A stretch of 64,000 nucleotides of DNA from the NCBI RefSeq assembly GCF_003812745.1, contig NZ_CP033831.1, positions 620,001-684,000 on the forward strand. Reading direction: 5' to 3'. The notes below the pieces were generated by a model, which saw nothing but the letters and a program-made list of their open reading frames with translations, did no database searches and was not told the origin of the DNA. How positions within the stretch are numbered: the first letter of the stretch is position 1; the number at the start of each line of letters is the position of its first letter. The position numbers and the translations under genes are program-made. The DNA is from Serratia sp. FDAARGOS_506 (GTDB lineage: Bacteria > Pseudomonadota > Gammaproteobacteria > Enterobacterales > Enterobacteriaceae). Below, one piece after another: positions 1-64,000 of this stretch.

Positions 1-577
1 GCAGCAGCTGATTGACCTCGGTGCGCGTCAGCGAGGCAGTCGGTTCATCCATGATCACCAGCCGCGCCTCTGCCACCAGCGCACGGCAGATCGCCACCTG
101 CTGGCGCTGAGCGATCGGCAGCTCCGCCACCCGTTTGTCGAGATCCAGATGAAAACTCAGCTCCTGCAGCAGGCGCTCGGCGGTGCGCCGCAGCCGTGCC
201 GGGCGGTACCACCCCAGCAACCCGTGCAGGTTGTGCTCAAAAGCGATGTTTTCCGCCACCGTCAGGTTGGGAAACAGCGACAGATCCTGGTAGATCACCT
301 GAATACCGAAGGCGCGTGCCTGATCCGGCGACAACCGGCCGAAGGTCTGCCCATCGATGGTGATGCGGCTGCCGTCATCCGGTTGATATACGCCGGCGAT
401 CGCCTTGATCAACGTACTCTTGCCGCAGCCGTTGGTGCCTGCCAGGCAGTGCACTTCCCCCGGCATCAGCGCCAGCGAGATAGCGTTCAGCGCCCGCTGC
501 CCGCCAAAGGTCATCGACAGCTGTTGCAGCGCGATCAGCGGCGCGCCCTGCGTTGCCGTATTGCCGGAAATCCCCAT
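1..577 (-). CDS. Sugar-type ABC transporter ATP-binding protein, C-terminal part cut off by the window edge
   Basis: The ATG is at 577, 2 bp after the TAA (580-582) of the binding-protein gene, so the two are co-transcribed. The 192 visible residues show a Walker A GTNGCGKST at about 47-55, a Q-loop region (QVIYQDLSLFPNLTV), an ABC signature region reading ELPIAQRQQ rather than LSGGQ, and a Walker B ending VIMDEPTASL. The family (RbsA/XylG/AraG type) has two fused ATPase domains of about 500 residues, so most of the second domain and the permease genes should lie to the left of the window. It would energise uptake of a sugar or similar small polar solute. The substrate cannot be read from this part. 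Confidence 0.9.
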   Translation of the reverse strand, partial: MGISGNTATQGAPLIALQQLSMTFGGQRALNAISLALMPGEVHCLAGTNGCGKSTLIKAIAGVYQPDDGSRITIDGQTFGRLSPDQARAFGIQVIYQDLSLFPNLTVAENIAFEHNLHGLLGWYRPARLRRTAERLLQELSFHLDLDKRVAELPIAQRQQVAICRALVAEARLVIMDEPTASLTRTEVNQLL

Positions 578-579
578 GA

Positions 580-1563
580 TTACAGCCCCATCTTCACCAA
601 TTTCGGCAGGTTTTGCTTATCCAGGCTTTCGGTGGCATTGCCGAGAATGGTGTGCTGCTGCGCATCCACCTGCACCTTACCCATGCCTTCGATGGTCATG
701 CCGTCGGTGATTTTTTCTCCCTTGTGCATCATGTCGGCGATGCGCACGAACACTTCGCCTGCCAGCATCGGATTCCAGATATAGCCGCCCTTGATAGCGC
801 CGCGGTTGACCAGCGAAGCGCCCTGGCCCGGGCTGAACGGCCCGATGACGCAGATATCGTTGCTTTTGCCGCGGTTGAGCACCGCACGCCCGGCGCCGAT
901 CGGCCCCTGCGATCCGAACGCCAGCACGCCTTTCAGATCGGGATATTTGGCCATCAGATCGTTGGTGGTGCGCACGCTGTCATCCAGCGACTCGCCCACG
1001 CCGAACTTGTCGCCCACCAGCTGCATATTCGGATAGTGCTGCTTTTGGTAGTTGATGGCCGAGTCCGACCAGGTGATGTGCAGCGGCACCGTCAGACTAC
1101 CGACGTACACCGCGTACTTGCCCTGCTCTTTCATGCAGGCGGCCAGCGCTTTCATGTGGTTAACGCCGTGCTGCGAGGCGTCCACCAGCTCAAAGTCCCA
1201 GTCGGCGTACTTTTGGCCGGGGGATTCGTGCACGATCACCTTGATGCCCGCCTCCTGCGCGCGCTTGAGCACCGGCTCCAGCACCCGGGCGTCGTTCGGC
1301 ACCACGCCGATGATGTCCACCTTCTGTGCGATCAGATCTTCGATGGCGCGCACCTGCAGCGCCGGATCCGCCGCCGTCGGCCCGACCATCCAGGCATCGA
1401 TGCCGCGTTTGGCGCCCTCGCTTTTGATGCCGGCCTCCATGGCGTTGAACCAGGGAATGCCGCCGATCTTCACCACCACGCCCATTTTCAGTTTGTCCGC
1501 CGCCTGCGCGGAGACCGAAAGCAGCAGCGAGGCAAACAGACCGACCAGTACGGATTTTTTCAT
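580..1563 (-). CDS. Periplasmic sugar-binding protein of an ABC importer (RbsB/LsrB-like)
   Basis: The 327-residue protein starts with a clear Sec signal peptide (MKKSVLVGLFASLLLSVSAQA, cleavage about residue 21). It continues as a two-lobe type I periplasmic binding fold (PF13407-like), with PGQKYADWDFELVD and the hinge-proximal VIGPFSPGQGASLV recognisable. It would deliver the ligand to the membrane complex whose ATPase follows 2 bp downstream. It lies 48 bp after a DeoR-family regulator gene, suggesting regulator and transporter share one transcript. Related proteins are often annotated as autoinducer-2 binding because of LsrB similarity. No other lsr gene is visible here, so I do not assign AI-2. 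The substrate remains open: pentose, hexose, polyol or similar. Confidence 0.9.
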   Translation of the reverse strand: MKKSVLVGLFASLLLSVSAQAADKLKMGVVVKIGGIPWFNAMEAGIKSEGAKRGIDAWMVGPTAADPALQVRAIEDLIAQKVDIIGVVPNDARVLEPVLKRAQEAGIKVIVHESPGQKYADWDFELVDASQHGVNHMKALAACMKEQGKYAVYVGSLTVPLHITWSDSAINYQKQHYPNMQLVGDKFGVGESLDDSVRTTNDLMAKYPDLKGVLAFGSQGPIGAGRAVLNRGKSNDICVIGPFSPGQGASLVNRGAIKGGYIWNPMLAGEVFVRIADMMHKGEKITDGMTIEGMGKVQVDAQQHTILGNATESLDKQNLPKLVKMGL

Positions 1564-1611
1564 TGTTCTCTCTCCACAAGTGTTGGCTGTAATAAAGGGT
1601 TTTCGTTGTTG

Positions 1612-2430
1612 TTATCGCGCCGCCCTTTTCGCGGCGGGTGAAACTTCAATCACGTCGACATTGTTCCAGGCCAGTTCCTGACGAAACTCGTCGTCGCTGA
1701 GCCGATCGGTGATTAGGGTATCTATCTCCCGGTAGTGGCAGATGCGCGCGAACGAGCGGCGGCCGAACTTGTTGCTGTCTACCAGCAGGAACTTGCGCTC
1801 CGACGCCAGCAGCATCTGCTGCTTCAACCGCGCATGGTGCTCGTTGCTCTCGCGGATGCCGCCGTCCTGGCAGATGCCGTGGCAGGAGAAGAACAGCTTG
1901 TTGATCACAAACTCCTTCAACATCTGCTCCGCCAGCACGCCGATAAAATCCTCGTACTTGGCGGAATACTCGCCCCCCAGTCCGATGGTGCGCACGTTGG
2001 CCTTGCAGGCCAGCGTCTGGATGATGTGCAGCGAGTTGGTCAGTACCACCAACGAGATATCCGGCAGTTGGCGCGCCAAAAACCAGCTGGTGGAGCTGCT
2101 GTCCAGCAGCAGGCAGTCCCCCGGGGCGATAAATTCCAGCGCGCGTTTGGCGATGCGCGTTTTCTGCTCCGGCGCCTCGTTGCTGCGCTGGCGGAAAGAT
2201 TCCCCCTGGTCTATCTCGGCGGGCACATAGGTTTTTTCCACCGCCGGCGGCTCGACGAACACCGCGCCGCCGTGGCTGCGCAGCAGCAGGCCGCGCCGTT
2301 CCAGCAAGGCCAGATCACGCCGCGCCGTCTCGATAGAGATGTGGCACAGCTGCGCCACCTCCTGCACCATCACGCGGCCGCGCTGGCTCAAGACTTCGGT
2401 GATAAAGCGATGACGTTCTACAGGCAGCAT
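1612..2430 (-). CDS. DeoR/GlpR-family transcriptional regulator
   Basis: The 272-residue protein has an N-terminal helix-turn-helix (about residues 1-57, with RGRVMVQEVAQLCHISIETARRDL) followed by a DeoR C-terminal sensor domain (about 80-240) that includes DCLLLDSSSTSWFLARQL. Such domains bind a phosphorylated sugar or similar effector and relieve repression. The ATG at 2430 is preceded by a strong Shine-Dalgarno sequence GGAGGAG. The gene is first in an apparent operon with the binding protein and ATPase, so it probably autoregulates and controls that transporter. A cluster of ACGGTCA elements about 215-280 bp upstream is a candidate operator. The C-terminal AAKRAAR tail is basic and probably disordered. 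Confidence 0.9.
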   Translation of the reverse strand: MLPVERHRFITEVLSQRGRVMVQEVAQLCHISIETARRDLALLERRGLLLRSHGGAVFVEPPAVEKTYVPAEIDQGESFRQRSNEAPEQKTRIAKRALEFIAPGDCLLLDSSSTSWFLARQLPDISLVVLTNSLHIIQTLACKANVRTIGLGGEYSAKYEDFIGVLAEQMLKEFVINKLFFSCHGICQDGGIRESNEHHARLKQQMLLASERKFLLVDSNKFGRRSFARICHYREIDTLITDRLSDDEFRQELAWNNVDVIEVSPAAKRAAR

Positions 2431-2641
2431 GTTTCTTTTCTCCTCCAGGACGATGATTACGATATCGATTTGCTGCGCCGCGTTTTGCGCGCAGACGCAA
2501 AGCGCATCGCCCCGCGATCGGTCAACGATGGCGGTGTGATAGTTGTCAAAAAAATCGGGAAGGAAATGAAATGAATAATTACGAAAGTGTGGAGTAACAG
2601 GCAGTTATGATATGCGTGCGTCTTAGACAGACAGGAGAGAA

Positions 2642-2709
2642 ACGGTAAACGGTCACAATTCCACGTTCCACGACATGACCGTTAATGACCGTTTTTGTGG
2701 TTTTGACCG
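2642..2709. repeat. Cluster of ACGGTCA / TGACCGT elements upstream of the deoR-type gene
   Basis: Two head-oriented copies (ACGGT at 2642-2646 and ACGGTCA at 2649-2655) face two inverted copies (TGACCGT at 2676-2682 and 2686-2692), with a partial fifth, TGACCG, at 2704-2709. The arms AACGGTCA and TGACCGTT could pair over a loop of about 20 nt. No gene needs a terminator here, because both neighbours are transcribed leftwards. A regulator-binding array is the simplest reading, but the protein is unknown. The remainder of the gap 2431-2766 shows nothing else I can support. Confidence 0.4.
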
Positions 2710-2766
2710 AACGCTGCCGAGCAGCGGCTAATGCTGGTAGGCTTTACCTGAAAAACTGCAAAAAAA

Positions 2767-2789
2767 ATCCGGTGAGAACCTCACCGGAT
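2767..2789 (-). terminator. Rho-independent terminator of brnTA
   Basis: A 10-bp perfect stem (ATCCGGTGAG / CTCACCGGAT) with loop AAC is followed, reading leftwards, by a run of at least seven T (2761-2767 on the complement). It lies 21 bp beyond the brnA stop codon. Confidence 0.85.
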
Positions 2790-2809
2790 CGTTATCCGCC
2801 TGACACGAC

Positions 2810-3127
2810 TTATTCCTCGTGCTCATGCTCTTTCAACATCGCCTCACGCAACACGGCGTTCAGGCGTTTCTGATAACCCTTGCCTGGCCGCTGAAGCCAG
2901 GCCAATACATCCGCATCGATTCGGATGGTTTTCGATACTTTCATCGGTTTATAAAAACGCCCCTGCACCGCAGTCTGCCACTTTTCCTCACCCAGGGCCG
3001 GGGCATCGGCATAATCGATATCCTCATCCGGCAGCGCGCTCAACGAAGCAATTTGCGCTTTCTGCTCCTCCGTCAACGGAGGGAGTACGCTATGTGCCAG
3101 ATTTTTGGCTGAATTTTTGCGCTTCAT
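2810..3127 (-). CDS. brnA: BrnA-type antitoxin of a type II toxin-antitoxin pair
   Basis: The 105-residue protein beginning MKRKNSAK has a BrnA/CopG-like C-terminal half: KVSKTIRIDADVLAWLQRPGKGYQKRLNAVLREAM at about 61-95, a ribbon-helix-helix DNA-binding unit. The acidic N-terminal half (DEDIDYADAPAL) is the part expected to wrap the toxin. I chose the ATG at 3127 because GAGGGG lies just upstream; an ATG seven codons earlier (3148) lacks this. The gene overlaps the end of the toxin reading frame by 38 bp, the usual toxin-first order of brnTA. The complex normally represses its own promoter. The antitoxin appears intact although the toxin frame is broken, so it may be a leftover or may still act on other promoters. 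Confidence 0.85.
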   Translation of the reverse strand: MKRKNSAKNLAHSVLPPLTEEQKAQIASLSALPDEDIDYADAPALGEEKWQTAVQGRFYKPMKVSKTIRIDADVLAWLQRPGKGYQKRLNAVLREAMLKEHEHEE

Positions 3128-3412
3128 ATCTTCCCCTCTCTTTGGCATCGGCCTTGCGTGCTGAAATGATACGCACGATCTCTACTGTATCGCCTTCGAC
3201 ATCCGTTTCGATCGTCGTATGCGCCACCAGCAGCAACAAACAGGTGTCGACCATACCGAGCGTTTGCCAGCGCTCTTCTCCGCCCTCGATCCTCTCCAGC
3301 ACGGCCAAATGGTGGGATCCAGAAAAACCCGTTGCGCAATCTCAAAACTGACGCGGTATTTGCGCTGGTTCCTGTGATTTTTATCCTGATTCCATTCAAA
3401 ATAAAAATACAT
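3090..3412 (-). pseudogene. brnT: BrnT-type toxin, frameshifted
   Basis: The N-terminal third (from ATG 3412: MYFYFEWNQDKNHRNQRKYRV...FLDPT) is in one frame. The rest (HLAVLERIEGGEERWQTLGMVDTCLL...) is in the next frame, beginning at CAT 3311-3309. The junction around 3309-3314 reads ACCATTTGG where a continuous BrnT frame would need ACCCATTTGG, so one C appears to be missing. Restored, the protein would be about 107 residues with the DUF497/RelE-like fold, a ribosome-dependent or free ribonuclease. The family's conserved Lys-His in KHGVSFE reads KY here, a second possible lesion. A sequencing error in a short C run is the main alternative. Confidence 0.75.
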
Positions 3413-3488
3413 TTTTGTAACTACATTTTGATTATTATTTAATCAAAATACACTCCGCACGGCGGGATGTCAAAACCCCCTCATGCGT

Positions 3489-4235
3489 TCAACGCCCGCC
3501 TGCGGCCTCGATAAAGGTGCCGGTCACGTAAGACGCGGCGTCAGACAGCAGCCAAGCGATCGCCTCCGCCACTTCCTGCGGCTGCCCGCCGCGTTGCATC
3601 GGCAAACTGTCCTTCACGCGATCTACCCGGCCGGGCTCGCCGCCGCTGGCATGCATCTCGGTATAGATGAATCCGGGCCGCACGCCGTTGACGCGAATGC
3701 CCTGCGCCGCCACCTCCCGCGACAACCCGATGGTCAGGGTATCAACGGCACCTTTCGAAGCGGCGTAATCGACGTATTCCCCCGCAGCGCCTAAACGCGA
3801 AGCGGCGGAAGAAACGTTGACGATGGCGCCGCCTTGCCCGCCATGGCGCAGTGCCATGCGCTTCACCGCCTCGCGGCAACACAGGAAGTAACCGGTAACG
3901 TTGGTGCTCAGCACCTGATTGATGCGCTCGGCGGTCAACTGTTCAATGTTCGCCTGCTGGAACAGAATTCCGGCATTGTTGACCAGCGCACTGAGCGTGC
4001 CGAGCCCGGCGTCCAGCGCGGCGAACATCGCCATCACCTGCGCTTCGTCGGCCACGTCGGCCTGCAACGCCAGCGCTTTGCCGCCCAACGCCTCAATCTC
4101 CGCCACCGCCTGCCGCGCCGCGCCTTCATCACGCAGGTAATTCACCCCTACCGCATAACCCTGTCGGGCCAGCAGCAGAGCGGTCGCACGACCAATTCCC
4201 CGGCTTGCGCCTGTAACCAATGCCACTTTCGTCAT
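3489..4235 (-). CDS. ygfF: Short-chain dehydrogenase/reductase, YgfF-like
   Basis: The 248-residue SDR has the NADP(H)-binding TGASRGIG at about residues 8-15, the NNAG motif at about 87-90, catalytic Ser in IVNVSSAAS, and YxxxK as YAASK at about 157-161, followed by the family's RVNGVRPG. Long stretches match E. coli YgfF as I recall it (TNVTGYFLCCREAVKRMAL, FIYTEMHASGGEPGRVDRVK). YgfF is an uncharacterised oxidoreductase often annotated as glucose-1-dehydrogenase-like. It appears to be transcribed alone. A short intergenic gap (3413-3488) separates it from brnTA and holds nothing recognisable. Confidence 0.9.
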   Translation of the reverse strand: MTKVALVTGASRGIGRATALLLARQGYAVGVNYLRDEGAARQAVAEIEALGGKALALQADVADEAQVMAMFAALDAGLGTLSALVNNAGILFQQANIEQLTAERINQVLSTNVTGYFLCCREAVKRMALRHGGQGGAIVNVSSAASRLGAAGEYVDYAASKGAVDTLTIGLSREVAAQGIRVNGVRPGFIYTEMHASGGEPGRVDRVKDSLPMQRGGQPQEVAEAIAWLLSDAASYVTGTFIEAAGGR

Positions 4236-4331
4236 ACTGTTTTTTCTCTGGTTGGCGATGTCAACATAGCGGCCTGCGCGCAGGCGCCCCGTTTGCCCGT
4301 CAGAGTATAGAGCCGCACTCTAAAAAACGCC

Positions 4332-4565
4332 TCAAAGCTGAGCCAGGCGACGCAGCTGCTTTTTAATGCGCGCTTTGACGCAGCCGTAGGCGTCCGGCGT
4401 CACCGCCTGATGCACCCGCTGCAAGCCGGCAGCATGCAGGCCGCTATGACTATGGCTCTGGGCATCGCCACGAAAAGACAGCATCAACAGAACGAGCACT
4501 GCCGCCACGCCTGAATACATCAGCCGCCGCGAGGTGCCCGCGAGCGGGGAACCGTCAGTTTGCAT
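4332..4565 (-). CDS. Small hypothetical protein with one N-terminal membrane segment
   Basis: The 77-residue protein starts MQTDGSPLAG. I prefer the ATG at 4565 because AGAAGGAA lies about 7 bp upstream; an ATG 12 codons earlier lacks this. Residues about 17-34 (YSGVAAVLVLLMLSF) form one hydrophobic segment that could be a membrane anchor or signal sequence. It is followed by a His/Ser-rich stretch (DAQSHSHSGLHAAG) and a basic C-terminus (ARIKKQLRRLAQL) with one Cys. I do not recognise the family. It is transcribed divergently from the two-component operon, and its start is about 60 bp from the TTAA repeat array, so it may be a target of that regulator. Confidence 0.6.
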   Translation of the reverse strand: MQTDGSPLAGTSRRLMYSGVAAVLVLLMLSFRGDAQSHSHSGLHAAGLQRVHQAVTPDAYGCVKARIKKQLRRLAQL

Positions 4566-4625
4566 GTTCGTTCCTTCTGTTGTGATATCGAATGGCAGCA
4601 AAATAACCGAAATTCCCCCGCGTTC

Positions 4626-4666
4626 CCTTAACGCGAGATTAAAGCCAGATTAAGGTTTGCTTAAGA
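4626..4666. promoter_or_regulatory. Four 11-bp-phased TTAA repeats, candidate response-regulator binding array
   Basis: CCTTAACG (4626), GATTAAAG (4637), GATTAAGG (4648) and GCTTAAGA (4659) are spaced exactly 11 bp start to start, that is, on one face of the helix. OmpR-family regulators of the PmrA/QseB group bind TTAA-type direct half-sites with N5 spacing, which fits. The array sits between the small-protein gene and the two-component operon. Confidence 0.7.
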
Positions 4667-4692
4667 ACGCGCAGGCAAAGCGGGTTTCCCCG

Positions 4693-4722
4693 TTGTCTTC
4701 CCGGCAGGGTTATAGTTATATA
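4693..4722 (+). promoter_or_regulatory. Candidate promoter of the two-component operon
   Basis: TTGTCT (4693-4698), an 18-bp spacer and TATATA (4717-4722) precede the GTG start at 4754. The -10 region lies inside an inverted repeat GGTTATA-GTTA-TATAACC (4708-4725). The TTAA array ends 26 bp upstream of the -35. Confidence 0.5.
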
Positions 4723-4753
4723 ACCGCGACTCGAAGATCTCGGCGGAACAAAC

Positions 4754-5413
4754 GTGAACATACTGTTGGTGGAAGACGACCTGCAATTAGGCAAGGCGCT
4801 GTGCCGCGCATTGGAGCTCACCGGCTTTAATTTGTGCTGGGTGCGCCTGCTCGCCGATGCGGAAAATAAACTTTCACCCGGCGGGTTCGACCTGATGCTG
4901 TTGGATCTCACGCTGCCGGACGGCGACGGTTTGCAAAAACTGATCGCCTGGCGCGCCGCCGGGCAAAATATCCCCATCATCATCCTGACCGCCCGCGACC
5001 GTATCGAAAGCCTGGTGAACAGCCTGGACTCCGGCGCGGACGACTTTCTGGCCAAACCCTTTGCGCTGCCCGAACTCATCTCGCGCGTCAAGGCGGTCAA
5101 CCGGCGCATGGCCGGCTTTGCATCGCAAACCTGGAGCCTCGGCACGCTGTATCTCGATCCGGTCAACCATCAGGTGACGCTGGATAACGAACTGCTGATG
5201 CTGTCGAAAAAAGAGTATCACCTGCTGCACGAACTGATGCGCTGTGCCGGCACCGTGGTGCGCAAAGCGGTGTTGGAACAGCGGCTGTTCGGCCACGGCG
5301 ATAGCGTGGAAAGCAACTCGCTGGAAGTGCACATGCATAATTTACGGCGCAAGATCGGTAAAGAAAGAATTATTACCGTACGCGGCATTGGCTATTTGCT
5401 GAAGAAAGAGTAG
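4754..5413 (+). CDS. OmpR-family response regulator (QseB/PmrA/TctD type)
   Basis: The 219-residue protein has a receiver domain (1-115) with the acidic pocket E7-D8-D9, phospho-acceptor D51 in LLLDLTLPDGDG, switch Thr in IIILTARD and K101 in AKPF. A winged-helix DNA-binding domain follows (about 125-217, with LSKKEYHLLHELMR, VHMHNLRRKIG and the terminal VRGIGYLLKKE). The start is GTG at 4754. The sensor kinase begins 4 bp after the stop. It is probably autoregulated through the TTAA repeats at 4626-4666. QseB, PmrA and TctD are equally plausible relatives and the signal is unknown. Confidence 0.92.
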   Translation: MNILLVEDDLQLGKALCRALELTGFNLCWVRLLADAENKLSPGGFDLMLLDLTLPDGDGLQKLIAWRAAGQNIPIIILTARDRIESLVNSLDSGADDFLAKPFALPELISRVKAVNRRMAGFASQTWSLGTLYLDPVNHQVTLDNELLMLSKKEYHLLHELMRCAGTVVRKAVLEQRLFGHGDSVESNSLEVHMHNLRRKIGKERIITVRGIGYLLKKE

Positions 5414-5417
5414 CAGG

Positions 5418-6836
5418 ATGATCGGTTTCAAATCCTTCTTTATGCGCACCATTATTTTCCAAGTCCTGGCCATTTTATTATTGTGGGGGATCCTCGTCGC
5501 CTGGGTGAAATATTGGTATTACCCCGACATGGAAAAATATTTCGATAACCAGCAACGCATCGTCGCCGTGGGTATCGCCAATATTCTCGATGAAACCGGC
5601 ACCGACAATATCGATTACCGCGGCATCATCAAGACCATTGAAGGCATGTACATTGATTCCATCAATAACGGCATGCAGGATCAAATCGATTACCACCCGC
5701 TGTTCGTGGTTTACGATCGGGATAACCGGGTGCTTTACAGTTCGCAGACGCAGGGAGAACCGCTGCGCCTGCCGCCTTCGGTGCTGTCCGGATCCGTCAA
5801 TTACGCCGGCGCCAACTGGCATCTCGCCGGTAGCTGGAGCGAAAAACGGCAGTATCGGGTGATCGTCGGCGAGTCGTTCAACGATCGCACCACGCTGTTC
5901 GGCAACCCGGCGGAGAGCACCGCCGTGCCGCTGCTGGGCATTCTGGCGGCGATCATCATCACCTTGCTGTTTACCGCCTATTTCAGCCTGAGGCCACTGC
6001 GCCAGATCGCCCGCACCATCTCCGATCGCCAACCGGGAAACCTGTCGCCGATCAACGTCAGCGAGCAATATCAGGAAATCCGGCCGGTGGTGGTGGAGGT
6101 CAACAAGCTGATGGCGCGCATAGACGCCGCCAATCAGCGCGAAAAACGCTTTATGGCCGATGCGGCGCACGAACTGCGCACGCCGATCGCCGCCGTGTTG
6201 GCGCAGCTGCATCTGCTGACCCAGGTCTCGGAGCAGCAGGAGCGCCGGGAGATCATCGGCGACATGCAGCAGGGGCTGGATCGCGCGGCGTCACTGTCGC
6301 GCCAGCTGATCAACCTGGCCAAGCTGGAGGCGGAAGATTTCCCGCTGAAAATCGAGGTGGTGGACATCTACGCCGAAATTGGCAAATGCATCGCACAGCA
6401 CGTCCCCTATGCGCTGGAAAAGGATGTGGAACTTTCACTCGACGGCAGCGAGGACGTGGTGATAAACACCGATCGCCATGCGCTGATCGCCATCTTCACC
6501 AACCTGCTGGACAACGCGCTCAAGTACGCGCCGCCCGGCAGCCGCATCGAAGCCAATATCCGTTCGCTGGCGCCGCTCGGCTGCTATATTACATTGCGCG
6601 ACAACGGCCCCGGAGTGAGCGAAGAGCACCTTCCGCGCCTGTTTGAACGCTTTTACCGCGTGCCCGGCACGCAGCAGACCGGCAGCGGGCTGGGATTGGC
6701 CATCGCCCGGAACCTGGCCGACAAAATCGGCGCGCAGCTGCGCGTCACCGAAGGCCTCGACGATCGCGGCATCGGTTTTATTATCGATTTGCCGGAAAGT
6801 TACCGGCCACAGACTGAGAGTGAACAACGACCATGA
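5418..6836 (+). CDS. Sensor histidine kinase of the two-component system
   Basis: The 472-residue protein has a transmembrane segment at about 12-31, a periplasmic sensor region of about 135 residues, and a second transmembrane segment at about 170-190. A HAMP-like linker follows, then the phosphorylatable H251 in FMADAAHELRTP. The catalytic domain shows the N box (NLLDNALKYAP), G1 (DNGPGV), F box (LFERFYR) and G2 (GSGLGLAIA). It pairs with the regulator 4 bp upstream, and its stop overlaps the acetyltransferase start (ATGA, 6833-6836). The periplasmic domain has no motif I can tie to a ligand. QseC and PmrB have the same overall architecture. Confidence 0.92.
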   Translation: MIGFKSFFMRTIIFQVLAILLLWGILVAWVKYWYYPDMEKYFDNQQRIVAVGIANILDETGTDNIDYRGIIKTIEGMYIDSINNGMQDQIDYHPLFVVYDRDNRVLYSSQTQGEPLRLPPSVLSGSVNYAGANWHLAGSWSEKRQYRVIVGESFNDRTTLFGNPAESTAVPLLGILAAIIITLLFTAYFSLRPLRQIARTISDRQPGNLSPINVSEQYQEIRPVVVEVNKLMARIDAANQREKRFMADAAHELRTPIAAVLAQLHLLTQVSEQQERREIIGDMQQGLDRAASLSRQLINLAKLEAEDFPLKIEVVDIYAEIGKCIAQHVPYALEKDVELSLDGSEDVVINTDRHALIAIFTNLLDNALKYAPPGSRIEANIRSLAPLGCYITLRDNGPGVSEEHLPRLFERFYRVPGTQQTGSGLGLAIARNLADKIGAQLRVTEGLDDRGIGFIIDLPESYRPQTESEQRP

Positions 6837-7363
6837 GCGCCCCTGTTCTGCTGCAACGGCAGCAACTCGACCGGCTATGGGATATCGACCGCAGTGAAAT
6901 CATCGACACCCTGTATCGCTTGCAGGACGGCAAGCTGCAATCCTATCCGGACTACTACGACGTGCGCGGCTGGGATCCGCACGATCGGGACACCTATACG
7001 CCGATCCACGAAGCCTGCTTCGATCGCGGCGGCACGTTCTTCGCGCGGTTCGAAGGCGAGGAGATCGTCGCTGCGGCGGCGCTGGACACTGAACCACGCG
7101 GCCCACAAGGGGATCTGCGTCAGCTGCTGTTCTTTTACGTCAGCGCGCACAAACGCGGCCAGGGATTGGGCAAGCAGCTGTTTCAACTCTGCCTGCGTCA
7201 GGCGACGCAAGAAGGCGCCACCGGGCTGTACGTTTCCTCCATCCCCAACAAAAGCACCGTAGACTTCTATCTGGCGCAGGGTTGCCGGCTCATCGAGCAC
7301 CCGGATACCGAGCTGTTCGCCCGCGAGCCGGAGGATATTCATCTGGTCTGTCCTTGCCGCTAG
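6833..7363 (+). CDS. GNAT-family N-acetyltransferase in the two-component operon
   Basis: The 176-residue protein has the acetyl-CoA-binding motif A of GNAT enzymes as VSAHKRGQGLGKQLFQL (about 101-117, the R/Q-x-x-G-x-G/A loop), after a beta strand LRQLLFFYV. The C-terminal half has VSSIPNKSTVDFYLAQGCRL, typical of motif B. Its ATG overlaps the kinase stop by four bases, so it is translationally coupled to a two-component system. The acceptor is unknown: a metabolite, an antibiotic or a protein amine. A link to envelope or polymyxin-type stress is conceivable from the PmrA-like regulator but is inference only. Confidence 0.85.
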   Translation: MSAPVLLQRQQLDRLWDIDRSEIIDTLYRLQDGKLQSYPDYYDVRGWDPHDRDTYTPIHEACFDRGGTFFARFEGEEIVAAAALDTEPRGPQGDLRQLLFFYVSAHKRGQGLGKQLFQLCLRQATQEGATGLYVSSIPNKSTVDFYLAQGCRLIEHPDTELFAREPEDIHLVCPCR

Positions 7364-7371
7364 CGGCAGGG
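7352..7371. terminator. Hairpin between convergent genes
   Basis: CCTTGCCGC / GCGGCAGGG (9 bp with a G-T pair, loop TA) includes the end of the acetyltransferase gene and lies just before the stop of the opposing oxidoreductase gene. There is no T run, so termination would be inefficient or Rho-assisted. Confidence 0.4.
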
Positions 7372-7372
7372 C

Positions 7373-8338
7373 CTAGCGGGCGATGCGTATCACCGAACGT
7401 ACGTCGCTTTTCTTGTTCAGATCCCACACCTCGGCAATCTCCGCCAGCGCGTGCTCCTGCGTCTCGATAGTGAGCGCACCCGTCGCCGCCAGCGCCAGAA
7501 TTTCGGTCGCGTAGCGCTGCATCTCCGGGATCGGCGGGAAGTTGCCGGTGCCGCTGCCGAGGATCTGCAGCTGATTGCTGCGCAATACCGCCGCCGGCAG
7601 CCGGATGTCCGGCGCGGCCATTGAGCCGACGTTGACCAGGCGAATGCCGCGCCCACCGGCGTAAGACGAGAGATCGTGATTATTGAGCGTCGCGAGCAGC
7701 GCTTCGGTCGCCGGGCCCCAGATGTAATCGACGATCACCTGATAACCCCCCGGCCCCGCCGCCGCCGCGAAGGCCTGCGTCAGCGCCTCGCCCTGCAGGT
7801 TCAGATCCACTGTGGCATCCACACCCAACGCCTCCAGCACGCTCAGCCGACGGCCGGCGGCAACGATGCGCCCGGCTCCCGCCTGACGCGCCGCCGCGAC
7901 CGCCAGTTTGCCCGAGGTGCCGGTAGCGCCGATGATCAGCACCGTTTCGCCGGGCTGCAGATCCGCCCGCCAGCGCAACGGCAGCCAGGCGGCGAAGGCC
8001 GGATTGATCAGCGCCGCCGCCGTCGCGTCGTCCACCGCCTCCGGCACCGGCACCGTCCATGACGCAACGCTGCGCTCAGCCATCGCGCCGTAAGGGCGGC
8101 GGAAGGAGGCGAAATAGACGCGTTTCCCGTCCGCAGTACGGCCCACGCCGTCGGTGCCGGGCACGATTGGCAACTGCTTCGGGCTGGAGTAATGGGTGCC
8201 GGCGACGGTGGCGCGGTCCAGCTGTTTGATGCCGGCCGCCAGAACGTCGATCAATACTTCATTCGCCTGCACCTGGGGCTCCTCAAAGGCGCCGAAAACC
8301 GGGGCTTGCCCCAGCGCTGTTACGATTGCCGCTTGCAT
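7373..8338 (-). CDS. Medium-chain dehydrogenase, quinone oxidoreductase type
   Basis: The 321-residue protein has a GroES-like N-terminal domain (ANEVLIDVLAAGIKQLDRA, IVPGTDGVGR). A Rossmann domain with the NADPH-binding pattern IIGATGTSGKLAVAAARQAG follows at about 133-152. There is no Cys/His cluster for structural zinc, as in quinone oxidoreductases rather than true alcohol dehydrogenases. The substrate is unknown; quinones or alpha,beta-unsaturated carbonyls are typical. It is a single gene convergent with the acetyltransferase operon. Confidence 0.88.
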   Translation of the reverse strand: MQAAIVTALGQAPVFGAFEEPQVQANEVLIDVLAAGIKQLDRATVAGTHYSSPKQLPIVPGTDGVGRTADGKRVYFASFRRPYGAMAERSVASWTVPVPEAVDDATAAALINPAFAAWLPLRWRADLQPGETVLIIGATGTSGKLAVAAARQAGAGRIVAAGRRLSVLEALGVDATVDLNLQGEALTQAFAAAAGPGGYQVIVDYIWGPATEALLATLNNHDLSSYAGGRGIRLVNVGSMAAPDIRLPAAVLRSNQLQILGSGTGNFPPIPEMQRYATEILALAATGALTIETQEHALAEIAEVWDLNKKSDVRSVIRIAR

Positions 8339-8391
8339 GGTGACTCCTCAAGTCGTGAGAACGTACAGGAAAGAATAGGCCGCGATAAAAT

Positions 8392-8421
8392 AAAAAGGGA
8401 CACCGCATGATGCGGTGTCCC
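8392..8421 (-). terminator. Rho-independent terminator of gcvTHP
   Basis: The stem GGGACACCGC / GCGGTGTCCC is followed, reading leftwards, by T5 and a T-rich stretch (complement of 8385-8396). It lies just past the gcvP stop and shortly before the oxidoreductase start. Confidence 0.85.
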
Positions 8422-8446
8422 CCGAACACAAACTTTGCCGAACGTG

Positions 8447-11326
8447 TTATTCGTAATCGCTCATCGGCACGCAAGAGCAGAACAGGTTACGGTCGCCGTA
8501 CACGTCGTCCAGACGCTTAACGCTTGGCCAGTACTTGTTCTCGCGCACGCCGGCCACCGGGAACACCGCCAGCTCGCGGCTGTACGGGTGCTGCCAGTCG
8601 CTGACCAGCTCCGCCTGCACGTGCGGCGCATTCACCAGTGGGTTGTCTTCCAGCGGCCATTCGCCTTTGGCGACGCGGTCTATCTCGCTGCGGATCGCCA
8701 GCATCGCATCGATAAAGCGATCCAGCTCCACTTTGCTTTCCGATTCGGTCGGCTCGACCATCAGCGTGCCCGCCACCGGGAACGACATGGTCGGCGCATG
8801 GAAGCCGAAGTCGATCAGGCGCTTGGCGATGTCCATTTCGCTGATGCCGGTCTCTTCCTTCAGCGGACGAATATCGAGGATACATTCGTGCGCCACACGG
8901 TGATCGCGGCCGGTATACAGAATCGGGTACGCATCTTTCAAACGGGTAGCGATGTAGTTGGCGTTCAGGATCGCCATCTGGCTGGCCTGCTTCAGGCCTT
9001 CCGCGCCCATCATGCGGATGTACATCCAGCTGATAGGCAGGATGGAGGCGCTGCCGAACGGCGCCGCAGAGACCGCGCCCTGCTGGGTGGTTACGCCGTC
9101 GATCTGCACGACGCTATGGCCCGGCACGAACGGCGCCAGGTGCGCTTTCACGCCGATCGGGCCCATGCCCGGGCCGCCGCCGCCGTGCGGGATGCAGAAG
9201 GTTTTATGCAGGTTGAGGTGCGAAACGTCCGCGCCGATGTAGCCTGGCGTGGTGATGCCCACCTGGGCGTTCATGTTGGCGCCGTCCAGATACACCTGGC
9301 CGCCGAACTGATGCACGATCTGGCACACTTCGCGGATGGTTTCTTCATACACGCCGTGGGTCGACGGGTAGGTCACCATGATGCAGGAAAGTTCTTCGCC
9401 CGCCTGCTCCGCCTTGACGCGCAGATCGTGCAGATCGATGTTGCCGTTCTTGTCGCAGGCGACCACCACCACGCTCATGCCCGCCATTTGGGCGGAGGCC
9501 GGGTTGGTGCCGTGCGCGGAGCTCGGGATCAGGCAAACGTGGCGGCCCGCTTCGTTGCGGCTTTCGTGATAGCGACGGATCGCCAACAGGCCGGCATATT
9601 CGCCCTGCGCGCCGGAGTTCGGCTGCATGCACACCGCGTCATAACCGGTCAGCTGCACCAGCCACTGAGACAGTTGGCCGATCATCTGCTGGTAGCCGGC
9701 AGCCTGCTCCGGCGGGCAGAACGGATGCAGTTCGGAGAATTCAGGCCAGGTGATCGGGATCATCTCCGCCGCGGCGTTCAATTTCATGGTGCAAGAGCCC
9801 AGCGGGATCATCGCCTGGTTCAGCGCCAGATCCTTACGCTCCAGACGATGCATGTAGCGCATCATCTCGGTTTCGCTGTGATAGCGGTTGAATACCGGAT
9901 GGGTCAGGATCGGATCCTGACGCAGCATGGCGGCCGGGATCGATTGGCTGTTCTTGCTCACCGCCGCGTCCAGCGCGTCGATGTCCAGGCCGTGATTGTC
10001 GCCGGCCAGCAGTGCGAACAGCGTCTGCACGTCTTCGCGTGAGGTGGCTTCGTCCAGCGTGATGCCTACGGCGCCGTGGATATCGGTACGCAGGTTGATG
10101 CCGAAGCTCAACGCGCGTTCCAACACCGCCGCCTTGTCTTTCACTTCAACGGTCAGGGTGTCGAACCAGGTGTTGTGTCGCAGCGTCAGACCGGCCTTCT
10201 GCAGCCCGGTGGCCAGAATGTCGGTCAGGCGATGGATACGCCCGGCGATGCGCTGCAGCCCCTGCGGGCCGTGGTACACCGCGTACAGGCTGGCGATGTT
10301 GGCCAGCAGTACCTGCGAGGTACAGATATTCGAGTTGGCCTTCTCGCGGCGGATATGCTGCTCGCGGGTCTGCATCGCCATGCGCAGCGCGGTGTTGCCG
10401 GCGGCATCGCGGGAAACGCCGATAATGCGGCCCGGCATTGAGCGCTTGAACTCGTCGCGGCAGGCGAAGAAGGCGGCGTGCGGGCCACCGTAGCCCATCG
10501 GCACGCCGAAGCGCTGCGCAGAGCCGAACACGACGTCGGCGCCCTGCTTGCCCGGCGCGGTCAGCAACACCAGGGCCATGATGTCGGCGGCCACGCTGGT
10601 GATGATTTTGCGCGATTTCAGTTCAGCCAGCAGCGCGCTGTAGTCGTGCAGCTCGCCGGTGGTACCCACCTGTTGCAGCAGCACGCCGAACACGCCGTCC
10701 AGCTCCAGCACTTTTTCCGCTTTATCGACGATGACGTCGAAGCCGAAGGTTTCGGCGCGGGTGCGCACCACGTCCAGCGTCTGCGGATGCACGTCGTCAG
10801 CCACGAAGAAGCGGTTGGCGTCTTTCAGCTTGCTGGCGCGTTTGGCCAAGGCCATCGCTTCGGCGGCGGCGGTGGCTTCATCCAGCAGCGAAGCAGAAGC
10901 CAGATCCAGGCCGGTCAGATCGAGGGTCACGGTCTGGAAGTTCAGCAGCGCTTCCAGGCGCCCCTGCGACACTTCCGGCTGATAAGGGGTATAAGCGGTG
11001 TACCAGCCTGGGTTTTCCAGCATGTTGCGCAGGATCACCGGTGGCGTCAGCACGGCGCTGTAGCCCATGCCGATATAGGATTTGTAGCGCTGATTTTGCG
11101 AGGCGATCGCCTTCAGCTCAGCCAACGCCTGGTGTTCGGTCGCCGCGTCGCCGACCGGCGGCGGTCCCGGCAGCTGAATGTCCGCCGGCACGATCTGTTG
11201 GATCAGCGCGCTGAGCGAGCGAGCGCCCACCGCTGCCAGCAACTCCTGGCGTTGTTCCGCAGAAGAGCCGATGTGGCGTTCAATGAACGCTTCGCTGTGT
11301 TCGAGTTGGCTGAGTGTCTGAGTCAT
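8447..11326 (-). CDS. gcvP: Glycine dehydrogenase (decarboxylating), glycine cleavage P protein
   Basis: This is a full-length P protein of 959 residues (E. coli has 957). It binds pyridoxal phosphate, decarboxylates glycine and passes the aminomethyl group to the lipoyl arm of GcvH. The PLP lysine lies in [19 protein letters not shown] near residue 708. The flanking glycine-rich loop and the N-terminal half ([26 protein letters not shown]) are intact. The reading frame is open for 30 more codons upstream, but the ATG at 11326 ([20 protein letters not shown]) matches the family start and follows AGGA. It is third in gcvT-gcvH-gcvP, with a hairpin in the gap to gcvH. Confidence 0.98.
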
Positions 11327-11383
11327 TGCTACAAATTCCTGAATGCTTGCGTGATACGGGATATAGCTTGAACGGTAACTAAA

Positions 11384-11410
11384 ACGCCCCGGCCGAAAAG
11401 CCTGGGGCGT
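11384..11410 (-). terminator. Intercistronic hairpin between gcvH and gcvP
   Basis: ACGCCCC / GGGGCGT (extended by G-T and G-C pairs) is followed leftwards by TTTTAG. It starts 8 bp after the gcvH stop. It may act as a partial terminator or mRNA stabiliser that keeps GcvH more abundant than GcvP. Confidence 0.5.
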
Positions 11411-11418
11411 GGTCACGA

Positions 11419-11805
11419 TTACTCGTCGATCGAGGCCTGATAAGCCGCGGCGTCCAGCAGGTTCGCCAGCTCGCCTTCGTCGGCGGCTTTAATCTGGAAC
11501 AGGAAGCCGTCACCGTAGGGCTCGCTGTTCACCAGCTCCGGAGAGCTTTCCAGCTCGCCGTTCACCGCCACGATTTCGCCGCTGATTGGCGCGTAAATGT
11601 CCGACGCCGCCTTGACGGATTCCGCCACGGCGCAATCTTCACCGGCGGCGACTTTGCGGCCCACTTCCGGCAGGTCGACAAACACCATATCGCCCAGCAG
11701 TTCTTGCGCGTGCTCGGTGATGCCTACGGTGTAAACGCCGTTACCTTCTGAACGAACCCACTCGTGGGAGGATGCGTATTTCAATTCTGTTGGCACATTG
11801 CTCAT
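11419..11805 (-). CDS. gcvH: Glycine cleavage system H protein (lipoyl carrier)
   Basis: The 128-residue protein has the lipoylation lysine K65 in the motif [12 protein letters not shown]. The swinging lipoyl arm carries the aminomethyl group between GcvP and GcvT. The N-terminus ([16 protein letters not shown]) and length match E. coli GcvH (129 residues). The ATG at 11805 is preceded by GGAGTAA. It is separated from gcvT by 163 bp that hold an ERIC-type repeat, an unusual spacing for this operon. Confidence 0.98.
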
Positions 11806-11831
11806 AGCCGGTTACTCCTTCGAAGAAATAA

Positions 11832-11945
11832 TTTCCCGTCGTCTTTCACACTGCAGCATTGTTGGCTGCGTACGTTCACCTCGGTCACTTACCGCAGTAA
11901 GCTCCCGAGGTTTCACGCACTTGCCGCCTAGCCGCAGCGCGAAAT
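11832..11945. repeat. ERIC (IRU) element inside the gcv operon
   Basis: The segment carries the ERIC hallmarks GTTGGCTGCG, TTCACCTCGGTCACTTAC, then the mirrored GTAAGCTCCCGAGGTTTCAC and CACTTGCCGCC. The central arms GTTCACCTCGG.TCACTTAC and GTAAGCTCCCGAGGTTTCAC are the known inverted repeat of this roughly 127-bp enterobacterial element. ERICs lie in transcribed intergenic DNA and fold as RNA. Here it separates gcvT from gcvH. Confidence 0.85.
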
Positions 11946-11968
11946 CCCCAGGGAAGAAACAATAAAAA

Positions 11969-13066
11969 TCAATTTGTCAGCGGCTTGCCGGCGCGAACGA
12001 AACCGGGCTTGGTCACTTTGACCGGCATTTCACGGTTGCGGATCTGCACGATGGCCTGCTCGCCGATACCTGCCGGCACGCGCGCCAGCGCGATGCTGAA
12101 GCCCAGCGTCGGAGAGAACGAGCCGCTGGTGATCACGCCTTCGTGAGTTTGCCCCGCTGCATCGGTGAAACGCACCGGCAGCTCATTACGTAATACGCCT
12201 TTTTCCGTCATGATCAAGCCGACCAGTTGCTCGGTGCCCTGCTCGCGCTGTTGTTCCAGCGCTTCGCGGCCGATGAAACGGCGATCTTCCGGCTGCCAGG
12301 CGATGGTCCAGCCCATGTTGGCGGCCAACGGTGAAACGCCTTCGTCCATCTCTTGCCCGTAGAGGTTCATGCCCGCTTCCAGGCGCAGCGTGTCGCGTGC
12401 GCCCAGACCGGCCGGCTTGACGCCCGCAGCCAGCAATTTTTGCCAGAAATCCGCCGCCTGCTCTTTCGGCAGCGCGATCTCATAGCCGGCCTCGCCGGTG
12501 TAACCGGTGGTGGCGATGAACAGCTCGCCGGCCTGCACGCCGAAGAACGGCTTCATGCCTTCGACCGCGCTTTTTTGTTCCGGGGTGAACAGCGTGCCGG
12601 CACGCTCTTTGGCCTGTGGGCCCTGTACCGCGATCAGCGCCAGATCGTCACGCACCGTCAGCGCAACGCCATACGGCGCGGCGTGCTCTTCAATCCAGGC
12701 CAGGTCTTTGTCGCGCGTGGCGGAGTTCACCACCAGGCGGAAATAGTCTTCAGTGAGGAAATAAACGATCAGGTCGTCGATCACGCCGCCGGAAGCATTC
12801 AGCATGCCGGTGTACAGCGCTTTGCCGGGTTGGGTCAGTTTGGCGACGTCGTTCGCCAGCAGGTAACGCAGAAATTCACGGGTGCGGGCACCGTGCAGAT
12901 CCACGATGGTCATGTGAGAAACGTCGAACATGCCGGCATCCTGACGTACCGCGTGGTGCTCATCGAGCTGCGAGCCGTAGTGCAGCGGCATCATCCAGCC
13001 GTGAAAGTCTACCATGCGCGCACCGCACGCCACGTGCTGGTCGTACAGTGGGGTTTGCTTTGCCAT
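11969..13066 (-). CDS. gcvT: Aminomethyltransferase, glycine cleavage T protein
   Basis: This is a 365-residue T protein (E. coli has 364) that transfers the methylene group from GcvH-bound aminomethyl-lipoate to tetrahydrofolate, releasing ammonia. The folate-binding GcvT domain ([37 protein letters not shown]) and the C-terminal barrel ([20 protein letters not shown]) are intact. It is first in the operon, followed by the ERIC-containing gap and gcvH. In E. coli the operon is controlled by GcvA, GcvR, Lrp and PurR from a long upstream region. The 506 bp upstream here leave room for the same logic. Confidence 0.98.
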
Positions 13067-13572
13067 CTTTTCCCTCTTTCCACTCGTCGCTAGAAGTTAG
13101 GGTGCTGCCACGCAATGCGGCGGAGCCTGGCTCGCGGCCCGATCGCCATGGCGCACTGACTGCTCAACACAAATGCTGCGCCGGGACGGGCGGAAACTGC
13201 GTGCAACCGCCGTGACGCAAACGATACCTTTCCCTCGAACTTATCACCGAACGACCACATTAACCATAAGTTAAAATAGGCTCATCGCCGTTCCGGGGCG
13301 GTAAAATGCCGGGCTAGTGTGCAGAGTTTTTCACTGGAAAAATGCGCTTTAAGGCACAAAATTAACAATTAAAGCGGCAAAACTCCGAAGTTATATAACA
13401 AACCGACGGCCGCACATGAGATTCCGACTTTTGATAACCGAACATGGAATTAGAAAAAGTAATGATAAAAAGCAGCTGAAATTAGATTATTTCAAATGAA
13501 GGGTTATATAAGGAAAGACGATGGCATAAGGCGAGAAGCGCGAGCCCGCTGGGGGCTCGCAGAAGGCAGTTA
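13067..13572. other. Long gcvT upstream region
   Basis: These 506 bp carry no gene I can support. The part next to gcvT (13080-13210) is G+C-rich and could be 5' leader. The part 13250-13520 is markedly A+T-rich for this genome, with runs such as TTATATAA, AATTAGATTATTTC and AGTAATGATAAAAAG, as expected for Lrp/GcvA binding DNA. I could not place individual sites or a glycine riboswitch with confidence. The ubiI terminator-like hairpin lies at the far end. Confidence 0.5.
13540..13560 (-). terminator. Terminator-like hairpin after ubiI
   Basis: GCGAGCCC / GGGCTCGC forms a perfect 8-bp stem with loop GCTGG, 12 bp past the ubiI stop. There is only a weak T-rich tail on the leftward strand, so efficiency is uncertain. 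Confidence 0.55.
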
Positions 13573-14775
13573 TCAGGCAAGCCACTCGGGCAGATCGTTC
13601 AGGCCCATCGCCTGACGCACCAGCTTTGGCTTGACGCCCGGCAGGCTGTCCGCCAGCCGCAGGCCCACGTCGCGCAGCAGCTTTTTGGCCGGGTGGTTGC
13701 CGTCGAACAGTTCGCGGAAACCCTGCATGCTGGCCAGCATCACCGCCGCGCCATGTTTGCGGCGGCGCTCATAGCGGCGCAGATAGAGGTGCTGGCCGAT
13801 ATCCTTGCCCTGCCGCTGCAGGCGGCGCAGTTCGGCAATCAGCTCGGCGGCGTCCATAAAGCCCAGGTTCACGCCCTGTCCGGCCAGCGGATGCACGGTA
13901 TGCGCCGCATCGCCCACCAGCGCCAGGCGGTGCGCGGCGAAGCTGCGCGCATAGCGGCCGGTCAGTGGGAACGCCAACCGTTCGCTTTCCAGGCTGCAGG
14001 CGCCCAGACGCATATCGAAGGCCATCGCCAGTTCGCGGTTGAATTGTTCCGGCTCCAGCAGCTTGAGCCGCTCGGCGTCTTCCGGCGTCACCGACCAGAC
14101 GATGGAACTCAAATGCGGATCGCTGAACGGCAGAAACGCCAGAATGCCGTCGCCGTGGAAAATTTGCCGCGCCGTCGCCTGATGCGGCTCTTCGGTGCGA
14201 ATGGTGGCTACCAACGCATGGTGGCGGTAATCCCAAAAGGTAAGCGGAATGTCGGCGTGCTGGCGCAGCCACGACTGGGCGCCGTCGGCGCCAATCATCA
14301 AGCGAGCGGTCAGCATGCGGCCGTCCTCCAGCGTGACGAAGGCATCGTTCTCGCCCCACGCCACCTGCTTGAGCGCGGCCGGGGTAATCAGCGTGATGTC
14401 CGACAGGCTTTCGGCGCGTTTCCACAGCGCCTGCTGGATCACCGCGTTTTCGATGATGTGGCCGAGATGGCTGAAGCCGCACTCGTCGCCGCGGAAGGCT
14501 ATTTTGCCGAAGCTGTCGCGGTCCCACACTTCCATCGCGCTGTAAGCGCTGGCGCGCAGCTGGAGAATGTCGTCCCACACGCCGATGTGCTGCAGCAAAC
14601 GCTCGCTGGCGGCATTGATGGCGGAGACGCGCAGCGCAGGCTGCTCCGACGGCGGCGCCATGTCCGGCTGGCACTGCTCCAGCACCGCCACGCGCAGCCC
14701 GCTGCCCTGCAGGCCGCAGGCCAACGCCAGCCCCACCATACCGCCACCGGCGATAATCACGTCAAATGATTGCAT
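13573..14775 (-). CDS. ubiI: 2-octaprenylphenol hydroxylase (ubiquinone C5 hydroxylase)
   Basis: The 400-residue FAD monooxygenase was formerly VisC. It has the dinucleotide-binding IIAGGGMVGLALACG at about residues 7-21, the DG motif at MIGADGAQSWLR, and the second FAD motif GDAAHTVHPLAGQGVNLGF at about 298. It hydroxylates C5 of the ubiquinone ring precursor under aerobic conditions. It follows ubiH in the pepP-ubiH-ubiI order known from E. coli, with an 80-bp gap. The UbiI/UbiH assignment rests on order and length. The two paralogues share the same motifs. Confidence 0.95.
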   Translation of the reverse strand: MQSFDVIIAGGGMVGLALACGLQGSGLRVAVLEQCQPDMAPPSEQPALRVSAINAASERLLQHIGVWDDILQLRASAYSAMEVWDRDSFGKIAFRGDECGFSHLGHIIENAVIQQALWKRAESLSDITLITPAALKQVAWGENDAFVTLEDGRMLTARLMIGADGAQSWLRQHADIPLTFWDYRHHALVATIRTEEPHQATARQIFHGDGILAFLPFSDPHLSSIVWSVTPEDAERLKLLEPEQFNRELAMAFDMRLGACSLESERLAFPLTGRYARSFAAHRLALVGDAAHTVHPLAGQGVNLGFMDAAELIAELRRLQRQGKDIGQHLYLRRYERRRKHGAAVMLASMQGFRELFDGNHPAKKLLRDVGLRLADSLPGVKPKLVRQAMGLNDLPEWLA

Positions 14776-14855
14776 GCTGCTCGATTTCCTTAAATAACGC
14801 GCGGCGCCTTGCCGCGCCGCGTTTTGGGCGCGCCACAGTGCGCCCGATTCTGTGT

Positions 14856-16034
14856 CTAACGTTCCACCCAGCCGAGCGTGCGCTTGGCGAAGGCGTCGCG
14901 CACCGCCGGCAAACGCTCCATCGCCATCAGCCCCAGATTGCGGCCGACCACCAGCGGGGCATAACGGTTGGCGAACAGGCGGATCAATCCGTCGGTCACG
15001 CCGATCGTCGCCTGCTGATCGTTTTGCCGCCGCTGCTGATAGCGGCTCAGCAGCGCATAACCGCCGGCGTCTTCGCCGCTGTCTACCGCTTCCGCCAGCG
15101 TTTCCGCCAGCGACATCACGTCGCGCAGGCCAAGGTTGAACCCCTGCCCGGCGATCGGGTGCAGCGTCTGCGCCGCGTTGCCCACCAGCGCCAGACGATG
15201 GCTGACATGGCGATCGGCGGTCAGCAGGCTGAGCGGATAACTGTGCCGTTTACCGGCCTTGAGGATACGCCCCAGCCGCCAGCCGAAGGCCTGTTGCAGC
15301 TCGGCGATAAAACGCTCGTCGTCCCAGGCATCCACCCGGGCGCGATCTTCGCGCGCATGGCACCACACCAACGAACTGCGCCCCTGCGACATCGGCAACA
15401 GCGCCAGCGGCCCGTAGCGGGTAAAACGCTCGAAGGCGCGCCCCTGCGGATCTTCCGCCGTGGTGACATTGGCGATGGTGGCGAACTGCGGATACTCCTC
15501 CTGCCGCCACTGCACGTTGCAGGCCTGCGCCAGCGCCGAACGCGAACCGTCGGCCGCCACCAGCAACTGCCCGCACAGGCGCAGACCGGTATCCAGTTGT
15601 ACTTCCGCCCGCTCTGCGGTGCGAATCACGTCCACCACCCGCGCGGGGCAATGCAGCGTAACGCCCGGCGCCTTCGCCAGCAGCGCGAACAGCCGCTGCC
15701 CGGCATCGTGCAGTTCGATCACCTGGCCAAGCGCATCGACCTGATAATCCTGCGCCTGCAGATTCACGAAACCGGCGTGGCCGCGATCGCTGACGTGCAC
15801 CTGAGTGATCGGCGTGGCGCAGTCGCGCAGCGCCGGCCAAACGCCAATGCGCGCCAGCTGTTGGCAGGTGCCCTGCGCCAATGCGATGGCGCGGGCGTCA
15901 AAGCCAGGGTGGCTGCGGTCTTCCGGCCGAGTCGCCTCGACCAGATCCACCGCCATTCTTCCCTGAGTAAGCGACGAGATAGCCAGCGCCAAAGTCGCGC
16001 CCGCCATACCGCCACCAACGATAATTACGCTCAT
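14856..16034 (-). CDS. ubiH: 2-octaprenyl-6-methoxyphenol hydroxylase (ubiquinone biosynthesis)
   Basis: The 392-residue FAD monooxygenase starts MSVIIVGGGMAGATLALAI with the GxGxxG motif, has VAADGSRSALAQA as the DG motif and GNAAQTLHPIAGQGFNLGLRD as the second FAD-binding motif. It hydroxylates C1 of the ubiquinone precursor. The start is 4 bp after the pepP stop, so the genes are translated from one mRNA. Asn replaces the usual Asp of the GD motif (GNAAQ), a known feature of UbiH as I recall. Confidence 0.95.
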   Translation of the reverse strand: MSVIIVGGGMAGATLALAISSLTQGRMAVDLVEATRPEDRSHPGFDARAIALAQGTCQQLARIGVWPALRDCATPITQVHVSDRGHAGFVNLQAQDYQVDALGQVIELHDAGQRLFALLAKAPGVTLHCPARVVDVIRTAERAEVQLDTGLRLCGQLLVAADGSRSALAQACNVQWRQEEYPQFATIANVTTAEDPQGRAFERFTRYGPLALLPMSQGRSSLVWCHAREDRARVDAWDDERFIAELQQAFGWRLGRILKAGKRHSYPLSLLTADRHVSHRLALVGNAAQTLHPIAGQGFNLGLRDVMSLAETLAEAVDSGEDAGGYALLSRYQQRRQNDQQATIGVTDGLIRLFANRYAPLVVGRNLGLMAMERLPAVRDAFAKRTLGWVER

Positions 16035-16038
16035 TCCG

Positions 16039-17352
16039 TTACCTTGCCGCCGCCATCAACGCTTCGATGGCGTCGGCGTCTTTCACCACGGTGGCGGTCA
16101 GATTTTCGTTGCCGTCGGCGGTGATCAAAATATCATCCTCGATGCGAATACCAATGCCGCGGTATTCCGCCGGCACGTCCGCATCCGGCGCGATGTACAG
16201 CCCCGGTTCCACGGTCAGCACCATGCCCGGCTCCAGCAGCCGATCGCGGTTCGGCGTGCCGTAGTGGCCGACGTCGTGCACGTCGAGACCCAGCCAGTGG
16301 CTCAGCCCGTGCATGAAGAACTGCCGGTGCGCCTGTTCGGCGAGCAACTGGTCAACTTCACCTTTCAAGACGCCCAGCTCCACCAGCCCGACCACCATGA
16401 TGCGCGCGACTTCGTCGTTGACTTCGCGGATGCTGGTGCCGGGTTTGAACAATTCCAAAGCGCGCAGCAGCGACGCCAGCACAATGTCGTACACCGCGCG
16501 CTGCGGCTTGCTGAACTTGCCGTTGACCGGGAAGGTGCGGGTAATGTCGCCGGCGTACCCCTGATACTCGCAGCCGGCGTCGATCAGCACCAGATCGCCG
16601 TCGCGCATCTGGCTCTCGTTCTCGGTGTAGTGCAGGATGCAGCCGTTTTCGCCGCTGCCGACGATGGTGTTGTAAGACGGGTAGCGGGCGCCGAGGCGGG
16701 TGAACTCATGGTGAATCTCCGCTTCCAGCTGGTATTCGAACATGCCCGGGCGGCACTTTTCCATCGCTCGGGTATGCGCCAGCGCGCTGATCTCACCGGC
16801 GCGGCGCATCACCGCCAGCTCTTCCGGCGACTTGAACAGCCGCATGTCGTGCAGCCACGGCCGCCAGTCGGTCACGGTGGCCGGCGCCTGCAGATTCTGG
16901 CGGAACCCCTTGCGCAGCTTGTCCAGCGCACCGAACAGGATCTGATCGGCATAGGCGTATTCGCCCTGCGCGTGGTAGACCACATCCAGGCCGTTGAGCA
17001 GCAGGTGCAATTGGTCATTGATTTCATCGAACGGCAGCGCGCGATCCACGCCCAGCTTCGCCGGCGCGGCGTCTTGCCCCAGGCGGCGGCCAAACCAGAT
17101 TTCCGCCGTCAGATCGCGCACCCGGTTGAACAACACGCTGTGGTTGTGCGTTTCGTCGCTTTTGATCAGCACCAGCACCGCTTCCGGCTCATTGAAGCCG
17201 GTCAGGTACCAAAAGTCGCTGTTCTGCCGGTAGGGATAGTCTGAATCTGCACTGCGCGTCGTTTCCGGCGCAGAGAAAATAACCGCCGCGCTGGCCGGCG
17301 CCATTTTCGCCAACAGCGCCTGACGGCGGTTGTTGAATTCCTGCTGAGTCAT
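16039..17352 (-). CDS. pepP: Xaa-Pro aminopeptidase P
   Basis: The 437-residue M24B peptidase (E. coli PepP has 441) has an N-terminal creatinase-like domain and a C-terminal pita-bread domain. Metal ligands are visible in DAGCEYQGYAGDITRTFPV (two Asp), HGLSHWLGLDVHD (His), the TVEPGLYI Glu and GIGIRIEDDILIT (Glu). It removes N-terminal residues that precede proline, using two Mn ions. It lies between ygfB and ubiH in the conserved order. No obvious ligand is missing. Confidence 0.96.
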   Translation of the reverse strand: MTQQEFNNRRQALLAKMAPASAAVIFSAPETTRSADSDYPYRQNSDFWYLTGFNEPEAVLVLIKSDETHNHSVLFNRVRDLTAEIWFGRRLGQDAAPAKLGVDRALPFDEINDQLHLLLNGLDVVYHAQGEYAYADQILFGALDKLRKGFRQNLQAPATVTDWRPWLHDMRLFKSPEELAVMRRAGEISALAHTRAMEKCRPGMFEYQLEAEIHHEFTRLGARYPSYNTIVGSGENGCILHYTENESQMRDGDLVLIDAGCEYQGYAGDITRTFPVNGKFSKPQRAVYDIVLASLLRALELFKPGTSIREVNDEVARIMVVGLVELGVLKGEVDQLLAEQAHRQFFMHGLSHWLGLDVHDVGHYGTPNRDRLLEPGMVLTVEPGLYIAPDADVPAEYRGIGIRIEDDILITADGNENLTATVVKDADAIEALMAAAR

Positions 17353-17407
17353 TACCTTCTCCTGAAATCATGCCATCCGCACCGCCGGCGGAGGGGCGAT
17401 AGAACGT

Positions 17408-17986
17408 TTAGTGCAACGTCGGTTTGATGTTTTCCGGCGCCGTTGGCTTGTGACGGGTGAATTCGCCGTGGCACATGATGGCGGCAACCCGCACATACTC
17501 CGCCACTTCTTCCAACGACTGCTCCAATTCTTCCTGATCTTCGTCTTCGTCGTAGCCCAGCTGCGCGATGTTGCGCAGATCGTCGATCGCTTCCCCGACT
17601 TCGTCTTTCACCTGGGCCAGCTTCGGCTGCATCATCCCCAGCCCGAGCAGGAAGTGGTTGACCCAACCGGCTAGCGCGTCGGCGCGATCGAACACGCTGA
17701 CGATCTCCCCTTCCGGCAGCATCAGCTGGAACAGGAATTCGTCGTCTTCCAGCGTTTCGCGCGTCACTTCATACAGCTGCTGCAATGGCTGGCTGAGCGC
17801 CTGCGGGAAGGCAACACCTTCGTTGGTCAGATCGTGCACCAGCGCCTGCCAGCCGGCATCACGGCTGCCGCCGCACAGCAGGCCGCTGATCAGACCGTGC
17901 ATTTCTGCTGCGGTCAGCGCCACCGACTGCTGGTTGAGGGCCACGGTCAAAGATTGGTAACTTGGAAATGTATTCTGTATAGACAT
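17408..17986 (-). CDS. ygfB: UPF0149 family protein YgfB
   Basis: The 192-residue protein has a recognisable C-terminal half ([42 protein letters not shown], and the final KPTLH) shared with E. coli YgfB. A frame-internal GTG/ATG lies two codons upstream, but MSIQN is the family start. The molecular role in enterobacteria is not established; in Pseudomonas a YgfB homologue affects beta-lactamase expression. It is first in ygfB-pepP-ubiH-ubiI and divergent from zapA. Confidence 0.95.
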
Positions 17987-18305
17987 GCGCATTCGTCATC
18001 GTTGGCAGGATAAGTTCGTGTTATGCTACCACCAAGGTCCGTCGCTATACCAGATAAGCGCGACACCTCAGTGGCTAGTTATAATCGCGATGTGGCAGGT
18101 TTCACACTGCGCCGTCGGGTGGCGAAAGTGCGGTAAATACGCATTTTGAAACCCTTTTTTGACTGGCAATGTGCGCCACAGTAGATTACAACCAGGTACT
18201 GAAAAAGGGGTTGTATCTTGGTACCGAGGTATATATAGTGGCGCCCGCTTTGACGGCCCGGCCAGGGCGGACAAGGCTGGCGCGAAATTTAGGCAGGAAG
18301 GTGGC
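17987..18305 (+). promoter_or_regulatory. ygfB/zapA divergent region with a zapA promoter candidate
   Basis: No gene lies in these 319 bp. TTGTAT (18211-18216), 17 bp, TATAGT (18234-18239) forms a good promoter pointing to zapA, about 65 bp before its start, with GGTAC repeats around it. AGGAAGG precedes the zapA ATG. I saw no clear ygfB promoter. Confidence 0.5.
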
Positions 18306-18635
18306 ATGTCTGCACAACCGGTAGATATTCAAATTTTTGGCCGCTCGTTAAGAGTCAATTGCCCGCCAGAACAACAAGATGCGTTGAATATGGCGGCGGA
18401 CGATCTTAACCAACGGTTGCAAGATCTTAAAGTTCGCACTAGAGTCTCCAATACTGAGCAACTGGTTTTCATCGCGGCATTGAACGTCTGTCACGAACTT
18501 GCTCAAGAACGGTTGAAAACCCGTGACTATGCGTCCAATATGGAACAACGCATACGGATGCTGCAGCAGACCATTGAACAAGCGCTGCTTGAACAAGGTC
18601 GCATCTCTGAACGTCAGGATGCACAATTCGAATAA
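18306..18635 (+). CDS. zapA: Cell division protein ZapA
   Basis: The 109-residue protein [20 protein letters not shown]... matches E. coli ZapA in length and sequence. It has an N-terminal globular part (1-45) and a C-terminal coiled coil ([23 protein letters not shown] onward). It bundles FtsZ protofilaments at the division ring. The frame is open for 49 codons upstream, but the ATG at 18306 has AGGAAGG upstream and the family N-terminus. 6S RNA follows 41 bp after the stop. Confidence 0.96.
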
Positions 18636-18676
18636 CTTAAGTTGTTGAAATCACAGTTTCGGCAACGAGTACAAAA

Positions 18677-18859
18677 ATTTCTCTGAGATGTTCGCCAGCG
18701 GGCCAGTCCCCTGAGCCGATATTTAGTACAAACAGAATGTGTTGCTCCGCGATCGGTGAGCACGCTCGGTGCGCCGAGAAGCCTTAAGATTGCGACGGCA
18801 CGTTCACCTTGAACCATGGGTTCAAGGGTTACAGCCTGCGACGGCATCTCGGAGATTCC
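18677..18859 (+). ncRNA. ssrS: 6S RNA
   Basis: This 183-nt segment begins ATTTCTCTGAGATGTTCG and ends CATCTCGGAGATTCC, the paired termini of enterobacterial 6S RNA. The internal GCGGGCCAGTCCCCTGAGCC, TGCTCCGCG...GGTGAGCA and GAACCATGGGTTCAAGGG elements match the E. coli sequence with a few compensating changes. It folds as a long, open-promoter-like hairpin that sequesters sigma70 RNA polymerase in stationary phase. Its position between zapA and fau, with fau co-transcribed, is conserved. Confidence 0.97.
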
Positions 18860-18911
18860 CCTTCTCAGCGGTTTATGTGTGCTGAACGCTACACTGAGCA
18901 AGCCTGATACG

Positions 18912-19520
18912 ATGCCTTTTCAACCCCAATTCGCGCAGCAGCGCCAAGCCATTCGTCAACTCATTCGCCAACGTCGGCGCGAGCTTACGCCCGAGCAGCA
19001 ACGCTTTGCCGCAGACAAGATAGCCGAACGCCTCACCGCACATGCACGCATTCAGGCGTCGCACAGCATCGCGGTATTCCTGTCGTTTGACGGTGAACTG
19101 GACACCGGGCCGCTGATCGAGCAACTGTGGACGCTCGGCAAACGGGTTTACCTGCCGGTGCTGCACCCGTTCAGCCCGGGCCACCTGCTGTTCCTGCGCT
19201 ATGCGCCGGAAACGCCGCTGGTGCGCAATCGCTTCAATATTCTCGAACCGCGCCTCGATGTGCGCCAGGTGTTACCGCTGGGCGAGCTGGACGTCGTACT
19301 GACGCCGCTGGTGGCATTCGATCATACCGGGCAGCGTCTGGGCATGGGCGGCGGCTTTTACGATCGCACCCTGCAAAACTGGCAGAGCTACGGCCCCTAT
19401 CCCATCGGTCTGGCCCATGATTGCCAGCAGGTGGAGCATCTGCCGACCGAGCACTGGGATATCCCGCTGCCGGAAATCCTCACCCCACTCTGCAGCTGGG
19501 CGTGGCACGAACCCAAATAG
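18912..19520 (+). CDS. fau: 5-formyltetrahydrofolate cyclo-ligase
   Basis: The 202-residue protein (ygfA) has the N-terminal IRQRRRELTPEQQ basic motif, SFDGELDTGPLI, and the C-terminal GMGGGFYDRTL motif of the MTHFS family. It converts 5-formyl-THF to 5,10-methenyl-THF using ATP. I place the start at ATG 18912 (MPFQPQF). A longer frame would run into 6S RNA. A later in-frame ATT/Ile-equivalent to the E. coli start exists, so the N-terminus is slightly uncertain. The 6S-fau arrangement links it to the 6S transcript. Confidence 0.94.
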   Translation: MPFQPQFAQQRQAIRQLIRQRRRELTPEQQRFAADKIAERLTAHARIQASHSIAVFLSFDGELDTGPLIEQLWTLGKRVYLPVLHPFSPGHLLFLRYAPETPLVRNRFNILEPRLDVRQVLPLGELDVVLTPLVAFDHTGQRLGMGGGFYDRTLQNWQSYGPYPIGLAHDCQQVEHLPTEHWDIPLPEILTPLCSWAWHEPK

Positions 19521-19521
19521 C

Positions 19522-19547
19522 AAAAGGCCGGATCGCTCCGGCCTTTT
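19522..19547. terminator. Bidirectional terminator between fau and serA
   Basis: AAAAGGCCGGA / TCCGGCCTTTT with loop TCGC, ending in T5 on the plus strand and flanked by A4 for the opposite strand, serves both convergent genes. Confidence 0.92.
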
Positions 19548-19568
19548 TCGTTGCGACATGCCGCCTAA

Positions 19569-20807
19569 TCAGAACAGCAGACGGGCGCGAATAGTGCCGT
19601 CGATGGCCTTCATGCGCTGCAGCGCGGCGTCGGCGCGCGCGGTTTCCGCTTCAATGTCGATCACCACGTAGCCGATTTCCGGCCCGGTTTGCAGATACTG
19701 TGCGGCGATGTTAACCCCCTCTTCGGCAAATATCTGGTTAATCTGCGTCAGCACGCCCGGACGGTTTTCGTGGATGTGCAGCAGACGGCTGGCGTTCGGG
19801 CCATGCGCCGGCAGCGACACTTCCGGGAAGTTGACTGCAGACAGGGTCGACCCGTTGTCGGAGTATTTCGCCAGCTTGCCGGCCACTTCGTCGCCGATGT
19901 TCTCCTGCGCTTCCTGAGTGGAACCGCCGATATGCGGCGTCAGCAGCACATTGTCGAACTCGCACAGCGGCGAGTTGAACGGATCGCTGTTGGTCGCCGG
20001 CTCTTCCGGGAAGACGTCGATCGCCGCGCCCGCCAGGTGATTGCTGGCCAATGCGTCGCACAGCGCGGGGATGTCCACCACGGTGCCGCGCGAGGCGTTG
20101 ATCAGAATGGCGCCCGGTTTCATCAGCGCCAACTCTTCAGCCCCCATCATGTTCTTGGTCGCCAGCGTTTCCGGCACGTGCAGCGTCACCACGTCGCTCA
20201 TATTGAGCAGATCGGACAGATGGCGCACCTGCTGCGCGTTGCCCAGCGGCAGCTTGTTCTCGATGTCGTAGAAGAACACCTTCATGCCCAGCCCTTCGGC
20301 CAGAATGCCCAGTTGGGTGCCGATATGGCCGTAGCCGATGATGCCCAGTTTTTTGCCGCGCGCCTCATAGGAGCCCACGGCCAGTTTGTGCCACACGCCG
20401 CGGTGCGCCTTGGCGTTGGCGGCCGGAATGCCGCGCAGCATCAATAGCAGCTCGCCCAGCACCATTTCGGCTACGGATCGGGTATTGGAGAAGGGGGCGT
20501 TGAAGACCGGAATGCCGCGTTTGGTCGCCGCGTTCAGATCTACCTGGTTGGTGCCGATGCAGAAGCAGCCCACCGCCACGAGTTTTTCTGCGGCGGCGAA
20601 TACTTCTTCGGTCAGATGCGTACGCGATCGGATGCCGACGAAGTGCGCATCGCGGATGGATGCCTTCAGCGATTCGGTGTCTAACGCACCCTTGTGGTAT
20701 TCGATGTTGGTATAACCGGCGGCACGTAGATTATCGACCGTGCTCTGATGAACCCCTTCCACCAACAGGAATTTAATCCTGTCTTTCTCCAATGATACTT
20801 TTGCCAT
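19569..20807 (-). CDS. serA: D-3-phosphoglycerate dehydrogenase
   Basis: The 412-residue enzyme (E. coli has 410) has the NAD-binding KLGIIGYGHIGTQLG, substrate-domain catalytic Arg/Glu/His region ending LLTPHIGGSTQEAQENIG, and a C-terminal ACT domain (about 337-412, HENRPGVLTQINQIFAEEGVNIA split across the domain) that mediates serine feedback inhibition. It makes the first committed step of serine synthesis in the cytosol. It is convergent with fau and separated from rpiA by 292 bp, which presumably hold Lrp-type control. Confidence 0.97.
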   Translation of the reverse strand: MAKVSLEKDRIKFLLVEGVHQSTVDNLRAAGYTNIEYHKGALDTESLKASIRDAHFVGIRSRTHLTEEVFAAAEKLVAVGCFCIGTNQVDLNAATKRGIPVFNAPFSNTRSVAEMVLGELLLMLRGIPAANAKAHRGVWHKLAVGSYEARGKKLGIIGYGHIGTQLGILAEGLGMKVFFYDIENKLPLGNAQQVRHLSDLLNMSDVVTLHVPETLATKNMMGAEELALMKPGAILINASRGTVVDIPALCDALASNHLAGAAIDVFPEEPATNSDPFNSPLCEFDNVLLTPHIGGSTQEAQENIGDEVAGKLAKYSDNGSTLSAVNFPEVSLPAHGPNASRLLHIHENRPGVLTQINQIFAEEGVNIAAQYLQTGPEIGYVVIDIEAETARADAALQRMKAIDGTIRARLLF

Positions 20808-21099
20808 TTACCCGACCCTATGTTCAGACTTCAGAAGCGGCTGTGACGACACAGCTCCCATCCAACATAACAAAAATAACGCGGGCGGCAATACAAACGA
20901 TTGCCTGCCCGGCAGGACAAGGCGCAGCGTTGATGGCGGTTTACGGCAGAAAATGCCATAGGGAAAGTTTTCGGCAGAAGCTTTGGGGAGTCAGGTTTCA
21001 CAATGTGACATAAGTCACCAAATTTGCCGTTTTTCAGAAAAGATATTTTAACCGAAGAATTATGCGGCCCGGCACTACCGGGCCACAAACGGCGGAGGC
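20808..21099 (-). promoter_or_regulatory. serA promoter region
   Basis: These 292 bp lie between the rpiA stop and the serA start, both leftward. A+T-rich patches and the hairpin after rpiA are visible. I could not identify a confident -35/-10 pair or operator. Confidence 0.3.
21066..21084 (-). terminator. Hairpin after rpiA
   Basis: GGCCCGG / CCGGGCC with loop CACTA lies 16 bp past the rpiA stop. The leftward tail is A+T-rich but has no clean T run. Confidence 0.5.
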
Positions 21100-21756
21100 T
21101 TATTTGACCACTTTCACGCCTTCCGGGGTGCCGACCAGCGCCACGTCCGCGCCGCGGTTGGCGAACAGCCCCACGGTCACCACGCCGGCGATGCCGTTAA
21201 TCTTGTTCTCCAGCGCGATGGCGTCGGTGATGCTCAGGTTATGCACATCGAGGATCACGTTGCCGTTGTCGGTCACCACGTTCTGGCGATACTCCGGCAG
21301 ACCGCCGAGTTTCACCAGCTCGCGCGCCACGTAAGAGCGGGCCATCGGGATCACTTCCACCGGCAGCGGGAACTTGCCCAGCACGTCCACCTGCTTGCTG
21401 GCGTCGACGATGCAGATGAATTTCTTGGCGATGGCGGCGATGATCTTCTCGCGCGTCAGCGCAGCACCGCCGCCCTTGATCATCTGCATATGGCCGTTGA
21501 TTTCGTCCGCGCCGTCTACGTAGATATCGAGCGAGTCCACTTCGTTGCTGTCGAACACGTGGATGCCGAGGCTTTTCAGCTTGGCGGTGGAGGCGTCGGA
21601 GCTGGATACCGCGCCTTCGATCTGGTGCTTGATGGAGCCCAGCGCGTCAATAAAGTGGGCAGCGGTAGAGCCGGTGCCGACCCCGACGATGGTGCCTGGC
21701 GTCACGTATTCCAGCGCCGCCCAGCCCACCGCTTTTTTCAGTTCATCCTGCGTCAT
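21100..21756 (-). CDS. rpiA: Ribose-5-phosphate isomerase A
   Basis: The 218-residue protein starts [18 protein letters not shown] and keeps the [14 protein letters not shown] phosphate loop, the catalytic DGADEI and [13 protein letters not shown] motifs and the [11 protein letters not shown] segment. It interconverts ribose-5-phosphate and ribulose-5-phosphate. The open frame extends 55 codons upstream, but ATG 21756 matches E. coli RpiA (219 residues) and has AAGGGACA upstream. It is divergent from argP, as in E. coli. Confidence 0.97.
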
Positions 21757-21959
21757 AATATGTCCCTTGCCTCTGTACGAAAACGTGTGCGTATTATAGG
21801 GTAAAACGCTGTTTTTCACGCTGGCAGGATCACACTTATTTACCGCAACCCGCATTTTCACCCGCTTAGCGGCGAGACGGGGCGTGATTTTTCCACCTGC
21901 GCCGTGCGCAAAATGTGGCATAGTGCCGGTATCATTCTAATTTAAGGGATATCTTTCCG

Positions 21960-22853
21960 ATGAAACGCCCAGACTATCGTACGCTGCAAGCGCTGGACGC
22001 GGTGATCCGTGAGCGCGGCTTCGAGCGCGCCGCGCAAAAACTCTGTATCACGCAATCGGCGGTATCCCAACGTATTAAACAGCTGGAAAATCTGTTCGGC
22101 CAACCGTTGCTGGTTCGTACCGTGCCGCCGCGTCCTACCGAGCAGGGGCAAAAACTGCTGGCGCTGCTGCATCAGGTGGAATTGCTGGAAGAAGAGTGGC
22201 TGGGCAACGACACCGGCGTCGATACGCCGTTGCTGCTGTCGCTGGCGGTCAACGCCGACAGTCTGGCTACCTGGCTGCTGCCGGCGCTGAAGCCGGTGCT
22301 GGCGGACTCCCCCATTCGCCTGAATCTGCAGGTGGAAGATGAAACCCGCACCCAGGAGCGGCTGCGTCGCGGTGAGGTGGTGGGCGCGGTGAGTATTCAA
22401 CCGCAGCCGCTGCCGAGCTGCCTGGTGGATCGGCTGGGGGCGCTGGACTACCTGTTCGTGGCCTCCAGCGGCTTCGCCGAGCGCTACTTCCCGAGCGGCG
22501 TCACCCGCTCCGCGCTGCTAAAAGCGCCGGCGGTGGCTTTCGACCATCTCGACGACATGCACCAGGCGTTCCTGCAGCAGAACTTCGATCTGTCGCCGGG
22601 CAGCGTGCCCTGCCACATCGTGAACTCGTCGGAAGCCTTCGTGCAGCTGGCGCGCCAAGGCACCACCTGCTGTATGATCCCGCACCTGCAGATCGAAAAG
22701 GAGCTGGCATCCGGTGAACTGATCGATCTGACGCCGGGGCTGTACCAGCGCCGCATGCTGTACTGGCACCGCTTCGCGCCGGAAAGCCGCATGATGCGCA
22801 AAGTGACAGACGCGTTGCTGGAGCACGGTCACCAGGTGCTGCGCCAGGATTAA
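21960..22853 (+). CDS. argP: LysR-type regulator ArgP (IciA)
   Basis: The 297-residue protein has the N-terminal winged helix ([35 protein letters not shown] broken over 6-40) and the LysR effector domain. It closely resembles E. coli ArgP. ArgP activates argO when arginine or canavanine is present and binds lysine as antagonist. argO lies 902 bp to the right, with yggE between them, the same order as E. coli. Confidence 0.96.
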
Positions 22854-22859
22854 AACGAA

Positions 22860-22885
22860 AAAAGGTTCGCCACGGCGAACCTTTT
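22860..22885. terminator. Bidirectional terminator between argP and yggE
   Basis: AAAAGGTTCGCC / GGCGAACCTTTT forms a near-perfect stem with a tiny AC loop, flanked by A and T runs on the two sides. It separates convergent argP and yggE. Confidence 0.9.
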
Positions 22886-22901
22886 CTTCAATACGATAAC
22901 C

Positions 22902-23633
22902 TTACTGCGCGGCGTTGCGCTGCAGTTCGAACACCACATCCACCTGATCGTCAAAGTGAATGCTTTGCTGTTCATAGGTTTGCGCCGCGTCGCTTTCCGC
23001 CGCCGCACCGGCCGCTTTATACATCCGCGCCACCGGCATCGGCTGGTAGTTGGCGACCCGGTAGCGAATGCTGTACACCGGCCCCAGCTTGGCGTGGAAG
23101 CCCTTGGCCAGGGATTCGGCCTGCTGAGTCGCGTTCTCAATCGCTTTTTGCCGCGCCTGCTCGCGATACACGTCCGGCTTGGCGACGCCCAACTCCACCG
23201 CGCGGATCTCGTTCAGGCCGGATTTCAACGCGCCATCCAGCAGCTCGTTCAGCTTGTCCAACTGACGCAGCGTCACCTGCACCTGGCGCACCGCCCGGTA
23301 GCCCTTCAGCACCGACTCGCCGGTTTTCAGGTAATCATATTCCGGCTGGGTGCGCAGGTTGGCGGCGCTGATGTCTTTCTTCTCGATGTTATTTTTCTGC
23401 AGGAAATCAAAGTACTGCGCCACGCGCTCGTCCACCTGCTTCTTCGCCTGGGCGGCGTCTTTGGAGGAAACGCTCACCTCGATCGCCAGGGTGGCGATAT
23501 CCGGCGTGGCGTCCACGCTGGCAGTGCCGGAGGTGACGACGTGCGGCCCTTCAGGCACTTCGGCCGCCTGCAGCGCCATCGGTAACGTCCCTAATCCGAC
23601 CATTGCGGCCATAGCCAATGCTTTTAGCTTCAC
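22902..23633 (-). CDS. yggE: SIMPL-domain periplasmic protein YggE
   Basis: The 243-residue protein has a signal peptide (MKLKALAMAAMVGLGTLPMALQA, cleavage about 23) and a SIMPL/DUF541 domain (VTSGTASVDATPDIATLAIEVSVSS split; QATLRQLDKLNEL-type core). E. coli YggE lowers oxidative stress by an unknown mechanism. It lies between argP and argO in the conserved order and is probably its own unit, with 121 bp upstream. Confidence 0.93.
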   Translation of the reverse strand: MKLKALAMAAMVGLGTLPMALQAAEVPEGPHVVTSGTASVDATPDIATLAIEVSVSSKDAAQAKKQVDERVAQYFDFLQKNNIEKKDISAANLRTQPEYDYLKTGESVLKGYRAVRQVQVTLRQLDKLNELLDGALKSGLNEIRAVELGVAKPDVYREQARQKAIENATQQAESLAKGFHAKLGPVYSIRYRVANYQPMPVARMYKAAGAAAESDAAQTYEQQSIHFDDQVDVVFELQRNAAQ

Positions 23634-23754
23634 AGTGTCTCCTTAATGACAGGCTGTCTCTGATCGCCGGCTTTTCCCTGTGAGAGCCGCCGGATTCCTG
23701 GCATCAAACGTAGCATATCGCGCGGCGTTTTGAATTCGGATTAGTGACAAATTC

Positions 23755-24372
23755 TTATAAATTTGCCCCCTGCCAGGCCAGTTGCAGCGCGATGCCCCAC
23801 ATCACCAGCCCGACCAGCGCGTTGATGATGCGCTGCGCCCGCTGCGTGTTCAGCCACGGCGCCAGCCAGGAGGCCAGCAGCGCCAGCCCGAAGAACCACA
23901 CCGCCGACGCGCTGACTGCGCCGAGGGCGAACCAGGAGCGCACGTCCGCCGTCAGCTGCCCACCCAGGCTACCGAGCACCACAAAGGTATCCAGATAAAC
24001 GTGTGGGTTCAGCCAGGTGACCGCCAGCATGGTGACCACGATGCGCCAACGGCTCTGCGCCAGCTCCTGCGCCGCGGCCTGCGCCGGTTGCGGGCTGAAA
24101 GCGGAACGGAAGGCGCCCCACCCGTACCACAGCAGAAACGCCACCCCGCCCCAGGTGACCAGCGCTAGCAGCAGCGGCGAGCGGGTCAGCAATGCGCTGC
24201 CGCCGAAAATTCCGGCACAGATCAGCACGATATCGCTCAATGCGCACAGCGAAGCAATCATCAAATGGTACTGGCGGCGAATGCCCTGATTCATCACGAA
24301 TACGTTCTGCGGGCCCAACGGCAGGATCATGGCGGCGCTCAGGGCAAAACCCTGCAGGAAGACGGCTAACAT
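23755..24372 (-). CDS. argO: Arginine exporter ArgO
   Basis: The 205-residue LysE-family exporter has about six transmembrane segments and near-identity to E. coli ArgO across [32 protein letters not shown] and [21 protein letters not shown] use ATG 24372 (MLAVFLQG). A frame-open extension of 21 codons upstream is not family-like. It exports arginine and canavanine under ArgP control. In E. coli, mscS is the next gene; here about 18 kb of other genes intervene. Confidence 0.96.
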
Positions 24373-24496
24373 GGGGATTCCTCGAATGATAAAAGGCGCC
24401 GGACGAGGGCGCGTGTCGGTCAACACGCGCATCATACGAGGAAGCGATCATTAGGTGAAATTGATATTTCTAATCCAGTATCAGCGGAACTAATAC

Positions 24497-25315
24497 TCAA
24501 ATCGGCGTGACGAAACCCAGCTCCTGCGAGATGCGTTGCGCGGTGGCCAGCACCGGTTTAATCAGGCTTTTGACGCCGATTTGCTGCAGCTTGGCGGTTG
24601 GCAACGAAATAGATACCGCATAAGGCACGCGCTGTTGAATATCGAACACCGGCGCCGCCACGCAGGAGACCCCCAGCTCATTTTCTTCGCGATCCATCGC
24701 CATGCCGCGCTGGCGAATATCGGCCAGTTCCTCATACATCTTCGGCAGCTCGGTGATGGTATTGCGCGTCAGCGTCTGAATCTCCTGCTGGTGGGTCCGC
24801 CAGTAGTGGGCCGGGTAATCGTCGTTGCCGTAGGCCATGAAGATTTTCCCCATCGCCGAACAGTACAGCGGCATATGCTGGCCGATATAGGCGCGGGTGC
24901 GCATCATGCCGGTGGTCGGCTCCAGCTTGTAGATCAGAATGACGTGGTCGTCTTCGCGGCTGGAGAAGTTGACCGTCTCCCCCACTTCCAGGTTCAGCTG
25001 CTCCAAATGTGGTGCGGCCACGTGGATGATATTGAGTGACGACAGCGCCTTCTGGCCGATGGAAATGAATTTGGTGGTCAGGCGGTAGCTGCCCGGTGAC
25101 GGCGCCTGGGTCACATAGCCGCTGGTGTGCAAGCCCTGCAGCAGGCGGTGCACGGTGCTCTTGTTCATGCCGGCCAGCTCGGACAGATGCGCCAGTGGGC
25201 ATCCGTTGGGGAAATTGCTCAGGATCTCAATCAACTGCAAACCGCGGAACAGGCTTTGGCTGCCCAGCGGTTTGTCTTTCTTGTCATCTTTCTCGTCGAC
25301 GGCTTTCAGGCTCAT
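24497..25315 (-). CDS. yiaJ: IclR-family repressor YiaJ (PlaR)
   Basis: The 272-residue protein has an IclR winged helix (GSQSLFRGLQLIEILSNF and the recognition helix MNKSTVHRLLQGL) and the GAF-like effector domain with the YIGQHMPLYCSAMGKI motif. Much of it matches E. coli YiaJ as I recall it (PNGCPLAHLSELAG, AMDREENELGVSC). In E. coli it represses the yiaK-S operon. Here it is divergent from an ABC transporter operon, and matching candidate operators lie in front of that operon and of dlgD. The effector is thought to be a pathway intermediate or plant-derived ligand. Confidence 0.93.
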   Translation of the reverse strand: MSLKAVDEKDDKKDKPLGSQSLFRGLQLIEILSNFPNGCPLAHLSELAGMNKSTVHRLLQGLHTSGYVTQAPSPGSYRLTTKFISIGQKALSSLNIIHVAAPHLEQLNLEVGETVNFSSREDDHVILIYKLEPTTGMMRTRAYIGQHMPLYCSAMGKIFMAYGNDDYPAHYWRTHQQEIQTLTRNTITELPKMYEELADIRQRGMAMDREENELGVSCVAAPVFDIQQRVPYAVSISLPTAKLQQIGVKSLIKPVLATAQRISQELGFVTPI

Positions 25316-25689
25316 AGCGAAAATCTCTCCAGTGTCGAACCGCCAACCGGCGCTGCGGCGAAGTCGGCAGGCTCTTTGGCGGGCATGTTACCCCAAGGCC
25401 TGCATCAGGTGAAGACGGAACGCCGTTTCATTGTCCGCAGCGGGCCAGAAATCCGCAATATTTCCCCCGAATTGAAGTGAGCCATCGGTCACACTTCCGC
25501 AAAGTAAAAAATAACCCATTGTTTAATAAAAACAATTAAAACCTCACCACCTTTGATTTAGCGCAACGAACGTCATATTATTTTTGAAATTGAATTTCGC
25601 ATATTGAAATTTAAAGACCAGATACTCACCAACCGTTTGGCTACTTTGCCCGGCATCTTCGCACGGGCGCAACACCAGGGGCGCATCAC
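25316..25689 (+). promoter_or_regulatory. yiaJ / ABC-transporter divergent control region
   Basis: In these 374 bp the ABC operon has TTGATT (25553-25558), a 17-bp spacer and TATTAT (25576-25581). A strongly A+T-rich stretch (25500-25550) lies upstream. No confident yiaJ promoter was found. The candidate YiaJ operator is listed separately. Confidence 0.55.
25584..25613 (+). promoter_or_regulatory. Candidate YiaJ operator 1 (ABC transporter operon)
   Basis: TTGAAAT, three variable bases, then a 20-bp block ending ATATTGAAATTTA starts 3 bp after the -10 box, so it covers the expected transcription start. It matches the element at 30481-30510 at 27 of 30 positions. Both contain GAAAT-N3-ATTTC-like or GAATTTC half-sites. 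Repressor binding here would block initiation. Confidence 0.7.
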
Positions 25690-27243
25690 ATGACTATGGA
25701 TAATGCGGCACAACCCATCCTTACCCTCAGCCACATCGTCAAACGATTTGGCGGCAACGTGGCGGTCAACGACGTCAGCCTGCAGGTGATGCCGGGCGAG
25801 GTTCTGGCGCTGCTGGGCGAAAACGGCGCCGGCAAATCGACGCTGATCAAAGTGCTGGCAGGCGTCTACCCGCGCGACGGCGGCGATATTCGCTTTCAGG
25901 GCGCAAGCATCGCCTCTGCCGCCGCGATAAAAAGCGACAGCCGCCAGCCGATCGCCTTTATTCATCAGGATCTCGGCCTGATCGAATGGATGACGGTGTC
26001 GGAGAACATGGCGCTGGTCATGGGATTTCCCCGCCGCTTTGGGTTGATCGACTGGCGCGCCATTCGCAGCCGGGCGGTACAGGCGCTGCAAGACGTGGGC
26101 ATCGCCCTCGATCCCGACGCGCGCGTCTTCGAACTGTCACGCACCGAAAAGTCGTTGCTGGCGATCGCCCGCGCGGTGGCGGTCAACGCCGAGCTGCTGG
26201 TGCTGGATGAACCGACCGCCTCCCTGCCAGCCAACGACGTGCGTCATCTGTTTGCCGTAATCAACCGGCTGCGCGCCAAAAAGGTCGGCATGATTTACGT
26301 CACCCACCGTCTGGACGAAGTGATCGAAATCGCCGATCGGGTCTGCGTGATGCGCGACGGGCGCTATGTCGCCGGCGGCCGCACCGCCGACTACTCCCTG
26401 CGCGATCTGGTGCAAACCATCGTCGGCGAAGCGATGGCGGACGATCAACGCGAACCGCTACCGGAACATCGCCCACCAGTGCTGCAGCTCGATAGTGTCA
26501 CGGTGGGCGACATCGGCCCGGTGAGCTTCGATTTGCAGCCGGGCGAGATGCTGGCGCTGGCCGGCCTGCGCGGGGCCGGGCAAGAAGAGATCGGTCGGCT
26601 GTTGTTCGGCTTGCGTCAGGCCGACGGCGGCGCGATTCGGTTTCGGGATCGGCCCTATCTGGCAAGCTCCCCGCAGCAGGCGATGGCCTGCGGCGTTTCG
26701 CTGGTGGCAGGCGATCGCACCGGCGAAAGCCTGGTGATGTCGATGAGCGTGCGTGAAAACCTGTTTATCAATCCTTGCGCCAGCGGCCATCGGCTGCTCT
26801 CCCGCTATGGGCGGCGGGCGGAGATCGGCGCCAGCTGGTGGAAAGTGCAGCTGTTCGACGTGCGCCCCAAGGACGTCAATATCGATATCAGCGCGCTGTC
26901 CGGCGGCAACCAGCAAAAGGTAGTGATGGCGCGCTGGATGCATCTGGGTGCACCACTGTTAATCCTGGAAGATCCCACCGCCGGCGTGGACGTCGGCGCA
27001 CGAGCAGAAATCTACCATCTGCTGAATAAATCCCTGGCGGAAGGCGTGGCGGTACTGGTGATCTCCAACGATTTCGAGGAGATCGCCCATATTTGCAACC
27101 GCGCGCTGGTGTTCAACCGCGGGAAAGTGGTCGGCGAGCTGAAAAATCAGCAGGTGTCATTCGCCAATTTATTGGAGCTGGCCTCTGCCAGCACCGGGGA
27201 AAGCGTCGCAATCACGTCAGAATCCGAGGTAGGCCATGTCTAA
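25690..27243 (+). CDS. Sugar ABC transporter, double ATPase subunit
   Basis: The 517-residue RbsA/AraG-type protein has two ATPase domains. Domain 1 (about 10-240) has Walker A LLGENGAGKST and Walker B LLVLDEPTASL, but its signature reads ELSRTEKSLLAIARA instead of LSGGQ. Domain 2 (about 265-505) lacks a canonical Walker A (LAGLRGAGQEEI) yet has a full signature LSGGNQQK and Walker B LLILEDPTAGVD. This asymmetric pattern, with composite sites, is common in the family. It overlaps the permease gene by 8 bp. I infer import of a sugar acid or lactone from its co-regulation with the diketogulonate operon. Confidence 0.92.
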   Translation: MTMDNAAQPILTLSHIVKRFGGNVAVNDVSLQVMPGEVLALLGENGAGKSTLIKVLAGVYPRDGGDIRFQGASIASAAAIKSDSRQPIAFIHQDLGLIEWMTVSENMALVMGFPRRFGLIDWRAIRSRAVQALQDVGIALDPDARVFELSRTEKSLLAIARAVAVNAELLVLDEPTASLPANDVRHLFAVINRLRAKKVGMIYVTHRLDEVIEIADRVCVMRDGRYVAGGRTADYSLRDLVQTIVGEAMADDQREPLPEHRPPVLQLDSVTVGDIGPVSFDLQPGEMLALAGLRGAGQEEIGRLLFGLRQADGGAIRFRDRPYLASSPQQAMACGVSLVAGDRTGESLVMSMSVRENLFINPCASGHRLLSRYGRRAEIGASWWKVQLFDVRPKDVNIDISALSGGNQQKVVMARWMHLGAPLLILEDPTAGVDVGARAEIYHLLNKSLAEGVAVLVISNDFEEIAHICNRALVFNRGKVVGELKNQQVSFANLLELASASTGESVAITSESEVGHV

Positions 27244-28318
27244 AACATCCGTTAAATCAACCGCGCTGGAGCAGCGCGTCAGCCTGGCGCAGGACGGCGC
27301 CGGCCCGTGGCTGATGCAGGTACTCACCCGCTATGGCCTGCTGCTGCTGTGCGTCGCGCTGGTCGTGCTGTTCTCACTGATCACTCCCTCTTTCGCATCG
27401 ATGCTGACGCTGCAGGCGATCCTGTCGAGCAAAGCCAAAATCGCCCTGTTGGCGCTGGCGGCAACCATCCCGATGATCGTGGGCAAGATCGATCTTAACG
27501 TCGGTTTCGGCATTGTGCTGTGGCACATCCTGGCGATCACGCTACAGGTAGAATACGGCTTCTCCTGGCAGATGGCGGTGCTGACAGTACTGGCGATCTC
27601 GGCGCTGTACGGCTTGCTGAACGGCATTCTGGTGGCGCTGGCCGATATCGACAGCTTCGTCGCCACCCTCGGTTCCGGCACCGTACTGTACGCCATCGCC
27701 CTGTGGCACTCCGGCGGGCGTCAGATCGTCGGCGACTTGCCGGATGCCTTTATCGCGCTGCACCACACCGAGATCGCCGGTATTCCGATCGTGGCGTTTT
27801 ACGTGCTGATCGTCGCGGTGGTGCTGTGGCTTATCACCGAACACACTCCGCTCGGCCGCTGCATGTATGCGGTGGGCGGCAACCCGGCGGCGGCTCGCCT
27901 GAACGGCATCTCGGTCAACCGCTTCACCATCGGTGCCTTCATCGCCTCCAGCGTGCTCACCGGTTTCAGCGGCGTGTTGATCGCCGCCGAACAGGGCGTC
28001 GGCCAGGCCAGCGTCGGGATGGACTATCTGCTGCCGGCGCTGGTCGGCGCTTTCCTCGGCAGCACCACCATTCGCCCAGGGCGCGTCAACGTCTGGGGCA
28101 CCGTGGTCGGCATCGCCATTCTGGCTATCGGCATCGCCGGCATTCAGCAGTTCGGCGGCGAATTCTGGGTCGAGCCGCTGTTCAATGGCGCGACGCTGCT
28201 GCTGTCGATCACCCTGGCCGGCTATGCCCAACGCCGCCGGCTGCTCAATCAAAAAGCGGTACAACGCAGCCAGGCGACGCCGGCTGACAACAACAACCAG
28301 ACAGCGACCCATTCTTAA
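27236..28318 (+). CDS. Sugar ABC transporter permease
   Basis: The 360-residue BPD_transp_2/RbsC-type permease has about nine to ten hydrophobic segments, with the family's GLLNGILVALADIDSFVATLGS and YAVGGNPAAARLNGISVNRF cytoplasmic motif that contacts the ATPase. It has an extended N-terminus of about 35 polar residues. The start ATG lies inside the ATPase gene, an 8-bp overlap, and the binding-protein gene follows 14 bp downstream. It would form the homodimeric membrane channel of the importer. Confidence 0.92.
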   Translation: MSKTSVKSTALEQRVSLAQDGAGPWLMQVLTRYGLLLLCVALVVLFSLITPSFASMLTLQAILSSKAKIALLALAATIPMIVGKIDLNVGFGIVLWHILAITLQVEYGFSWQMAVLTVLAISALYGLLNGILVALADIDSFVATLGSGTVLYAIALWHSGGRQIVGDLPDAFIALHHTEIAGIPIVAFYVLIVAVVLWLITEHTPLGRCMYAVGGNPAAARLNGISVNRFTIGAFIASSVLTGFSGVLIAAEQGVGQASVGMDYLLPALVGAFLGSTTIRPGRVNVWGTVVGIAILAIGIAGIQQFGGEFWVEPLFNGATLLLSITLAGYAQRRRLLNQKAVQRSQATPADNNNQTATHS

Positions 28319-28332
28319 ACCAGGAGCACACC

Positions 28333-29433
28333 ATGAAACGCATTTGGCTGTTATCGGGGTTCACGACACTGCTGCTCGCCGCATCGCCGGCCAGGGCCGA
28401 CGCCTATCTCGATCAGGCCACCGCCGCCGTCGCGAAGGCCACTGCCAGCGCCACCCAGTGGGACGGTCCCACCAGCGGCCCGCAGCTGCAGGCCAACAAG
28501 AAAATCATTTTTATCGCCTCCGACATGAAGAACGGCGGCGTACAAGGGGTACAGCAGGGATTGAGCGAAGCGGCGAAGGCCGCCGGTTGGAAGCTGGAAA
28601 CGCTCGACGGTGGCGGTTCGGTGAAAGATCAGCTGGCATCGCTCAATCAGGCCATCGCCCAAAAACCGGACGGCATCGTGATCGGCGGCTGGAACCCCAA
28701 CGTCGCCAAGATCCCGCTGAAAAAGGCCGTGCAACAGGGCATCGTGCTGACCGCCTGGCACGCGGTGCCGGAACCGGGCCCCATCGCCAACTACAACGTG
28801 TTCTATAACGTCACGTCGGATTCCAACGAAGTGGCTCGCATCGCTGCGCAATACGCGGTGGTGCAATCCGGCGGCAAAGCGAGCGTGCTGATTTTCACCG
28901 ACTCGCTGTACCAAATCGCGCTGGACAAGGCCAACGTCATGAAAGAAGAGATCGCCAAATGCGGCGGCTGCACGCTGCTGGAATTCATCGACACGCCGCT
29001 GGCCGATACCGCCAACCGCATGCCGGCGATGACCTTCAGCCTGCTGCAGAAATATGGCGACAAATTCCAATATGCGCTGGCGATCAACGATCTGTACTTC
29101 GACTTTATGGCCCCGGCACTGAAGACCGCCGGTAAAGGCGGCAAGAACGCGCCTTACAACGTATCGGCCGGCGACGGTTCGATCTCCGCTTACCAGCGTA
29201 TCCGGTCGGGCGACAGCCAGTCGGCGACGGTGCCGGAACCCTTGAAGCTGCACGGTTGGCAACTACTGGACGAATTCAACCGCGCCTTCGCCAAACAGCC
29301 GCCTTCCGGCTACGTCACCCCGGCGCATCTGGTGACCCGCGACAATATCGCCGCCGACGGCGGCGCCAATAACCTGTATGACCCGCAAAACGATTATCAG
29401 GGCCATTACAAAGCGATCTGGGGCGTGAAGTGA
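28333..29433 (+). CDS. Periplasmic substrate-binding protein of the co-regulated ABC importer
   Basis: The 366-residue protein has a signal peptide (MKRIWLLSGFTTLLLAASPARA, cleavage about 22) and a type I periplasmic binding fold (KIIFIASDMKNGGVQG, GIVIGGWNPN, SVLIFTDSLYQIALDK). AGGAGC precedes the start. It is about 40 residues longer than RbsB and has extra cysteines (CGGC at about 213-216), which could form a disulfide. The ligand is unknown. Regulation with the diketogulonate genes suggests an oxidised sugar acid or its lactone. Confidence 0.9.
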   Translation: MKRIWLLSGFTTLLLAASPARADAYLDQATAAVAKATASATQWDGPTSGPQLQANKKIIFIASDMKNGGVQGVQQGLSEAAKAAGWKLETLDGGGSVKDQLASLNQAIAQKPDGIVIGGWNPNVAKIPLKKAVQQGIVLTAWHAVPEPGPIANYNVFYNVTSDSNEVARIAAQYAVVQSGGKASVLIFTDSLYQIALDKANVMKEEIAKCGGCTLLEFIDTPLADTANRMPAMTFSLLQKYGDKFQYALAINDLYFDFMAPALKTAGKGGKNAPYNVSAGDGSISAYQRIRSGDSQSATVPEPLKLHGWQLLDEFNRAFAKQPPSGYVTPAHLVTRDNIAADGGANNLYDPQNDYQGHYKAIWGVK

Positions 29434-30296
29434 ACGGGGATTCATTGCGCACGCCCGCCCGGCTCGAGCGTCTGTGTTCGCCGGCGATTTGGGCCGAAGG
29501 GCCGGTGTGGCTGCCGCAGGAGGATGCGGTGGTGTTCAGCGACGTGAAAGGCAATCGCATGTTCCGCTGGTCGCGCGGGGGTGAGCTGAGCCTATACCGC
29601 TCGCCGTCGCACTACGCCAACGGCAATGCGCGCGATGGTGAGGGGCGCGTGGTCAGCTGCGAACACGGGCGGCGTGGCATCAGCCGCACCGAAAGCGATG
29701 GTGAGGTGCGCCTGTTGATCGATCGCGTCGACGGCAAGCGCTTTAACTCGCCGAACGACGTGGCGGTGCGTTCCGACGGCACCCTGTGGTTCACCGATCC
29801 CCCCTACGGCATCATCGGCGACGAAGAAGGCTACAAATCGGAAAGCCAGGTGATCGGTTGTTACCTCTACTGCTTCGATCCGCTCGACGGTTCACTGACC
29901 ATCGCCGCCTGCGACCTGCAGCGCCCCAACGGCCTGGCGTTTTCACCAGATGAAAAATGGCTGTATGTCGCGGACATGTCGATCGTGGATTTCCCGACGC
30001 TGGGCCGCCGCGAGCTACGCGTCTATGCGGTCAACGGCCGCGAGCTGCAAGCCGGCCGCCGTTTCGCGACGGTTGAACCCGGTTTCCCGGACGGGTTCTG
30101 CGTCGATCGGGCCGGCAATCTGTTTTGCAGCTGCGCCGACGGCGTGCTGGTCTTTAATCCTGAGGGGCGACAGATCGACAAAATCAGCGTGCCGGAACGC
30201 GTCTCCAATTGTACCTTCGGCGGCCCGAACGGCGATGAGCTCTATATCACCGCCACCACCTCGCTCTACCGCATGGTGCTGAACACCCGCGGTTAG
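29430..30296 (+). CDS. SMP-30/gluconolactonase-family lactonase
   Basis: The 288-residue six-bladed beta-propeller has the family's metal-binding pattern: Glu in WAEGPVW near residue 27, Asn in FNSPNDVAV, and Asp in KWLYVADMS, plus PNGLAFSPDE. These residues coordinate the divalent metal used for lactone hydrolysis. It starts with GTG overlapping the binding-protein stop (GTGA), so it is translationally coupled to the importer. No signal peptide is present, so it acts in the cytosol on an imported lactone. Together with the dlgD operon this predicts lactone opening to 2,3-diketogulonate, an inference. Confidence 0.9.
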   Translation: MNGDSLRTPARLERLCSPAIWAEGPVWLPQEDAVVFSDVKGNRMFRWSRGGELSLYRSPSHYANGNARDGEGRVVSCEHGRRGISRTESDGEVRLLIDRVDGKRFNSPNDVAVRSDGTLWFTDPPYGIIGDEEGYKSESQVIGCYLYCFDPLDGSLTIAACDLQRPNGLAFSPDEKWLYVADMSIVDFPTLGRRELRVYAVNGRELQAGRRFATVEPGFPDGFCVDRAGNLFCSCADGVLVFNPEGRQIDKISVPERVSNCTFGGPNGDELYITATTSLYRMVLNTRG

Positions 30297-30313
30297 CCGG
30301 GGTCTGGCAAAAC

Positions 30314-30342
30314 GCAGGGTGGGTTTCGATCCGCCCTGCTTT
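30314..30342 (+). terminator. Terminator of the ABC/lactonase operon
   Basis: GCAGGGTGG / CCGCCCTGC (9 bp with one G-T pair), loop of 8 nt, then TTTTG-like tail. It is 17 bp after the lactonase stop. Confidence 0.7.
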
Positions 30343-30374
30343 GTCACGTCTGAAGCACGCCATCTCCACCAAAA

Positions 30375-30390
30375 CGTGGCGACGATCACA
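30375..30390 (+). promoter_or_regulatory. Candidate CRP site upstream of dlgD
   Basis: CGTGG-CGACGA-TCACA has a perfect right half-site and correct 6-bp spacing; the left half-site is 3 of 5. It is about 100 bp upstream of the predicted start of transcription. CRP control would fit a sugar catabolic operon. Confidence 0.4.
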
Positions 30391-30448
30391 AAATCACCAC
30401 TCAATTTTAACATCCTGTTTTTCATGAATAATTTTACTCCCCCTTGCT

Positions 30449-30477
30449 TTGACTTCCCTGAATCGTCGGGATAGCAT
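30449..30477 (+). promoter_or_regulatory. dlgD operon promoter
   Basis: TTGACT (30449-30454), 17 bp, TAGCAT (30472-30477). The operator-like element begins 4 bp further on, and the dlgD start codon is 76 bp downstream of the -10. Confidence 0.7.
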
Positions 30478-30480
30478 TTA

Positions 30481-30510
30481 TTGAAATGCAATTTCGTATA
30501 TTGAAATTTA
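30481..30510 (+). promoter_or_regulatory. Candidate YiaJ operator 2 (dlgD operon)
   Basis: TTGAAAT-GCA followed by a 20-bp block ending ATATTGAAATTTA matches the element at 25584-25613 at 27 of 30 positions. It is placed the same way relative to its -10 box. Its left part is an inverted repeat GAAAT-GCA-ATTTC. Confidence 0.75.
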
Positions 30511-30552
30511 GCGAACCAAAAACAAGCAATGGCGCATCAGCGGAGAATCGGC

Positions 30553-31551
30553 ATGAGAGTGAGTTACAGCGAGTTAAAACACCAATTCAAACGCGCATTA
30601 TTGGCGCGCGGCGTGGCGGAGCACACCGCCGACGACTGTGCCGGCATGTTCGCCGACACCACCGCCAGCGGCGTTTACTCCCACGGCGTTAACCGCTTTC
30701 CGCGCTTTATTCAGCAGCTGGACGCCGGCGACATCGTGCCGGACGCTGAACCCAGCAAGCTGTTGTCTCTGGGTGCGATCGAACAATGGGATGCGCATCA
30801 GGGCATCGGCAACCTTACCGCCCGCCGCATGATGGATCGCGCCATGCAGTTGGCCGACGATCATGGCATCGGTCTGGTGGCGCTGCGCAACGCCAACCAC
30901 TGGATGCGCGGCGGCGGCTATGGCTGGCAGGCGGCGGAAAAAGGCTATGTCGGCATTTGCTGGACCAACTCGATCGCCGTGATGCCGCCGTGGGGCGCCA
31001 AAACGTGCCGTATCGGCACCAACCCGCTGATCGTCGCCGTGCCCGGCAACCCGATCACCATGGTGGACATGTCGATGTCGATGTTTTCCTACGGCGCGCT
31101 GGAGCTGAACCGGTTGGCGGGCAAAACCCTGCCGGTGGACGGCGGCTTCGACAACGACGGTCGGTTAACCCGCGATCCGGCGACCATCGAGGAAAACCGA
31201 CGCATCCTGCCAATGGGGTACTGGAAAGGATCGGCGCTGTCGATCGTGCTGGACATGATCGCCACCCTGCTGTCCGGCGGCGCCTCGGTGGCGGAAGTGA
31301 CGGAAGATCATCGCGACGAATACGGCGTATCGCAGGTGTTCATCGCAATCGAGATCGATCGATTGATCGACGGCGACAGCCGCGATCAAAAACTGCAGCG
31401 CATCATGGATTACGTCACCAGCGCCGAACGGGACAATCCCGACGTCGCCATTCGCCTGCCGGGCCACAAGTTCCCGCGCATTCAGGAAGAAAACCTGCGC
31501 GACGGCATTCCCGTCGACGAACGGGTTTGGGCGCGCATTCAGGCGCTGTAA
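30553..31551 (+). CDS. dlgD: 2,3-diketo-L-gulonate reductase
   Basis: The 332-residue malate/L-lactate dehydrogenase-family enzyme (YiaK) has the same length as the E. coli protein and near-identity across [33 protein letters not shown] and [17 protein letters not shown]. It reduces 2,3-diketo-L-gulonate to 3-keto-L-gulonate with NADH. I use ATG 30553 because [12 protein letters not shown] aligns with the known start; the frame is open eight codons earlier. It is first in a six-to-seven gene operon and is preceded by the YiaJ-type operator. Confidence 0.95.
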
Positions 31552-31565
31552 CGGGAGGAGTCATC

Positions 31566-32036
31566 ATGATATTCGGTCACATCGCCAACACCGCACCCGA
31601 GCAGTACCCGGTACCGGTCGCCAACGCCGTCGCCTATTTGCAGCGCACTGATTTCAGCACATTCCCCGCAGGGCGCTATGAAGATCCCGCCACCGGCTAC
31701 GTGGTGCAAGTGCTGGATCTGCATACCCAACCACCAGATGCGCTGCGCCCCGAAGTGCATCGGCAAAACGTCGACGTGCAGTTTCTGGTCAGCGGCACCG
31801 AGCTTATCGGCGTAGCGGCGGACAGCGGCGACAACGTCGTTCATCAGGAGCTGCTGGCGCAGCGCGACATCCTGTTTTATCGGGACGTGGCCGACGAGTC
31901 CTGGCTCACGATGCGGCCAGGCAACTTCGCGGTATTTTTCCCGCAGGACGTGCATCGCCCGGCCTGCATTAACCAACGCCCCAGCGCGATACGCAAGGTG
32001 GTGGTGAAGATACCGCTGGCGTCGTTTAGCGCCTGA
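31566..32036 (+). CDS. yiaL: YhcH/YjgK/YiaL (DUF386) family protein
   Basis: The 156-residue cupin-like protein has the DUF386 landmarks RPEVHRQNVDVQFLVSG (histidine/Glu cluster) and FFPQDVHRPAC (metal-site His). E. coli YiaL sits at the same place in its operon. Related proteins (NanQ/YhcH) act on sugar anomers or isomers, so a mutarotase-like role on a pathway intermediate is possible. GGGAGG lies just before the ATG at 31566, 14 bp after dlgD. Confidence 0.88.
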   Translation: MIFGHIANTAPEQYPVPVANAVAYLQRTDFSTFPAGRYEDPATGYVVQVLDLHTQPPDALRPEVHRQNVDVQFLVSGTELIGVAADSGDNVVHQELLAQRDILFYRDVADESWLTMRPGNFAVFFPQDVHRPACINQRPSAIRKVVVKIPLASFSA

Positions 32037-32162
32037 TCGGCCGCAATCCCCATAACGATAGCAACACCGGTCCATGGGGCCTGTGCGGACGCCCCTGCGC
32101 CCAAATCAACCAAAACAATAACGCCCGACCCTACAAAAAAGCGAACATCGAAAGAGGTCCTT

Positions 32163-33458
32163 ATGAATACAGCCTCCGTTTCCGTCAGCCAAAGCCAGGC
32201 GATCCCCAAGCTCCGCTGGCTGAGGATCGTGCCGCCGATCCTCATCACTTGCATCATTTCTTACATGGACCGGGTCAACATCGCCTTCGCCATGCCCGGC
32301 GGCATGGATGACGAACTCGGCATCACCGCATCAATGGCCGGGCTGGCCGGTGGCATCTTCTTTATCGGCTATCTGTTTCTGCAGGTGCCCGGCGGCAAGC
32401 TGGCGGTATACGGTAACGGCAAGAAATTCATCGGCTGGTCACTGTTGGCCTGGGCGGTGATCTCGGTGTTGACCGGCCTGGTCACCAACCAGTACCAGTT
32501 GCTGTTCCTGCGCTTCGCCCTCGGCGTTTCCGAAGGCGGCATGCTGCCGGTGGTGCTGACCATGATCAGCAACTGGTTCCCGGATAAGGAACGCGGCCGC
32601 GCCAACGCCATCGTCATCATGTTCGTGCCGATCGCCGGTATCCTCACCGCCCCGCTGTCGGGTTGGATCATCACCGCCTGGGACTGGCGCATGCTGTTTC
32701 TGGTGGAAGGCGGCCTGTCGCTGGTGGTGATGGTGTTGTGGTACTTCACCATCAGCAACCGGCCGCAGGAAGCGAAATGGATCTCGCAGGCGGAAAAAGA
32801 GTATCTGGTGAAAACCCTGCACGACGAACAGCTGCTGATTAAAGGAAAAACGGTGCGCAACGCCTCGCTGCGCCGAGTGCTGGGCGACCGGATCATGTGG
32901 CAGCTGATCCTGGTGAATTTCTTCTACCAGACAGGTATCTACGGTTACACCCTGTGGCTGCCGACCATTTTGAAAGGGCTGACCCACGGTGATATGGAGC
33001 AAGTGGGCATGCTGGCTATCCTGCCCTATATCGGCGCCATCTTCGGCATGCTGATCATCTCGACCCTCTCCGATCGCACCGGCAAGCGCAAAGTTTTCGT
33101 CGCCCTGCCGCTGGCCTGCTTTGCTGCCTGCATGGCGCTGTCAGTGCTGCTTAAGGATCACGTCTGGTGGTCTTACGCCGCGCTGGTCGGCTGCGGCGTA
33201 TTTATTCAGGCGGCGGCCGGGGTGTTCTGGACCATCCCGCCCAAATTGTTCAATGCCGAAGTCGCCGGCGGCGCGCGTGGCGTGATCAATGCACTGGGCA
33301 ACCTCGGCGGCTTTTGCGGCCCCTATATGGTCGGCGTGTTAATCAGCCTGTTCAGCAAGGACGTCGGCGTCTACAGCCTGGCGGCTTCGCTGGCGATCGC
33401 CTCCGTGCTGGCGTTAATGCTGCCCACTAAATGCGACCACAGCGCGAGGAACCCATGA
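32163..33458 (+). CDS. MFS transporter (anion:cation symporter type)
   Basis: The 431-residue protein has about 12 transmembrane segments and the ACS-family signature SYMDRVNIAFAMPGG at about 36-50, FALGVSEGGMLPVV, and NWFPDKERGRANA. In E. coli this position holds the TRAP transporter yiaMNO for 2,3-diketo-L-gulonate. Here one MFS gene replaces it, so it probably imports that acid or another sugar acid with protons. It is preceded by a 126-bp gap and AGAGGTCC, and its stop overlaps the lyxK start (ATGA). Confidence 0.9.
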   Translation: MNTASVSVSQSQAIPKLRWLRIVPPILITCIISYMDRVNIAFAMPGGMDDELGITASMAGLAGGIFFIGYLFLQVPGGKLAVYGNGKKFIGWSLLAWAVISVLTGLVTNQYQLLFLRFALGVSEGGMLPVVLTMISNWFPDKERGRANAIVIMFVPIAGILTAPLSGWIITAWDWRMLFLVEGGLSLVVMVLWYFTISNRPQEAKWISQAEKEYLVKTLHDEQLLIKGKTVRNASLRRVLGDRIMWQLILVNFFYQTGIYGYTLWLPTILKGLTHGDMEQVGMLAILPYIGAIFGMLIISTLSDRTGKRKVFVALPLACFAACMALSVLLKDHVWWSYAALVGCGVFIQAAAGVFWTIPPKLFNAEVAGGARGVINALGNLGGFCGPYMVGVLISLFSKDVGVYSLAASLAIASVLALMLPTKCDHSARNP

Positions 33459-34948
33459 TGGAATATTGGCTGGGGCTCGACTGCGGCGGTACCTTCATCA
33501 AGGCGGGATTATACGACCGCAGGGGCAATGAACACGGCGTTGCACGGCGCAATCTGGCGATCGTCGCGCCGCAGCCCGGTTGGGCCGAACGCGATATGGC
33601 ATCGCTGTGGCGCACCGCCGCCGACGTGATCCGCGAAGTACTGTCTGCCAGCGGCGTCGCCGCCGGCGCCATCCAGGCCATCGGCATCTCGGCGCAGGGC
33701 AAGGGCGCATTTCTGCTGGATAAACAGGGGCAGCCGCTGGGCAACGCCATGCTCTCTTCCGATCAGCGCGCGCTGGCGCTGGTGCAGGAATGGCAGCGGC
33801 AGGGCGTGCCGCAGACGCTGTATCCGCAAACGCGCCAAACGCTGTGGACCGGGCACCCGGTCTCGCTGCTGCGCTGGCTGAAGCGCCATCAGCCGGAACG
33901 TTACGCCCGCATCGGCAGCGTGCTGATGGCGCACGACTACCTGCGCTATTGCCTGACCGGCGAGCTGGCCTGCGAAGAAACCAATATCTCCGAATCCAAC
34001 CTGTATCAGATGCGCAGCGGGCGCTATGACCCGGCGCTGGCGCAGCTGCTGGATATCGGCGACATCATGCCCGCCCTGCCAACAATTATCGGCCCGGCCG
34101 ATATCGCCGGGCGCGTCGATATAAACGCCGCAGCCATCACCGGCCTGCAAGCCGGCACCCCGGTGGTCGGCGGATTGTTCGACGTGGTATCCACCGCGCT
34201 GTGCGCCGGCTTGCAGGACGAAACCCGGCTCAACGCGGTGATGGGAACCTGGTCGGTCACCAGCGGCATCACCGACACCATCGTCGACGGTTTTGATCAT
34301 CCCTTTGTCTATGGCCGCCACGCCGAAAGCGGCCAATACATCGTGCACGAAGCCAGCCCCACCTCCGCCGCCAACCTGGAATGGTTCTGCCGTCAATGGG
34401 GGCTGCAGGACTACGGCCAACTTAACCACTGGGTCGCCGCGCTGCCGAAGGCCGCCGGCGATCTGCTGTTCGCCCCTTTCCTTTACGGCTCCAACGCCGG
34501 CCTGGGGCTAAGCGCCAGCTTCTACGGCCTGCAGGCCTTCCACCAGCGAGAACACCTGGTGCAGGCGATCTACGAAGGCGTGGTGTTCTGCCACATGACG
34601 CACCTCAACCGCATGCGCCTGCGTTTCCCCGCGACGCAGGCGCTGCGCGTGACCGGCGGCCCTGCCAAGTCTCTCCCCTGGATGCAAATGTTCGCCGACA
34701 TCAGCGGCCTGCCGGTGGAGCTGCCGCAGGTGGAGGAAACCGGCTGTCTGGGCGCGGCGATGGCGGCCATGGTCGGCAGCGGCGTCTTTGACGATTTCAT
34801 TGCCGCCCAGCGCCGGCTGGCGCCCCGTATCGAGCGGCTGCTGCCAGATGCGGCTGCCGCCGAAGCTTACGACAACAAACACCAACGTTATCAGGCGCTG
34901 ATTGCTGCATTGCAAAATCTGCAGCCCGCCAACAAGGAGGCTCCATGA
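33455..34948 (+). CDS. lyxK: L-xylulose / 3-keto-L-gulonate kinase
   Basis: The 497-residue FGGY kinase has the N-terminal YWLGLDCGGTFIKAGLYDR, the substrate Asp region GGLFDVVSTALCAG and the ATP-site RVTGGPAKSLPWMQM. It is close to E. coli LyxK (YiaP). It phosphorylates 3-keto-L-gulonate, and L-xylulose, at the expense of ATP. ATG 33455 overlaps the transporter stop. A second in-frame ATG follows at 33458. It overlaps sgbH by four bases. Confidence 0.93.
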   Translation: MMEYWLGLDCGGTFIKAGLYDRRGNEHGVARRNLAIVAPQPGWAERDMASLWRTAADVIREVLSASGVAAGAIQAIGISAQGKGAFLLDKQGQPLGNAMLSSDQRALALVQEWQRQGVPQTLYPQTRQTLWTGHPVSLLRWLKRHQPERYARIGSVLMAHDYLRYCLTGELACEETNISESNLYQMRSGRYDPALAQLLDIGDIMPALPTIIGPADIAGRVDINAAAITGLQAGTPVVGGLFDVVSTALCAGLQDETRLNAVMGTWSVTSGITDTIVDGFDHPFVYGRHAESGQYIVHEASPTSAANLEWFCRQWGLQDYGQLNHWVAALPKAAGDLLFAPFLYGSNAGLGLSASFYGLQAFHQREHLVQAIYEGVVFCHMTHLNRMRLRFPATQALRVTGGPAKSLPWMQMFADISGLPVELPQVEETGCLGAAMAAMVGSGVFDDFIAAQRRLAPRIERLLPDAAAAEAYDNKHQRYQALIAALQNLQPANKEAP

Positions 34949-35601
34949 GCACGAAACCGCGCCTGCAGCTGGCGCTCGATCAAACCCGTCTGGATACGGC
35001 GTTGCGCGCCGCCGAGACTCTCGCCCCCCATGTGGACATCATCGAGGCCGGTACCATTTTGTGCATCAGCGCCGGCATTCAGGCAGTTAGCGCGCTGCGC
35101 GAGCGCTGCCCACAGCACACGCTGGTGGCCGATCTCAAGGTGGCCGACGCCGGTGCGACGCTGGCCGAGCAGGCCTTCGGCCAGGGCGCGGACTGGATGA
35201 CGGTGATCTGCGCCGCACCGTTGGCCACCATGGCCAGCGCGCGGGAGGTGGCCGAGCGCCACGGCGGTGAAATCCAGATCGAACTGTTCGGCCGCTGGAC
35301 GCTGGAGGATGCGCGGCAATGGCGCGGTCTCGGCATTCGCCAGGCGATCTATCACCGCGGCCGCGATGCGCAGGCCAGCGGGCAAACCTGGGGCCGGCAG
35401 GATCTGGAGCGGATGAAGGCGCTGTCCGATTTGGGTATCGAGCTGTCGGTAACCGGCGGCATCACGCCCGCCGACCTGCCGCTGTTTAAAGAGATCGCCG
35501 TCACCGCCTTTATCGTCGGCCGCGCGCTGGCCGAAGCCGGGGATCCGTCGGCGGCCGCCAGACAGTTCCGCACCGCCATCGATGACATCTGGAGATCATG
35601 A
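34945..35601 (+). CDS. sgbH: 3-keto-L-gulonate-6-phosphate decarboxylase
   Basis: The 218-residue orotidine-monophosphate-decarboxylase-suprafamily protein has [14 protein letters not shown], the DxKxxD metal motif as [10 protein letters not shown], and the phosphate-binding [14 protein letters not shown]. It converts 3-keto-L-gulonate-6-phosphate to L-xylulose-5-phosphate with Mg2+. UlaD is the paralogue in the ascorbate operon; context (lyxK upstream, SgbU/SgbE downstream) favours SgbH. The start overlaps lyxK by ATGA. Confidence 0.93.
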
Positions 35602-35602
35602 T

Positions 35603-36463
35603 ATGCGTCAGCACCCATTGGGAATTTACGAGAAAGCGCTGCCGAAACACCTGAGCTGGCCCGAACGTCTGGCGCTGGCCAAGGCCTGCGGCTTCGACTT
35701 CGTCGAAATGTCGGTGGACGAAAGCGATGAGCGCCTGGCACGCCTGAGCTGGAGCAAAGCGCAGCGCCTGGCGCTGGTTGAAGCCATGCTGGAAACCGGC
35801 ATCCGCATCCCGTCGATGTGCCTCTCCGGCCACCGGCGCTTTCCGTTTGGCAGCCACGATCCGGCGCTGCGACAGCGCGCCTTCGACGTGATGGAGCAGG
35901 CCATTGAGCTGGCCAAAGACGTCGGTATCCGCACGATCCAGCTGGCCGGCTACGACGTGTATTACGAAGAGCAGGACGAAGGGACGCTGGCGCGCTTTAG
36001 CGAGGGCATGCAGTGGGCGGTAGAACGTGCCGCCGCCGCCCAGGTGATGCTGGCAGTGGAAATTATGGACACCGCCTTTATGAATTCGATCGGCAAATGG
36101 AAAACCTGGGACGCCCTGCTGGCCTCGCCGTGGTTCACGGTGTATCCGGACGTCGGCAACCTCAGCGCCTGGGGCAACGACGTGCAGCGCGAACTGGAGC
36201 TGGGCATCGATCGCATCGCCGCCATTCATCTGAAAGATACCTACCCGGTCACCGCCGCTTCGCCGGGGCAATTCCGTGACGTGCCGTTTGGCGAAGGCTG
36301 CGTCGACTTCGTCGGGGTGTTCAGCACGCTGCAGCGCCTCAATTATCGCGGCGCATTCCTGATTGAGATGTGGACAGAAAAAGCCGAGGAGCCGGTGGCC
36401 GAGATCGTTCAGGCCCGCCGCTGGATTGAACAGAAAATGCAACAAGGGGGCATGACATGCTGA
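35603..36463 (+). CDS. sgbU: L-ribulose-5-phosphate 3-epimerase (L-xylulose-5-phosphate 3-epimerase)
   Basis: The 286-residue TIM barrel has the family N-terminus [18 protein letters not shown] and metal ligands in [12 protein letters not shown] (Glu), [13 protein letters not shown] (Asp), [10 protein letters not shown] (His) and [11 protein letters not shown] (Glu). It converts L-xylulose-5-phosphate to L-ribulose-5-phosphate. The ATG at 35603, one base after the sgbH stop, matches E. coli SgbU length (286). It overlaps sgbE by 7 bp. Confidence 0.94.
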
Positions 36464-37152
36464 CTCAGTTAAAACAACAGGTGCTGGAAGCCAATCTCGA
36501 ACTACCGCGCCATAAGCTGGTGACCTTTACCTGGGGCAACGTCAGCGCGGTGGATCGCGAACGCGGTCTGGTGGTGATCAAGCCTTCCGGCGTTGAGTAC
36601 GAGCATATGACGGCGGAGGATATGGTGGTGGTCGATCTGGCCAGCGGCCGCACCGTCGAAGGGGCAAAAAAACCGTCGTCGGACACCGCCACCCATCTGG
36701 CGCTGTACCGCGAATTCGCCGATATCGGCGGCATCGTCCACACCCACTCGCGCCACGCCACCATCTGGGCCCAGGCCGGGCTGGATATCCCCGCCTGGGG
36801 AACCACCCACGCCGACTATTTTTATGGCGCGATCCCCTGCACTCGCCTGATGACCCAAGAGGAAATTGAGCACGATTATGAACTGGAAACCGGAAAGGTG
36901 ATTATCGAGACCTTCCGCCAGCGCGATATCAACCCCAACGCTATTCCGGCGGTGCTGGTCAACGCTCATGGCCCCTTCGCCTGGGGCAAGAATGCCCACA
37001 ATGCGGTGCATAATGCGGTAGTGCTGGAAGAAATTGCCTACATGGGCATTTTCTCGCGCCAGCTGACGCCGGGCATTCACAGCATGCAGCGCGAACTGTT
37101 GGACAAACACTACCTGCGCAAACACGGCCAAAACGCCTATTACGGGCAGTAG
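36457..37152 (+). CDS. sgbE: L-ribulose-5-phosphate 4-epimerase
   Basis: The 231-residue class II aldolase/adducin-fold enzyme (AraD family) has the Zn ligands in [15 protein letters not shown] (two His) and the C-terminal HGPFAWGKN (His). [10 protein letters not shown] binds phosphate. It makes D-xylulose-5-phosphate, which enters the pentose phosphate pathway. It is the last gene of the dlgD operon. UlaF and AraD are paralogues, and the neighbours decide for SgbE. Confidence 0.94.
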
Positions 37153-37172
37153 AGCGCCGGGGCCTTCACCGT

Positions 37173-37202
37173 GGCACCTGATGTTTTGCCGCATCGGGTG
37201 CC
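37173..37202 (+). terminator. Hairpin after sgbE
   Basis: GGCACCTGATG / CATCGGGTGCC, 11 bp with one G-T pair and an 8-nt loop. It has no T run after it, so it may stabilise the mRNA end or need Rho. Confidence 0.5.
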
Positions 37203-37295
37203 AACGGGCATGAGGCGCAGTGATAACGATAACCGCATTCGCCCCTCGGTGAAAAATTCGCTATCATCCGCATCCACCTTCCAGCCGGCCGCCCG

Positions 37296-37994
37296 ATGTC
37301 TACGATTACCGATACCTTTATCGCCCCACCATGCCATGATCAGATAGAGATTCTGTATCAGGACGACCATCTGGCGCTGATCAATAAGCCGACCGGGCTG
37401 CTCAGCCTCTCGGGCAAAAACCCGCAGAATCTCGATTCGGTACACCGCCGGCTGGTACAGACTTTCCCCGGCTGCACCCTGGTGCACCGCCTGGATTTCG
37501 GCACGTCCGGGTTGATGGTGGTGGCCCGCAACAAGGCCGTCAACGCCGCGCTCTGCCGGCAGTTCAGCGATCGCACCGTCAGCAAAGTGTACAGCGCGCT
37601 GCTCTGTGGCCATCTGGCGGATAACGAAGGGGTAATAGACGCGGCGATCGCCAAAGATCCGGCGCAGTTCCCGCTGATGTCGATTTGCGCTCTCCACGGC
37701 AAACCCGCCCGCTCCCGTTATCGGGTCATCGAGCGTTTCTATCGTGAAGCCGAGGACGGGACATCGCTGCCGCTGACGCGGGTGCAGCTCACCCCGGAGA
37801 CCGGGCGCACCCACCAGCTGCGTATTCACTGCCGGCAGTTGGGCCACCCTATTTTAGGTTGCGATCTCTATGGCGGACGTCTGCTGCCGGGTACCGAACA
37901 GACGCCAAGGCTGATGCTGCACGCCAGCGAACTGGACTTCGTGCACCCCATCAGCGGAGCGCGGATAGCCGCTCGTCACGCCGCGCCGTTCTGA
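37296..37994 (+). CDS. RluA-family pseudouridine synthase
   Basis: The 232-residue protein has the catalytic motif VHRLDFGTSGLMVVA with Asp at residue 67. ALINKPTGLLSL and LTPETGRTHQLRIHC are further RluA-family motifs. There is no S4 domain. The target uridine in rRNA or tRNA cannot be told from sequence; E. coli RluA (219 residues) is the nearest in size. It is convergent with yaiL, with only 7 bp between the stops. Confidence 0.88.
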   Translation: MSTITDTFIAPPCHDQIEILYQDDHLALINKPTGLLSLSGKNPQNLDSVHRRLVQTFPGCTLVHRLDFGTSGLMVVARNKAVNAALCRQFSDRTVSKVYSALLCGHLADNEGVIDAAIAKDPAQFPLMSICALHGKPARSRYRVIERFYREAEDGTSLPLTRVQLTPETGRTHQLRIHCRQLGHPILGCDLYGGRLLPGTEQTPRLMLHASELDFVHPISGARIAARHAAPF

Positions 37995-38001
37995 ACGCGG
38001 C

Positions 38002-38541
38002 TTACCACATCAAATCGTCGGGCACTTTAAAGTCGGCGTACGGATCGTCTTCATCCTGTTCTTCCTGACTCAGCGCGCTGTGCAGCACAATGCTGGCCGC
38101 ATCGCGCTGCGCGATTTTATCTGCGACGCTCGCGGGGATAATCGCGTATTCACACTCTTCGCGGTTCTCGACCACCAAGCGGGCAATGGCGAGACGGCCA
38201 TTGATCAGCTGGGTTTGCGTCGCCTTATCTACCAGGATTTTCTTGATCAGGTTACCGTCGGTGAAGTTGAAACCGATATCGCCTTTCGCCAGGACGATGC
38301 GGTTCATCTCAATCAGCTGCTTCACCTGCGCCTTGTATTCTTTGGACAGCGCGGCCTGCTTCTGCTGTTCGCTCAGCTGCTTATCGCGCTCAAGCTGTGC
38401 CTTTTTATTCTCTTCCACCGCCTCTCTGGCCTCACGGGCCTGAACGCGTGATTTTTTAGCCGTTCTTTGGACTTTGGCCATTTTCTTGCTGGTTACCAAG
38501 CCCGCTTTGAGCATCTGCTCTTGTAAGGTGAGTTTTGTCAT
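38002..38541 (-). CDS. yaiL: DUF2058 family protein YaiL
   Basis: The 179-residue protein is almost collinear with E. coli YaiL: KLTLQEQMLKAGLVTSKK at the start, a highly charged helical middle (AVEENKKAQLERDKQLSEQQ) and EQDEDDPYADFKVPDDLMW at the end. The middle is a likely coiled coil with nucleic-acid-binding potential. YaiL has been seen with ribosomes, but I know of no established function. It is a single gene, divergent from mesX. Confidence 0.93.
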   Translation of the reverse strand: MTKLTLQEQMLKAGLVTSKKMAKVQRTAKKSRVQAREAREAVEENKKAQLERDKQLSEQQKQAALSKEYKAQVKQLIEMNRIVLAKGDIGFNFTDGNLIKKILVDKATQTQLINGRLAIARLVVENREECEYAIIPASVADKIAQRDAASIVLHSALSQEEQDEDDPYADFKVPDDLMW

Positions 38542-38856
38542 GTTCGTGTCTGAAGCCGTGGGGTCATGGGGGGATTATACCCGTAATTTTTCAGGCTGCA
38601 CCAGGTGCCAGCGCACCCCGCCGGCGGTTTGCGCCGCTGGGCAACGGCGGCAAACCGGGCCGAACGCCAGATCATGAATAGCGCTCATGTGGTAATGAAA
38701 TTAAGTCTCTTTCACTCCCTCCGGGACTCTGGCAAAAATAGACCTCATTAACGACAGACAATATGAAATCGGCTGAATAAAAAAAGAGAAAAACAACCCA
38801 TTGAAAGAAATGGATAAATCCAGCCTTCATATCATATAACAGGATACTATAAGACG
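38542..38856. other. yaiL / mesX divergent region
   Basis: These 315 bp hold no supported gene. Next to mesX the DNA is A+T-rich (38750-38856). A weak MetJ-like pattern, AGACCTCA then AGACAATA 16 bp on, occurs at about 38739-38762. I could not fix a promoter for either gene. Confidence 0.35.
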
Positions 38857-39834
38857 ATGAATAGAGACTTTGCCTTTACGATTAAGAGCAGTTCTTTCGA
38901 TGAAGACTATAACCCTTCTGAAAGTACGCGTATCACCACCAACTTCGCCAATTTGGCCAGAGGGGAAAATCGCCGGGAGAACCTGCGCAACACGCTGGTG
39001 ATGATTAACAATCGCTTCAATTCGTTGGCGCATTGGGATAATCCCAAGGCCGATCGCTATTCGGTCGAGCTTGAAATCATTTCGGTTGAGATGCGTGTTG
39101 AAGATCAGGGTGCCAGCTTCCCGGTGATCGAAATCCTGAAAACCAACATTATTGATAAAAAAACGCAAAAGCGTATTGAGGGCATCGTCGGGAATAATTT
39201 CTCGTCTTACGTGCGCGATTATGACTTTAGCGTCTTGCTGCCGGCGCACAATAAAAACAAAGCGGAGTTCAACATTCCGGATGATTTCGGCGATTTGCAC
39301 GGCAATATCTTTAAGCACTTCGTCAATTCAAACGAATACCATGAGAATTTCAGCAAACCGCCGGTGATCTGCCTCAGCGTGTCCAGTAAAGACACCTACT
39401 ATCGGACGGGCAATCAACATCCGGTGTTGGGCGACGAGTATCGGCAAGACGGCGCTTCGCTGACCGACCGGTATTTTAAAAAAATGGGCCTGCAGGTGCG
39501 CTATTTCATGCCGAAAAATAGCGTCGCGCCCCTGGCGTTTTATTTCCCAGGGGATTTGCTGAGCGATTACACCGATCTGGAACTGATCGGCACCATCAGC
39601 ACGATGGAGACCTTCCAAAAAATCTATCGGCCTGAAATTTACAATGCCAATTCGGCGGCAGGGCAATGCTATCAGCCAAGCCTGAATAACCAGGATCATT
39701 CATTAACCAAGATTGTTTACGATCGCGAAGAGCGTAGCCAGTTGGCGATTGAGCAGGGGAAATTTACGGAAGAGCAATTTATCAAACCCTACAAGCCTAT
39801 TCTTGAACAATGGTCTGCTCACTACGCGCTTTGA
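38857..39834 (+). CDS. mesX: DUF1852 protein MesX, partner of methionine synthase MesD
   Basis: The 325-residue protein is recognised as DUF1852 by overall character and by the mesD gene 25 bp downstream. The fitness and complementation work that described MesD reported that it needs a DUF1852 protein and oxygen, and not 5-methyl-THF or cobalamin. Conserved-looking segments include EVEMRVEDQGASFPVIEILKTN (broken in two) and DYDFSVLLPAHNKNKAEF. I see no cofactor motif, no signal peptide and no membrane segment, so the biochemical role is open. The base composition is more A+T-rich than in neighbouring genes, hinting at acquisition by transfer. Confidence 0.8.
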   Translation: MNRDFAFTIKSSSFDEDYNPSESTRITTNFANLARGENRRENLRNTLVMINNRFNSLAHWDNPKADRYSVELEIISVEMRVEDQGASFPVIEILKTNIIDKKTQKRIEGIVGNNFSSYVRDYDFSVLLPAHNKNKAEFNIPDDFGDLHGNIFKHFVNSNEYHENFSKPPVICLSVSSKDTYYRTGNQHPVLGDEYRQDGASLTDRYFKKMGLQVRYFMPKNSVAPLAFYFPGDLLSDYTDLELIGTISTMETFQKIYRPEIYNANSAAGQCYQPSLNNQDHSLTKIVYDREERSQLAIEQGKFTEEQFIKPYKPILEQWSAHYAL

Positions 39835-39859
39835 TTAACTCAAATACAGGTCATCTATT

Positions 39860-40891
39860 ATGAAAATATTGCTCCCTACGTCGACCGCCGGCAGCTTGCC
39901 TAAACCTTCCTGGCTGGCCCAACCGGAAACCCTGTGGTCGCCCTGGAAATTGCAGAATGAAGAATTAATCGAAGGGAAACAGGATGCCCTGCGTTTGTCA
40001 TTGGCTGAACAACAACAGGCCGGCATCGATATCGTCAGCGATGGCGAGCAAACGCGCCAGCACTTCGTCACGACGTTTATCGAACACCTCAGCGGCGTCG
40101 ATTTCGAGAAACGCGAGGTGGTTAAAATCCGCAATCGCTATGAGGCGAGCGTGCCGAGCGTCGTGGGTGCGGTGGCGCGCCAAAAGCCCGTTTTCGTTGA
40201 AGACGCCAAATTCTTACGCCAGTTGACCAAGCAGCCGATTAAATGGGCCCTGCCGGGTCCGATGACCATGATCGACACGCTCTATGACAACCACTATAAA
40301 AGCCGCGAGAAATTGGCCTGGGAGTTCGCCAAGATCCTCAATCAGGAGGCCAAAGAGCTCGAGGCCGCCGGCGTCGACATTATTCAGTTTGACGAACCCG
40401 CATTTAATGTGTTCTTTGACGAAGTGAATGACTGGGGCATCGCCGCCCTGGAAAGGGCCGTTGAAGGGCTTAAGTGTGAAACGGCGGTACATATCTGCTA
40501 TGGATACGGCATTAAGGCCAATACCGACTGGAAAAAGACGCTGGGCTCAGAGTGGCGGCAATATGAAGAGGCGTTTCCTAAACTGCAAACGTCTACTATC
40601 GATATCATCTCGCTTGAGTGCCATAACTCGCACGTCCCGATGGATCTGCTTGAACTGATTCGCGGTAAGAAAGTGATGGTTGGCGCCATTGATGTGGCGA
40701 ATCATACCATTGAGACGCCGGAAGAAGTGGCCGCTACGCTGCGTAAAGCGCTGCAGTTTGTCGATGCCGACAAGCTCTATCCATCGACCAACTGCGGCAT
40801 GGCTCCCCTGCCTCGTCAGGTCGCCAGCGGCAAGCTAAATGCCTTGAGTGCTGGCGCAGAGATCGTGCGCCGGGAACTGTTGGCCAAATAA
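39860..40891 (+). CDS. mesD: Core methionine synthase MesD (MetE C-terminal-domain homologue)
   Basis: The 343-residue protein corresponds to the C-terminal catalytic barrel of MetE without its N-terminal folate domain. Candidate zinc ligands are H211 and C213 (HICYGYG), E253 (SLECHNS) and C312 (STNCGMAPL). The homocysteine-site DEPAF is at about 178-182. It would methylate homocysteine to methionine. Work on the family showed folate and cobalamin independence and a need for oxygen and MesX. The methyl donor is unresolved to my knowledge. It is in operon with mesX and flanked by unrelated genes. Confidence 0.82.
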   Translation: MKILLPTSTAGSLPKPSWLAQPETLWSPWKLQNEELIEGKQDALRLSLAEQQQAGIDIVSDGEQTRQHFVTTFIEHLSGVDFEKREVVKIRNRYEASVPSVVGAVARQKPVFVEDAKFLRQLTKQPIKWALPGPMTMIDTLYDNHYKSREKLAWEFAKILNQEAKELEAAGVDIIQFDEPAFNVFFDEVNDWGIAALERAVEGLKCETAVHICYGYGIKANTDWKKTLGSEWRQYEEAFPKLQTSTIDIISLECHNSHVPMDLLELIRGKKVMVGAIDVANHTIETPEEVAATLRKALQFVDADKLYPSTNCGMAPLPRQVASGKLNALSAGAEIVRRELLAK

Positions 40892-41062
40892 ACTCGCCAG
40901 CGCCTGCCGCAGGAGCCTCCTGTGGCGGGCGATTATCATCGACTTCCCCTCCCCGCAACGCCCCCACTCTGGTGTATACTCGGTTTTCTACGCGATGCCA
41001 GCCAAAGCGGCCTAAACAGCCCCTCAGCCAGCCCACACCAGCTTAATAACAGTGGACCCCTC

Positions 41063-42412
41063 ATGAGCCCAGATACCGCTCGCATCAGCGAAATTATCGA
41101 TCGCGCCAGGATCTCGCCTTATCAAATCCTCATCCTCACCCTGTGTTTCCTGATCGCCCTGCTGGACGGCTTCGATACCGCCATCATCGGCTATATCGCC
41201 CCGGCGCTGCGCGAAGAGTGGAGCCTGCAGCCTGCGCAGCTCTCCCCCGCCTTCGGTGCGGGGCTGTTCGGCCTGCTGATCGGCAGCCTGCTGTTCGGGC
41301 CGCTCGCCGACGCCATCGGCCGCAAACGCGTGCTGCTCGTCGCGGTGCTGGTGTTTGGCGGCTGTACTCTGGCTTCAGCCTATACGCATTCGATCGAATC
41401 CCTGACCTTGCTACGCTTCATCACCGGCATTGGCCTCGGGGGCGCGATACCGACCTGCATCACCCTCAGCTCGGAGTACTCACCGGCGCGCCGCCGCATG
41501 CTGATGGTCACCCTGAGCTGGAGCGGCTTTACCGCCGGGTTGGCCCTGGGCGGCCTGCTGGCCGGGCAGATCATTCCGACGTTCGGCTGGCGCGGCGTGC
41601 TGCTGGTTGGCGGCATTGCGCCGTTGGCGCTGCTGCCGCTGCTGGCCTGGCAGATGCCCGAGTCGGTACGCTTTATGGCCGCCAACGCCAAACATGCCGA
41701 TCGGCTGCGCCGGGTGGTCGAGCGTATCACCGGCCGGCGTTGGACGGGAGTAACCATTGTCGATGACGAACGCCCGGCACAGGTCAAGTCGCCGATCTCG
41801 CACCTGTTTATCGAAGGGCGCGCCATGCGCACCCTGCTGCTGTGGGCGGCGTTCTTCTGCTCGCTGTTTGTGTTCTATCTGCTCACCAGCTGGCTGCCGA
41901 CGATCCTCAAAGACGCCGGTTACGATATCGCCCACGCCTCGCGCATCGGCGCGATGGTGCCGCTCGGCGGCACCCTGGGCGCCATCCTGATGGCACTGCT
42001 GATGGATCGGGTCGGGCCCTACCGCGTGCTGGCCGTTTCCTACCTGGGCGCCGCGCTGGTGATTGGCGCGACCGGGTATCTGATGGGCGACGTCTCTATG
42101 CTGGCCGCCGTTGTGTTCCTGATTGGCTTCGGCGTGGCCGGCGCGCAAAACGGCCTGAACCTGGTCTCCGCCACCCTTTACCCGACCGCGGCCCGCGTGA
42201 CCGGCGTCAGTTGGGCCATGGCCAATGGCCGCTTCGGCTCGATCGTCGGCTCGATGCTCGGCGCCTGGATGATGACCGCTGCCGGTTCGGCGGAAGTGTT
42301 CTTCCTCTGGCTGGCGCTGCCGGCGCTGCTGGGCGCGGTCGCCATCTTCCTGCTCTATCGCCTCAGCCTGAGCCGCCGCGCACCGCTCGCCAAGCCGGCC
42401 ACCGACGCCTGA
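41063..42412 (+). CDS. MFS transporter (aromatic acid:H+ symporter type)
   Basis: The 449-residue protein has about 12 transmembrane segments, with the AAHS signature LLDGFDTAIIGYIAPAL in the first segment, the MFS loop motif GPLADAIGRKRVL and ITGIGLGGAIPTCITLSSEY. Relatives take up aromatic acids such as 4-hydroxybenzoate, protocatechuate or 3-hydroxyphenylpropionate. The substrate here is unknown, as no catabolic genes for aromatics are nearby. I use ATG 41063 (MSPDTARIS); an open frame extends 47 codons upstream without family character. Confidence 0.88.
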   Translation: MSPDTARISEIIDRARISPYQILILTLCFLIALLDGFDTAIIGYIAPALREEWSLQPAQLSPAFGAGLFGLLIGSLLFGPLADAIGRKRVLLVAVLVFGGCTLASAYTHSIESLTLLRFITGIGLGGAIPTCITLSSEYSPARRRMLMVTLSWSGFTAGLALGGLLAGQIIPTFGWRGVLLVGGIAPLALLPLLAWQMPESVRFMAANAKHADRLRRVVERITGRRWTGVTIVDDERPAQVKSPISHLFIEGRAMRTLLLWAAFFCSLFVFYLLTSWLPTILKDAGYDIAHASRIGAMVPLGGTLGAILMALLMDRVGPYRVLAVSYLGAALVIGATGYLMGDVSMLAAVVFLIGFGVAGAQNGLNLVSATLYPTAARVTGVSWAMANGRFGSIVGSMLGAWMMTAAGSAEVFFLWLALPALLGAVAIFLLYRLSLSRRAPLAKPATDA

Positions 42413-42429
42413 TCTCGTGGAAAAGAAAA

Positions 42430-42459
42430 GGCCGAGACGCCTTCGATGGCGTCTCGGCC
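42430..42459 (-). terminator. Distal terminator of mscS
   Basis: A perfect 12-bp stem GGCCGAGACGCC / GGCGTCTCGGCC with loop TTCGAT. Reading leftwards it is followed by TTTTCTTTT. It is the second of two hairpins after mscS. Confidence 0.8.
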
Positions 42460-42465
42460 GGCAAT

Positions 42466-42491
42466 AAAAAAGGGGGCCAAGGCCCCCTTTT
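42466..42491. terminator. Bidirectional terminator between the MFS gene and mscS
   Basis: AAAAGGGGGCC / GGCCCCCTTTT with a tiny AA loop, with A6 on the left and T4 on the right. It lies 3 bp from the mscS stop. Confidence 0.9.
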
Positions 42492-42494
42492 CTG

Positions 42495-43361
42495 TTATTC
42501 CGCCTTGGCGGAAGCCTCTTCGGTGCGATACAGGTGCACGTCCATCTGCGGGAACGGAATGCCGATGTTGTGGGCATCCAGCGCGCGCTTGAAGTTTTCC
42601 ATCAGATCGAAGTACACGTTCCAGTATTCCGCGTTGGTGGTCCAGGAACGGGTGACGAAGTTCAGGGAGGACGGCGCCATCTCGTTCAGACGCACGGTCA
42701 CGCCTTTGGCGTGCATGATGCGCTTGTCGGCGGCGATCACATCGCCCAGTACCTTCTTCACCACGTCGATATCGGCGTTATAGGCCACGCCTACCACGAT
42801 ATCCACGCGGCGGTTCGGCTCACGGGAGTAGTTGATGATGTTGCCGGCGATGATTTTACCGTTCGGCACCACGATGGTTTTGTTGTCGGAAGTCCGCAGG
42901 GTGGTGGAGAAAATCTGCACCTGATCGACGGTACCGGCCACGCCGCCCAGATCGACATATTCCCCCACGCGCAGCGGGCGGAAGATCACCAACAACACGC
43001 CGGCGGCGAAGTTGGACAGCGACCCTTGCAGCGCCAGGCCAACGGCCAAACCGGCGGCACCCAGCACGGCGATCACCGAGGTGGTCTGCACGCCGACGCG
43101 CCCAAGCACCGCGATAAAGGTAAATGCCAGCACGCCGTAGCGCACGATCGCCGACAGGAAATCTGCCACCGTGGCGTCGATGCCACGCAGCTTCATCACG
43201 CGGTTCAACGCATTGCCGACCACGCGGGCCACGATCGAACCGATGATCAGGATAACGATGGCAGCGACGATATTCACCGCGTACTGGATCAACAGATCCT
43301 GATTCTTCACCAACCAGTCGCCGGCACCGTTAATGCCGTCTACTACATTCAAATCTTTCAT
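42495..43361 (-). CDS. mscS: Small-conductance mechanosensitive channel MscS
   Basis: The 288-residue channel (E. coli 286) has three transmembrane helices: TM1 at about 28-55, TM2 at about 68-90 and the pore helix TM3 with [23 protein letters not shown] at about 96-118. The cytoplasmic vestibule follows ([37 protein letters not shown]). It opens on hypo-osmotic shock to release solutes. In E. coli it neighbours argO and fbaA, which here are pushed apart on the argO side. Confidence 0.97.
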
Positions 43362-43566
43362 TCGTGTCGTCCTAACTCAGCCCCTAACGGGAGAAACTCG
43401 CAAAAATACACTGGCCTCGACGGCCAGTAGGAAACCACCGCCTAAGGGTAACCAACATTAAAGGCTCATGCCAACCGTCAGCGTTAAAAATAGCCGAAAC
43501 CGCCCGCCGCTTCTTCTATGCTGAGAACAGCGCGTTGGCCATTTCACGACAAGGGATCCGTTAATC

Positions 43567-44235
43567 ATGCACATTCGCTCTTCACTCAAACACTATTGGC
43601 AAGTGCGGCCCAGGCTGCTGTTTTCCGTCGGCGCCGGGCTGCTGTGCTTTCTGCTGCTGCCCGCCCAGCTCTCGCTGTTGCAGCGCCTGATGATCGGCTG
43701 GAATACGCTGGCCTGGCTCTATCTACTGTTTCTCTGGCGGCTGATGCTGATCAGCACGCCGCAGCACATTCGCCAGATCGCCCGGCGGCAGGACGAAAGC
43801 GCCAGCATGGTGCTGACGCTGGTCAGCCTTGGTTGCCTGGTCAGTTTACTGGCGATCCTGTTTGAACTGAGCAGCGCCAAACAGGTGGCCGGCTCTTTGA
43901 AGACGCTGCATTTGCTGCTGACCGGCGCCACGCTGGTGGTCTCCTGGCTGCTGCTGCCGACCGCCTTCACCATGCACTATGCCCACCAGTTTTATCGTCA
44001 GGGCGCACAGCAGGATCCTTTGCCGCTGCTGTTCCCCGGCAACCTCACCGATCCGACCTATCTGGATTTCGCCTACTTCTCCTTCACCATCGCGGTAGCG
44101 TCGCAAACCGCCGATGTGGCGGTCGGAGCGGCGGAGGTACGTAAGGTCACCCTGCTGCAATCGGTGATCTCCTTCGCGTTCAACATGCTGATCCTGGGTT
44201 TGTCTATCAACGTCGGTGCCGGCCTGCTGGGCTGA
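43567..44235 (+). CDS. DUF1345 membrane protein
   Basis: The 222-residue protein has about five hydrophobic segments (for example FSVGAGLLCFLLLPAQL, LVSLGCLVSLLAILF, LTGATLVVSWLLLPTAF) and the DUF1345 region LDFAYFSFTIAVASQTADVAVGAAEVRK. The function of the family is unknown. It is divergent from mscS and convergent with fbaA. The promoter would lie in the 205 bp upstream. Its transcript ends at the terminator copy at 44241-44266. Confidence 0.88.
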   Translation: MHIRSSLKHYWQVRPRLLFSVGAGLLCFLLLPAQLSLLQRLMIGWNTLAWLYLLFLWRLMLISTPQHIRQIARRQDESASMVLTLVSLGCLVSLLAILFELSSAKQVAGSLKTLHLLLTGATLVVSWLLLPTAFTMHYAHQFYRQGAQQDPLPLLFPGNLTDPTYLDFAYFSFTIAVASQTADVAVGAAEVRKVTLLQSVISFAFNMLILGLSINVGAGLLG

Positions 44236-44239
44236 AAAC

Positions 44240-44345
44240 GAAAAAGGCTCCCCGCAGGGAGCCTTTAACTCACAAACCAAGGAGGAAAAAACGTGGTTTT
44301 TCCTCCTTGGTGGTCATCAGCCGAAAATCAATAAATTGATTTTCC
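44240..44345 (-). ncRNA. Candidate small RNA between fbaA and the DUF1345 gene
   Basis: On the minus strand a promoter-like pair TTGCCT (44381-44376) and TATAAA (44357-44352), 18 bp apart, points away from fbaA. It would give an RNA of about 106 nt starting near 44345. The RNA could fold into GAAAATCAAT / ATTGATTTTC (44323-44344, starting at or next to the 5' end), a perfect 15-bp stem ACCAAGGAGGAAAAA / TTTTTCCTCCTTGGT (44276-44311) and a final Rho-independent terminator with T5 (44266-44241). No open reading frame of note is present. I do not recognise it as a known enteric sRNA. An alternative is decay debris of 3' UTRs. Confidence 0.35.
44241..44266. terminator. Terminator copy 1 (DUF1345 gene; also end of the candidate sRNA)
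   Basis: AAAGGCTCCC / GGGAGCCTTT, loop CGCA. On the minus strand it ends in T5. The 25-bp core 44241-44265 is identical to 44404-44428. Confidence 0.88.
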
Positions 44346-44403
44346 TTATTTTTTATATTTTGCCAACGGCAAGCCAGGCAACACCATCAGGCTTGTCATA
44401 AAC

Positions 44404-44428
44404 AAAAAGGCTCCCCGCAGGGAGCCTT
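44404..44428 (-). terminator. fbaA: Terminator copy 2, end of the epd-pgk-fbaA transcript
   Basis: AAGGCTCCC / GGGAGCCTT with loop CGCA, followed leftwards by T5. It lies 26 bp after the fbaA stop and repeats copy 1 exactly over 25 bp. Confidence 0.9.
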
Positions 44429-44454
44429 GTACATCGTGCAACAGGTGCCGAAGA

Positions 44455-45534
44455 TTACAGAACGTCTACCGCGTTCAGATCTTTGAAGGCCTGCTCCAGA
44501 CGCGTCACCATGCTGGTCTGCGCTGCACGCAGCCATACGCGTGGATCGTAGTATTTCTTGTTCGGCTGATCGGCGCCTTTCGGGTTGCCCAGCTGGCCTT
44601 GCAGGTAAGCTTCGTTCGCTTTGTAGTACTGCAGGATGCCGTCCCAGGTCGCCCATTGGGTGTCGGTGTCGATGTTCATCTTGATCACGCCGTAGCCCAC
44701 AGACTCTTTAATCTCTGCGTCGGTAGAACCGGAACCGCCGTGGAACACGAAGTTCAGGCTGTTGTGCGGCAGGTTGAATTTCTTGGACACGTAGTCCTGA
44801 GAATCACGCAGGATGGTCGGAGTCAGTTTGACGTTGCCTGGCTTGTACACGCCGTGCACGTTACCGAAGGAGGCAGCGATGGTGAAGCGCGGGCTGATGG
44901 CGTTCAGTTTTTCGTACGCGTAAGCCACGTCTTCCGGCTGGGTGTACAGAGCGGAAGCGTCCATATGGCTGTTGTCCACGCCATCTTCTTCACCGCCGGT
45001 GCAGCCCAGTTCAATTTCCAGCGTCATGCCGATTTTGGCCATGCGCTTCAGGTAGGCGCTGCAGATCTCGATATTTTCTTCCAGAGATTCTTCAGACAGA
45101 TCGATCATGTGAGAAGAGAACAGCGGTTTGCCGGTAGCGGCGAAGTGCTTCTCGCCGGCGTCCAGCAGGCCGTCCAGCCATGGCAGCAGTTTCTTCGCGC
45201 AGTGGTCGGTGTGCAGGATCACCGGCACGCCGTAATGTTCAGCCATCTGGTGAACGTGGTGTGCGCCAGAGATAGCGCCCAGAATCGCTGCGCCCTGAGG
45301 CACATCGGTCTTCACGCCTTTGCCGGCGATGAACGCGGCGCCGCCGTTGGAGAACTGAACGATGACCGGCGCGCGCACTTTAGCCGCGGCTTCCAGCACT
45401 GCGTTGATGGAGTCGGTACCCACGCAGTTTACCGCTGGCAGCGCAAAGTTGTTCTCTTTAGCAACTGCGAAGACTTTCTGAACGTCATCACCCGTGATGA
45501 CACCCGGTTTTACGAAATCAAAAATTTTAGACAT
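44455..45534 (-). CDS. fbaA: Fructose-bisphosphate aldolase, class II
   Basis: The 359-residue zinc enzyme has the same length as E. coli FbaA. Metal ligands lie in VILHTDHCAKK (His and Asp), the ELGCTGGEEDGVDNSH region, and the C-terminal FHGGSGSTDAEI loop. It cleaves fructose-1,6-bisphosphate in glycolysis and acts in reverse in gluconeogenesis. It is the third gene of epd-pgk-fbaA, with a hairpin in the 116-bp gap to pgk suggesting separate control of its level. Confidence 0.98.
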   Translation of the reverse strand: MSKIFDFVKPGVITGDDVQKVFAVAKENNFALPAVNCVGTDSINAVLEAAAKVRAPVIVQFSNGGAAFIAGKGVKTDVPQGAAILGAISGAHHVHQMAEHYGVPVILHTDHCAKKLLPWLDGLLDAGEKHFAATGKPLFSSHMIDLSEESLEENIEICSAYLKRMAKIGMTLEIELGCTGGEEDGVDNSHMDASALYTQPEDVAYAYEKLNAISPRFTIAASFGNVHGVYKPGNVKLTPTILRDSQDYVSKKFNLPHNSLNFVFHGGSGSTDAEIKESVGYGVIKMNIDTDTQWATWDGILQYYKANEAYLQGQLGNPKGADQPNKKYYDPRVWLRAAQTSMVTRLEQAFKDLNAVDVL

Positions 45535-45620
45535 GTTACTTTGTCCTGTTTCGTCGGCCGTAGATGGATGTAAATCGATGTTTTCACGCCGCGCAGCGTG
45601 AGCCGCGCGGTATAAAACAA

Positions 45621-45642
45621 ACGGGCGGCTTTCGCCTCCCGT
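45621..45642 (-). terminator. Intercistronic hairpin between pgk and fbaA
   Basis: ACGGGAGGC / GCCGCCCGT (one mismatch; minus-strand sense), loop GAAA, followed by TTTGTTTTA. It may be a partial terminator or processing site. Confidence 0.5.
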
Positions 45643-45650
45643 TGTCTGAA

Positions 45651-46814
45651 TTACTGCTTAGCGCGCTCTTCCAGCATCACGACTGCAGGCAGCGGTTTCC
45701 CTTCAACGAATTCCAGGAATGCGCCACCGCCGGTGGAGATGTAGGAAATTTTGTCAGCGATACCGAACAGATCGATGGCTGCCAGAGTGTCGCCGCCGCC
45801 AGCGATAGAGAAAGCGTCGCTATCGGCGATCGCGCGGGCGACAATTTCGGTGCCCTTACGGAAGTTAGGGAACTCGAATACGCCAACCGGGCCATTCCAC
45901 AGAATGGTCTTGGCGTTCTTCAGGATAACGGCCAGACGCTCGGCAGAGACGTCGCCCATATCCAGAATTTGCTCGTTGTCCTGGATCTCGTTGGCCTGCT
46001 TCACGGTTGCGGTCGCGGTTTCGGAGAACTCGGTCGCTACGCGCACGTCGGTCGGAACCGGGATGTCGCAGGTTTCCAGCAGTTTCTGCGCGTTCGGGAT
46101 CAGGTCAGGTTCGTACAGGGACTGGCCCACGTTGTTGCCCTGCGCCGCCACGAAGGTGTTGGCGATGCCGCCGCCGACGATCAGCTGATCGGCGATTTTG
46201 GACAGGGAATCCAGCACGGTCAGTTTGGTGGACACTTTAGAACCGCCCACGATGGCGACCATCGGACGGGCCGGGTTGCCCAGGGCCTTGCCCAACGCTT
46301 CCAGCTCGGCGGACAGCAGCGGACCGGCACAGGCGACAGGCGCGAACTTGCCCACGCCGTGGGTGGAAGCCTGCGCGCGGTGTGCGGTACCGAACGCGTC
46401 CATTACGTACACGTCGCACAGCGCCGCGTATTTCTTGGACAGGGTTTCGTCGTCTTTCTTCTCGCCCTTGTTGAAACGGACGTTTTCCAGCACCACCAGT
46501 TCGCCTTCGGCGACGTCGACGCCATCCAGATAATCCTTCGCCAGACGCACTGGAGATTTCAGGTGATCTTTCAGGTAGTTGACCACAGGCAGCAGGGAGA
46601 ATTCTTCGTTGTACTCGCCTTCGGTAGGACGACCCAGGTGGGAGGTTACCATCACGCGGGCGCCTTGCTTCAGCGCAGCTTCGATAGTCGGCAGGGAAGC
46701 GCGGATACGCGCGTCGGAAGTCACTTTACCGTCTTTTACCGGCACGTTCAGATCGGAGCGGATCAGTACGCGTTTACCCGCCAGATCCAGATCGGTCATC
46801 TTAATTACAGACAT
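45651..46814 (-). CDS. pgk: Phosphoglycerate kinase
   Basis: The 387-residue protein (same as E. coli) has [16 protein letters not shown], the substrate-binding [13 protein letters not shown] and the ATP-site [17 protein letters not shown]. It transfers phosphate from 1,3-bisphosphoglycerate to ADP. It lies 70 bp after epd, first of the two glycolytic genes that follow it. All landmark residues appear present. Confidence 0.98.
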
Positions 46815-46884
46815 GGTGAACCCTCTTTATTGAATCTCTATAAAATTGCCTGAGCAGCGCGCCCGTCACGCCGGCGCCGCCGTA

Positions 46885-47901
46885 CTAGAAACCGCTGGCG
46901 GCCATTGCCCGTGTTGTATCCAACATCCGATTGGCAAAGCCCCATTCATTGTCGCACCAGACCAAGGTCTTTATCAGGTGCTGCCCGCTGACCCGGGTCT
47001 GCGTACCGTCGACGATAGCGCTGTGCGGGTCATGGTTAAAATCGATCGAGACCAATGGTAATTCCGTGTAGTCAACTATACCACGAAATGATTCCCGTGC
47101 GGCCTTTTGCAACAGCTGGTTGACCTCCGCCACCTTCACCGCGGCGCTGACGCTGACGCTGAGATCGATAGCCGTCACGTTGATGGTCGGCACGCGCACC
47201 GAGATAGCCTCGAAGCGATCGCAAAACTGCGGGAAGATGCGGGTGATGCCCGCGGCCAGCTTGGTATCGACCGGAATGATCGACTGGCTCGCCGCGCGGG
47301 TACGCCGCAAATCCGCGTGATACGCGTCGATCACCGGCTGATCGTTCATCGCCGAGTGAATGGTGGTCACGGTGCCGGATTCGATGCTGTAGGCATCGTC
47401 CAGCAGCTTGATCACCGGAATAATGCAGTTGGTAGTGCACGAGGCGTTGGACACGATGCGATGTTCCGCCAGCAGCGTCTGATGGTTGACGCCGAACACG
47501 ATGGTGGCGTCCAGATCGTTGCCGCCCGGATGGGCGAACAGCACTTTCTTCGCCCCCGCCGCCAGATGGGCTTCGCCATCCGCACGGCTGCCGTACACGC
47601 CGCTGCAGTCCAGCACCACGTCGACGCCCAGCTCGCCCCAGGGCAACTGCTCCACCGCCGGCTGATGCAACAGGCGAATCGCGTCGTCCCCGACGCTCAG
47701 CGTGTCGCACTCTTGCCGCACATCCCAGGCGAAGCGGCCGTGGCTGGAATCGTACTTCAGCAGATGGGCCATGCCCTCGGCGTTCGCCAGCTCGTTGATC
47801 GCCACCACGGAGATTTCCGCCCGTCGTCCCGATTCGTACAGTGCGCGCAATACGCTGCGGCCGATGCGGCCAAAGCCGTTTATCGCTATGCGGATGGTCA
47901 T
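46885..47901 (-). CDS. epd: Erythrose-4-phosphate dehydrogenase
   Basis: The 338-residue GapA-like enzyme has NAD-binding [15 protein letters not shown] and the catalytic C155 in SNASCTTNC. It oxidises erythrose-4-phosphate to 4-phosphoerythronate for pyridoxal-phosphate synthesis. The frame runs 43 codons further upstream, but ATG 47901 ([10 protein letters not shown]) matches E. coli Epd (339). It heads epd-pgk-fbaA, as in E. coli. A Cra-type site lies about 200 bp upstream. Confidence 0.97.
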
Positions 47902-48214
47902 GCTGCTCCTGAAAAAGGGCCGTCCCCGCCGGGCTGACTCACCGGCGCCGGGCCGGCGCTGACTGGTTGTCTCACTAACCCGCATAGAGTAGTGGATCGC
48001 ACCGCCCGCTGTGAATCGCCGCGTTTGCATTATTCCCGCGCTTCAGCGGCTTTTCGCCGCCGTCACATCGGCATTTCTGTCGAAGAGTGCTTCAACTGAA
48101 ACGCTTCAGCTGAGCATAAACCAAAGTTTTGGCAAAAGGAACAGGTGCAACAGTTCCACAAGTAACGGAGGGGAGTTTTACGAGCATAAGATGATCTGGC
48201 GCACATTTTTGGCC
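47902..48214 (-). promoter_or_regulatory. epd upstream region
   Basis: These 313 bp lie between epd and the end of the LysR gene. They contain the Cra-type palindrome below. No further site could be fixed with confidence. Confidence 0.4.
48096..48109. promoter_or_regulatory. Candidate Cra (FruR) operator of epd-pgk-fbaA
   Basis: CTGAAACGCTTCAG is a palindrome of 5-bp arms around ACGC that fits the Cra core TGAAnCGnTTCA. The epd-pgk-fbaA operon of E. coli is Cra-controlled, which supports the call. Confidence 0.65.
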
Positions 48215-49153
48215 TTAAGGCCGCGGTGGATTTTCACGTGCCGTCCCCGTTTCACCGTAGTATTCACGGAAATAGTCGCGCAAAAATTCGACCGTCACCC
48301 GCACTTTCGCCGACGTTGCCAGCCGGGAAACGTACACCGCCCAGATGTTGGCCGGCTGATAATACTCCGGCAGGATGTGCACCAACCTGCCGCTGTCGAT
48401 GTTCTCTTTCACGTCCCAGGCAGAACGCAGCGCGACGCCTTGCCCGTCCAGGCACCACTGGTGCACGATTTCGCCGTGGTTCGACGCCAGCGCCCCCGTC
48501 ACCTTCACCGTCTCTTCGCCGCCCGGCCCCTGCAGCCGCCACAGCCCGAACGGATGATCGCGCTCCTTAATCACCAGGCAGGCGCGGCCCGCCAGCTCAG
48601 CCGGGCTTTTCGGCATGCCGTGACGCTGCAGATACGCCGGCGAAGCACACAGGATGCGCTGGTTGTCCGCCAGCTTGCGCGCAATCAGATTAGGGGCGAT
48701 ATCGTCACCGATGCGAATATCCAGATCGAAGCCTTCGCTAACCAGATCCACCAGCCGATCGGACACGTCGAGCCGCAGCTCCAGCTGCGGATACTCCCGC
48801 GCAAGCGCCGACAGCGCCGGAGCCACGAAGCGCCGGCCGAAGCCAAAGCTGCTGACCACGCGCAGCATGCCCTGCGGCGCCTGACGCACCTCGGACAGCT
48901 CGTCCATCATCTGATCGACATCGTTGAGAATGCGCTGCGCCCATTCGTAGATGCGCTCGCCGTCCTCGGTGATCGCCACCCGCCGCGTGGTGCGGTGCAG
49001 CAGCGACACGTCCAGCGCCTTTTCCAACAACGCGATGCGTTTGCTGATAAAGGCCGGCGACACGCCCAGTTCTTCGGCGGCGGCGGCAAACCCGGCGCGG
49101 CGCGCCACCAGCACGAACACCCGCAGGTCACTCAGGATCGGCATATTGTTCAT
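48215..49153 (-). CDS. dmlR: LysR-family regulator, DmlR-like
   Basis: The 312-residue protein has an N-terminal winged helix (LSDLRVFVLVARRAGFAAAAEELGVSP broken, AFISKRIALLEKAL) and a LysR effector domain (ASPAYLQRHGMPKSPAELAG). It is transcribed divergently from a DmlA-type dehydrogenase gene 103 bp away, the E. coli dmlR/dmlA arrangement, where DmlR activates dmlA with D-malate. I place the start at ATG 49153. A GTG at 49174 and an ATG at 49144 are possible; no clear Shine-Dalgarno decides. Confidence 0.85.
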   Translation of the reverse strand: MNNMPILSDLRVFVLVARRAGFAAAAEELGVSPAFISKRIALLEKALDVSLLHRTTRRVAITEDGERIYEWAQRILNDVDQMMDELSEVRQAPQGMLRVVSSFGFGRRFVAPALSALAREYPQLELRLDVSDRLVDLVSEGFDLDIRIGDDIAPNLIARKLADNQRILCASPAYLQRHGMPKSPAELAGRACLVIKERDHPFGLWRLQGPGGEETVKVTGALASNHGEIVHQWCLDGQGVALRSAWDVKENIDSGRLVHILPEYYQPANIWAVYVSRLATSAKVRVTVEFLRDYFREYYGETGTARENPPRP

Positions 49154-49184
49154 GATTCGTGTTTTATGTTTCACCGTTTTCGAG

Positions 49185-49205
49185 ATTGATTAACAGTTAG
49201 TCAAT
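49185..49205. promoter_or_regulatory. Candidate DmlR operator
   Basis: A 21-bp near-palindrome ATTGATTAAC-A-GTTAGTCAAT (one mismatched pair in 10-bp arms) lies between the divergent genes. It contains a T-N11-A LysR box pattern. It is 50 bp upstream of the dmlA start. Confidence 0.6.
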
Positions 49206-49256
49206 TATAGGATAACAGTGTTGTCAATCTCCCCTACCTACAAATGAGACCTCTGT

Positions 49257-50342
49257 ATGAGCAAAACTTACAAGATTGCCGCTATCCCCGGGGACGGTAT
49301 CGGGCGGGAAGTGTTGCCGGAAGGCATACGGGTATTGCAAGCGGCGGCGGCGCGCTGGGATCTGTCGCTGGAATTCGACACCTTCGAGTGGGCCAGCTGC
49401 GACTACTACCAGCACCACGGCCAGATGATGCCGGACGATTGGTTTGAGCAGCTCAAGGGGTTCGACGCCATCTACTTCGGCGCCGTCGGCTGGCCGGATA
49501 CGGTGCCCGATCACATTTCGCTGTGGGGCTCCCTGCTGAAATTCCGCCGCGACTTCGAGCAGTACGTCAACCTGCGCCCGGTGCGGCTGTTTCCCGGCGT
49601 GCCCTGCCCGCTGGCGAACAAGCAGCCGGGCGACATCGATTTCTACGTGGTGCGCGAAAATACCGAAGGGGAATACTCTTCGCTCGGCGGGCGGATGTTC
49701 GAAGGCACCGAACGCGAAATGGTGATCCAGGAATCGGTCTTCACCCGTCAGGGCGTGGACCGCATTCTGAAATACGCCTTCGAGCTGGCGCAGCAGCGCC
49801 CGCGTAAACGCCTGACCGCCGCCACCAAGTCCAACGGCATGGCCATCAGCATGCCGTACTGGGATGAACGCGTGGCGGAAATGGCGCGCCAGTACCCGGA
49901 TATCGCCTGGGACAAACAGCACATCGATATTCTGTGCGCGCGCTTCGTGCTGAACCCCGAACGCTTCGACGTGGTGGTGGCCTCCAATCTGTTCGGCGAT
50001 ATTTTGTCGGATCTCGGCCCGGCCTGCACCGGCACCATCGGTATTGCGCCGTCGGCCAACCTGAATCCGGAGCGCAACTTCCCATCGCTGTTCGAGCCGG
50101 TGCACGGTTCGGCGCCGGACATTTTCGGCAAGAACATCGCCAACCCGATCGCCATGATCTGGAGCGGCGCGATGATGCTGGATTTCCTCGGCGACGGCGA
50201 TGCCCGCTACCGCCAGGCGCACGACGGCATCCTGCAGGCGATCGAGCGCATCATCGCCGACGGGCCGCGCACGCCGGATATGCGTGGCGATGCCTCCACC
50301 CAGCAAGTCGGTCAGGCGATCGCCGCCCTGCTGCAACGCTAA
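49257..50342 (+). CDS. dmlA: D-malate dehydrogenase (decarboxylating), DmlA/TtuC type
   Basis: The 361-residue isocitrate/isopropylmalate-dehydrogenase-family enzyme has the NAD-site IAAIPGDGIGREVLPEG, substrate-site YFGAVGWPDTVPDHISLWG and metal Asp in ASNLFGDILSDLGPA; PVHGSAPDIFGKNIANP follows. It equals E. coli DmlA (361) in length. It oxidises D-malate to pyruvate and CO2 with NAD+; relatives also use tartrate. With the yeaVWX genes it completes a carnitine pathway. It is divergent from the LysR gene. Confidence 0.93.
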   Translation: MSKTYKIAAIPGDGIGREVLPEGIRVLQAAAARWDLSLEFDTFEWASCDYYQHHGQMMPDDWFEQLKGFDAIYFGAVGWPDTVPDHISLWGSLLKFRRDFEQYVNLRPVRLFPGVPCPLANKQPGDIDFYVVRENTEGEYSSLGGRMFEGTEREMVIQESVFTRQGVDRILKYAFELAQQRPRKRLTAATKSNGMAISMPYWDERVAEMARQYPDIAWDKQHIDILCARFVLNPERFDVVVASNLFGDILSDLGPACTGTIGIAPSANLNPERNFPSLFEPVHGSAPDIFGKNIANPIAMIWSGAMMLDFLGDGDARYRQAHDGILQAIERIIADGPRTPDMRGDASTQQVGQAIAALLQR

Positions 50343-50361
50343 GCATCACAGGTTTTCCTGC

Positions 50362-50388
50362 GCAGGGCGCGCTTTCGCGCCCTGCTTT
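50362..50388 (+). terminator. Terminator of dmlA
   Basis: Perfect 10-bp stem GCAGGGCGCG / CGCGCCCTGC, loop CTTT, then TTTG. It starts 20 bp after the dmlA stop. Confidence 0.75.
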
Positions 50389-50706
50389 GCCACGTCCGTT
50401 TTTCCGCTTCGATCGCCGCCGCAAATCCGCTGAAAACCACCGCAGAAAGCACGCCAATACCCCGGTCAAGATCACAACAAATTGTTTACATACTGTGTTT
50501 TATCCTTTTACAGATGCCCCAATTGTGGCCCTCCTGTAATTTGTGCACACTCGAAAATGTTAATGAAGAGTAAATATTCTCGGCCGCGTTCTGCCGGGGC
50601 GTTTGCTCCTCGCGGTGTAACAAAACAAACGGTTCAAGCCAATAAGGCCCGGACGCACCCTACGCTTCGCGCACCGGCCCACCACCGATAACAGGAGTTC
50701 ACTCCC
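50389..50706 (+). promoter_or_regulatory. yeaV upstream region
   Basis: These 318 bp hold no gene I can support. The A+T-rich stretch around 50470-50515 (AATTGTTTACATACTGTG, then TTTTATCCTTTT) is the likely promoter zone. I cannot fix -35/-10 positions. ACAGGAG before the ATG is a good ribosome-binding site. Confidence 0.4.
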
Positions 50707-52317
50707 ATGCAGAGCAACCCTAAAAAGGATGTCACGCTCATCGCCATCAGCCTGTGCAGTATTGCGCTGATCGCCATTTGCCTGATGCTCTTTCCGGCTC
50801 AATCCGCGCTTATCGCCAACACCATTTTCAACGGCGTCACCCGGCTGTTCGGTTCAACCATTCAAATCCTGGTGCTGATCGCCCTGCTGGTGGTGCTGTA
50901 TCTGGCGTTGAGCAAATACGGCAACATCCGCCTCGGCGAAGGCAAACCGCAATACTCCACGCTGGCCTGGCTGTTCATGTTCATCTGCGCCGGCCTGGGT
51001 TCGTCCACCCTGTACTGGGGGGTGATGGAATGGGCGTATTACTATCAGACGCCGGGGCTGAACATTGCGCCGCGCACCCCAAAGGCGCTGGAATACAGCA
51101 TCAGCTACTCCTTCTTCCACTGGGGCCTGAGCGCCTGGGCGACCTACGCCCTCGCCTCGCTGATCATGGCCTACCACTTTCACGTGCGTAAGAACAAAGG
51201 GCTCAGCCTGTCAGGGATTATTTCCGCCATCACCGGCGTGCGCGCCAACGGCCCGATCGGGCGGATAGTGGATCTGATTTTCCTGGTCGCCACCGTCGGC
51301 GCCCTCACCATTTCGCTGGTGCTGACCGCCTCCACCTTTACTCGCGGGCTGACGGCGCTGACCGGCATCCCCGACAATTTCGTGGTGCAGGCGACGGTGA
51401 TCCTGTTGGCGGCGGTGATTTTCTGTCTCAGCTCCTACATCGGCATCGACGGTGGCATGCAACGCCTGAGTAAAATGGTCGGCTGGGGCGCTTTCGTCTT
51501 CGCCGGGCTGGTGCTGCTGGTCGGCCCCACCGAGTTCACGATCAACAACACCATCAACGCCATCGGTCTGACGGCGCAAAATTTCCTGCAGATGAGCCTG
51601 TTCACCGATCCGATGGGCGACGGCAGCTTCAGCCGCAGCTGGACGGTGTTCTACTGGTTGTGGTGGATCTCCTATACCCCGGGCGTGGCGATGTTCGTCA
51701 CCCGCGTCTCGCGCGGCCGCAAGATTAAAGAAGTGATCTGGGCGCTGTTGCTCGGCAGCACCCTTGGCTGCTGGTTCTTCTTCGGCTCGCTGGAAAGCTA
51801 CGCCATGCACCAGTTCATCAGCGGGCAGCTCAACGTGCCGGAGATCCTCAGCACCCAGGGCGGCGAAACCGCCGTGCAGATGCTGCTGACGGCGTTACCG
51901 CTCGGCAAGCTGTTCCTGGCCGCCTATCTGTTCATCATGATCATTTTCCTGGCCTCCCACATGGACGCGGTGGCCTACACCATGGCCGCCACCAGCACCC
52001 GTAACCTGCAGGAGGGGCAAGATCCCAGCCCGATGCTGCGCCTGTTCTGGTGCGTGGTGATTACCCTGATCCCGCTGTCGATTCTGTTCACCGGCGCCTC
52101 GCTGGACACCATGAAAACCACGGTGATCCTTACCGCGCTGCCGTTCCTGCTGGTACTGCTGGTGAAAACCTACGGTTTCGCCCGCTGGCTGAAGCAGGAT
52201 TACGCGGCCATTCCGGCACACCTGATCGAAAGCAGCCCGCCGGCGCTGCCCGAGGCGCCACCGGCCGCCGAACTCTCCGCTCCATCGTCGTATCAACCGC
52301 GCCCTATGGCGAAATGA
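50707..52317 (+). CDS. yeaV: BCCT-family transporter, probably for carnitine (YeaV)
   Basis: The 536-residue protein has about 12 transmembrane segments and the betaine/choline/carnitine family core [19 protein letters not shown] followed by [35 protein letters not shown] contains the family tryptophans. The C-terminal tail is long, proline-rich and polar. Next to YeaWX and DmlA, carnitine or gamma-butyrobetaine is the likely cargo. It is followed by yeaW after 26 bp. Confidence 0.9.
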
Positions 52318-52343
52318 CAATAAGAAAAGAGGAAGGTTAACTT

Positions 52344-53468
52344 ATGAGCACTCTGATCCCTGAATTTACCTTACCGAAAGATTTCTGCGCCGACGCCCGC
52401 GAGGCTTACACCATTCCGGCCCGGTTCTATACCCACCAGGCGGCGTTCGAGCACGAGAAAGAGCAGGTGTTCGCCACCAGCTGGATCTGCGTGGCGCACC
52501 GCAGCGAGCTCGCCGAACCGAACGACTACATCACCCGCGAAATCATCGGTGAAAACATTCTGGTGGTGCGTGGCCGCGACAAAGTGCTGCGCGCCTTTTA
52601 CAACGTCTGCCCGCACCGCGGCCATCAGCTGCTGGCGGGCGAAGGCCGAGCGAAAAACGTCATCACCTGCCCCTATCACGCCTGGGCGTTCAAGCTGGAC
52701 GGCGAACTGGCGCACGCGCGCAACTGTGAAAACGTGCAGAACTTCGATAAGGAAAACTCGCACCTGATGCCGGTGCGGGTCGAAGAGTACGCCGGGTTTA
52801 TTTACGTCAATCTGGACTCGCAGGCCGGCACGGTGGAAGACCAGCTGCCGGGCCTCGGCGCCAAAGTGCGCGAAGCCTGCCCGCAGGTCGACGACCTTAA
52901 GCTGGCGGCGCGCTTCGTCACCCGCACCCCGGCCAACTGGAAGAACATCGTCGACAACTACCTCGAGTGCTACCACTGCGGCCCGGCGCACCCCGGCTTC
53001 GCCGACTCGGTGCAGGTCGACCGCTACTGGCACACCCTGCACGGCAACTGGACCCTGCAGTTCGGCTACGCCCGCCCTTCCGAGCAGTCGTTCAAGTTTG
53101 AAGAAGGCAAGGAAGCCAGCTTCCACGGCATCTGGCTGTGGCCATGCACCATGTTCAACATGCCGCCGCTGGAAGGCATGATGACGGTGATCTATGAGTT
53201 CCCGGTCGATGCGGAAACCACCCTGCAGCACTACGACATCTACTTCACCAACGCCGATTTGAGCGACGAGCAGCTCAAATTGATCGACTGGTACCGCGAC
53301 GTATTCCGTCCGGAAGATTTGCGGCTGGTGGAGAGCGTGCAAAAGGGCCTCAAATCGCGCGGCTATCGCGGCCAGGGGCGCATCATGGCCGACGGCGCAG
53401 GCAGCGGCGTCAGCGAACACGGCATCGCCCACTTCCACAACCTGCTGGCGCAGGTCTATCAACCCTGA
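52344..53468 (+). CDS. yeaW: Carnitine monooxygenase oxygenase subunit (CntA/YeaW)
   Basis: The 374-residue Rieske oxygenase has the cluster ligands C89-x-H91 (CPHRGH) and C109-x2-H112 (CPYHAW). The mononuclear iron site has H211 and H216 in YHCGPAHPGF. Glu208 occupies the place of the usual bridging Asp, the feature that marks CntA/YeaW enzymes. It cleaves L-carnitine with O2 to trimethylamine and malic semialdehyde, receiving electrons from YeaX. AGGAAGG precedes the ATG. An aldehyde dehydrogenase gene separates it from yeaX. Confidence 0.94.
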   Translation: MSTLIPEFTLPKDFCADAREAYTIPARFYTHQAAFEHEKEQVFATSWICVAHRSELAEPNDYITREIIGENILVVRGRDKVLRAFYNVCPHRGHQLLAGEGRAKNVITCPYHAWAFKLDGELAHARNCENVQNFDKENSHLMPVRVEEYAGFIYVNLDSQAGTVEDQLPGLGAKVREACPQVDDLKLAARFVTRTPANWKNIVDNYLECYHCGPAHPGFADSVQVDRYWHTLHGNWTLQFGYARPSEQSFKFEEGKEASFHGIWLWPCTMFNMPPLEGMMTVIYEFPVDAETTLQHYDIYFTNADLSDEQLKLIDWYRDVFRPEDLRLVESVQKGLKSRGYRGQGRIMADGAGSGVSEHGIAHFHNLLAQVYQP

Positions 53469-53514
53469 TGCGACGGGGCCCACGGGCCCCCTCCCCCTGA
53501 CTTGTGAGGTTCTC

Positions 53515-54963
53515 GTGAATATTTCCGATCGGACGCTATTCCGCCAACAGGCATACATCAACGGCCAATGGCGCGATGCCGACAACCAGGAAACCCTGCC
53601 GGTGAGCGATCCCGCCACCGGCCAACTCATCGGCAGCGTGCCCAACATGGCAACGGCCGAAACCCAACGGGCGATCGACGCCGCTCAGCAGGCGCTGGAA
53701 GGCTGGCGCGCGCTGCCGGCACAGCAACGCGCGCAGCTGCTGCGCCGCTGGTTCGAGCTGATGCTGGAGCACCAGCAAGATCTGGCCAGCCTGATGACGC
53801 TGGAGCAAGGCAAGCCGCTGGCGGAGTCGCTGGGCGAGATCCGCTACGCCGCCTCCTTTATCGAATGGTTCGCCGAACAGGCCAAGCGCACCAACGGCGA
53901 CATCATTCCCTCGCCGAGCAGTGATAAACGCCTGATGGTGCTAAAACAGGGCATCGGCGTGTGCGCGGCAATCACGCCCTGGAACTTCCCGGCGGCGATG
54001 ATCACCCGCAAGGCCGCGCCGGCGCTGGCGGCCGGCTGCACGCTGGTGGTCAAACCCGCCAACGAAACCCCTTACTCGGCGCTGGCGATGGCCGAGCTGG
54101 CCGAACGCGCCGGCATTCCCGCCGGGGTGTTCAACGTGGTGACCGGCAACTCGCAGGCGATCGGCGCCGAGCTGACCCGTCATCCGCAGGTGCGCAAGCT
54201 GAGCTTTACCGGCTCCACGCCGGTGGGCAGGCTGCTGATGCGCCAGAGCTCGGACACCATCAAGAAAGTATCGCTGGAGCTGGGCGGCAACGCGCCGTTC
54301 ATCGTATTTGACGATGCGGACATCGATGCCGCAGTAGAAGGCGCGCTGATCGCCAAATACCGCAACGCGGGGCAGACCTGCGTTTGCGTCAATCGGTTCT
54401 ACGTGCAGCGCGGCGTTTACCCACAGTTTGCCGAGAAATTTGTCGCCCGCGTTGCCGCGCTACAGGTCGGCAACGGCTTCGAACCCGGCGTGCAGATTGG
54501 CCCGCTGATCAACCGCAAGGCGCGCGACAAGGTGCTGGAGTTGCTCGACGACGCGCTGAGCAAAGGCGCTCAGGTGCTGACCGGCGCCACGCCGCACGCG
54601 CTGGGCGGCAATTTCTTCACGCCGACGGTGCTGGGCGACGTGCAACCCGGTTCGCTGCTGCTGGAAGAAGAGATCTTTGGCCCGGTCGCGCCGCTGGTGG
54701 TGTTCGATGACGAAGCCGAGGCGATCCGCCAAGCTAACGACACCATCTACGGCTTGGCCGCTTACTTCTACACCCGCGATGCAGCGCGCATCTGGCGCGT
54801 TTCGGAGCGGCTGGAGTACGGCATGGTCGGCATCAATACCGGCCTTATCTCCAACGAGGTCGCGCCGTTCGGCGGGGTGAAACAGTCGGGTCTGGGGCGT
54901 GAAGGCTCCGAATACGGCATCGAAGACTATCTGGAGCTCAAATATCTGTGCCAGGCGGTATAA
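53515..54963 (+). CDS. NAD(P)-dependent aldehyde dehydrogenase, probably malic semialdehyde dehydrogenase
   Basis: The 482-residue protein resembles GabD. It has the catalytic Cys in RNAGQTCVCVNRF, the Glu in SLELGGNAPFIV, the NAD-site GSTPVGRLLM and C-terminal PFGGVKQSGLGREG. It starts with GTG at 53515, with GAGG upstream. GabD-type enzymes oxidise succinic semialdehyde; the location between carnitine oxygenase and its reductase suggests malic semialdehyde to malate. E. coli lacks a gene here. Succinate semialdehyde remains an alternative substrate. Confidence 0.88.
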   Translation: MNISDRTLFRQQAYINGQWRDADNQETLPVSDPATGQLIGSVPNMATAETQRAIDAAQQALEGWRALPAQQRAQLLRRWFELMLEHQQDLASLMTLEQGKPLAESLGEIRYAASFIEWFAEQAKRTNGDIIPSPSSDKRLMVLKQGIGVCAAITPWNFPAAMITRKAAPALAAGCTLVVKPANETPYSALAMAELAERAGIPAGVFNVVTGNSQAIGAELTRHPQVRKLSFTGSTPVGRLLMRQSSDTIKKVSLELGGNAPFIVFDDADIDAAVEGALIAKYRNAGQTCVCVNRFYVQRGVYPQFAEKFVARVAALQVGNGFEPGVQIGPLINRKARDKVLELLDDALSKGAQVLTGATPHALGGNFFTPTVLGDVQPGSLLLEEEIFGPVAPLVVFDDEAEAIRQANDTIYGLAAYFYTRDAARIWRVSERLEYGMVGINTGLISNEVAPFGGVKQSGLGREGSEYGIEDYLELKYLCQAV

Positions 54964-55004
54964 CTTTTTCATGCGCGGGGACGCCCGCGCTTTGGAGCCA
55001 ATGA

Positions 55005-55970
55005 ATGACCAGCTATCAGATGCTTGATGTTCGCGTCGTCGACATCGAAACCGTCACCGCGCAGGTCAAGCGCTTTACCCTGGCGGATCCGCAAGGCCGG
55101 CCGCTGCCCGCCTTCAGCGGCGGCAGCCACATCATCGTGCAAATGCAGGACGGCGAGCAGCGTTACAGCAATGCCTATTCTCTGCTGAGCTCACCGTTCG
55201 AGCTCGACCGTTACCAGATCGCCGTGCGCCGTGAATCCCCTTCCAAAGGCGGTTCCGACTTCATGCATGATCGGCTGGCGATCGGCGATACGTTGACCAT
55301 CAGCCCCCCCAATAACCTGTTCGCGCTGGCGCCGGAGGCGCAGCATCACGTGCTGATTGCCGGCGGCATCGGCATCACGCCGTTTATGGCCCATCTGCAC
55401 GAGCTGCAGCGCAGCGGGCAACGCTATCATCTTCACTACTGCTTTCACAGCGAGGAACATAACGCCTTCCAGCAGCAGCTGACGCAAGCGCCGTTCACAG
55501 ACAACGTCAGTTGCCATGTCTCCAGTCTTAACGGCCGGTTAGATCTGGCGCGCACGCTGGCCGACGTGGAGCCTGGAGCCCATATCTATGTCTGCGGCCC
55601 GGCGGCGCTGAACGAAGCGGTTTACCGGATTGCCGCCGAGTTGGGCATTGATGCCGGTCGCTTGCACAGCGAAGCCTTTGCCGCTGAAGATACGGCGGGC
55701 GGTGCCTTTACGCTGGTGCTGGCCCGGTCTGGCATTGAGCTTGAAGTGGCGGAAGACATGACCATCCTGCAGGCGCTGGAAAACAGCAAGGCGGCCAAGG
55801 TCGAGTGCCTGTGCCGCGAAGGCATCTGCGGCACCTGTGAAACCCGCATCGTCGAGGGGGAAGCCGATCACCGCGATCAGTATCTCAGTGACGAAGAGCG
55901 CGCGGCGCAGCAAACCCTGTTGATCTGCTGCTCGCGCGCCAAAGGCAACCGGCTGGTGTTGGATCTGTAA
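55005..55970 (+). CDS. yeaX: Carnitine monooxygenase reductase subunit (CntB/YeaX)
   Basis: The 321-residue protein has three parts. The FMN-binding domain (about 1-100) has RYSNAYSLLSSP; the NAD-binding domain (about 105-225) has VLIAGGIGITPFMAHL and YVCGPAALNEAV. The C-terminal plant-type 2Fe-2S domain has CLCREGICGTCETRIVEG and the fourth Cys in LICCSRA. It passes electrons from NADH to YeaW. It is last in the cluster. The stop is followed by a hairpin shared with the opposing ABC operon. Confidence 0.94.
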   Translation: MTSYQMLDVRVVDIETVTAQVKRFTLADPQGRPLPAFSGGSHIIVQMQDGEQRYSNAYSLLSSPFELDRYQIAVRRESPSKGGSDFMHDRLAIGDTLTISPPNNLFALAPEAQHHVLIAGGIGITPFMAHLHELQRSGQRYHLHYCFHSEEHNAFQQQLTQAPFTDNVSCHVSSLNGRLDLARTLADVEPGAHIYVCGPAALNEAVYRIAAELGIDAGRLHSEAFAAEDTAGGAFTLVLARSGIELEVAEDMTILQALENSKAAKVECLCREGICGTCETRIVEGEADHRDQYLSDEERAAQQTLLICCSRAKGNRLVLDL

Positions 55971-55972
55971 AC

Positions 55973-55997
55973 GGAGCGCCCGCACCCACGGGCGTCC
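55973..55997. terminator. Hairpin between yeaX and the ABC ATPase gene
   Basis: GGA-CGCCCG / CGGGCG-TCC with one bulged G and loop CACCCA, between convergent genes 30 bp apart. No T run. Confidence 0.4.
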
Positions 55998-56000
55998 TGA

Positions 56001-57071
56001 TTAGGCTTTCGGGAATATCCACAGATGATCGGCCGGCAGGGAGAGCCGGCACAGCGCCTGATCGCGCGCCTCGTGACCATAGGCGCGCACTACAAAATCC
56101 TCGGCCACGGTACGGAACAGGTATTCCCAGCGATCGCCGAGATACATGCTGGTCAACAGCGGCAGCTCAAGCTGGTTGCCCTGCGGATCTTCACCCAACC
56201 GCACGCGCTCCACGCGGATCACCGCCGAGCCCTCCTGGCCGACCTGCACGCCTTCGCCCGCTTTGCCCCACAGCGCCCAATCCTTACCTTCGATGCGCGC
56301 CCGGCCGCCTTCCAGCGCCACGATCTTGCCCGGCAAGCGGTTGTTGCTGCCCATGAACTCGGCGGTGAACAACGTGGTGGGCGAACCGTACATCTCCTGC
56401 GGCGTGCCCTGCTGCTCGATTTTGCCGTTATTGAGCAGCAGGATGCGATCGGAGATGGCCATCGCCTCGTTCTGATCGTGGGTCACCATCAGCGCCGACA
56501 GGCCAAGTTTGATGATCAACTCGCGCAGGAATACCCGCGCCTCTTCGCGCAGCTTGGCGTCGAGGTTGGACAGCGGCTCGTCCAGCAGGATCACCGGCGG
56601 GTTGTAGACCAGCGCACGTCCGATCGCCACGCGCTGCTGCTGGCCGCCGGAAAGTTGGTGCGGATGGCGCTTGGCCAGATGCCCCAACCCGAGCTGATCC
56701 AGCACCGCCTGCACCCACTGAGCGATTTCCGCCGAGGCGGTCTTACGCAGCTTCAGCGGGTAAGCGACGTTCTCAAACACCGTTTTATGCGGCCATAGCG
56801 CGTAGGACTGAAACACCAGCCCCAGGTTGCGCTCTTCAGCGGGAATTTCGCTGCGCGCGCTGCCGTTGTACACCGCGCTGTTGCCGATGACGATCCGCCC
56901 CTGGCTCGGTTTCTCCAGCCCGGCTACCGCCCGCAGCAGCGTGGTTTTGCCGCTGCCTGACGGGCCCAGCAGCGAAACTACTTCGCCCCGTTTCAGCTCC
57001 ATCGACACCCCTTTCAGCACCGGGTTGTCGCCATAGGTCAAATGCAGATTCTCTACCGAAAGTTCAATCAT
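56001..57071 (-). CDS. ABC transporter ATP-binding protein (FbpC/AfuC/PotA type)
   Basis: The 356-residue ATPase has Walker A LLGPSGSGKTTLLRA at about 35-49, signature LSGGQQQRVAIGRAL, Walker B VILLDEPLSNLD and the H-loop VTHDQNEA. A C-terminal TOBE-like regulatory domain follows (about 285-350). It overlaps the permease gene by 8 bp. It energises import through the two-domain permease. Relatives take up ferric iron, hexose phosphates, polyamines or 2-aminoethylphosphonate. Confidence 0.92.
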   Translation of the reverse strand: MIELSVENLHLTYGDNPVLKGVSMELKRGEVVSLLGPSGSGKTTLLRAVAGLEKPSQGRIVIGNSAVYNGSARSEIPAEERNLGLVFQSYALWPHKTVFENVAYPLKLRKTASAEIAQWVQAVLDQLGLGHLAKRHPHQLSGGQQQRVAIGRALVYNPPVILLDEPLSNLDAKLREEARVFLRELIIKLGLSALMVTHDQNEAMAISDRILLLNNGKIEQQGTPQEMYGSPTTLFTAEFMGSNNRLPGKIVALEGGRARIEGKDWALWGKAGEGVQVGQEGSAVIRVERVRLGEDPQGNQLELPLLTSMYLGDRWEYLFRTVAEDFVVRAYGHEARDQALCRLSLPADHLWIFPKA

Positions 57072-58833
57072 GTAGTTTCACTCCAAAGCGCAAGGCGATC
57101 CCTAACCCCAGCACCACCAGCAGGATATTGATGAACGACAGCGCGGCGACGATATCGATAGCGCCCGCGGCCCACAGGGAAACCAGCATCGAGCCGATGG
57201 TTTCCGTGCCCGGAGACAGCAGATACACCCCGGTAGAATATTCGCGTTCAAAAATCAGGAACATCAGCAACCAGGAACCGATCAGGCCATAGCGCGACAG
57301 CGGAATGGTGACGTGGCGGGTGATCTGACCGCGGCTGGCGCCGGCGCTGCGCGCCGCCTCCTCCAGCTCCGGCCCTACTTGCAGCAGCGTGGAAGAGATC
57401 AGCCGCAGGCCGTAAGCCATCCACACCACGGTATACGCCAGCCAAACGCTGAAGATGGTGCTGCGCAGCGAACGCAGCCAGACGATCCAGTTAGCACGCA
57501 GCCACTCGGCCATTGGCAGCGCCGACAGCCAGCCCTCCTTGAGCGATTTGTCCAACCACATCGGCAGGAACAGAAACACCCACAGGAACGCCAGCCCGGC
57601 CAGCAGCCCCGGCACCGCACGCGGCACCAGCACGCTGTAGTCGAGGAAGCGCGTGGCGCCATCCGGCTTGCGGTGCATGGCGATGCCGATGAACAGATAG
57701 CACGCCACCGCCAACGCCCCGCCGATCACCCCGATCGCCATTGAGTTGACGATGGCGCGCAGCAGGTTGGGTTGCGCCCAGATGGTGCGGAAGGTGTTGA
57801 TCGACAGCTCGTCCCAGACAGACACGCCCACGCCCCAGTTGGAGATAAAGGCGCGCAGCACCACGCCGATCAGCGGCACGCCGATGGTGACGGTCAGCCA
57901 GAACACCACCACCGCGCCGGCCACCCAGCGCCATTTGCCCAGCGGCAACGCGCGGGCCTGCGAGGCTTTGCCCTTGACGGTGACGAAACGGTTGGCGGTA
58001 CGCATCAGACGGCGCTGCAGCATCACCAGCGGAATGGTGATGCAGATCAGCACCACCGCCACCGCCGCCATCAGGTGGTAAGACGGCGTGCCCAGCTTGT
58101 TGGTCAACTGGTACAGATAGGTCGCCAGCACCAGGTTGCCCTCCGGATCGCCCAGCACCAGCATCAGGCCGAACACTTCCAGCCCGAGGAAGAACAGCAA
58201 CACCCCGGCATACAGGATAGAAGGCCGCACCATCGGCAGACTGACGGCGGTCATGACCTGCAGCGGCGTGGCGCCTGCGGTGCGCGCCGCTTCTTCAACG
58301 TCGGAGCCCACGCTGCGCAACGCCGAGGAGATATACAGATACGCGTGGGGCACGTGCGTCAATCCGGCTATCACCACGATGCTGGCCATCGAATAGATGT
58401 TCCACGGCACGAAGCCCAGCAGCGCCTCCGCCCACAGCGAGAAGAAGCCCACCGGCCCCGCCGCCACCACATAGCCGAACCCCAGCACCATCGGCGACAC
58501 GAAGATCGGCACCAGAATCAGCGGCTCGATAATCCGCCGCCCCGGCAAATCGGTGCGCACCATCAGGAAGGCCAAAATGCCGCCGAGCGGAATGGCGATG
58601 ATCACCAGCCCGAATGCCAGAATAAAGCCGCTCTTCAGCGCCTTGTAAAAATCCGGATCGGTAAAGATGAACTCGAAGGCCTCCAGGCTGAAGACCTTGG
58701 AAGGGGAGAAAAACGGAGCCGAGAGGAAGCTTTGAATAATGATAAACGACAGGGGGACATAGATAACCAACGCGGTTATCAACACCACCAAGCCGCGCGG
58801 CAGGCTCTGCCACTTTCTGCGCCATGCTTGCAT
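57064..58833 (-). CDS. ABC transporter permease, two fused domains (FbpB/AfuB type)
   Basis: The 589-residue protein has about 12 transmembrane helices in two halves, each with an EAA-type loop: VEEAARTAGATPLQVMTAVSLP at about 188-209 and LEEAARSAGASRGQITRHVTIP at about 480-501. Two permease domains in one chain are typical of FbpB-like importers. It is longer than SfuB of S. marcescens as I recall, and the proteins differ, so I do not call it sfuB. It is coupled to the ATPase gene by an 8-bp overlap. Confidence 0.92.
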   Translation of the reverse strand: MQAWRRKWQSLPRGLVVLITALVIYVPLSFIIIQSFLSAPFFSPSKVFSLEAFEFIFTDPDFYKALKSGFILAFGLVIIAIPLGGILAFLMVRTDLPGRRIIEPLILVPIFVSPMVLGFGYVVAAGPVGFFSLWAEALLGFVPWNIYSMASIVVIAGLTHVPHAYLYISSALRSVGSDVEEAARTAGATPLQVMTAVSLPMVRPSILYAGVLLFFLGLEVFGLMLVLGDPEGNLVLATYLYQLTNKLGTPSYHLMAAVAVVLICITIPLVMLQRRLMRTANRFVTVKGKASQARALPLGKWRWVAGAVVVFWLTVTIGVPLIGVVLRAFISNWGVGVSVWDELSINTFRTIWAQPNLLRAIVNSMAIGVIGGALAVACYLFIGIAMHRKPDGATRFLDYSVLVPRAVPGLLAGLAFLWVFLFLPMWLDKSLKEGWLSALPMAEWLRANWIVWLRSLRSTIFSVWLAYTVVWMAYGLRLISSTLLQVGPELEEAARSAGASRGQITRHVTIPLSRYGLIGSWLLMFLIFEREYSTGVYLLSPGTETIGSMLVSLWAAGAIDIVAALSFINILLVVLGLGIALRFGVKLHD

Positions 58834-58866
58834 AAATGCTCCCTATGGTTGTAACCGACGACCAAA

Positions 58867-58897
58867 GGGCGCGCGCCTTCGCGACAAGCGCGCGTCC
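58867..58897 (-). terminator. Hairpin between binding-protein and permease genes
   Basis: GGACGCGCGC / GCGCGCGCCC (minus-strand sense), one A-C mismatch, 11-nt loop, followed by TTTGG. It may lower permease expression relative to the binding protein. Confidence 0.4.
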
Positions 58898-58911
58898 GAA
58901 TGCAGTCCCTG

Positions 58912-60003
58912 TTATTTCGCCGCAGCGGCGCGCCATTGTTTGATGTAATCGAGGCGTTTGGCCGGCTGCAGGTATTCCAGCAGGCTGTCGTCGACCGGAA
59001 TCGGCTTAAGCGCGTTGCCCAGCAGCTTGGTCATGCCGTCGATGTCGTTCTTGCCTTCGATATCGTTGCGGATCGAGGGGATATCCGCCTGATTAGCGAG
59101 AATATTTTGCCCTTTCTCCGACAGCACGTAGTCGAACCACAGCTTGGCGGCATTAGGGTTGCCGGCCTCTTTGCTGATGAAGCTCACGCGCGACAGCACC
59201 AGGGTATAGTCTTTCGGATAGACGATGCCGAGCGATGGATCGCTCTTGGCGCGGGCCTCGGCGTACGAACCGAGGATATTGAAGCCGATCAGGTTTTCAC
59301 CGGAGGAGACGCGCTCCATCATGGTGCCGGTGGAGGATTGCACCGCCAGCCCGCCCTTGGCCACATCGGCCAGCGTTTTGAAGTAGTTAGGATCGGCCTT
59401 GAAGTCCTGCACCGACAGCATGAAGCCGACGCCGGATTTTTCGATGTCGTAAGTGGTGACTTTCTTCTTGAATTTGTCCGTCTGGCCGGCGATCAGTTTA
59501 GCCAGCGCCGCGTGCGAATCCGGCACATCGCCTTGTGGGATCAGGCGCTTGTTATAGATAAACACCACGGGCTCATAGGTGGTGCCATACACCTTATCTT
59601 GCCATACCGCCCATTTCGGCAGTTGGGCCTGCTCGGGGGAAGTGTATTCCTGTGCGTAATCGCCCGCCAGTTTCAAAATGGTGTCCATCGACGAGCTCCA
59701 CACCACGTCGCCGCTGGTGCCGCCGGCCGCCTGCTCACTGATGAAGCGGTTATACAGTTCGGTACTGTTCATGTCGTTGTATTCCACCTTGATGCCCGGA
59801 TACAACGCCTCGAACCCCTGGATCAGCGGCGCCGCCGCCTTGGTGTCGGTGGTCGAGTAGATCACCACCTTGCCTTCTTTCTTCGCGCCGTCGACCAGTT
59901 TCTGATAGTCGGCGGGGTAACCCGCCGGGAAGGCCGCATAGGCGGAAACGGAGCCCAGTAAGGTGATTGCAGCTACGGTAGCGCTGATTTTTTTCATCAT
60001 CAT
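58912..60003 (-). CDS. Periplasmic binding protein of the Fbp/Afu-type importer
   Basis: The 363-residue protein has a signal peptide (MMMKKISATVAAITLLGSVSAYA, cleavage about 23) and a type II periplasmic binding fold (EGKVVIYSTTDTKAAAPLIQ, ALYPGIKVEYND). Three consecutive ATG codons (60003, 60000, 59997) follow AGGGG; the last two have the better spacing. The absence of the paired Tyr motif of FbpA-type iron binders (I see no YY) argues against ferric iron. Hexose phosphate, as in AfuA, or a phosphonate are alternatives. It is first in the operon. Confidence 0.88.
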   Translation of the reverse strand: MMMKKISATVAAITLLGSVSAYAAFPAGYPADYQKLVDGAKKEGKVVIYSTTDTKAAAPLIQGFEALYPGIKVEYNDMNSTELYNRFISEQAAGGTSGDVVWSSSMDTILKLAGDYAQEYTSPEQAQLPKWAVWQDKVYGTTYEPVVFIYNKRLIPQGDVPDSHAALAKLIAGQTDKFKKKVTTYDIEKSGVGFMLSVQDFKADPNYFKTLADVAKGGLAVQSSTGTMMERVSSGENLIGFNILGSYAEARAKSDPSLGIVYPKDYTLVLSRVSFISKEAGNPNAAKLWFDYVLSEKGQNILANQADIPSIRNDIEGKNDIDGMTKLLGNALKPIPVDDSLLEYLQPAKRLDYIKQWRAAAAK

Positions 60004-60121
60004 TCATCCCCTGATCACATTTAATAAACCAAAAATTAACATATAGTTAATAAGTGTGACGAGGCAACGGCGTTGCTTTGTTATCTTTCGGTTTTGTGAG
60101 GTTGACCGTTTTTCAGCCAAT

Positions 60122-60146
60122 AAAAAAGCCCGGCAGCGCGGGCTTT
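60122..60146 (-). terminator. Terminator of the EamA exporter gene
   Basis: AAAGCCCG / CGGGCTTT with a 6-nt loop, followed leftwards by T6. It lies 20 bp past the stop at 60167. Confidence 0.85.
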
Positions 60147-60166
60147 ACGGCACTTCCTATTGCAGA

Positions 60167-61084
60167 CTATTCGGCCAGGCGAGAGCGCCGCAGCAGGCGA
60201 ATTCGCTGTACGATGGCGACTCCCAGCAGCGTCAGCACAAATCCTGCCAGCTGCAGCAGCGACAGCGCCTCGCCAAACAGCGCGTAAGCCTGCAGCGCCG
60301 CCGCCGGCGGCACCAGCAGCATCAGCGCGGTAATGCGAGTCAAGTCGCCGTGGCGCACCATCCAGATGAACAACGCAGTGCCGCCCAGCGACAACACGCC
60401 GGCCGACCACAGCAGCGAGAACCACAGCGTCGGCGAATTATCCCAGGCGCCGGAGCCCATCACGGCCGCCAGCACGCCGGTCACGATCGCCGCGCCGAGG
60501 TGCTGAATCGCCCCCGCGGCCCGCAGATCGGCCGCCGCCAGCGAAGACTTTTGCACCATAATGCCAATCGTCAACGCGACGATGCTGCCAAAGCCCATCA
60601 GGATCGGCAACAGCGCCATATTGCCAACGTCGATACCGGTCAGCCGAGGGGAGAGCACCAGCGCAACGCCGATAAAACCGACCGCCAGCCCGGCCCAGGA
60701 ACGCAACCCTATCGGCTTACGCAGCACCAGCACGAAAATCAGCGCGGTGAACAGCGGCTGCAATCCGCCGATCAGCGACATCACCCCGGCCGCCAGACCG
60801 TTCGCCACCGCCCACCAGCTTGCGGCGAGGTAAACGCCGTTCATCAGCATGCCGGTCAGCAGGTGCATCACGAACTGTCGTCCCTTGGGCCAGGCGCAAT
60901 GCAGCGCCAGCAGAGCGAATACTGCGGCGGCGATCAAAAAGCGAAAGGTCAGGAAAAGATTGGGATCGGCATGATCCGCCACCGCCCGCGCGGCAATAAA
61001 ACCGGTCGACCAAATTAATATCAGGAAAAGCGGCGCGATAAATGCTTTTCGCCGATCGCTTTTTTCGCGCTGGGTTATTTCCAT
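60167..61084 (-). CDS. EamA/DMT-family transporter, amino-acid or metabolite exporter
   Basis: The 305-residue protein has ten hydrophobic segments arranged as two EamA repeats (FLILIWSTGFIAARAV in the first; LLWSAGVLSLGGTALFIWMV in the second). I use ATG 61084 (MEITQREKSD), with AGGTAG upstream; the frame runs 30 codons further without family character. RhtA/YdcZ-type relatives export amino acids such as threonine. It is divergent from a small tRNA-binding-fold gene and a putative amino-acid dioxygenase. Confidence 0.88.
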   Translation of the reverse strand: MEITQREKSDRRKAFIAPLFLILIWSTGFIAARAVADHADPNLFLTFRFLIAAAVFALLALHCAWPKGRQFVMHLLTGMLMNGVYLAASWWAVANGLAAGVMSLIGGLQPLFTALIFVLVLRKPIGLRSWAGLAVGFIGVALVLSPRLTGIDVGNMALLPILMGFGSIVALTIGIMVQKSSLAAADLRAAGAIQHLGAAIVTGVLAAVMGSGAWDNSPTLWFSLLWSAGVLSLGGTALFIWMVRHGDLTRITALMLLVPPAAALQAYALFGEALSLLQLAGFVLTLLGVAIVQRIRLLRRSRLAE

Positions 61085-61375
61085 ATCACTACCTGAAGAA
61101 TGCGATTGATGAATTAATGCGGAGCATACTAACCAATTTAACACTGGCTTAACAGCATCGACGCCGGCACCCATGCCTGCGTGGTGAACACAATGGCGGG
61201 AAATGATGAAGTTTCAATTTTATATAATTCACTAAGCTTATAATTAATTCCACCGCGTTACGATAATGTAAATTAATTGCTACATCAGGTATAACTATTC
61301 CCCTCTTGGCGACATTGTCGGGATAATCCCCCTTTGCTAGCCTTCCTGAAGCCACTTAATTAACTGGACTGACTC
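61085..61375. promoter_or_regulatory. Divergent region between EamA and the tRNA-binding-fold gene
   Basis: These 291 bp are A+T-rich at 61200-61290 and contain GATAAT at about 61321. I could not fix complete promoters. No gene is supported. Confidence 0.35.
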
Positions 61376-61708
61376 ATGGCCGAAATCACTGATTTTATGA
61401 AACTGGATATGCGTATTGGCGAAATTATTTCCGTGGAATATAACGATAAGGCGTTAAAGCCCGCCTATAAGCTACGCATTGATTTCGGCGAAGAAATTGG
61501 TATTAAAAACAGCTCGGCGCAATTATGCGAAAACTATCAGGAAGATGATCTGCTCGGCAGAAAAGTCATCTCCGTCGTTAATTTTCCCGCCAGGCGGGTT
61601 GCCGGATTTAAATCCGAAGTTCTGGTACTTGCCGCGGTCACCCGGGATCAAGGCACCGTCTTGCTGAAACCCGATTTCGACGTGGAGATCGGCAGCAAGA
61701 TTTTATAA
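61376..61708 (+). CDS. CsaA/YgjH-like tRNA-binding-domain protein
   Basis: The 110-residue OB-fold protein has the tRNA_bind landmarks KLDMRIGEIISVEYND at about 9-24, NSSAQLCENYQ and NFPARRVAGFKSEVLVLAA. Relatives include the dimeric CsaA chaperone-like protein and Trbp111, which bind tRNA non-specifically. It is followed after 30 bp by a dioxygenase gene, so the two are likely an operon. The reason for that pairing is unclear. Confidence 0.85.
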   Translation: MAEITDFMKLDMRIGEIISVEYNDKALKPAYKLRIDFGEEIGIKNSSAQLCENYQEDDLLGRKVISVVNFPARRVAGFKSEVLVLAAVTRDQGTVLLKPDFDVEIGSKIL

Positions 61709-61738
61709 CCGCCACATCATTCGTGAGGCCACCGAGAA

Positions 61739-62620
61739 ATGCGACAGTTATCCCTGCTTGATGAAGTTAAGAAGGCGTACCAGGAACACCGTTCTACCTT
61801 TATCCCCGGCGCCACCATGCAAGCGATCCTGCTGGCGCTGGGCGCGCGGCCGGAAGATTTCGCCAAGCTGCAGCAGGTCAGCGGCAATCTGGCGGACGAT
61901 CCCACGTTGCCTTTCCGCAAGTCCAGAAACGGCCGTTTCTGTTTCGACTTCGATCGCGCGCGGATTGAGCGGCTGGAGTTCCAGCCTTTTGTGCTCTCGG
62001 TCGAGGAAGACTTCATCCGCTACGATTCGGGAAAGGTGCGCCACTTCCGCGGCATCAACGACGATCTGCAGTTGAATACGGCATTTCAGGCGCTGATGAA
62101 ATTCAAAGCCTACGTGATCGATGGCGTGAGCGTGACGCCGCGCGCCCGGCTTAATCAGGAGATCAACAAGTTCGTCTGTACCGTGTTCAACCTGCGCACC
62201 GTCACCACACCGCAGATGCTGGGTGAACCGGCGCTGGAAGGTGTGCACAGCGACGGCGTCGACCACACCATGACGACCTTCCTCGGCTGCGACAACATGA
62301 CCGACGACAGCGCCAAGACCTTTATTCACGACATGCGCGAGACCAGCGGGATCAAATTCGATCGGGCCCGGCCAGAATGGATTTTGGGCGAAATACAGCA
62401 TCGGCATTTCCTCGATACCCTGCTGATTGTCGACCATGAACGCAAACATAGCCTCTCACCGGTGGAAGCGCAGGACAAACGCCGGGATTCGACCCGCGAT
62501 ATGCTGATCTTTTTCACCCGCAAACCGGTCGAAGACGGCCACGTCTCCTTCGCGTATGACTCTTTCAAACCGCATATCGAAATCCCGCTGTCGATAGATA
62601 TGGTGGCGCGCGCGAGCTAA
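61739..62620 (+). CDS. 2OG-Fe(II) dioxygenase, PF10014 type (L-isoleucine-hydroxylase-like)
   Basis: The 293-residue protein has the HxD iron motif as H170-S-D172 in GVHSDGVDH, a candidate distal His at H237 in KHSLSPV and Arg in [11 protein letters not shown] for 2-oxoglutarate. This arrangement matches the family that contains L-isoleucine 4-hydroxylase (IDO) and the HilA enzyme of Pantoea. Those hydroxylate free branched-chain amino acids. The substrate is inferred only from fold and from brnQ and an exporter gene nearby. AGGCCACCGAGAA precedes the ATG. Confidence 0.78.
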
Positions 62621-62632
62621 CGCACTGTCGGG

Positions 62633-62662
62633 CCGGCCGCCATGCTCCCTCTGTGCGGCCGG
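62633..62662 (+). terminator. Hairpin after the dioxygenase gene
   Basis: CCGGCCGC / GCGGCCGG, 8-bp stem with a 14-nt loop, 13 bp past the stop. No T run. The rest of the gap to brnQ (62663-62832) is A+T-rich near 62700-62725 and probably carries its promoter. Confidence 0.4.
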
Positions 62663-62832
62663 TTCACGCCAGGATAAACAGCGCTGTATTAATCAGGTTT
62701 TTGTCGCCGAATTATTATATCCTGCCGGACGAAAATTTTGCGGGCGCTCGCTGCCCCCTGCGCCTGCCCTCTGCAGTTCTCCATTCCGCAGCAGGCCGTT
62801 TATTTCATGAATACAGGCAGTGCCATACCGTT

Positions 62833-64000
62833 ATGACCAAGAATTTATCCCCGAAAGACATTATCGCCCTGGGCTTTATGACCTTCGCCCTGTTTGTCGG
62901 CGCCGGCAACATCATTTTCCCACCGCTGGTGGGGCTGCAGTCCGGCGAACATCTGTGGCCGGCCGCCCTCGGTTTCATGGTGACCGCCGTCGCCTTGCCG
63001 GTGATCGCCGTGATCGCGCTGGCGCGCGTCGGCGGCAGCATCAGCCTGCTGACCAGCCCCATCGGCCGCACTGCCGGCCTGCTGTTGGCGACCGTCTGCT
63101 ATCTGGCGCTCGGCCCGCTGTTCGCCACGCCGCGAACCGCCAATGTCTCTTTCGCCCTCGGCATCGCGCCCTTCACCGGCGACGGCGCCCTGCCGCAGTT
63201 CATCTACAGCCTGCTGTTCTTTACCCTGGCGATGATTGTCTCGCTGTATCCCGGCCGGTTGCTCGATAACGTCGGCCATATTCTGGCGCCGCTGAAAATT
63301 CTGGCGCTGGCAGCGCTCGGCATCGCCGCCCTGGTTTGGCCCGCCGGTGAACCGATCTCCGCCGTTGGCAGCTATCAGGCATCGGCGTTTTCCACCGGCT
63401 TCGTGCAGGGTTATCAAACCATGGACACACTGTCGGCGCTGATGTTCGGCTCGATTATCGTCACCGCAGCCCGTTCGCGCGGCGTCAGCGACAGCGGCCT
63501 GCTGCTGCGCTACACCCTGTGGGCCAGCCTGATCGCCGGCGTCGGCCTGACGCTGGTCTATATCTGCATGTTCAAACTCGGCGCCGGCAGCGGCAGCCTG
63601 GTCGAGAGTGGCGCTCAGGATGGCGCGGCGATCCTTCACGCCTACGTACAACACACCTTCGGCGATCTGGGCAGCGTCTTTATGGCGGTACTGATGTTCA
63701 TCGCCTGCCTGGTGACGGCGGTCGGCATGACCTGCGCCTGCGCGGACTTCTTCTCCCGCTACCTGCCGCTCTCTTATCGTGCGCTGGTGGTTATCCTCGC
63801 CCTCTTCGCCATGCTGGTCTCCAACATGGGGCTGGCCAATCTGATCCGCGTCTCGCTGCCGGTGCTGACGGCGATCTATCCACCCTGCATCGCACTGGTG
63901 TTGCTCAGCTTCAGCCAGAATCGCTGGCGCAGCGCCAAGCGCGTCTTCGCGCCGGTGATTGCCACCAGCCTGGTGTTTGGCCTCGCCGACGGTCTGAAGG
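62833..64000 (+). CDS. brnQ: Branched-chain amino acid:cation symporter BrnQ (3' end outside the window)
   Basis: The 389 visible residues are close to E. coli BrnQ (439): [56 protein letters not shown], and [13 protein letters not shown]. About ten of the expected twelve transmembrane segments are present. It imports leucine, isoleucine and valine with Na+ or H+. The frame has no lesion up to the window edge. It lies 212 bp after the dioxygenase gene, so it may have its own promoter. Confidence 0.95.

What the first reader, a model, noticed from the sequence alone, without database searches (positions are those of the whole stretch)
24497..37152. Extended diketogulonate regulon: ABC importer and lactonase added to yiaJ-dlgD-lyxK-sgbHUE
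In E. coli the pathway starts with the acid, taken up by a TRAP transporter. Here that transporter is replaced by an MFS gene, and a second transcript under the same kind of operator encodes an ABC importer with an SMP-30 lactonase. The predicted route is: lactone in, hydrolysis to 2,3-diketo-L-gulonate, reduction, phosphorylation, decarboxylation and two epimerisations to D-xylulose-5-phosphate. Dehydroascorbate fits as a source, for example from plants. I know of no description of such an ABC-plus-lactonase branch.
Basis: partly seen in the sequence, partly recalled or inferred. Interest (0 to 1): 0.8.

Follow-up and report, generated by a model that had tools for sequence, protein, structure and literature searches.

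The report
Putative vitamin C lactone import branch
In a Serratia genome, an uncharacterised sugar-type importer and a ring-opening enzyme sit under the same predicted switch as the known breakdown route for a vitamin C degradation product, and gene neighbourhoods in many other bacteria suggest, without proving it, that the pair brings in and opens an oxidised form of vitamin C.

Summary
Confirmed: yiaJ (minus strand), then an ABC importer (ATPase, permease, binding protein), an SMP-30 lactonase, dlgD, yiaL, MFS, lyxK, sgbH, sgbU and sgbE. A 29-bp operator-like word, also present between E. coli yiaJ and yiaK, occurs twice in the whole genome: before the ABC genes and before dlgD. The branch is widespread. 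Of 80 named loci (the best 80 of 399 relatives, picked by the binding protein) all have the ABC genes, 77 the lactonase and 68 a 2,3-diketo-L-gulonate (DKG) pathway gene nearby. Of 295 order-level genomes, all 12 with the ABC system have dlgD. It occurs beside TRAP, MFS or neither. Five diverged relatives lie with YncE-like, PdxA and rhamnonate-dehydratase genes, a set I recall as another ascorbate route through DKG; one relative lies with a UlaG-type ascorbate lactonase. Best reading: import of dehydroascorbate and cytoplasmic hydrolysis to DKG. The ligand is not shown. Rivals: L-ascorbate, or an aldonolactone (rhizobial relatives sit with L-idonate genes). Genomes with the branch but without the pathway exist (Rouxiella, Hafnia). 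The MFS-for-TRAP swap is not new (Klebsiella, recalled). New variant of a known kind.

The parts
24497..25315 (-). yiaJ/plaR-like IclR-family regulator
   Evidence: Pfam IclR_C and HTH_IclR; no NCBIfam equivalog reached its cut-off; a yiaJ relative of at least 45% identity is present in 65 of 80 named loci
25584..25612 (+). predicted YiaJ operator of the ABC-lactonase transcript
   Evidence: one of only two sites in the genome; same 29-bp word in the E. coli yiaJ-yiaK intergenic; 34 of 80 named loci have a site with at most 3 mismatches before abcA
25690..27243 (+). ABC importer ATPase with two ABC domains (CUT2 / RbsA type)
   Evidence: Pfam ABC_tran, 2 stretches; the 25 NCBIfam families shown of 190 all score below their cut-offs
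27236..28318 (+). ABC importer permease (BPD_transp_2)
   Evidence: 77-82% identical in Pasteurellaceae loci
28333..29433 (+). periplasmic binding protein with signal peptide, ligand unknown
   Evidence: Pfam Peripla_BP_4; no close solved structure; signal peptide judged by eye from the sequence
29430..30296 (+). SMP-30/gluconolactonase-family lactonase, GTG start, no signal peptide seen by eye (predicted cytoplasmic)
   Evidence: Pfam SGL 4.2e-46; solved relatives 3dr2 (E 2.6e-63) and 3e5z (E 4.8e-60); E23, N109, D110, N167, D221 invariant in 45 of 45 rows, window included
30481..30509 (+). predicted YiaJ operator of the dlgD transcript
30553..31551 (+). dlgD (yiaK), 2,3-diketo-L-gulonate reductase / 3-dehydro-L-gulonate 2-dehydrogenase
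   Evidence: NCBIfam NF009750, 615.9 bits against cut-off 316
31566..32036 (+). yiaL-like YhcH/YjgK/YiaL protein (DUF386)
32163..33458 (+). MFS transporter (yiaX2-like position), in place of the YiaMNO TRAP transporter
   Evidence: Pfam MFS_1; best NCBIfam score is the D-galactonate transporter subfamily, below its cut-off
33464..34948 (+). lyxK (yiaP), FGGY kinase, predicted 3-keto-L-gulonate kinase
   Evidence: Pfam FGGY_N and FGGY_C; no NCBIfam equivalog reaches its cut-off, so the name rests on gene order and family
34945..35601 (+). sgbH/ulaD, 3-keto-L-gulonate-6-phosphate decarboxylase
   Evidence: NCBIfam UlaD NF009831, 382 bits against cut-off 294; single copy in the genome
35582..36463 (+). 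sgbU/ulaE, L-ribulose-5-phosphate 3-epimerase family (L-xylulose-5-phosphate)
   Evidence: TIGR00542 488.4 bits against cut-off 272
36457..37152 (+). sgbE/ulaF, L-ribulose-5-phosphate 4-epimerase
   Evidence: TIGR00760 428.2 bits against cut-off 389; Pfam Aldolase_II

Best explanation
The ABC genes and the SMP-30 gene form an uptake-and-ring-opening branch of the YiaJ-controlled 2,3-diketo-L-gulonate (DKG) pathway. The periplasmic protein binds a neutral lactone, most likely dehydroascorbate (2,3-diketo-L-gulono-1,4-lactone). The CUT2-type ABC importer brings it in. The cytoplasmic SMP-30 enzyme hydrolyses it to DKG. DlgD reduces DKG to 3-keto-L-gulonate, LyxK phosphorylates it, SgbH decarboxylates it to L-xylulose 5-phosphate, and SgbU and SgbE epimerise this to D-xylulose 5-phosphate. 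The MFS protein (or TRAP in other species) imports the acid that forms outside. Shown here: genes, order, shared operator word unique in the genome, conservation and coupling to the pathway. Inferred: ligand, direction of transport, the lactonase's substrate, the MFS substrate, repression by YiaJ.
For: Operator pair unique in the genome. All 12 of 295 order-level genomes with this ABC system also have dlgD (21 genomes with an orthologous or linked dlgD in all; hypergeometric 4e-16, not corrected for kinship); in 11 of the 12 the two lie within about 17 kb, in G290 about 46 kb apart. Of 80 named loci 77 have the lactonase and 68 a DKG-pathway gene within 10 kb; 3 of the other 12 (Prodigiosinella, Paludibacterium, Gallibacterium) have dlgD, lyxK and KGPDC elsewhere. 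Two beta MAGs keep yiaJ-dlgD-ABC-lactonase with no lyxK relative (E<=1e-60) and no KGPDC (E<=1e-20) found, which fits DKG as the lactonase product. Diverged relatives of the ABC lie with YncE-like propeller, PdxA and rhamnonate-dehydratase genes in 5 loci, SMP-30 seen in four of them: the recalled Stack et al. 2020 ascorbate route, which also passes through DKG. A KSB3 relative has a UlaG equivalog near the ABC (482.8 bits, cut-off 306) and no SMP-30 found in the stretch. A Salmonella plasmid pairs the lactonase and pathway with an unrelated MFS. ABC and lactonase trees split alike. L-ascorbate frees E. coli YiaJ from DNA and induces its target promoter (PMC6958661, passages read).
Against: No ligand or activity data. 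Rouxiella (2 genomes) and Hafnia psychrotolerans keep yiaJ, operator, ABC and lactonase but have no close dlgD, lyxK or sgbH. Rhizobial relatives of ABC and lactonase (46-60% identical) sit with L-idonate 5-dehydrogenase and gluconokinase, so the family is not restricted to DKG routes. Only 1 of 6 phylum-sample genomes with the YncE gene has the ABC. No operator site with at most 3 mismatches was found before abcA in 46 of 80 loci, among them all Pasteurellaceae, Psychromonas, alpha and beta ones. Dehydroascorbate opens by itself within minutes at neutral pH (recalled), which weakens the need for a lactonase. D-galacturonate also acts on E. coli YiaJ (PMC6958661, passages read). The Stack et al. 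pathway is recalled and could not be read.
Confidence: 0.6

Rival explanations
1. The importer takes up L-ascorbate itself and the SMP-30 enzyme opens it to 3-keto-L-gulonate, which LyxK phosphorylates directly; DlgD then serves only the separately imported DKG. It is an unphosphorylated counterpart of the UlaABC-UlaG route.
For: UlaG does the same ring opening on ascorbate 6-phosphate (recalled) and a UlaG relative lies near one such ABC that lacks SMP-30; lyxK is present in 65 of 80 loci, as often as dlgD; ascorbate acts on YiaJ in E. coli (PMC6958661, passages read).
Against: Two loci keep dlgD while no lyxK relative (E<=1e-60) or KGPDC (E<=1e-20) was found in those genomes (both are MAGs, completeness not given); the YncE-type route, whose ABC and lactonase are related, passes through DKG (recalled).
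Confidence: 0.15
2. The importer and lactonase handle an ordinary aldonolactone (for example L-gulono-, L-idono- or L-galactono-1,4-lactone) whose acid enters the pathway through an oxidoreductase outside the cluster, or a 2-keto-L-gulonate/L-idonate type compound as in rhizobia.
For: Rhizobium, Martelella, Shinella and Neorhizobium relatives lie with 2-hydroxyacid dehydrogenase, L-idonate 5-dehydrogenase, a gluconate-5-dehydrogenase-like SDR and gluconokinase; SMP-30 enzymes often act on aldonolactones (recalled).
Against: The window cluster has no aldonate dehydrogenase; the window's ABC and lactonase fall with the DKG-linked rows, apart from the idonate-linked rows.
Confidence: 0.15
3. The ABC-lactonase transcript is a neighbour that imports an unrelated pentose or hexose and shares only the regulator, for co-use of plant sugars.
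For: CUT2 importers mostly carry plain sugars (recalled; family); YiaJ in E. coli has other plant-sugar targets (PMC6958661, passages read); Rouxiella and Hafnia keep it without the pathway.
Against: 12 of 12 co-occurrence with dlgD in the order sample, co-occurrence when unlinked, adjacency to dlgD or lyxK in many families, lactonase found with the pathway on a plasmid stretch without these ABC genes.
Confidence: 0.1

Closest known systems
E. coli yiaJ-yiaKLMNOPQRS (DlgD/LyxK/SgbHUE, TRAP YiaMNO)
   Same: Regulator, operator word, DlgD, YiaL; LyxK, SgbH, SgbU, SgbE (recalled)
   Different: E. coli has TRAP, and neither ABC nor lactonase in the 6.9 kb read from one strain (the rest of that genome was not searched); here MFS plus a second YiaJ-type transcript with ABC and lactonase
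Klebsiella yiaKLX1X2PQRS (recalled; Campos 2008, cited in PMC6958661, not readable)
   Same: MFS in place of TRAP
   Different: No ABC-lactonase branch in the gene name list; two unnamed same-family genomes here (G030, G200) show dlgD-yiaL-MFS-lyxK-sgbHUE with no such ABC genes
Cupriavidus necator H16 L-ascorbate pathway (Stack et al. 2020, recalled, not readable)
   Same: A gluconolactonase-family enzyme that yields 2,3-diketo-L-gulonate; five loci combine genes that look like this pathway's with a related ABC importer
   Different: Downstream genes (propeller, PdxA, rhamnonate/lyxonate dehydratase) are absent from the window cluster, and the propeller gene was not found in this genome at E<=1e-50
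UlaABC/UlaG ascorbate PTS route
   Same: Lactone opening followed by KGPDC and the two epimerases (recalled)
   Different: PTS phosphorylates on entry (recalled); this genome has only one KGPDC, the one in the cluster; ulaA and ulaG themselves were not searched
CUT2 ABC importers (RbsABC, YtfQRT, XylFGH)
   Same: One two-domain ATPase, one permease, one Peripla_BP_4 protein
   Different: The NCBIfam named members shown score below their cut-offs

Membership tests
YiaJ (PlaR) regulon | IclR-family regulator encoded beside dlgD-type genes | tested here: met
   relatives at least 54% identical beside the cluster in Enterobacterales and Pasteurellaceae loci
YiaJ (PlaR) regulon | Operator shared with E. 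coli yiaJ-yiaK | tested here: met
   0 mismatches in E. coli and at both window promoters, only two sites genome-wide; pattern made from these sites; the published PlaR box (PMC6958661) is a different, shorter consensus and was not searched
YiaJ (PlaR) regulon | Repressor binding and relief by ascorbate-type effector | not testable with these tools
   needs binding assay
2,3-diketo-L-gulonate pathway | DlgD, LyxK, SgbH, SgbU, SgbE together | tested here: met
   dlgD and sgbU, sgbH and sgbE pass NCBIfam cut-offs; lyxK by Pfam family and gene order only
2,3-diketo-L-gulonate pathway | TRAP transporter YiaMNO | tested here: not met
   MFS gene at its place in the cluster; MFS variant known in Klebsiella (recalled)
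CUT2 ABC sugar importer | Two-domain ATPase, BPD_transp_2 permease, Peripla_BP_4 protein | tested here: met
SMP-30/gluconolactonase lactonase | Pfam SGL above gathering score and metal/substrate residues kept | tested here: met
   158 bits against 26.3; E23, N109, N167, D221 in 45 of 45 rows; residue roles recalled
SMP-30/gluconolactonase lactonase | Lactonase activity on dehydroascorbate | not testable with these tools
   no assay
Stack-type ascorbate pathway | YncE/WD40-like rearrangement enzyme, PdxA, lyxonate dehydratase | tested here: not met
   propeller not found in this genome at E<=1e-50; none of the three in the window cluster

The most novel reading that the evidence does not exclude
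This is the first ABC importer family for vitamin C-derived lactones: one importer-plus-lactonase cassette that bacteria plug into at least two chemically different DKG routes (reduction/phosphorylation in Enterobacterales and Pasteurellaceae; propeller rearrangement in betas and roseobacters), and in rhizobia possibly into a third route from ascorbate through 2-keto-L-gulonate and L-idonate to gluconate.
Probability: 0.4. Interest if true: 0.75.

Novelty: new variant of a known kind. Interest (0 to 1): 0.6.

Why it matters
Described bacterial uptake for ascorbate compounds (recalled) is by PTS (UlaABC), TRAP (YiaMNO, for DKG) and MFS (YiaX2). An ABC system for the oxidised lactone would explain how plant- and animal-associated bacteria use vitamin C aerobically before it opens spontaneously, give function to a binding-protein family that is annotated in the records seen as 'substrate-binding domain-containing protein' or ribose-type, and give a candidate dehydroascorbate lactonase. 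It is directly testable with two purified proteins.

Tried and rejected
Absence of dlgD as a test of L-ascorbate against dehydroascorbate: Psychromonas (f12) first seemed to lack dlgD, but a 47% dlgD with a TRAP system lies just beyond the first stretch, so that test failed. Solved structures: no close relative of the binding protein, no ligand inferred. Literature: one search used a term that may not match '2,3-diketo...' at word start, so it was repeated inside words with more terms (16 papers holding at least 3 of 6 terms, seen as a listing; none appeared from title and abstract start to describe this branch). Searches found no paper; others (30 of 36 listed; 6 of 6; 20 of 150; 3 of 3; 9 of 9; 10 of 287) were seen as listings, and no title or abstract start described an ABC-lactonase branch of this pathway. 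PMC6958661 and PMC3328466 were read as passages only. Chance neighbourhood was rejected.

Considered and rejected: that the branch is unique to this genome; that the seven 45-48% binding-protein relatives in the order sample are the same system (no relatives of the ATPase or permease beside them; the two examined lie beside GGDEF-EAL proteins).
Full report
What is there. The window lies in a 4.86 Mb two-contig genome; its nearest named relatives are Serratia (and 99% identity of the joined ABC proteins to a Serratia marcescens locus). Between 24497 and 37152 lie yiaJ (minus strand) and then, on the plus strand, a two-domain ABC ATPase, a BPD_transp_2 permease, a Peripla_BP_4 binding protein, an SMP-30/gluconolactonase protein, dlgD, yiaL, an MFS transporter, an FGGY kinase (lyxK), sgbH, sgbU and sgbE. 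dlgD and sgbU and sgbH and sgbE pass NCBIfam cut-offs; the ABC proteins, the lactonase, yiaJ, the MFS and lyxK reach no equivalog cut-off in the rows shown. The lactonase starts at a GTG that overlaps the stop of the binding protein and has no signal peptide visible by eye; the binding protein has one. Only one KGPDC gene was found in the genome.

Operator. The two promoter regions share TTGAAATNNANTTTCGYATATTGAAATTT, at 25584-25612 before the ATPase and 30481-30509 before dlgD. The E. coli yiaJ-yiaK intergenic region carries the same word (L257:2933). With up to 3 mismatches there are two matches in the window against 0 in 100 shuffles and two in the whole genome, with 0 for the reversed pattern. 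The pattern was written from these three sites, so the zero mismatches are not independent evidence; the genome-wide uniqueness is. The PlaR box published for E. coli (ATnTGAAACnnnGTTCAnTT, PMC6958661, passage read) is shorter and not identical; I did not search for it. Before abcA, 34 of 80 named loci have a site with at most 3 mismatches; 17 of 80, all Serratia, Pectobacterium or Brenneria, have one before both abcA and dlgD. No site with at most 3 mismatches before abcA was found in the other 46, among them all Pasteurellaceae, Psychromonas, alpha and beta loci. In Rouxiella, Hafnia and Prodigiosinella a site (1-5 mismatches) stands before the ABC genes although dlgD is not beside them, and the unlinked Prodigiosinella dlgD has its own site with 4 mismatches (L267).

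Conservation in the genus and order. In 30 genus genomes, 19 have a binding protein at least 91% identical and the same 19 have an sgbH at least 86% identical; in the other 11 only 46-47% KGPDC relatives (4 genomes) and weak hits were found. The 18 relatives fetched all have the 12 genes in one order (in L072 lyxK and abcA are matched in two pieces each). In 295 order-level genomes, 19 have a binding-protein match at E<=1e-30. Twelve of these are at least 54% identical with ABC genes beside them; seven are 45-48% identical with none. All 12 are among the 27 genomes with a dlgD match at E<=1e-60 (same size of sample and same handles where listed). Of the 15 others, 9 have a dlgD at least 70% identical and no such binding protein, and 6 have 44-47% relatives. 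In 11 of the 12 the two genes lie within about 17 kb; in G290 they are about 46 kb apart.

Named relatives. One scan of genome contigs gave 399 relatives of the binding protein, of which the best 80 were kept. In these 80 (binding protein present by selection), all three ABC genes are present in 80, the lactonase in 77, dlgD in 65, lyxK in 65, at least one DKG-pathway gene in 68, a yiaJ relative in 65, an MFS relative in 40, a TRAP relative in 15 (thresholds in that script, many rows are close kin, some loci are cut by contig ends). Eight loci with dlgD, lyxK and sgb genes show neither MFS nor TRAP relative (L133, L138, L139, L158, L160, L161, L162, L186); whether another importer exists elsewhere in those genomes was not tested. 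TRAP and ABC occur together in 15 (13 Pasteurellaceae, Edwardsiella L170 and L169) and, in wider stretches, in the three Psychromonas (TRAP large subunit 57% identical). So the ABC branch is added to the acid importers rather than taking their place.

The 12 loci without a pathway gene nearby. Prodigiosinella (L149), Paludibacterium (L165) and Gallibacterium (L180) have dlgD, lyxK and KGPDC elsewhere. Rhizobacter (L196) has the other gene set described below. L195 and L197 are betas in which I recognised no pathway genes; both stretches are cut short. L172 (KSB3) has a UlaG relative; no dlgD, lyxK or KGPDC was found in that MAG. L188 (Pasteurellaceae MAG) and L121 (Serratia sp. Ag1) have ABC genes without lactonase at the locus; no dlgD was found in either genome, and L121's has only a 44% lyxK relative. 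Against the reading: Rouxiella badensis (L135), Rouxiella aceris (L159) and Hafnia psychrotolerans (L134) keep yiaJ, ABC and lactonase, yet in the two Rouxiella genomes no dlgD (E<=1e-40) or KGPDC (E<=1e-20) and only 36-37% lyxK relatives were found, and Hafnia has only a 43% dlgD and a 48% KGPDC.

The lactonase goes with the pathway, not only with the ABC genes. On a Salmonella plasmid (L297) an SMP-30 protein 72% identical to the window's stands with IclR, yiaK, yiaL, FGGY kinase, ulaD and the two epimerases, but with an MFS transporter that shows no significant similarity to the window's MFS (best E 0.06). In KSB3 a UlaG-type lactonase lies 1.3 kb downstream of the ABC genes, with a GntR-FCD regulator gene on the other strand between them; it passes the L-ascorbate-6-phosphate lactonase equivalog cut-off (482.8 against 306 bits), and no SMP-30 was found within the 21 kb.

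A second gene set with a related cassette. Relatives of the ABC at 47-61% identity and SMP-30 at 45-49% lie with a YncE-like beta-propeller gene, a PdxA-family gene and an L-rhamnonate-dehydratase-type gene in Rhizobacter (L196), genome G535 (L236), Paraburkholderia graminis (L256, with cytochrome b561), Ruegeria pomeroyi (L258; no SMP-30 seen in the stretch, propeller 42% identical) and Phaeobacter inhibens (L265; SMP-30 about 9 kb from the binding protein, propeller 45% identical). This gene set matches what I recall of the L-ascorbate pathway of Cupriavidus necator H16 (Stack et al., 2020): cytochrome b561, a gluconolactonase-family enzyme giving 2,3-diketo-L-gulonate, a WD40-like rearrangement enzyme, an amidohydrolase, a PdxA-family decarboxylase and L-lyxonate. 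I could not read that paper, identity with its enzymes was not tested, and I did not look for the amidohydrolase. Variovorax (L250) and Sphingomonas (L255) have SMP-30, YncE and b561 with other transporters. In a 398-genome phylum sample, 6 genomes have the YncE gene and only 1 of them (G535) is among the 17 with the binding protein. If the recalled pathway is right, the metabolite common to both routes is DKG, which is why I favour DKG as the lactonase product and dehydroascorbate as the imported lactone.

A third setting weakens exclusivity. In Martelella, Rhizobium johnstonii, Neorhizobium and Shinella the related ABC, with an SMP-30 gene nearby in all four, lies with a 2-hydroxyacid dehydrogenase, L-idonate 5-dehydrogenase, a gluconate-5-dehydrogenase-like SDR and gluconokinase. 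By similarity, L238 has the dehydrogenase, SDR and kinase, L239 and L240 the dehydrogenase and SDR, and L252 the SDR and kinase only. This allows aldonolactone or 2-keto-L-gulonate/L-idonate ligands in that branch, or an ascorbate route through 2-keto-L-gulonate. Other relatives (Leisingera L261, Roseateles L262) lie in settings with no link that I recognise.

Trees. I labelled 58 chosen loci by setting; 50 of them, plus the window, have all three ABC proteins at the length required. With the ABC proteins joined (51 rows), one side of a branch with SH-aLRT 100 holds the window, 28 DKG-linked rows, the UlaG row and 5 unclear rows; the other side holds all 5 YncE-linked rows, 6 of the 7 L-idonate-linked loci and 5 unclear ones. 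The lactonase tree (48 rows) splits the same way with 99. These are quick trees with midpoint rooting; long branches were flagged.

Mechanism and likelihood. I give 0.6 to dehydroascorbate import and hydrolysis to DKG, 0.15 to L-ascorbate import and hydrolysis to 3-keto-L-gulonate, 0.15 to another aldonolactone, 0.1 to an unrelated sugar. Two beta MAGs (Formivibrio L171, Rhodocyclaceae L178) have yiaJ-dlgD-ABC-lactonase plus an SDR; no lyxK relative (E<=1e-60) and no KGPDC (E<=1e-20) were found in them (completeness not given), which favours DKG over 3-keto-L-gulonate as the lactonase product. E. coli YiaJ responds to L-ascorbate and D-galacturonate (PMC6958661, passages read), consistent with an ascorbate-related regulon but not telling which form enters here.

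Novelty. Regulator, DKG pathway and the MFS variant are known (E. coli; Klebsiella, recalled). I found no description of the ABC-lactonase branch in searches, seen as listings (some capped) from an open-access library that lacks most subscription papers; absence there is not proof. I file it as a new variant of a known kind.

Noticed in passing
L073:8832-12424, L103:9066-12646: 45-46% relatives of the binding protein without ABC genes are followed at once by a GGDEF-EAL protein (HAMP domain weak in one) and preceded, divergently, by a second Peripla_BP_4 protein: a likely sugar-acid-sensing cyclic-di-GMP module. Five further loci with such relatives (L102, L104-L107) also show no ABC ATPase or permease relative; their neighbours were not scanned.
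   Followed up: partly
L251, L259, L260, L299: Alphaproteobacterial plasmids carry the related ABC and SMP-30 with 2-hydroxyacid dehydrogenase, L-idonate 5-dehydrogenase, SDR and gluconokinase: a possible ascorbate or 2-keto-L-gulonate to L-idonate to gluconate route.
   Followed up: partly
L172:6091-13504: KSB3 MAG: NAD_binding_2 dehydrogenase, the ABC genes, a GntR-FCD regulator on the other strand and a UlaG-type ascorbate lactonase; no SMP-30 found in the stretch.
   Followed up: partly
L297:7571-16378: A Salmonella plasmid typed as conjugative IncI1 carries a DKG cluster with SMP-30 and an MFS transporter unrelated to the window's.
   Followed up: partly
L171:4700-11497, L178:6300-12923: Formivibrio and Rhodocyclaceae MAGs: dlgD-ABC-lactonase followed by a gluconate-5-dehydrogenase-like SDR (91% alike), with no lyxK or KGPDC found at the cut-offs used; the fate of 3-keto-L-gulonate there is unknown.
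   Followed up: partly
L151:3439-4389, L164:13572-14507, L123:13883-14899: A DUF4862 gene (Pfam) stands between yiaL and the MFS gene, perhaps Klebsiella yiaX1 (recalled); it is absent from the window cluster.
   Followed up: no
L135:12264-18678, L159:12435-18836: Rouxiella: after yiaJ-ABC-lactonase come a xylose-isomerase-like TIM barrel, a second CUT2-type ABC system, an RpiR-type regulator and a PfkB kinase (the last two scanned in L135 only); no DKG pathway found in these genomes.
   Followed up: partly
L121:7340-11101: Serratia sp. Ag1 has the three ABC genes with left-hand neighbours like those of other Serratia, but no yiaJ, lactonase or downstream cluster at this place: looks like a decaying remnant.
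   Followed up: no
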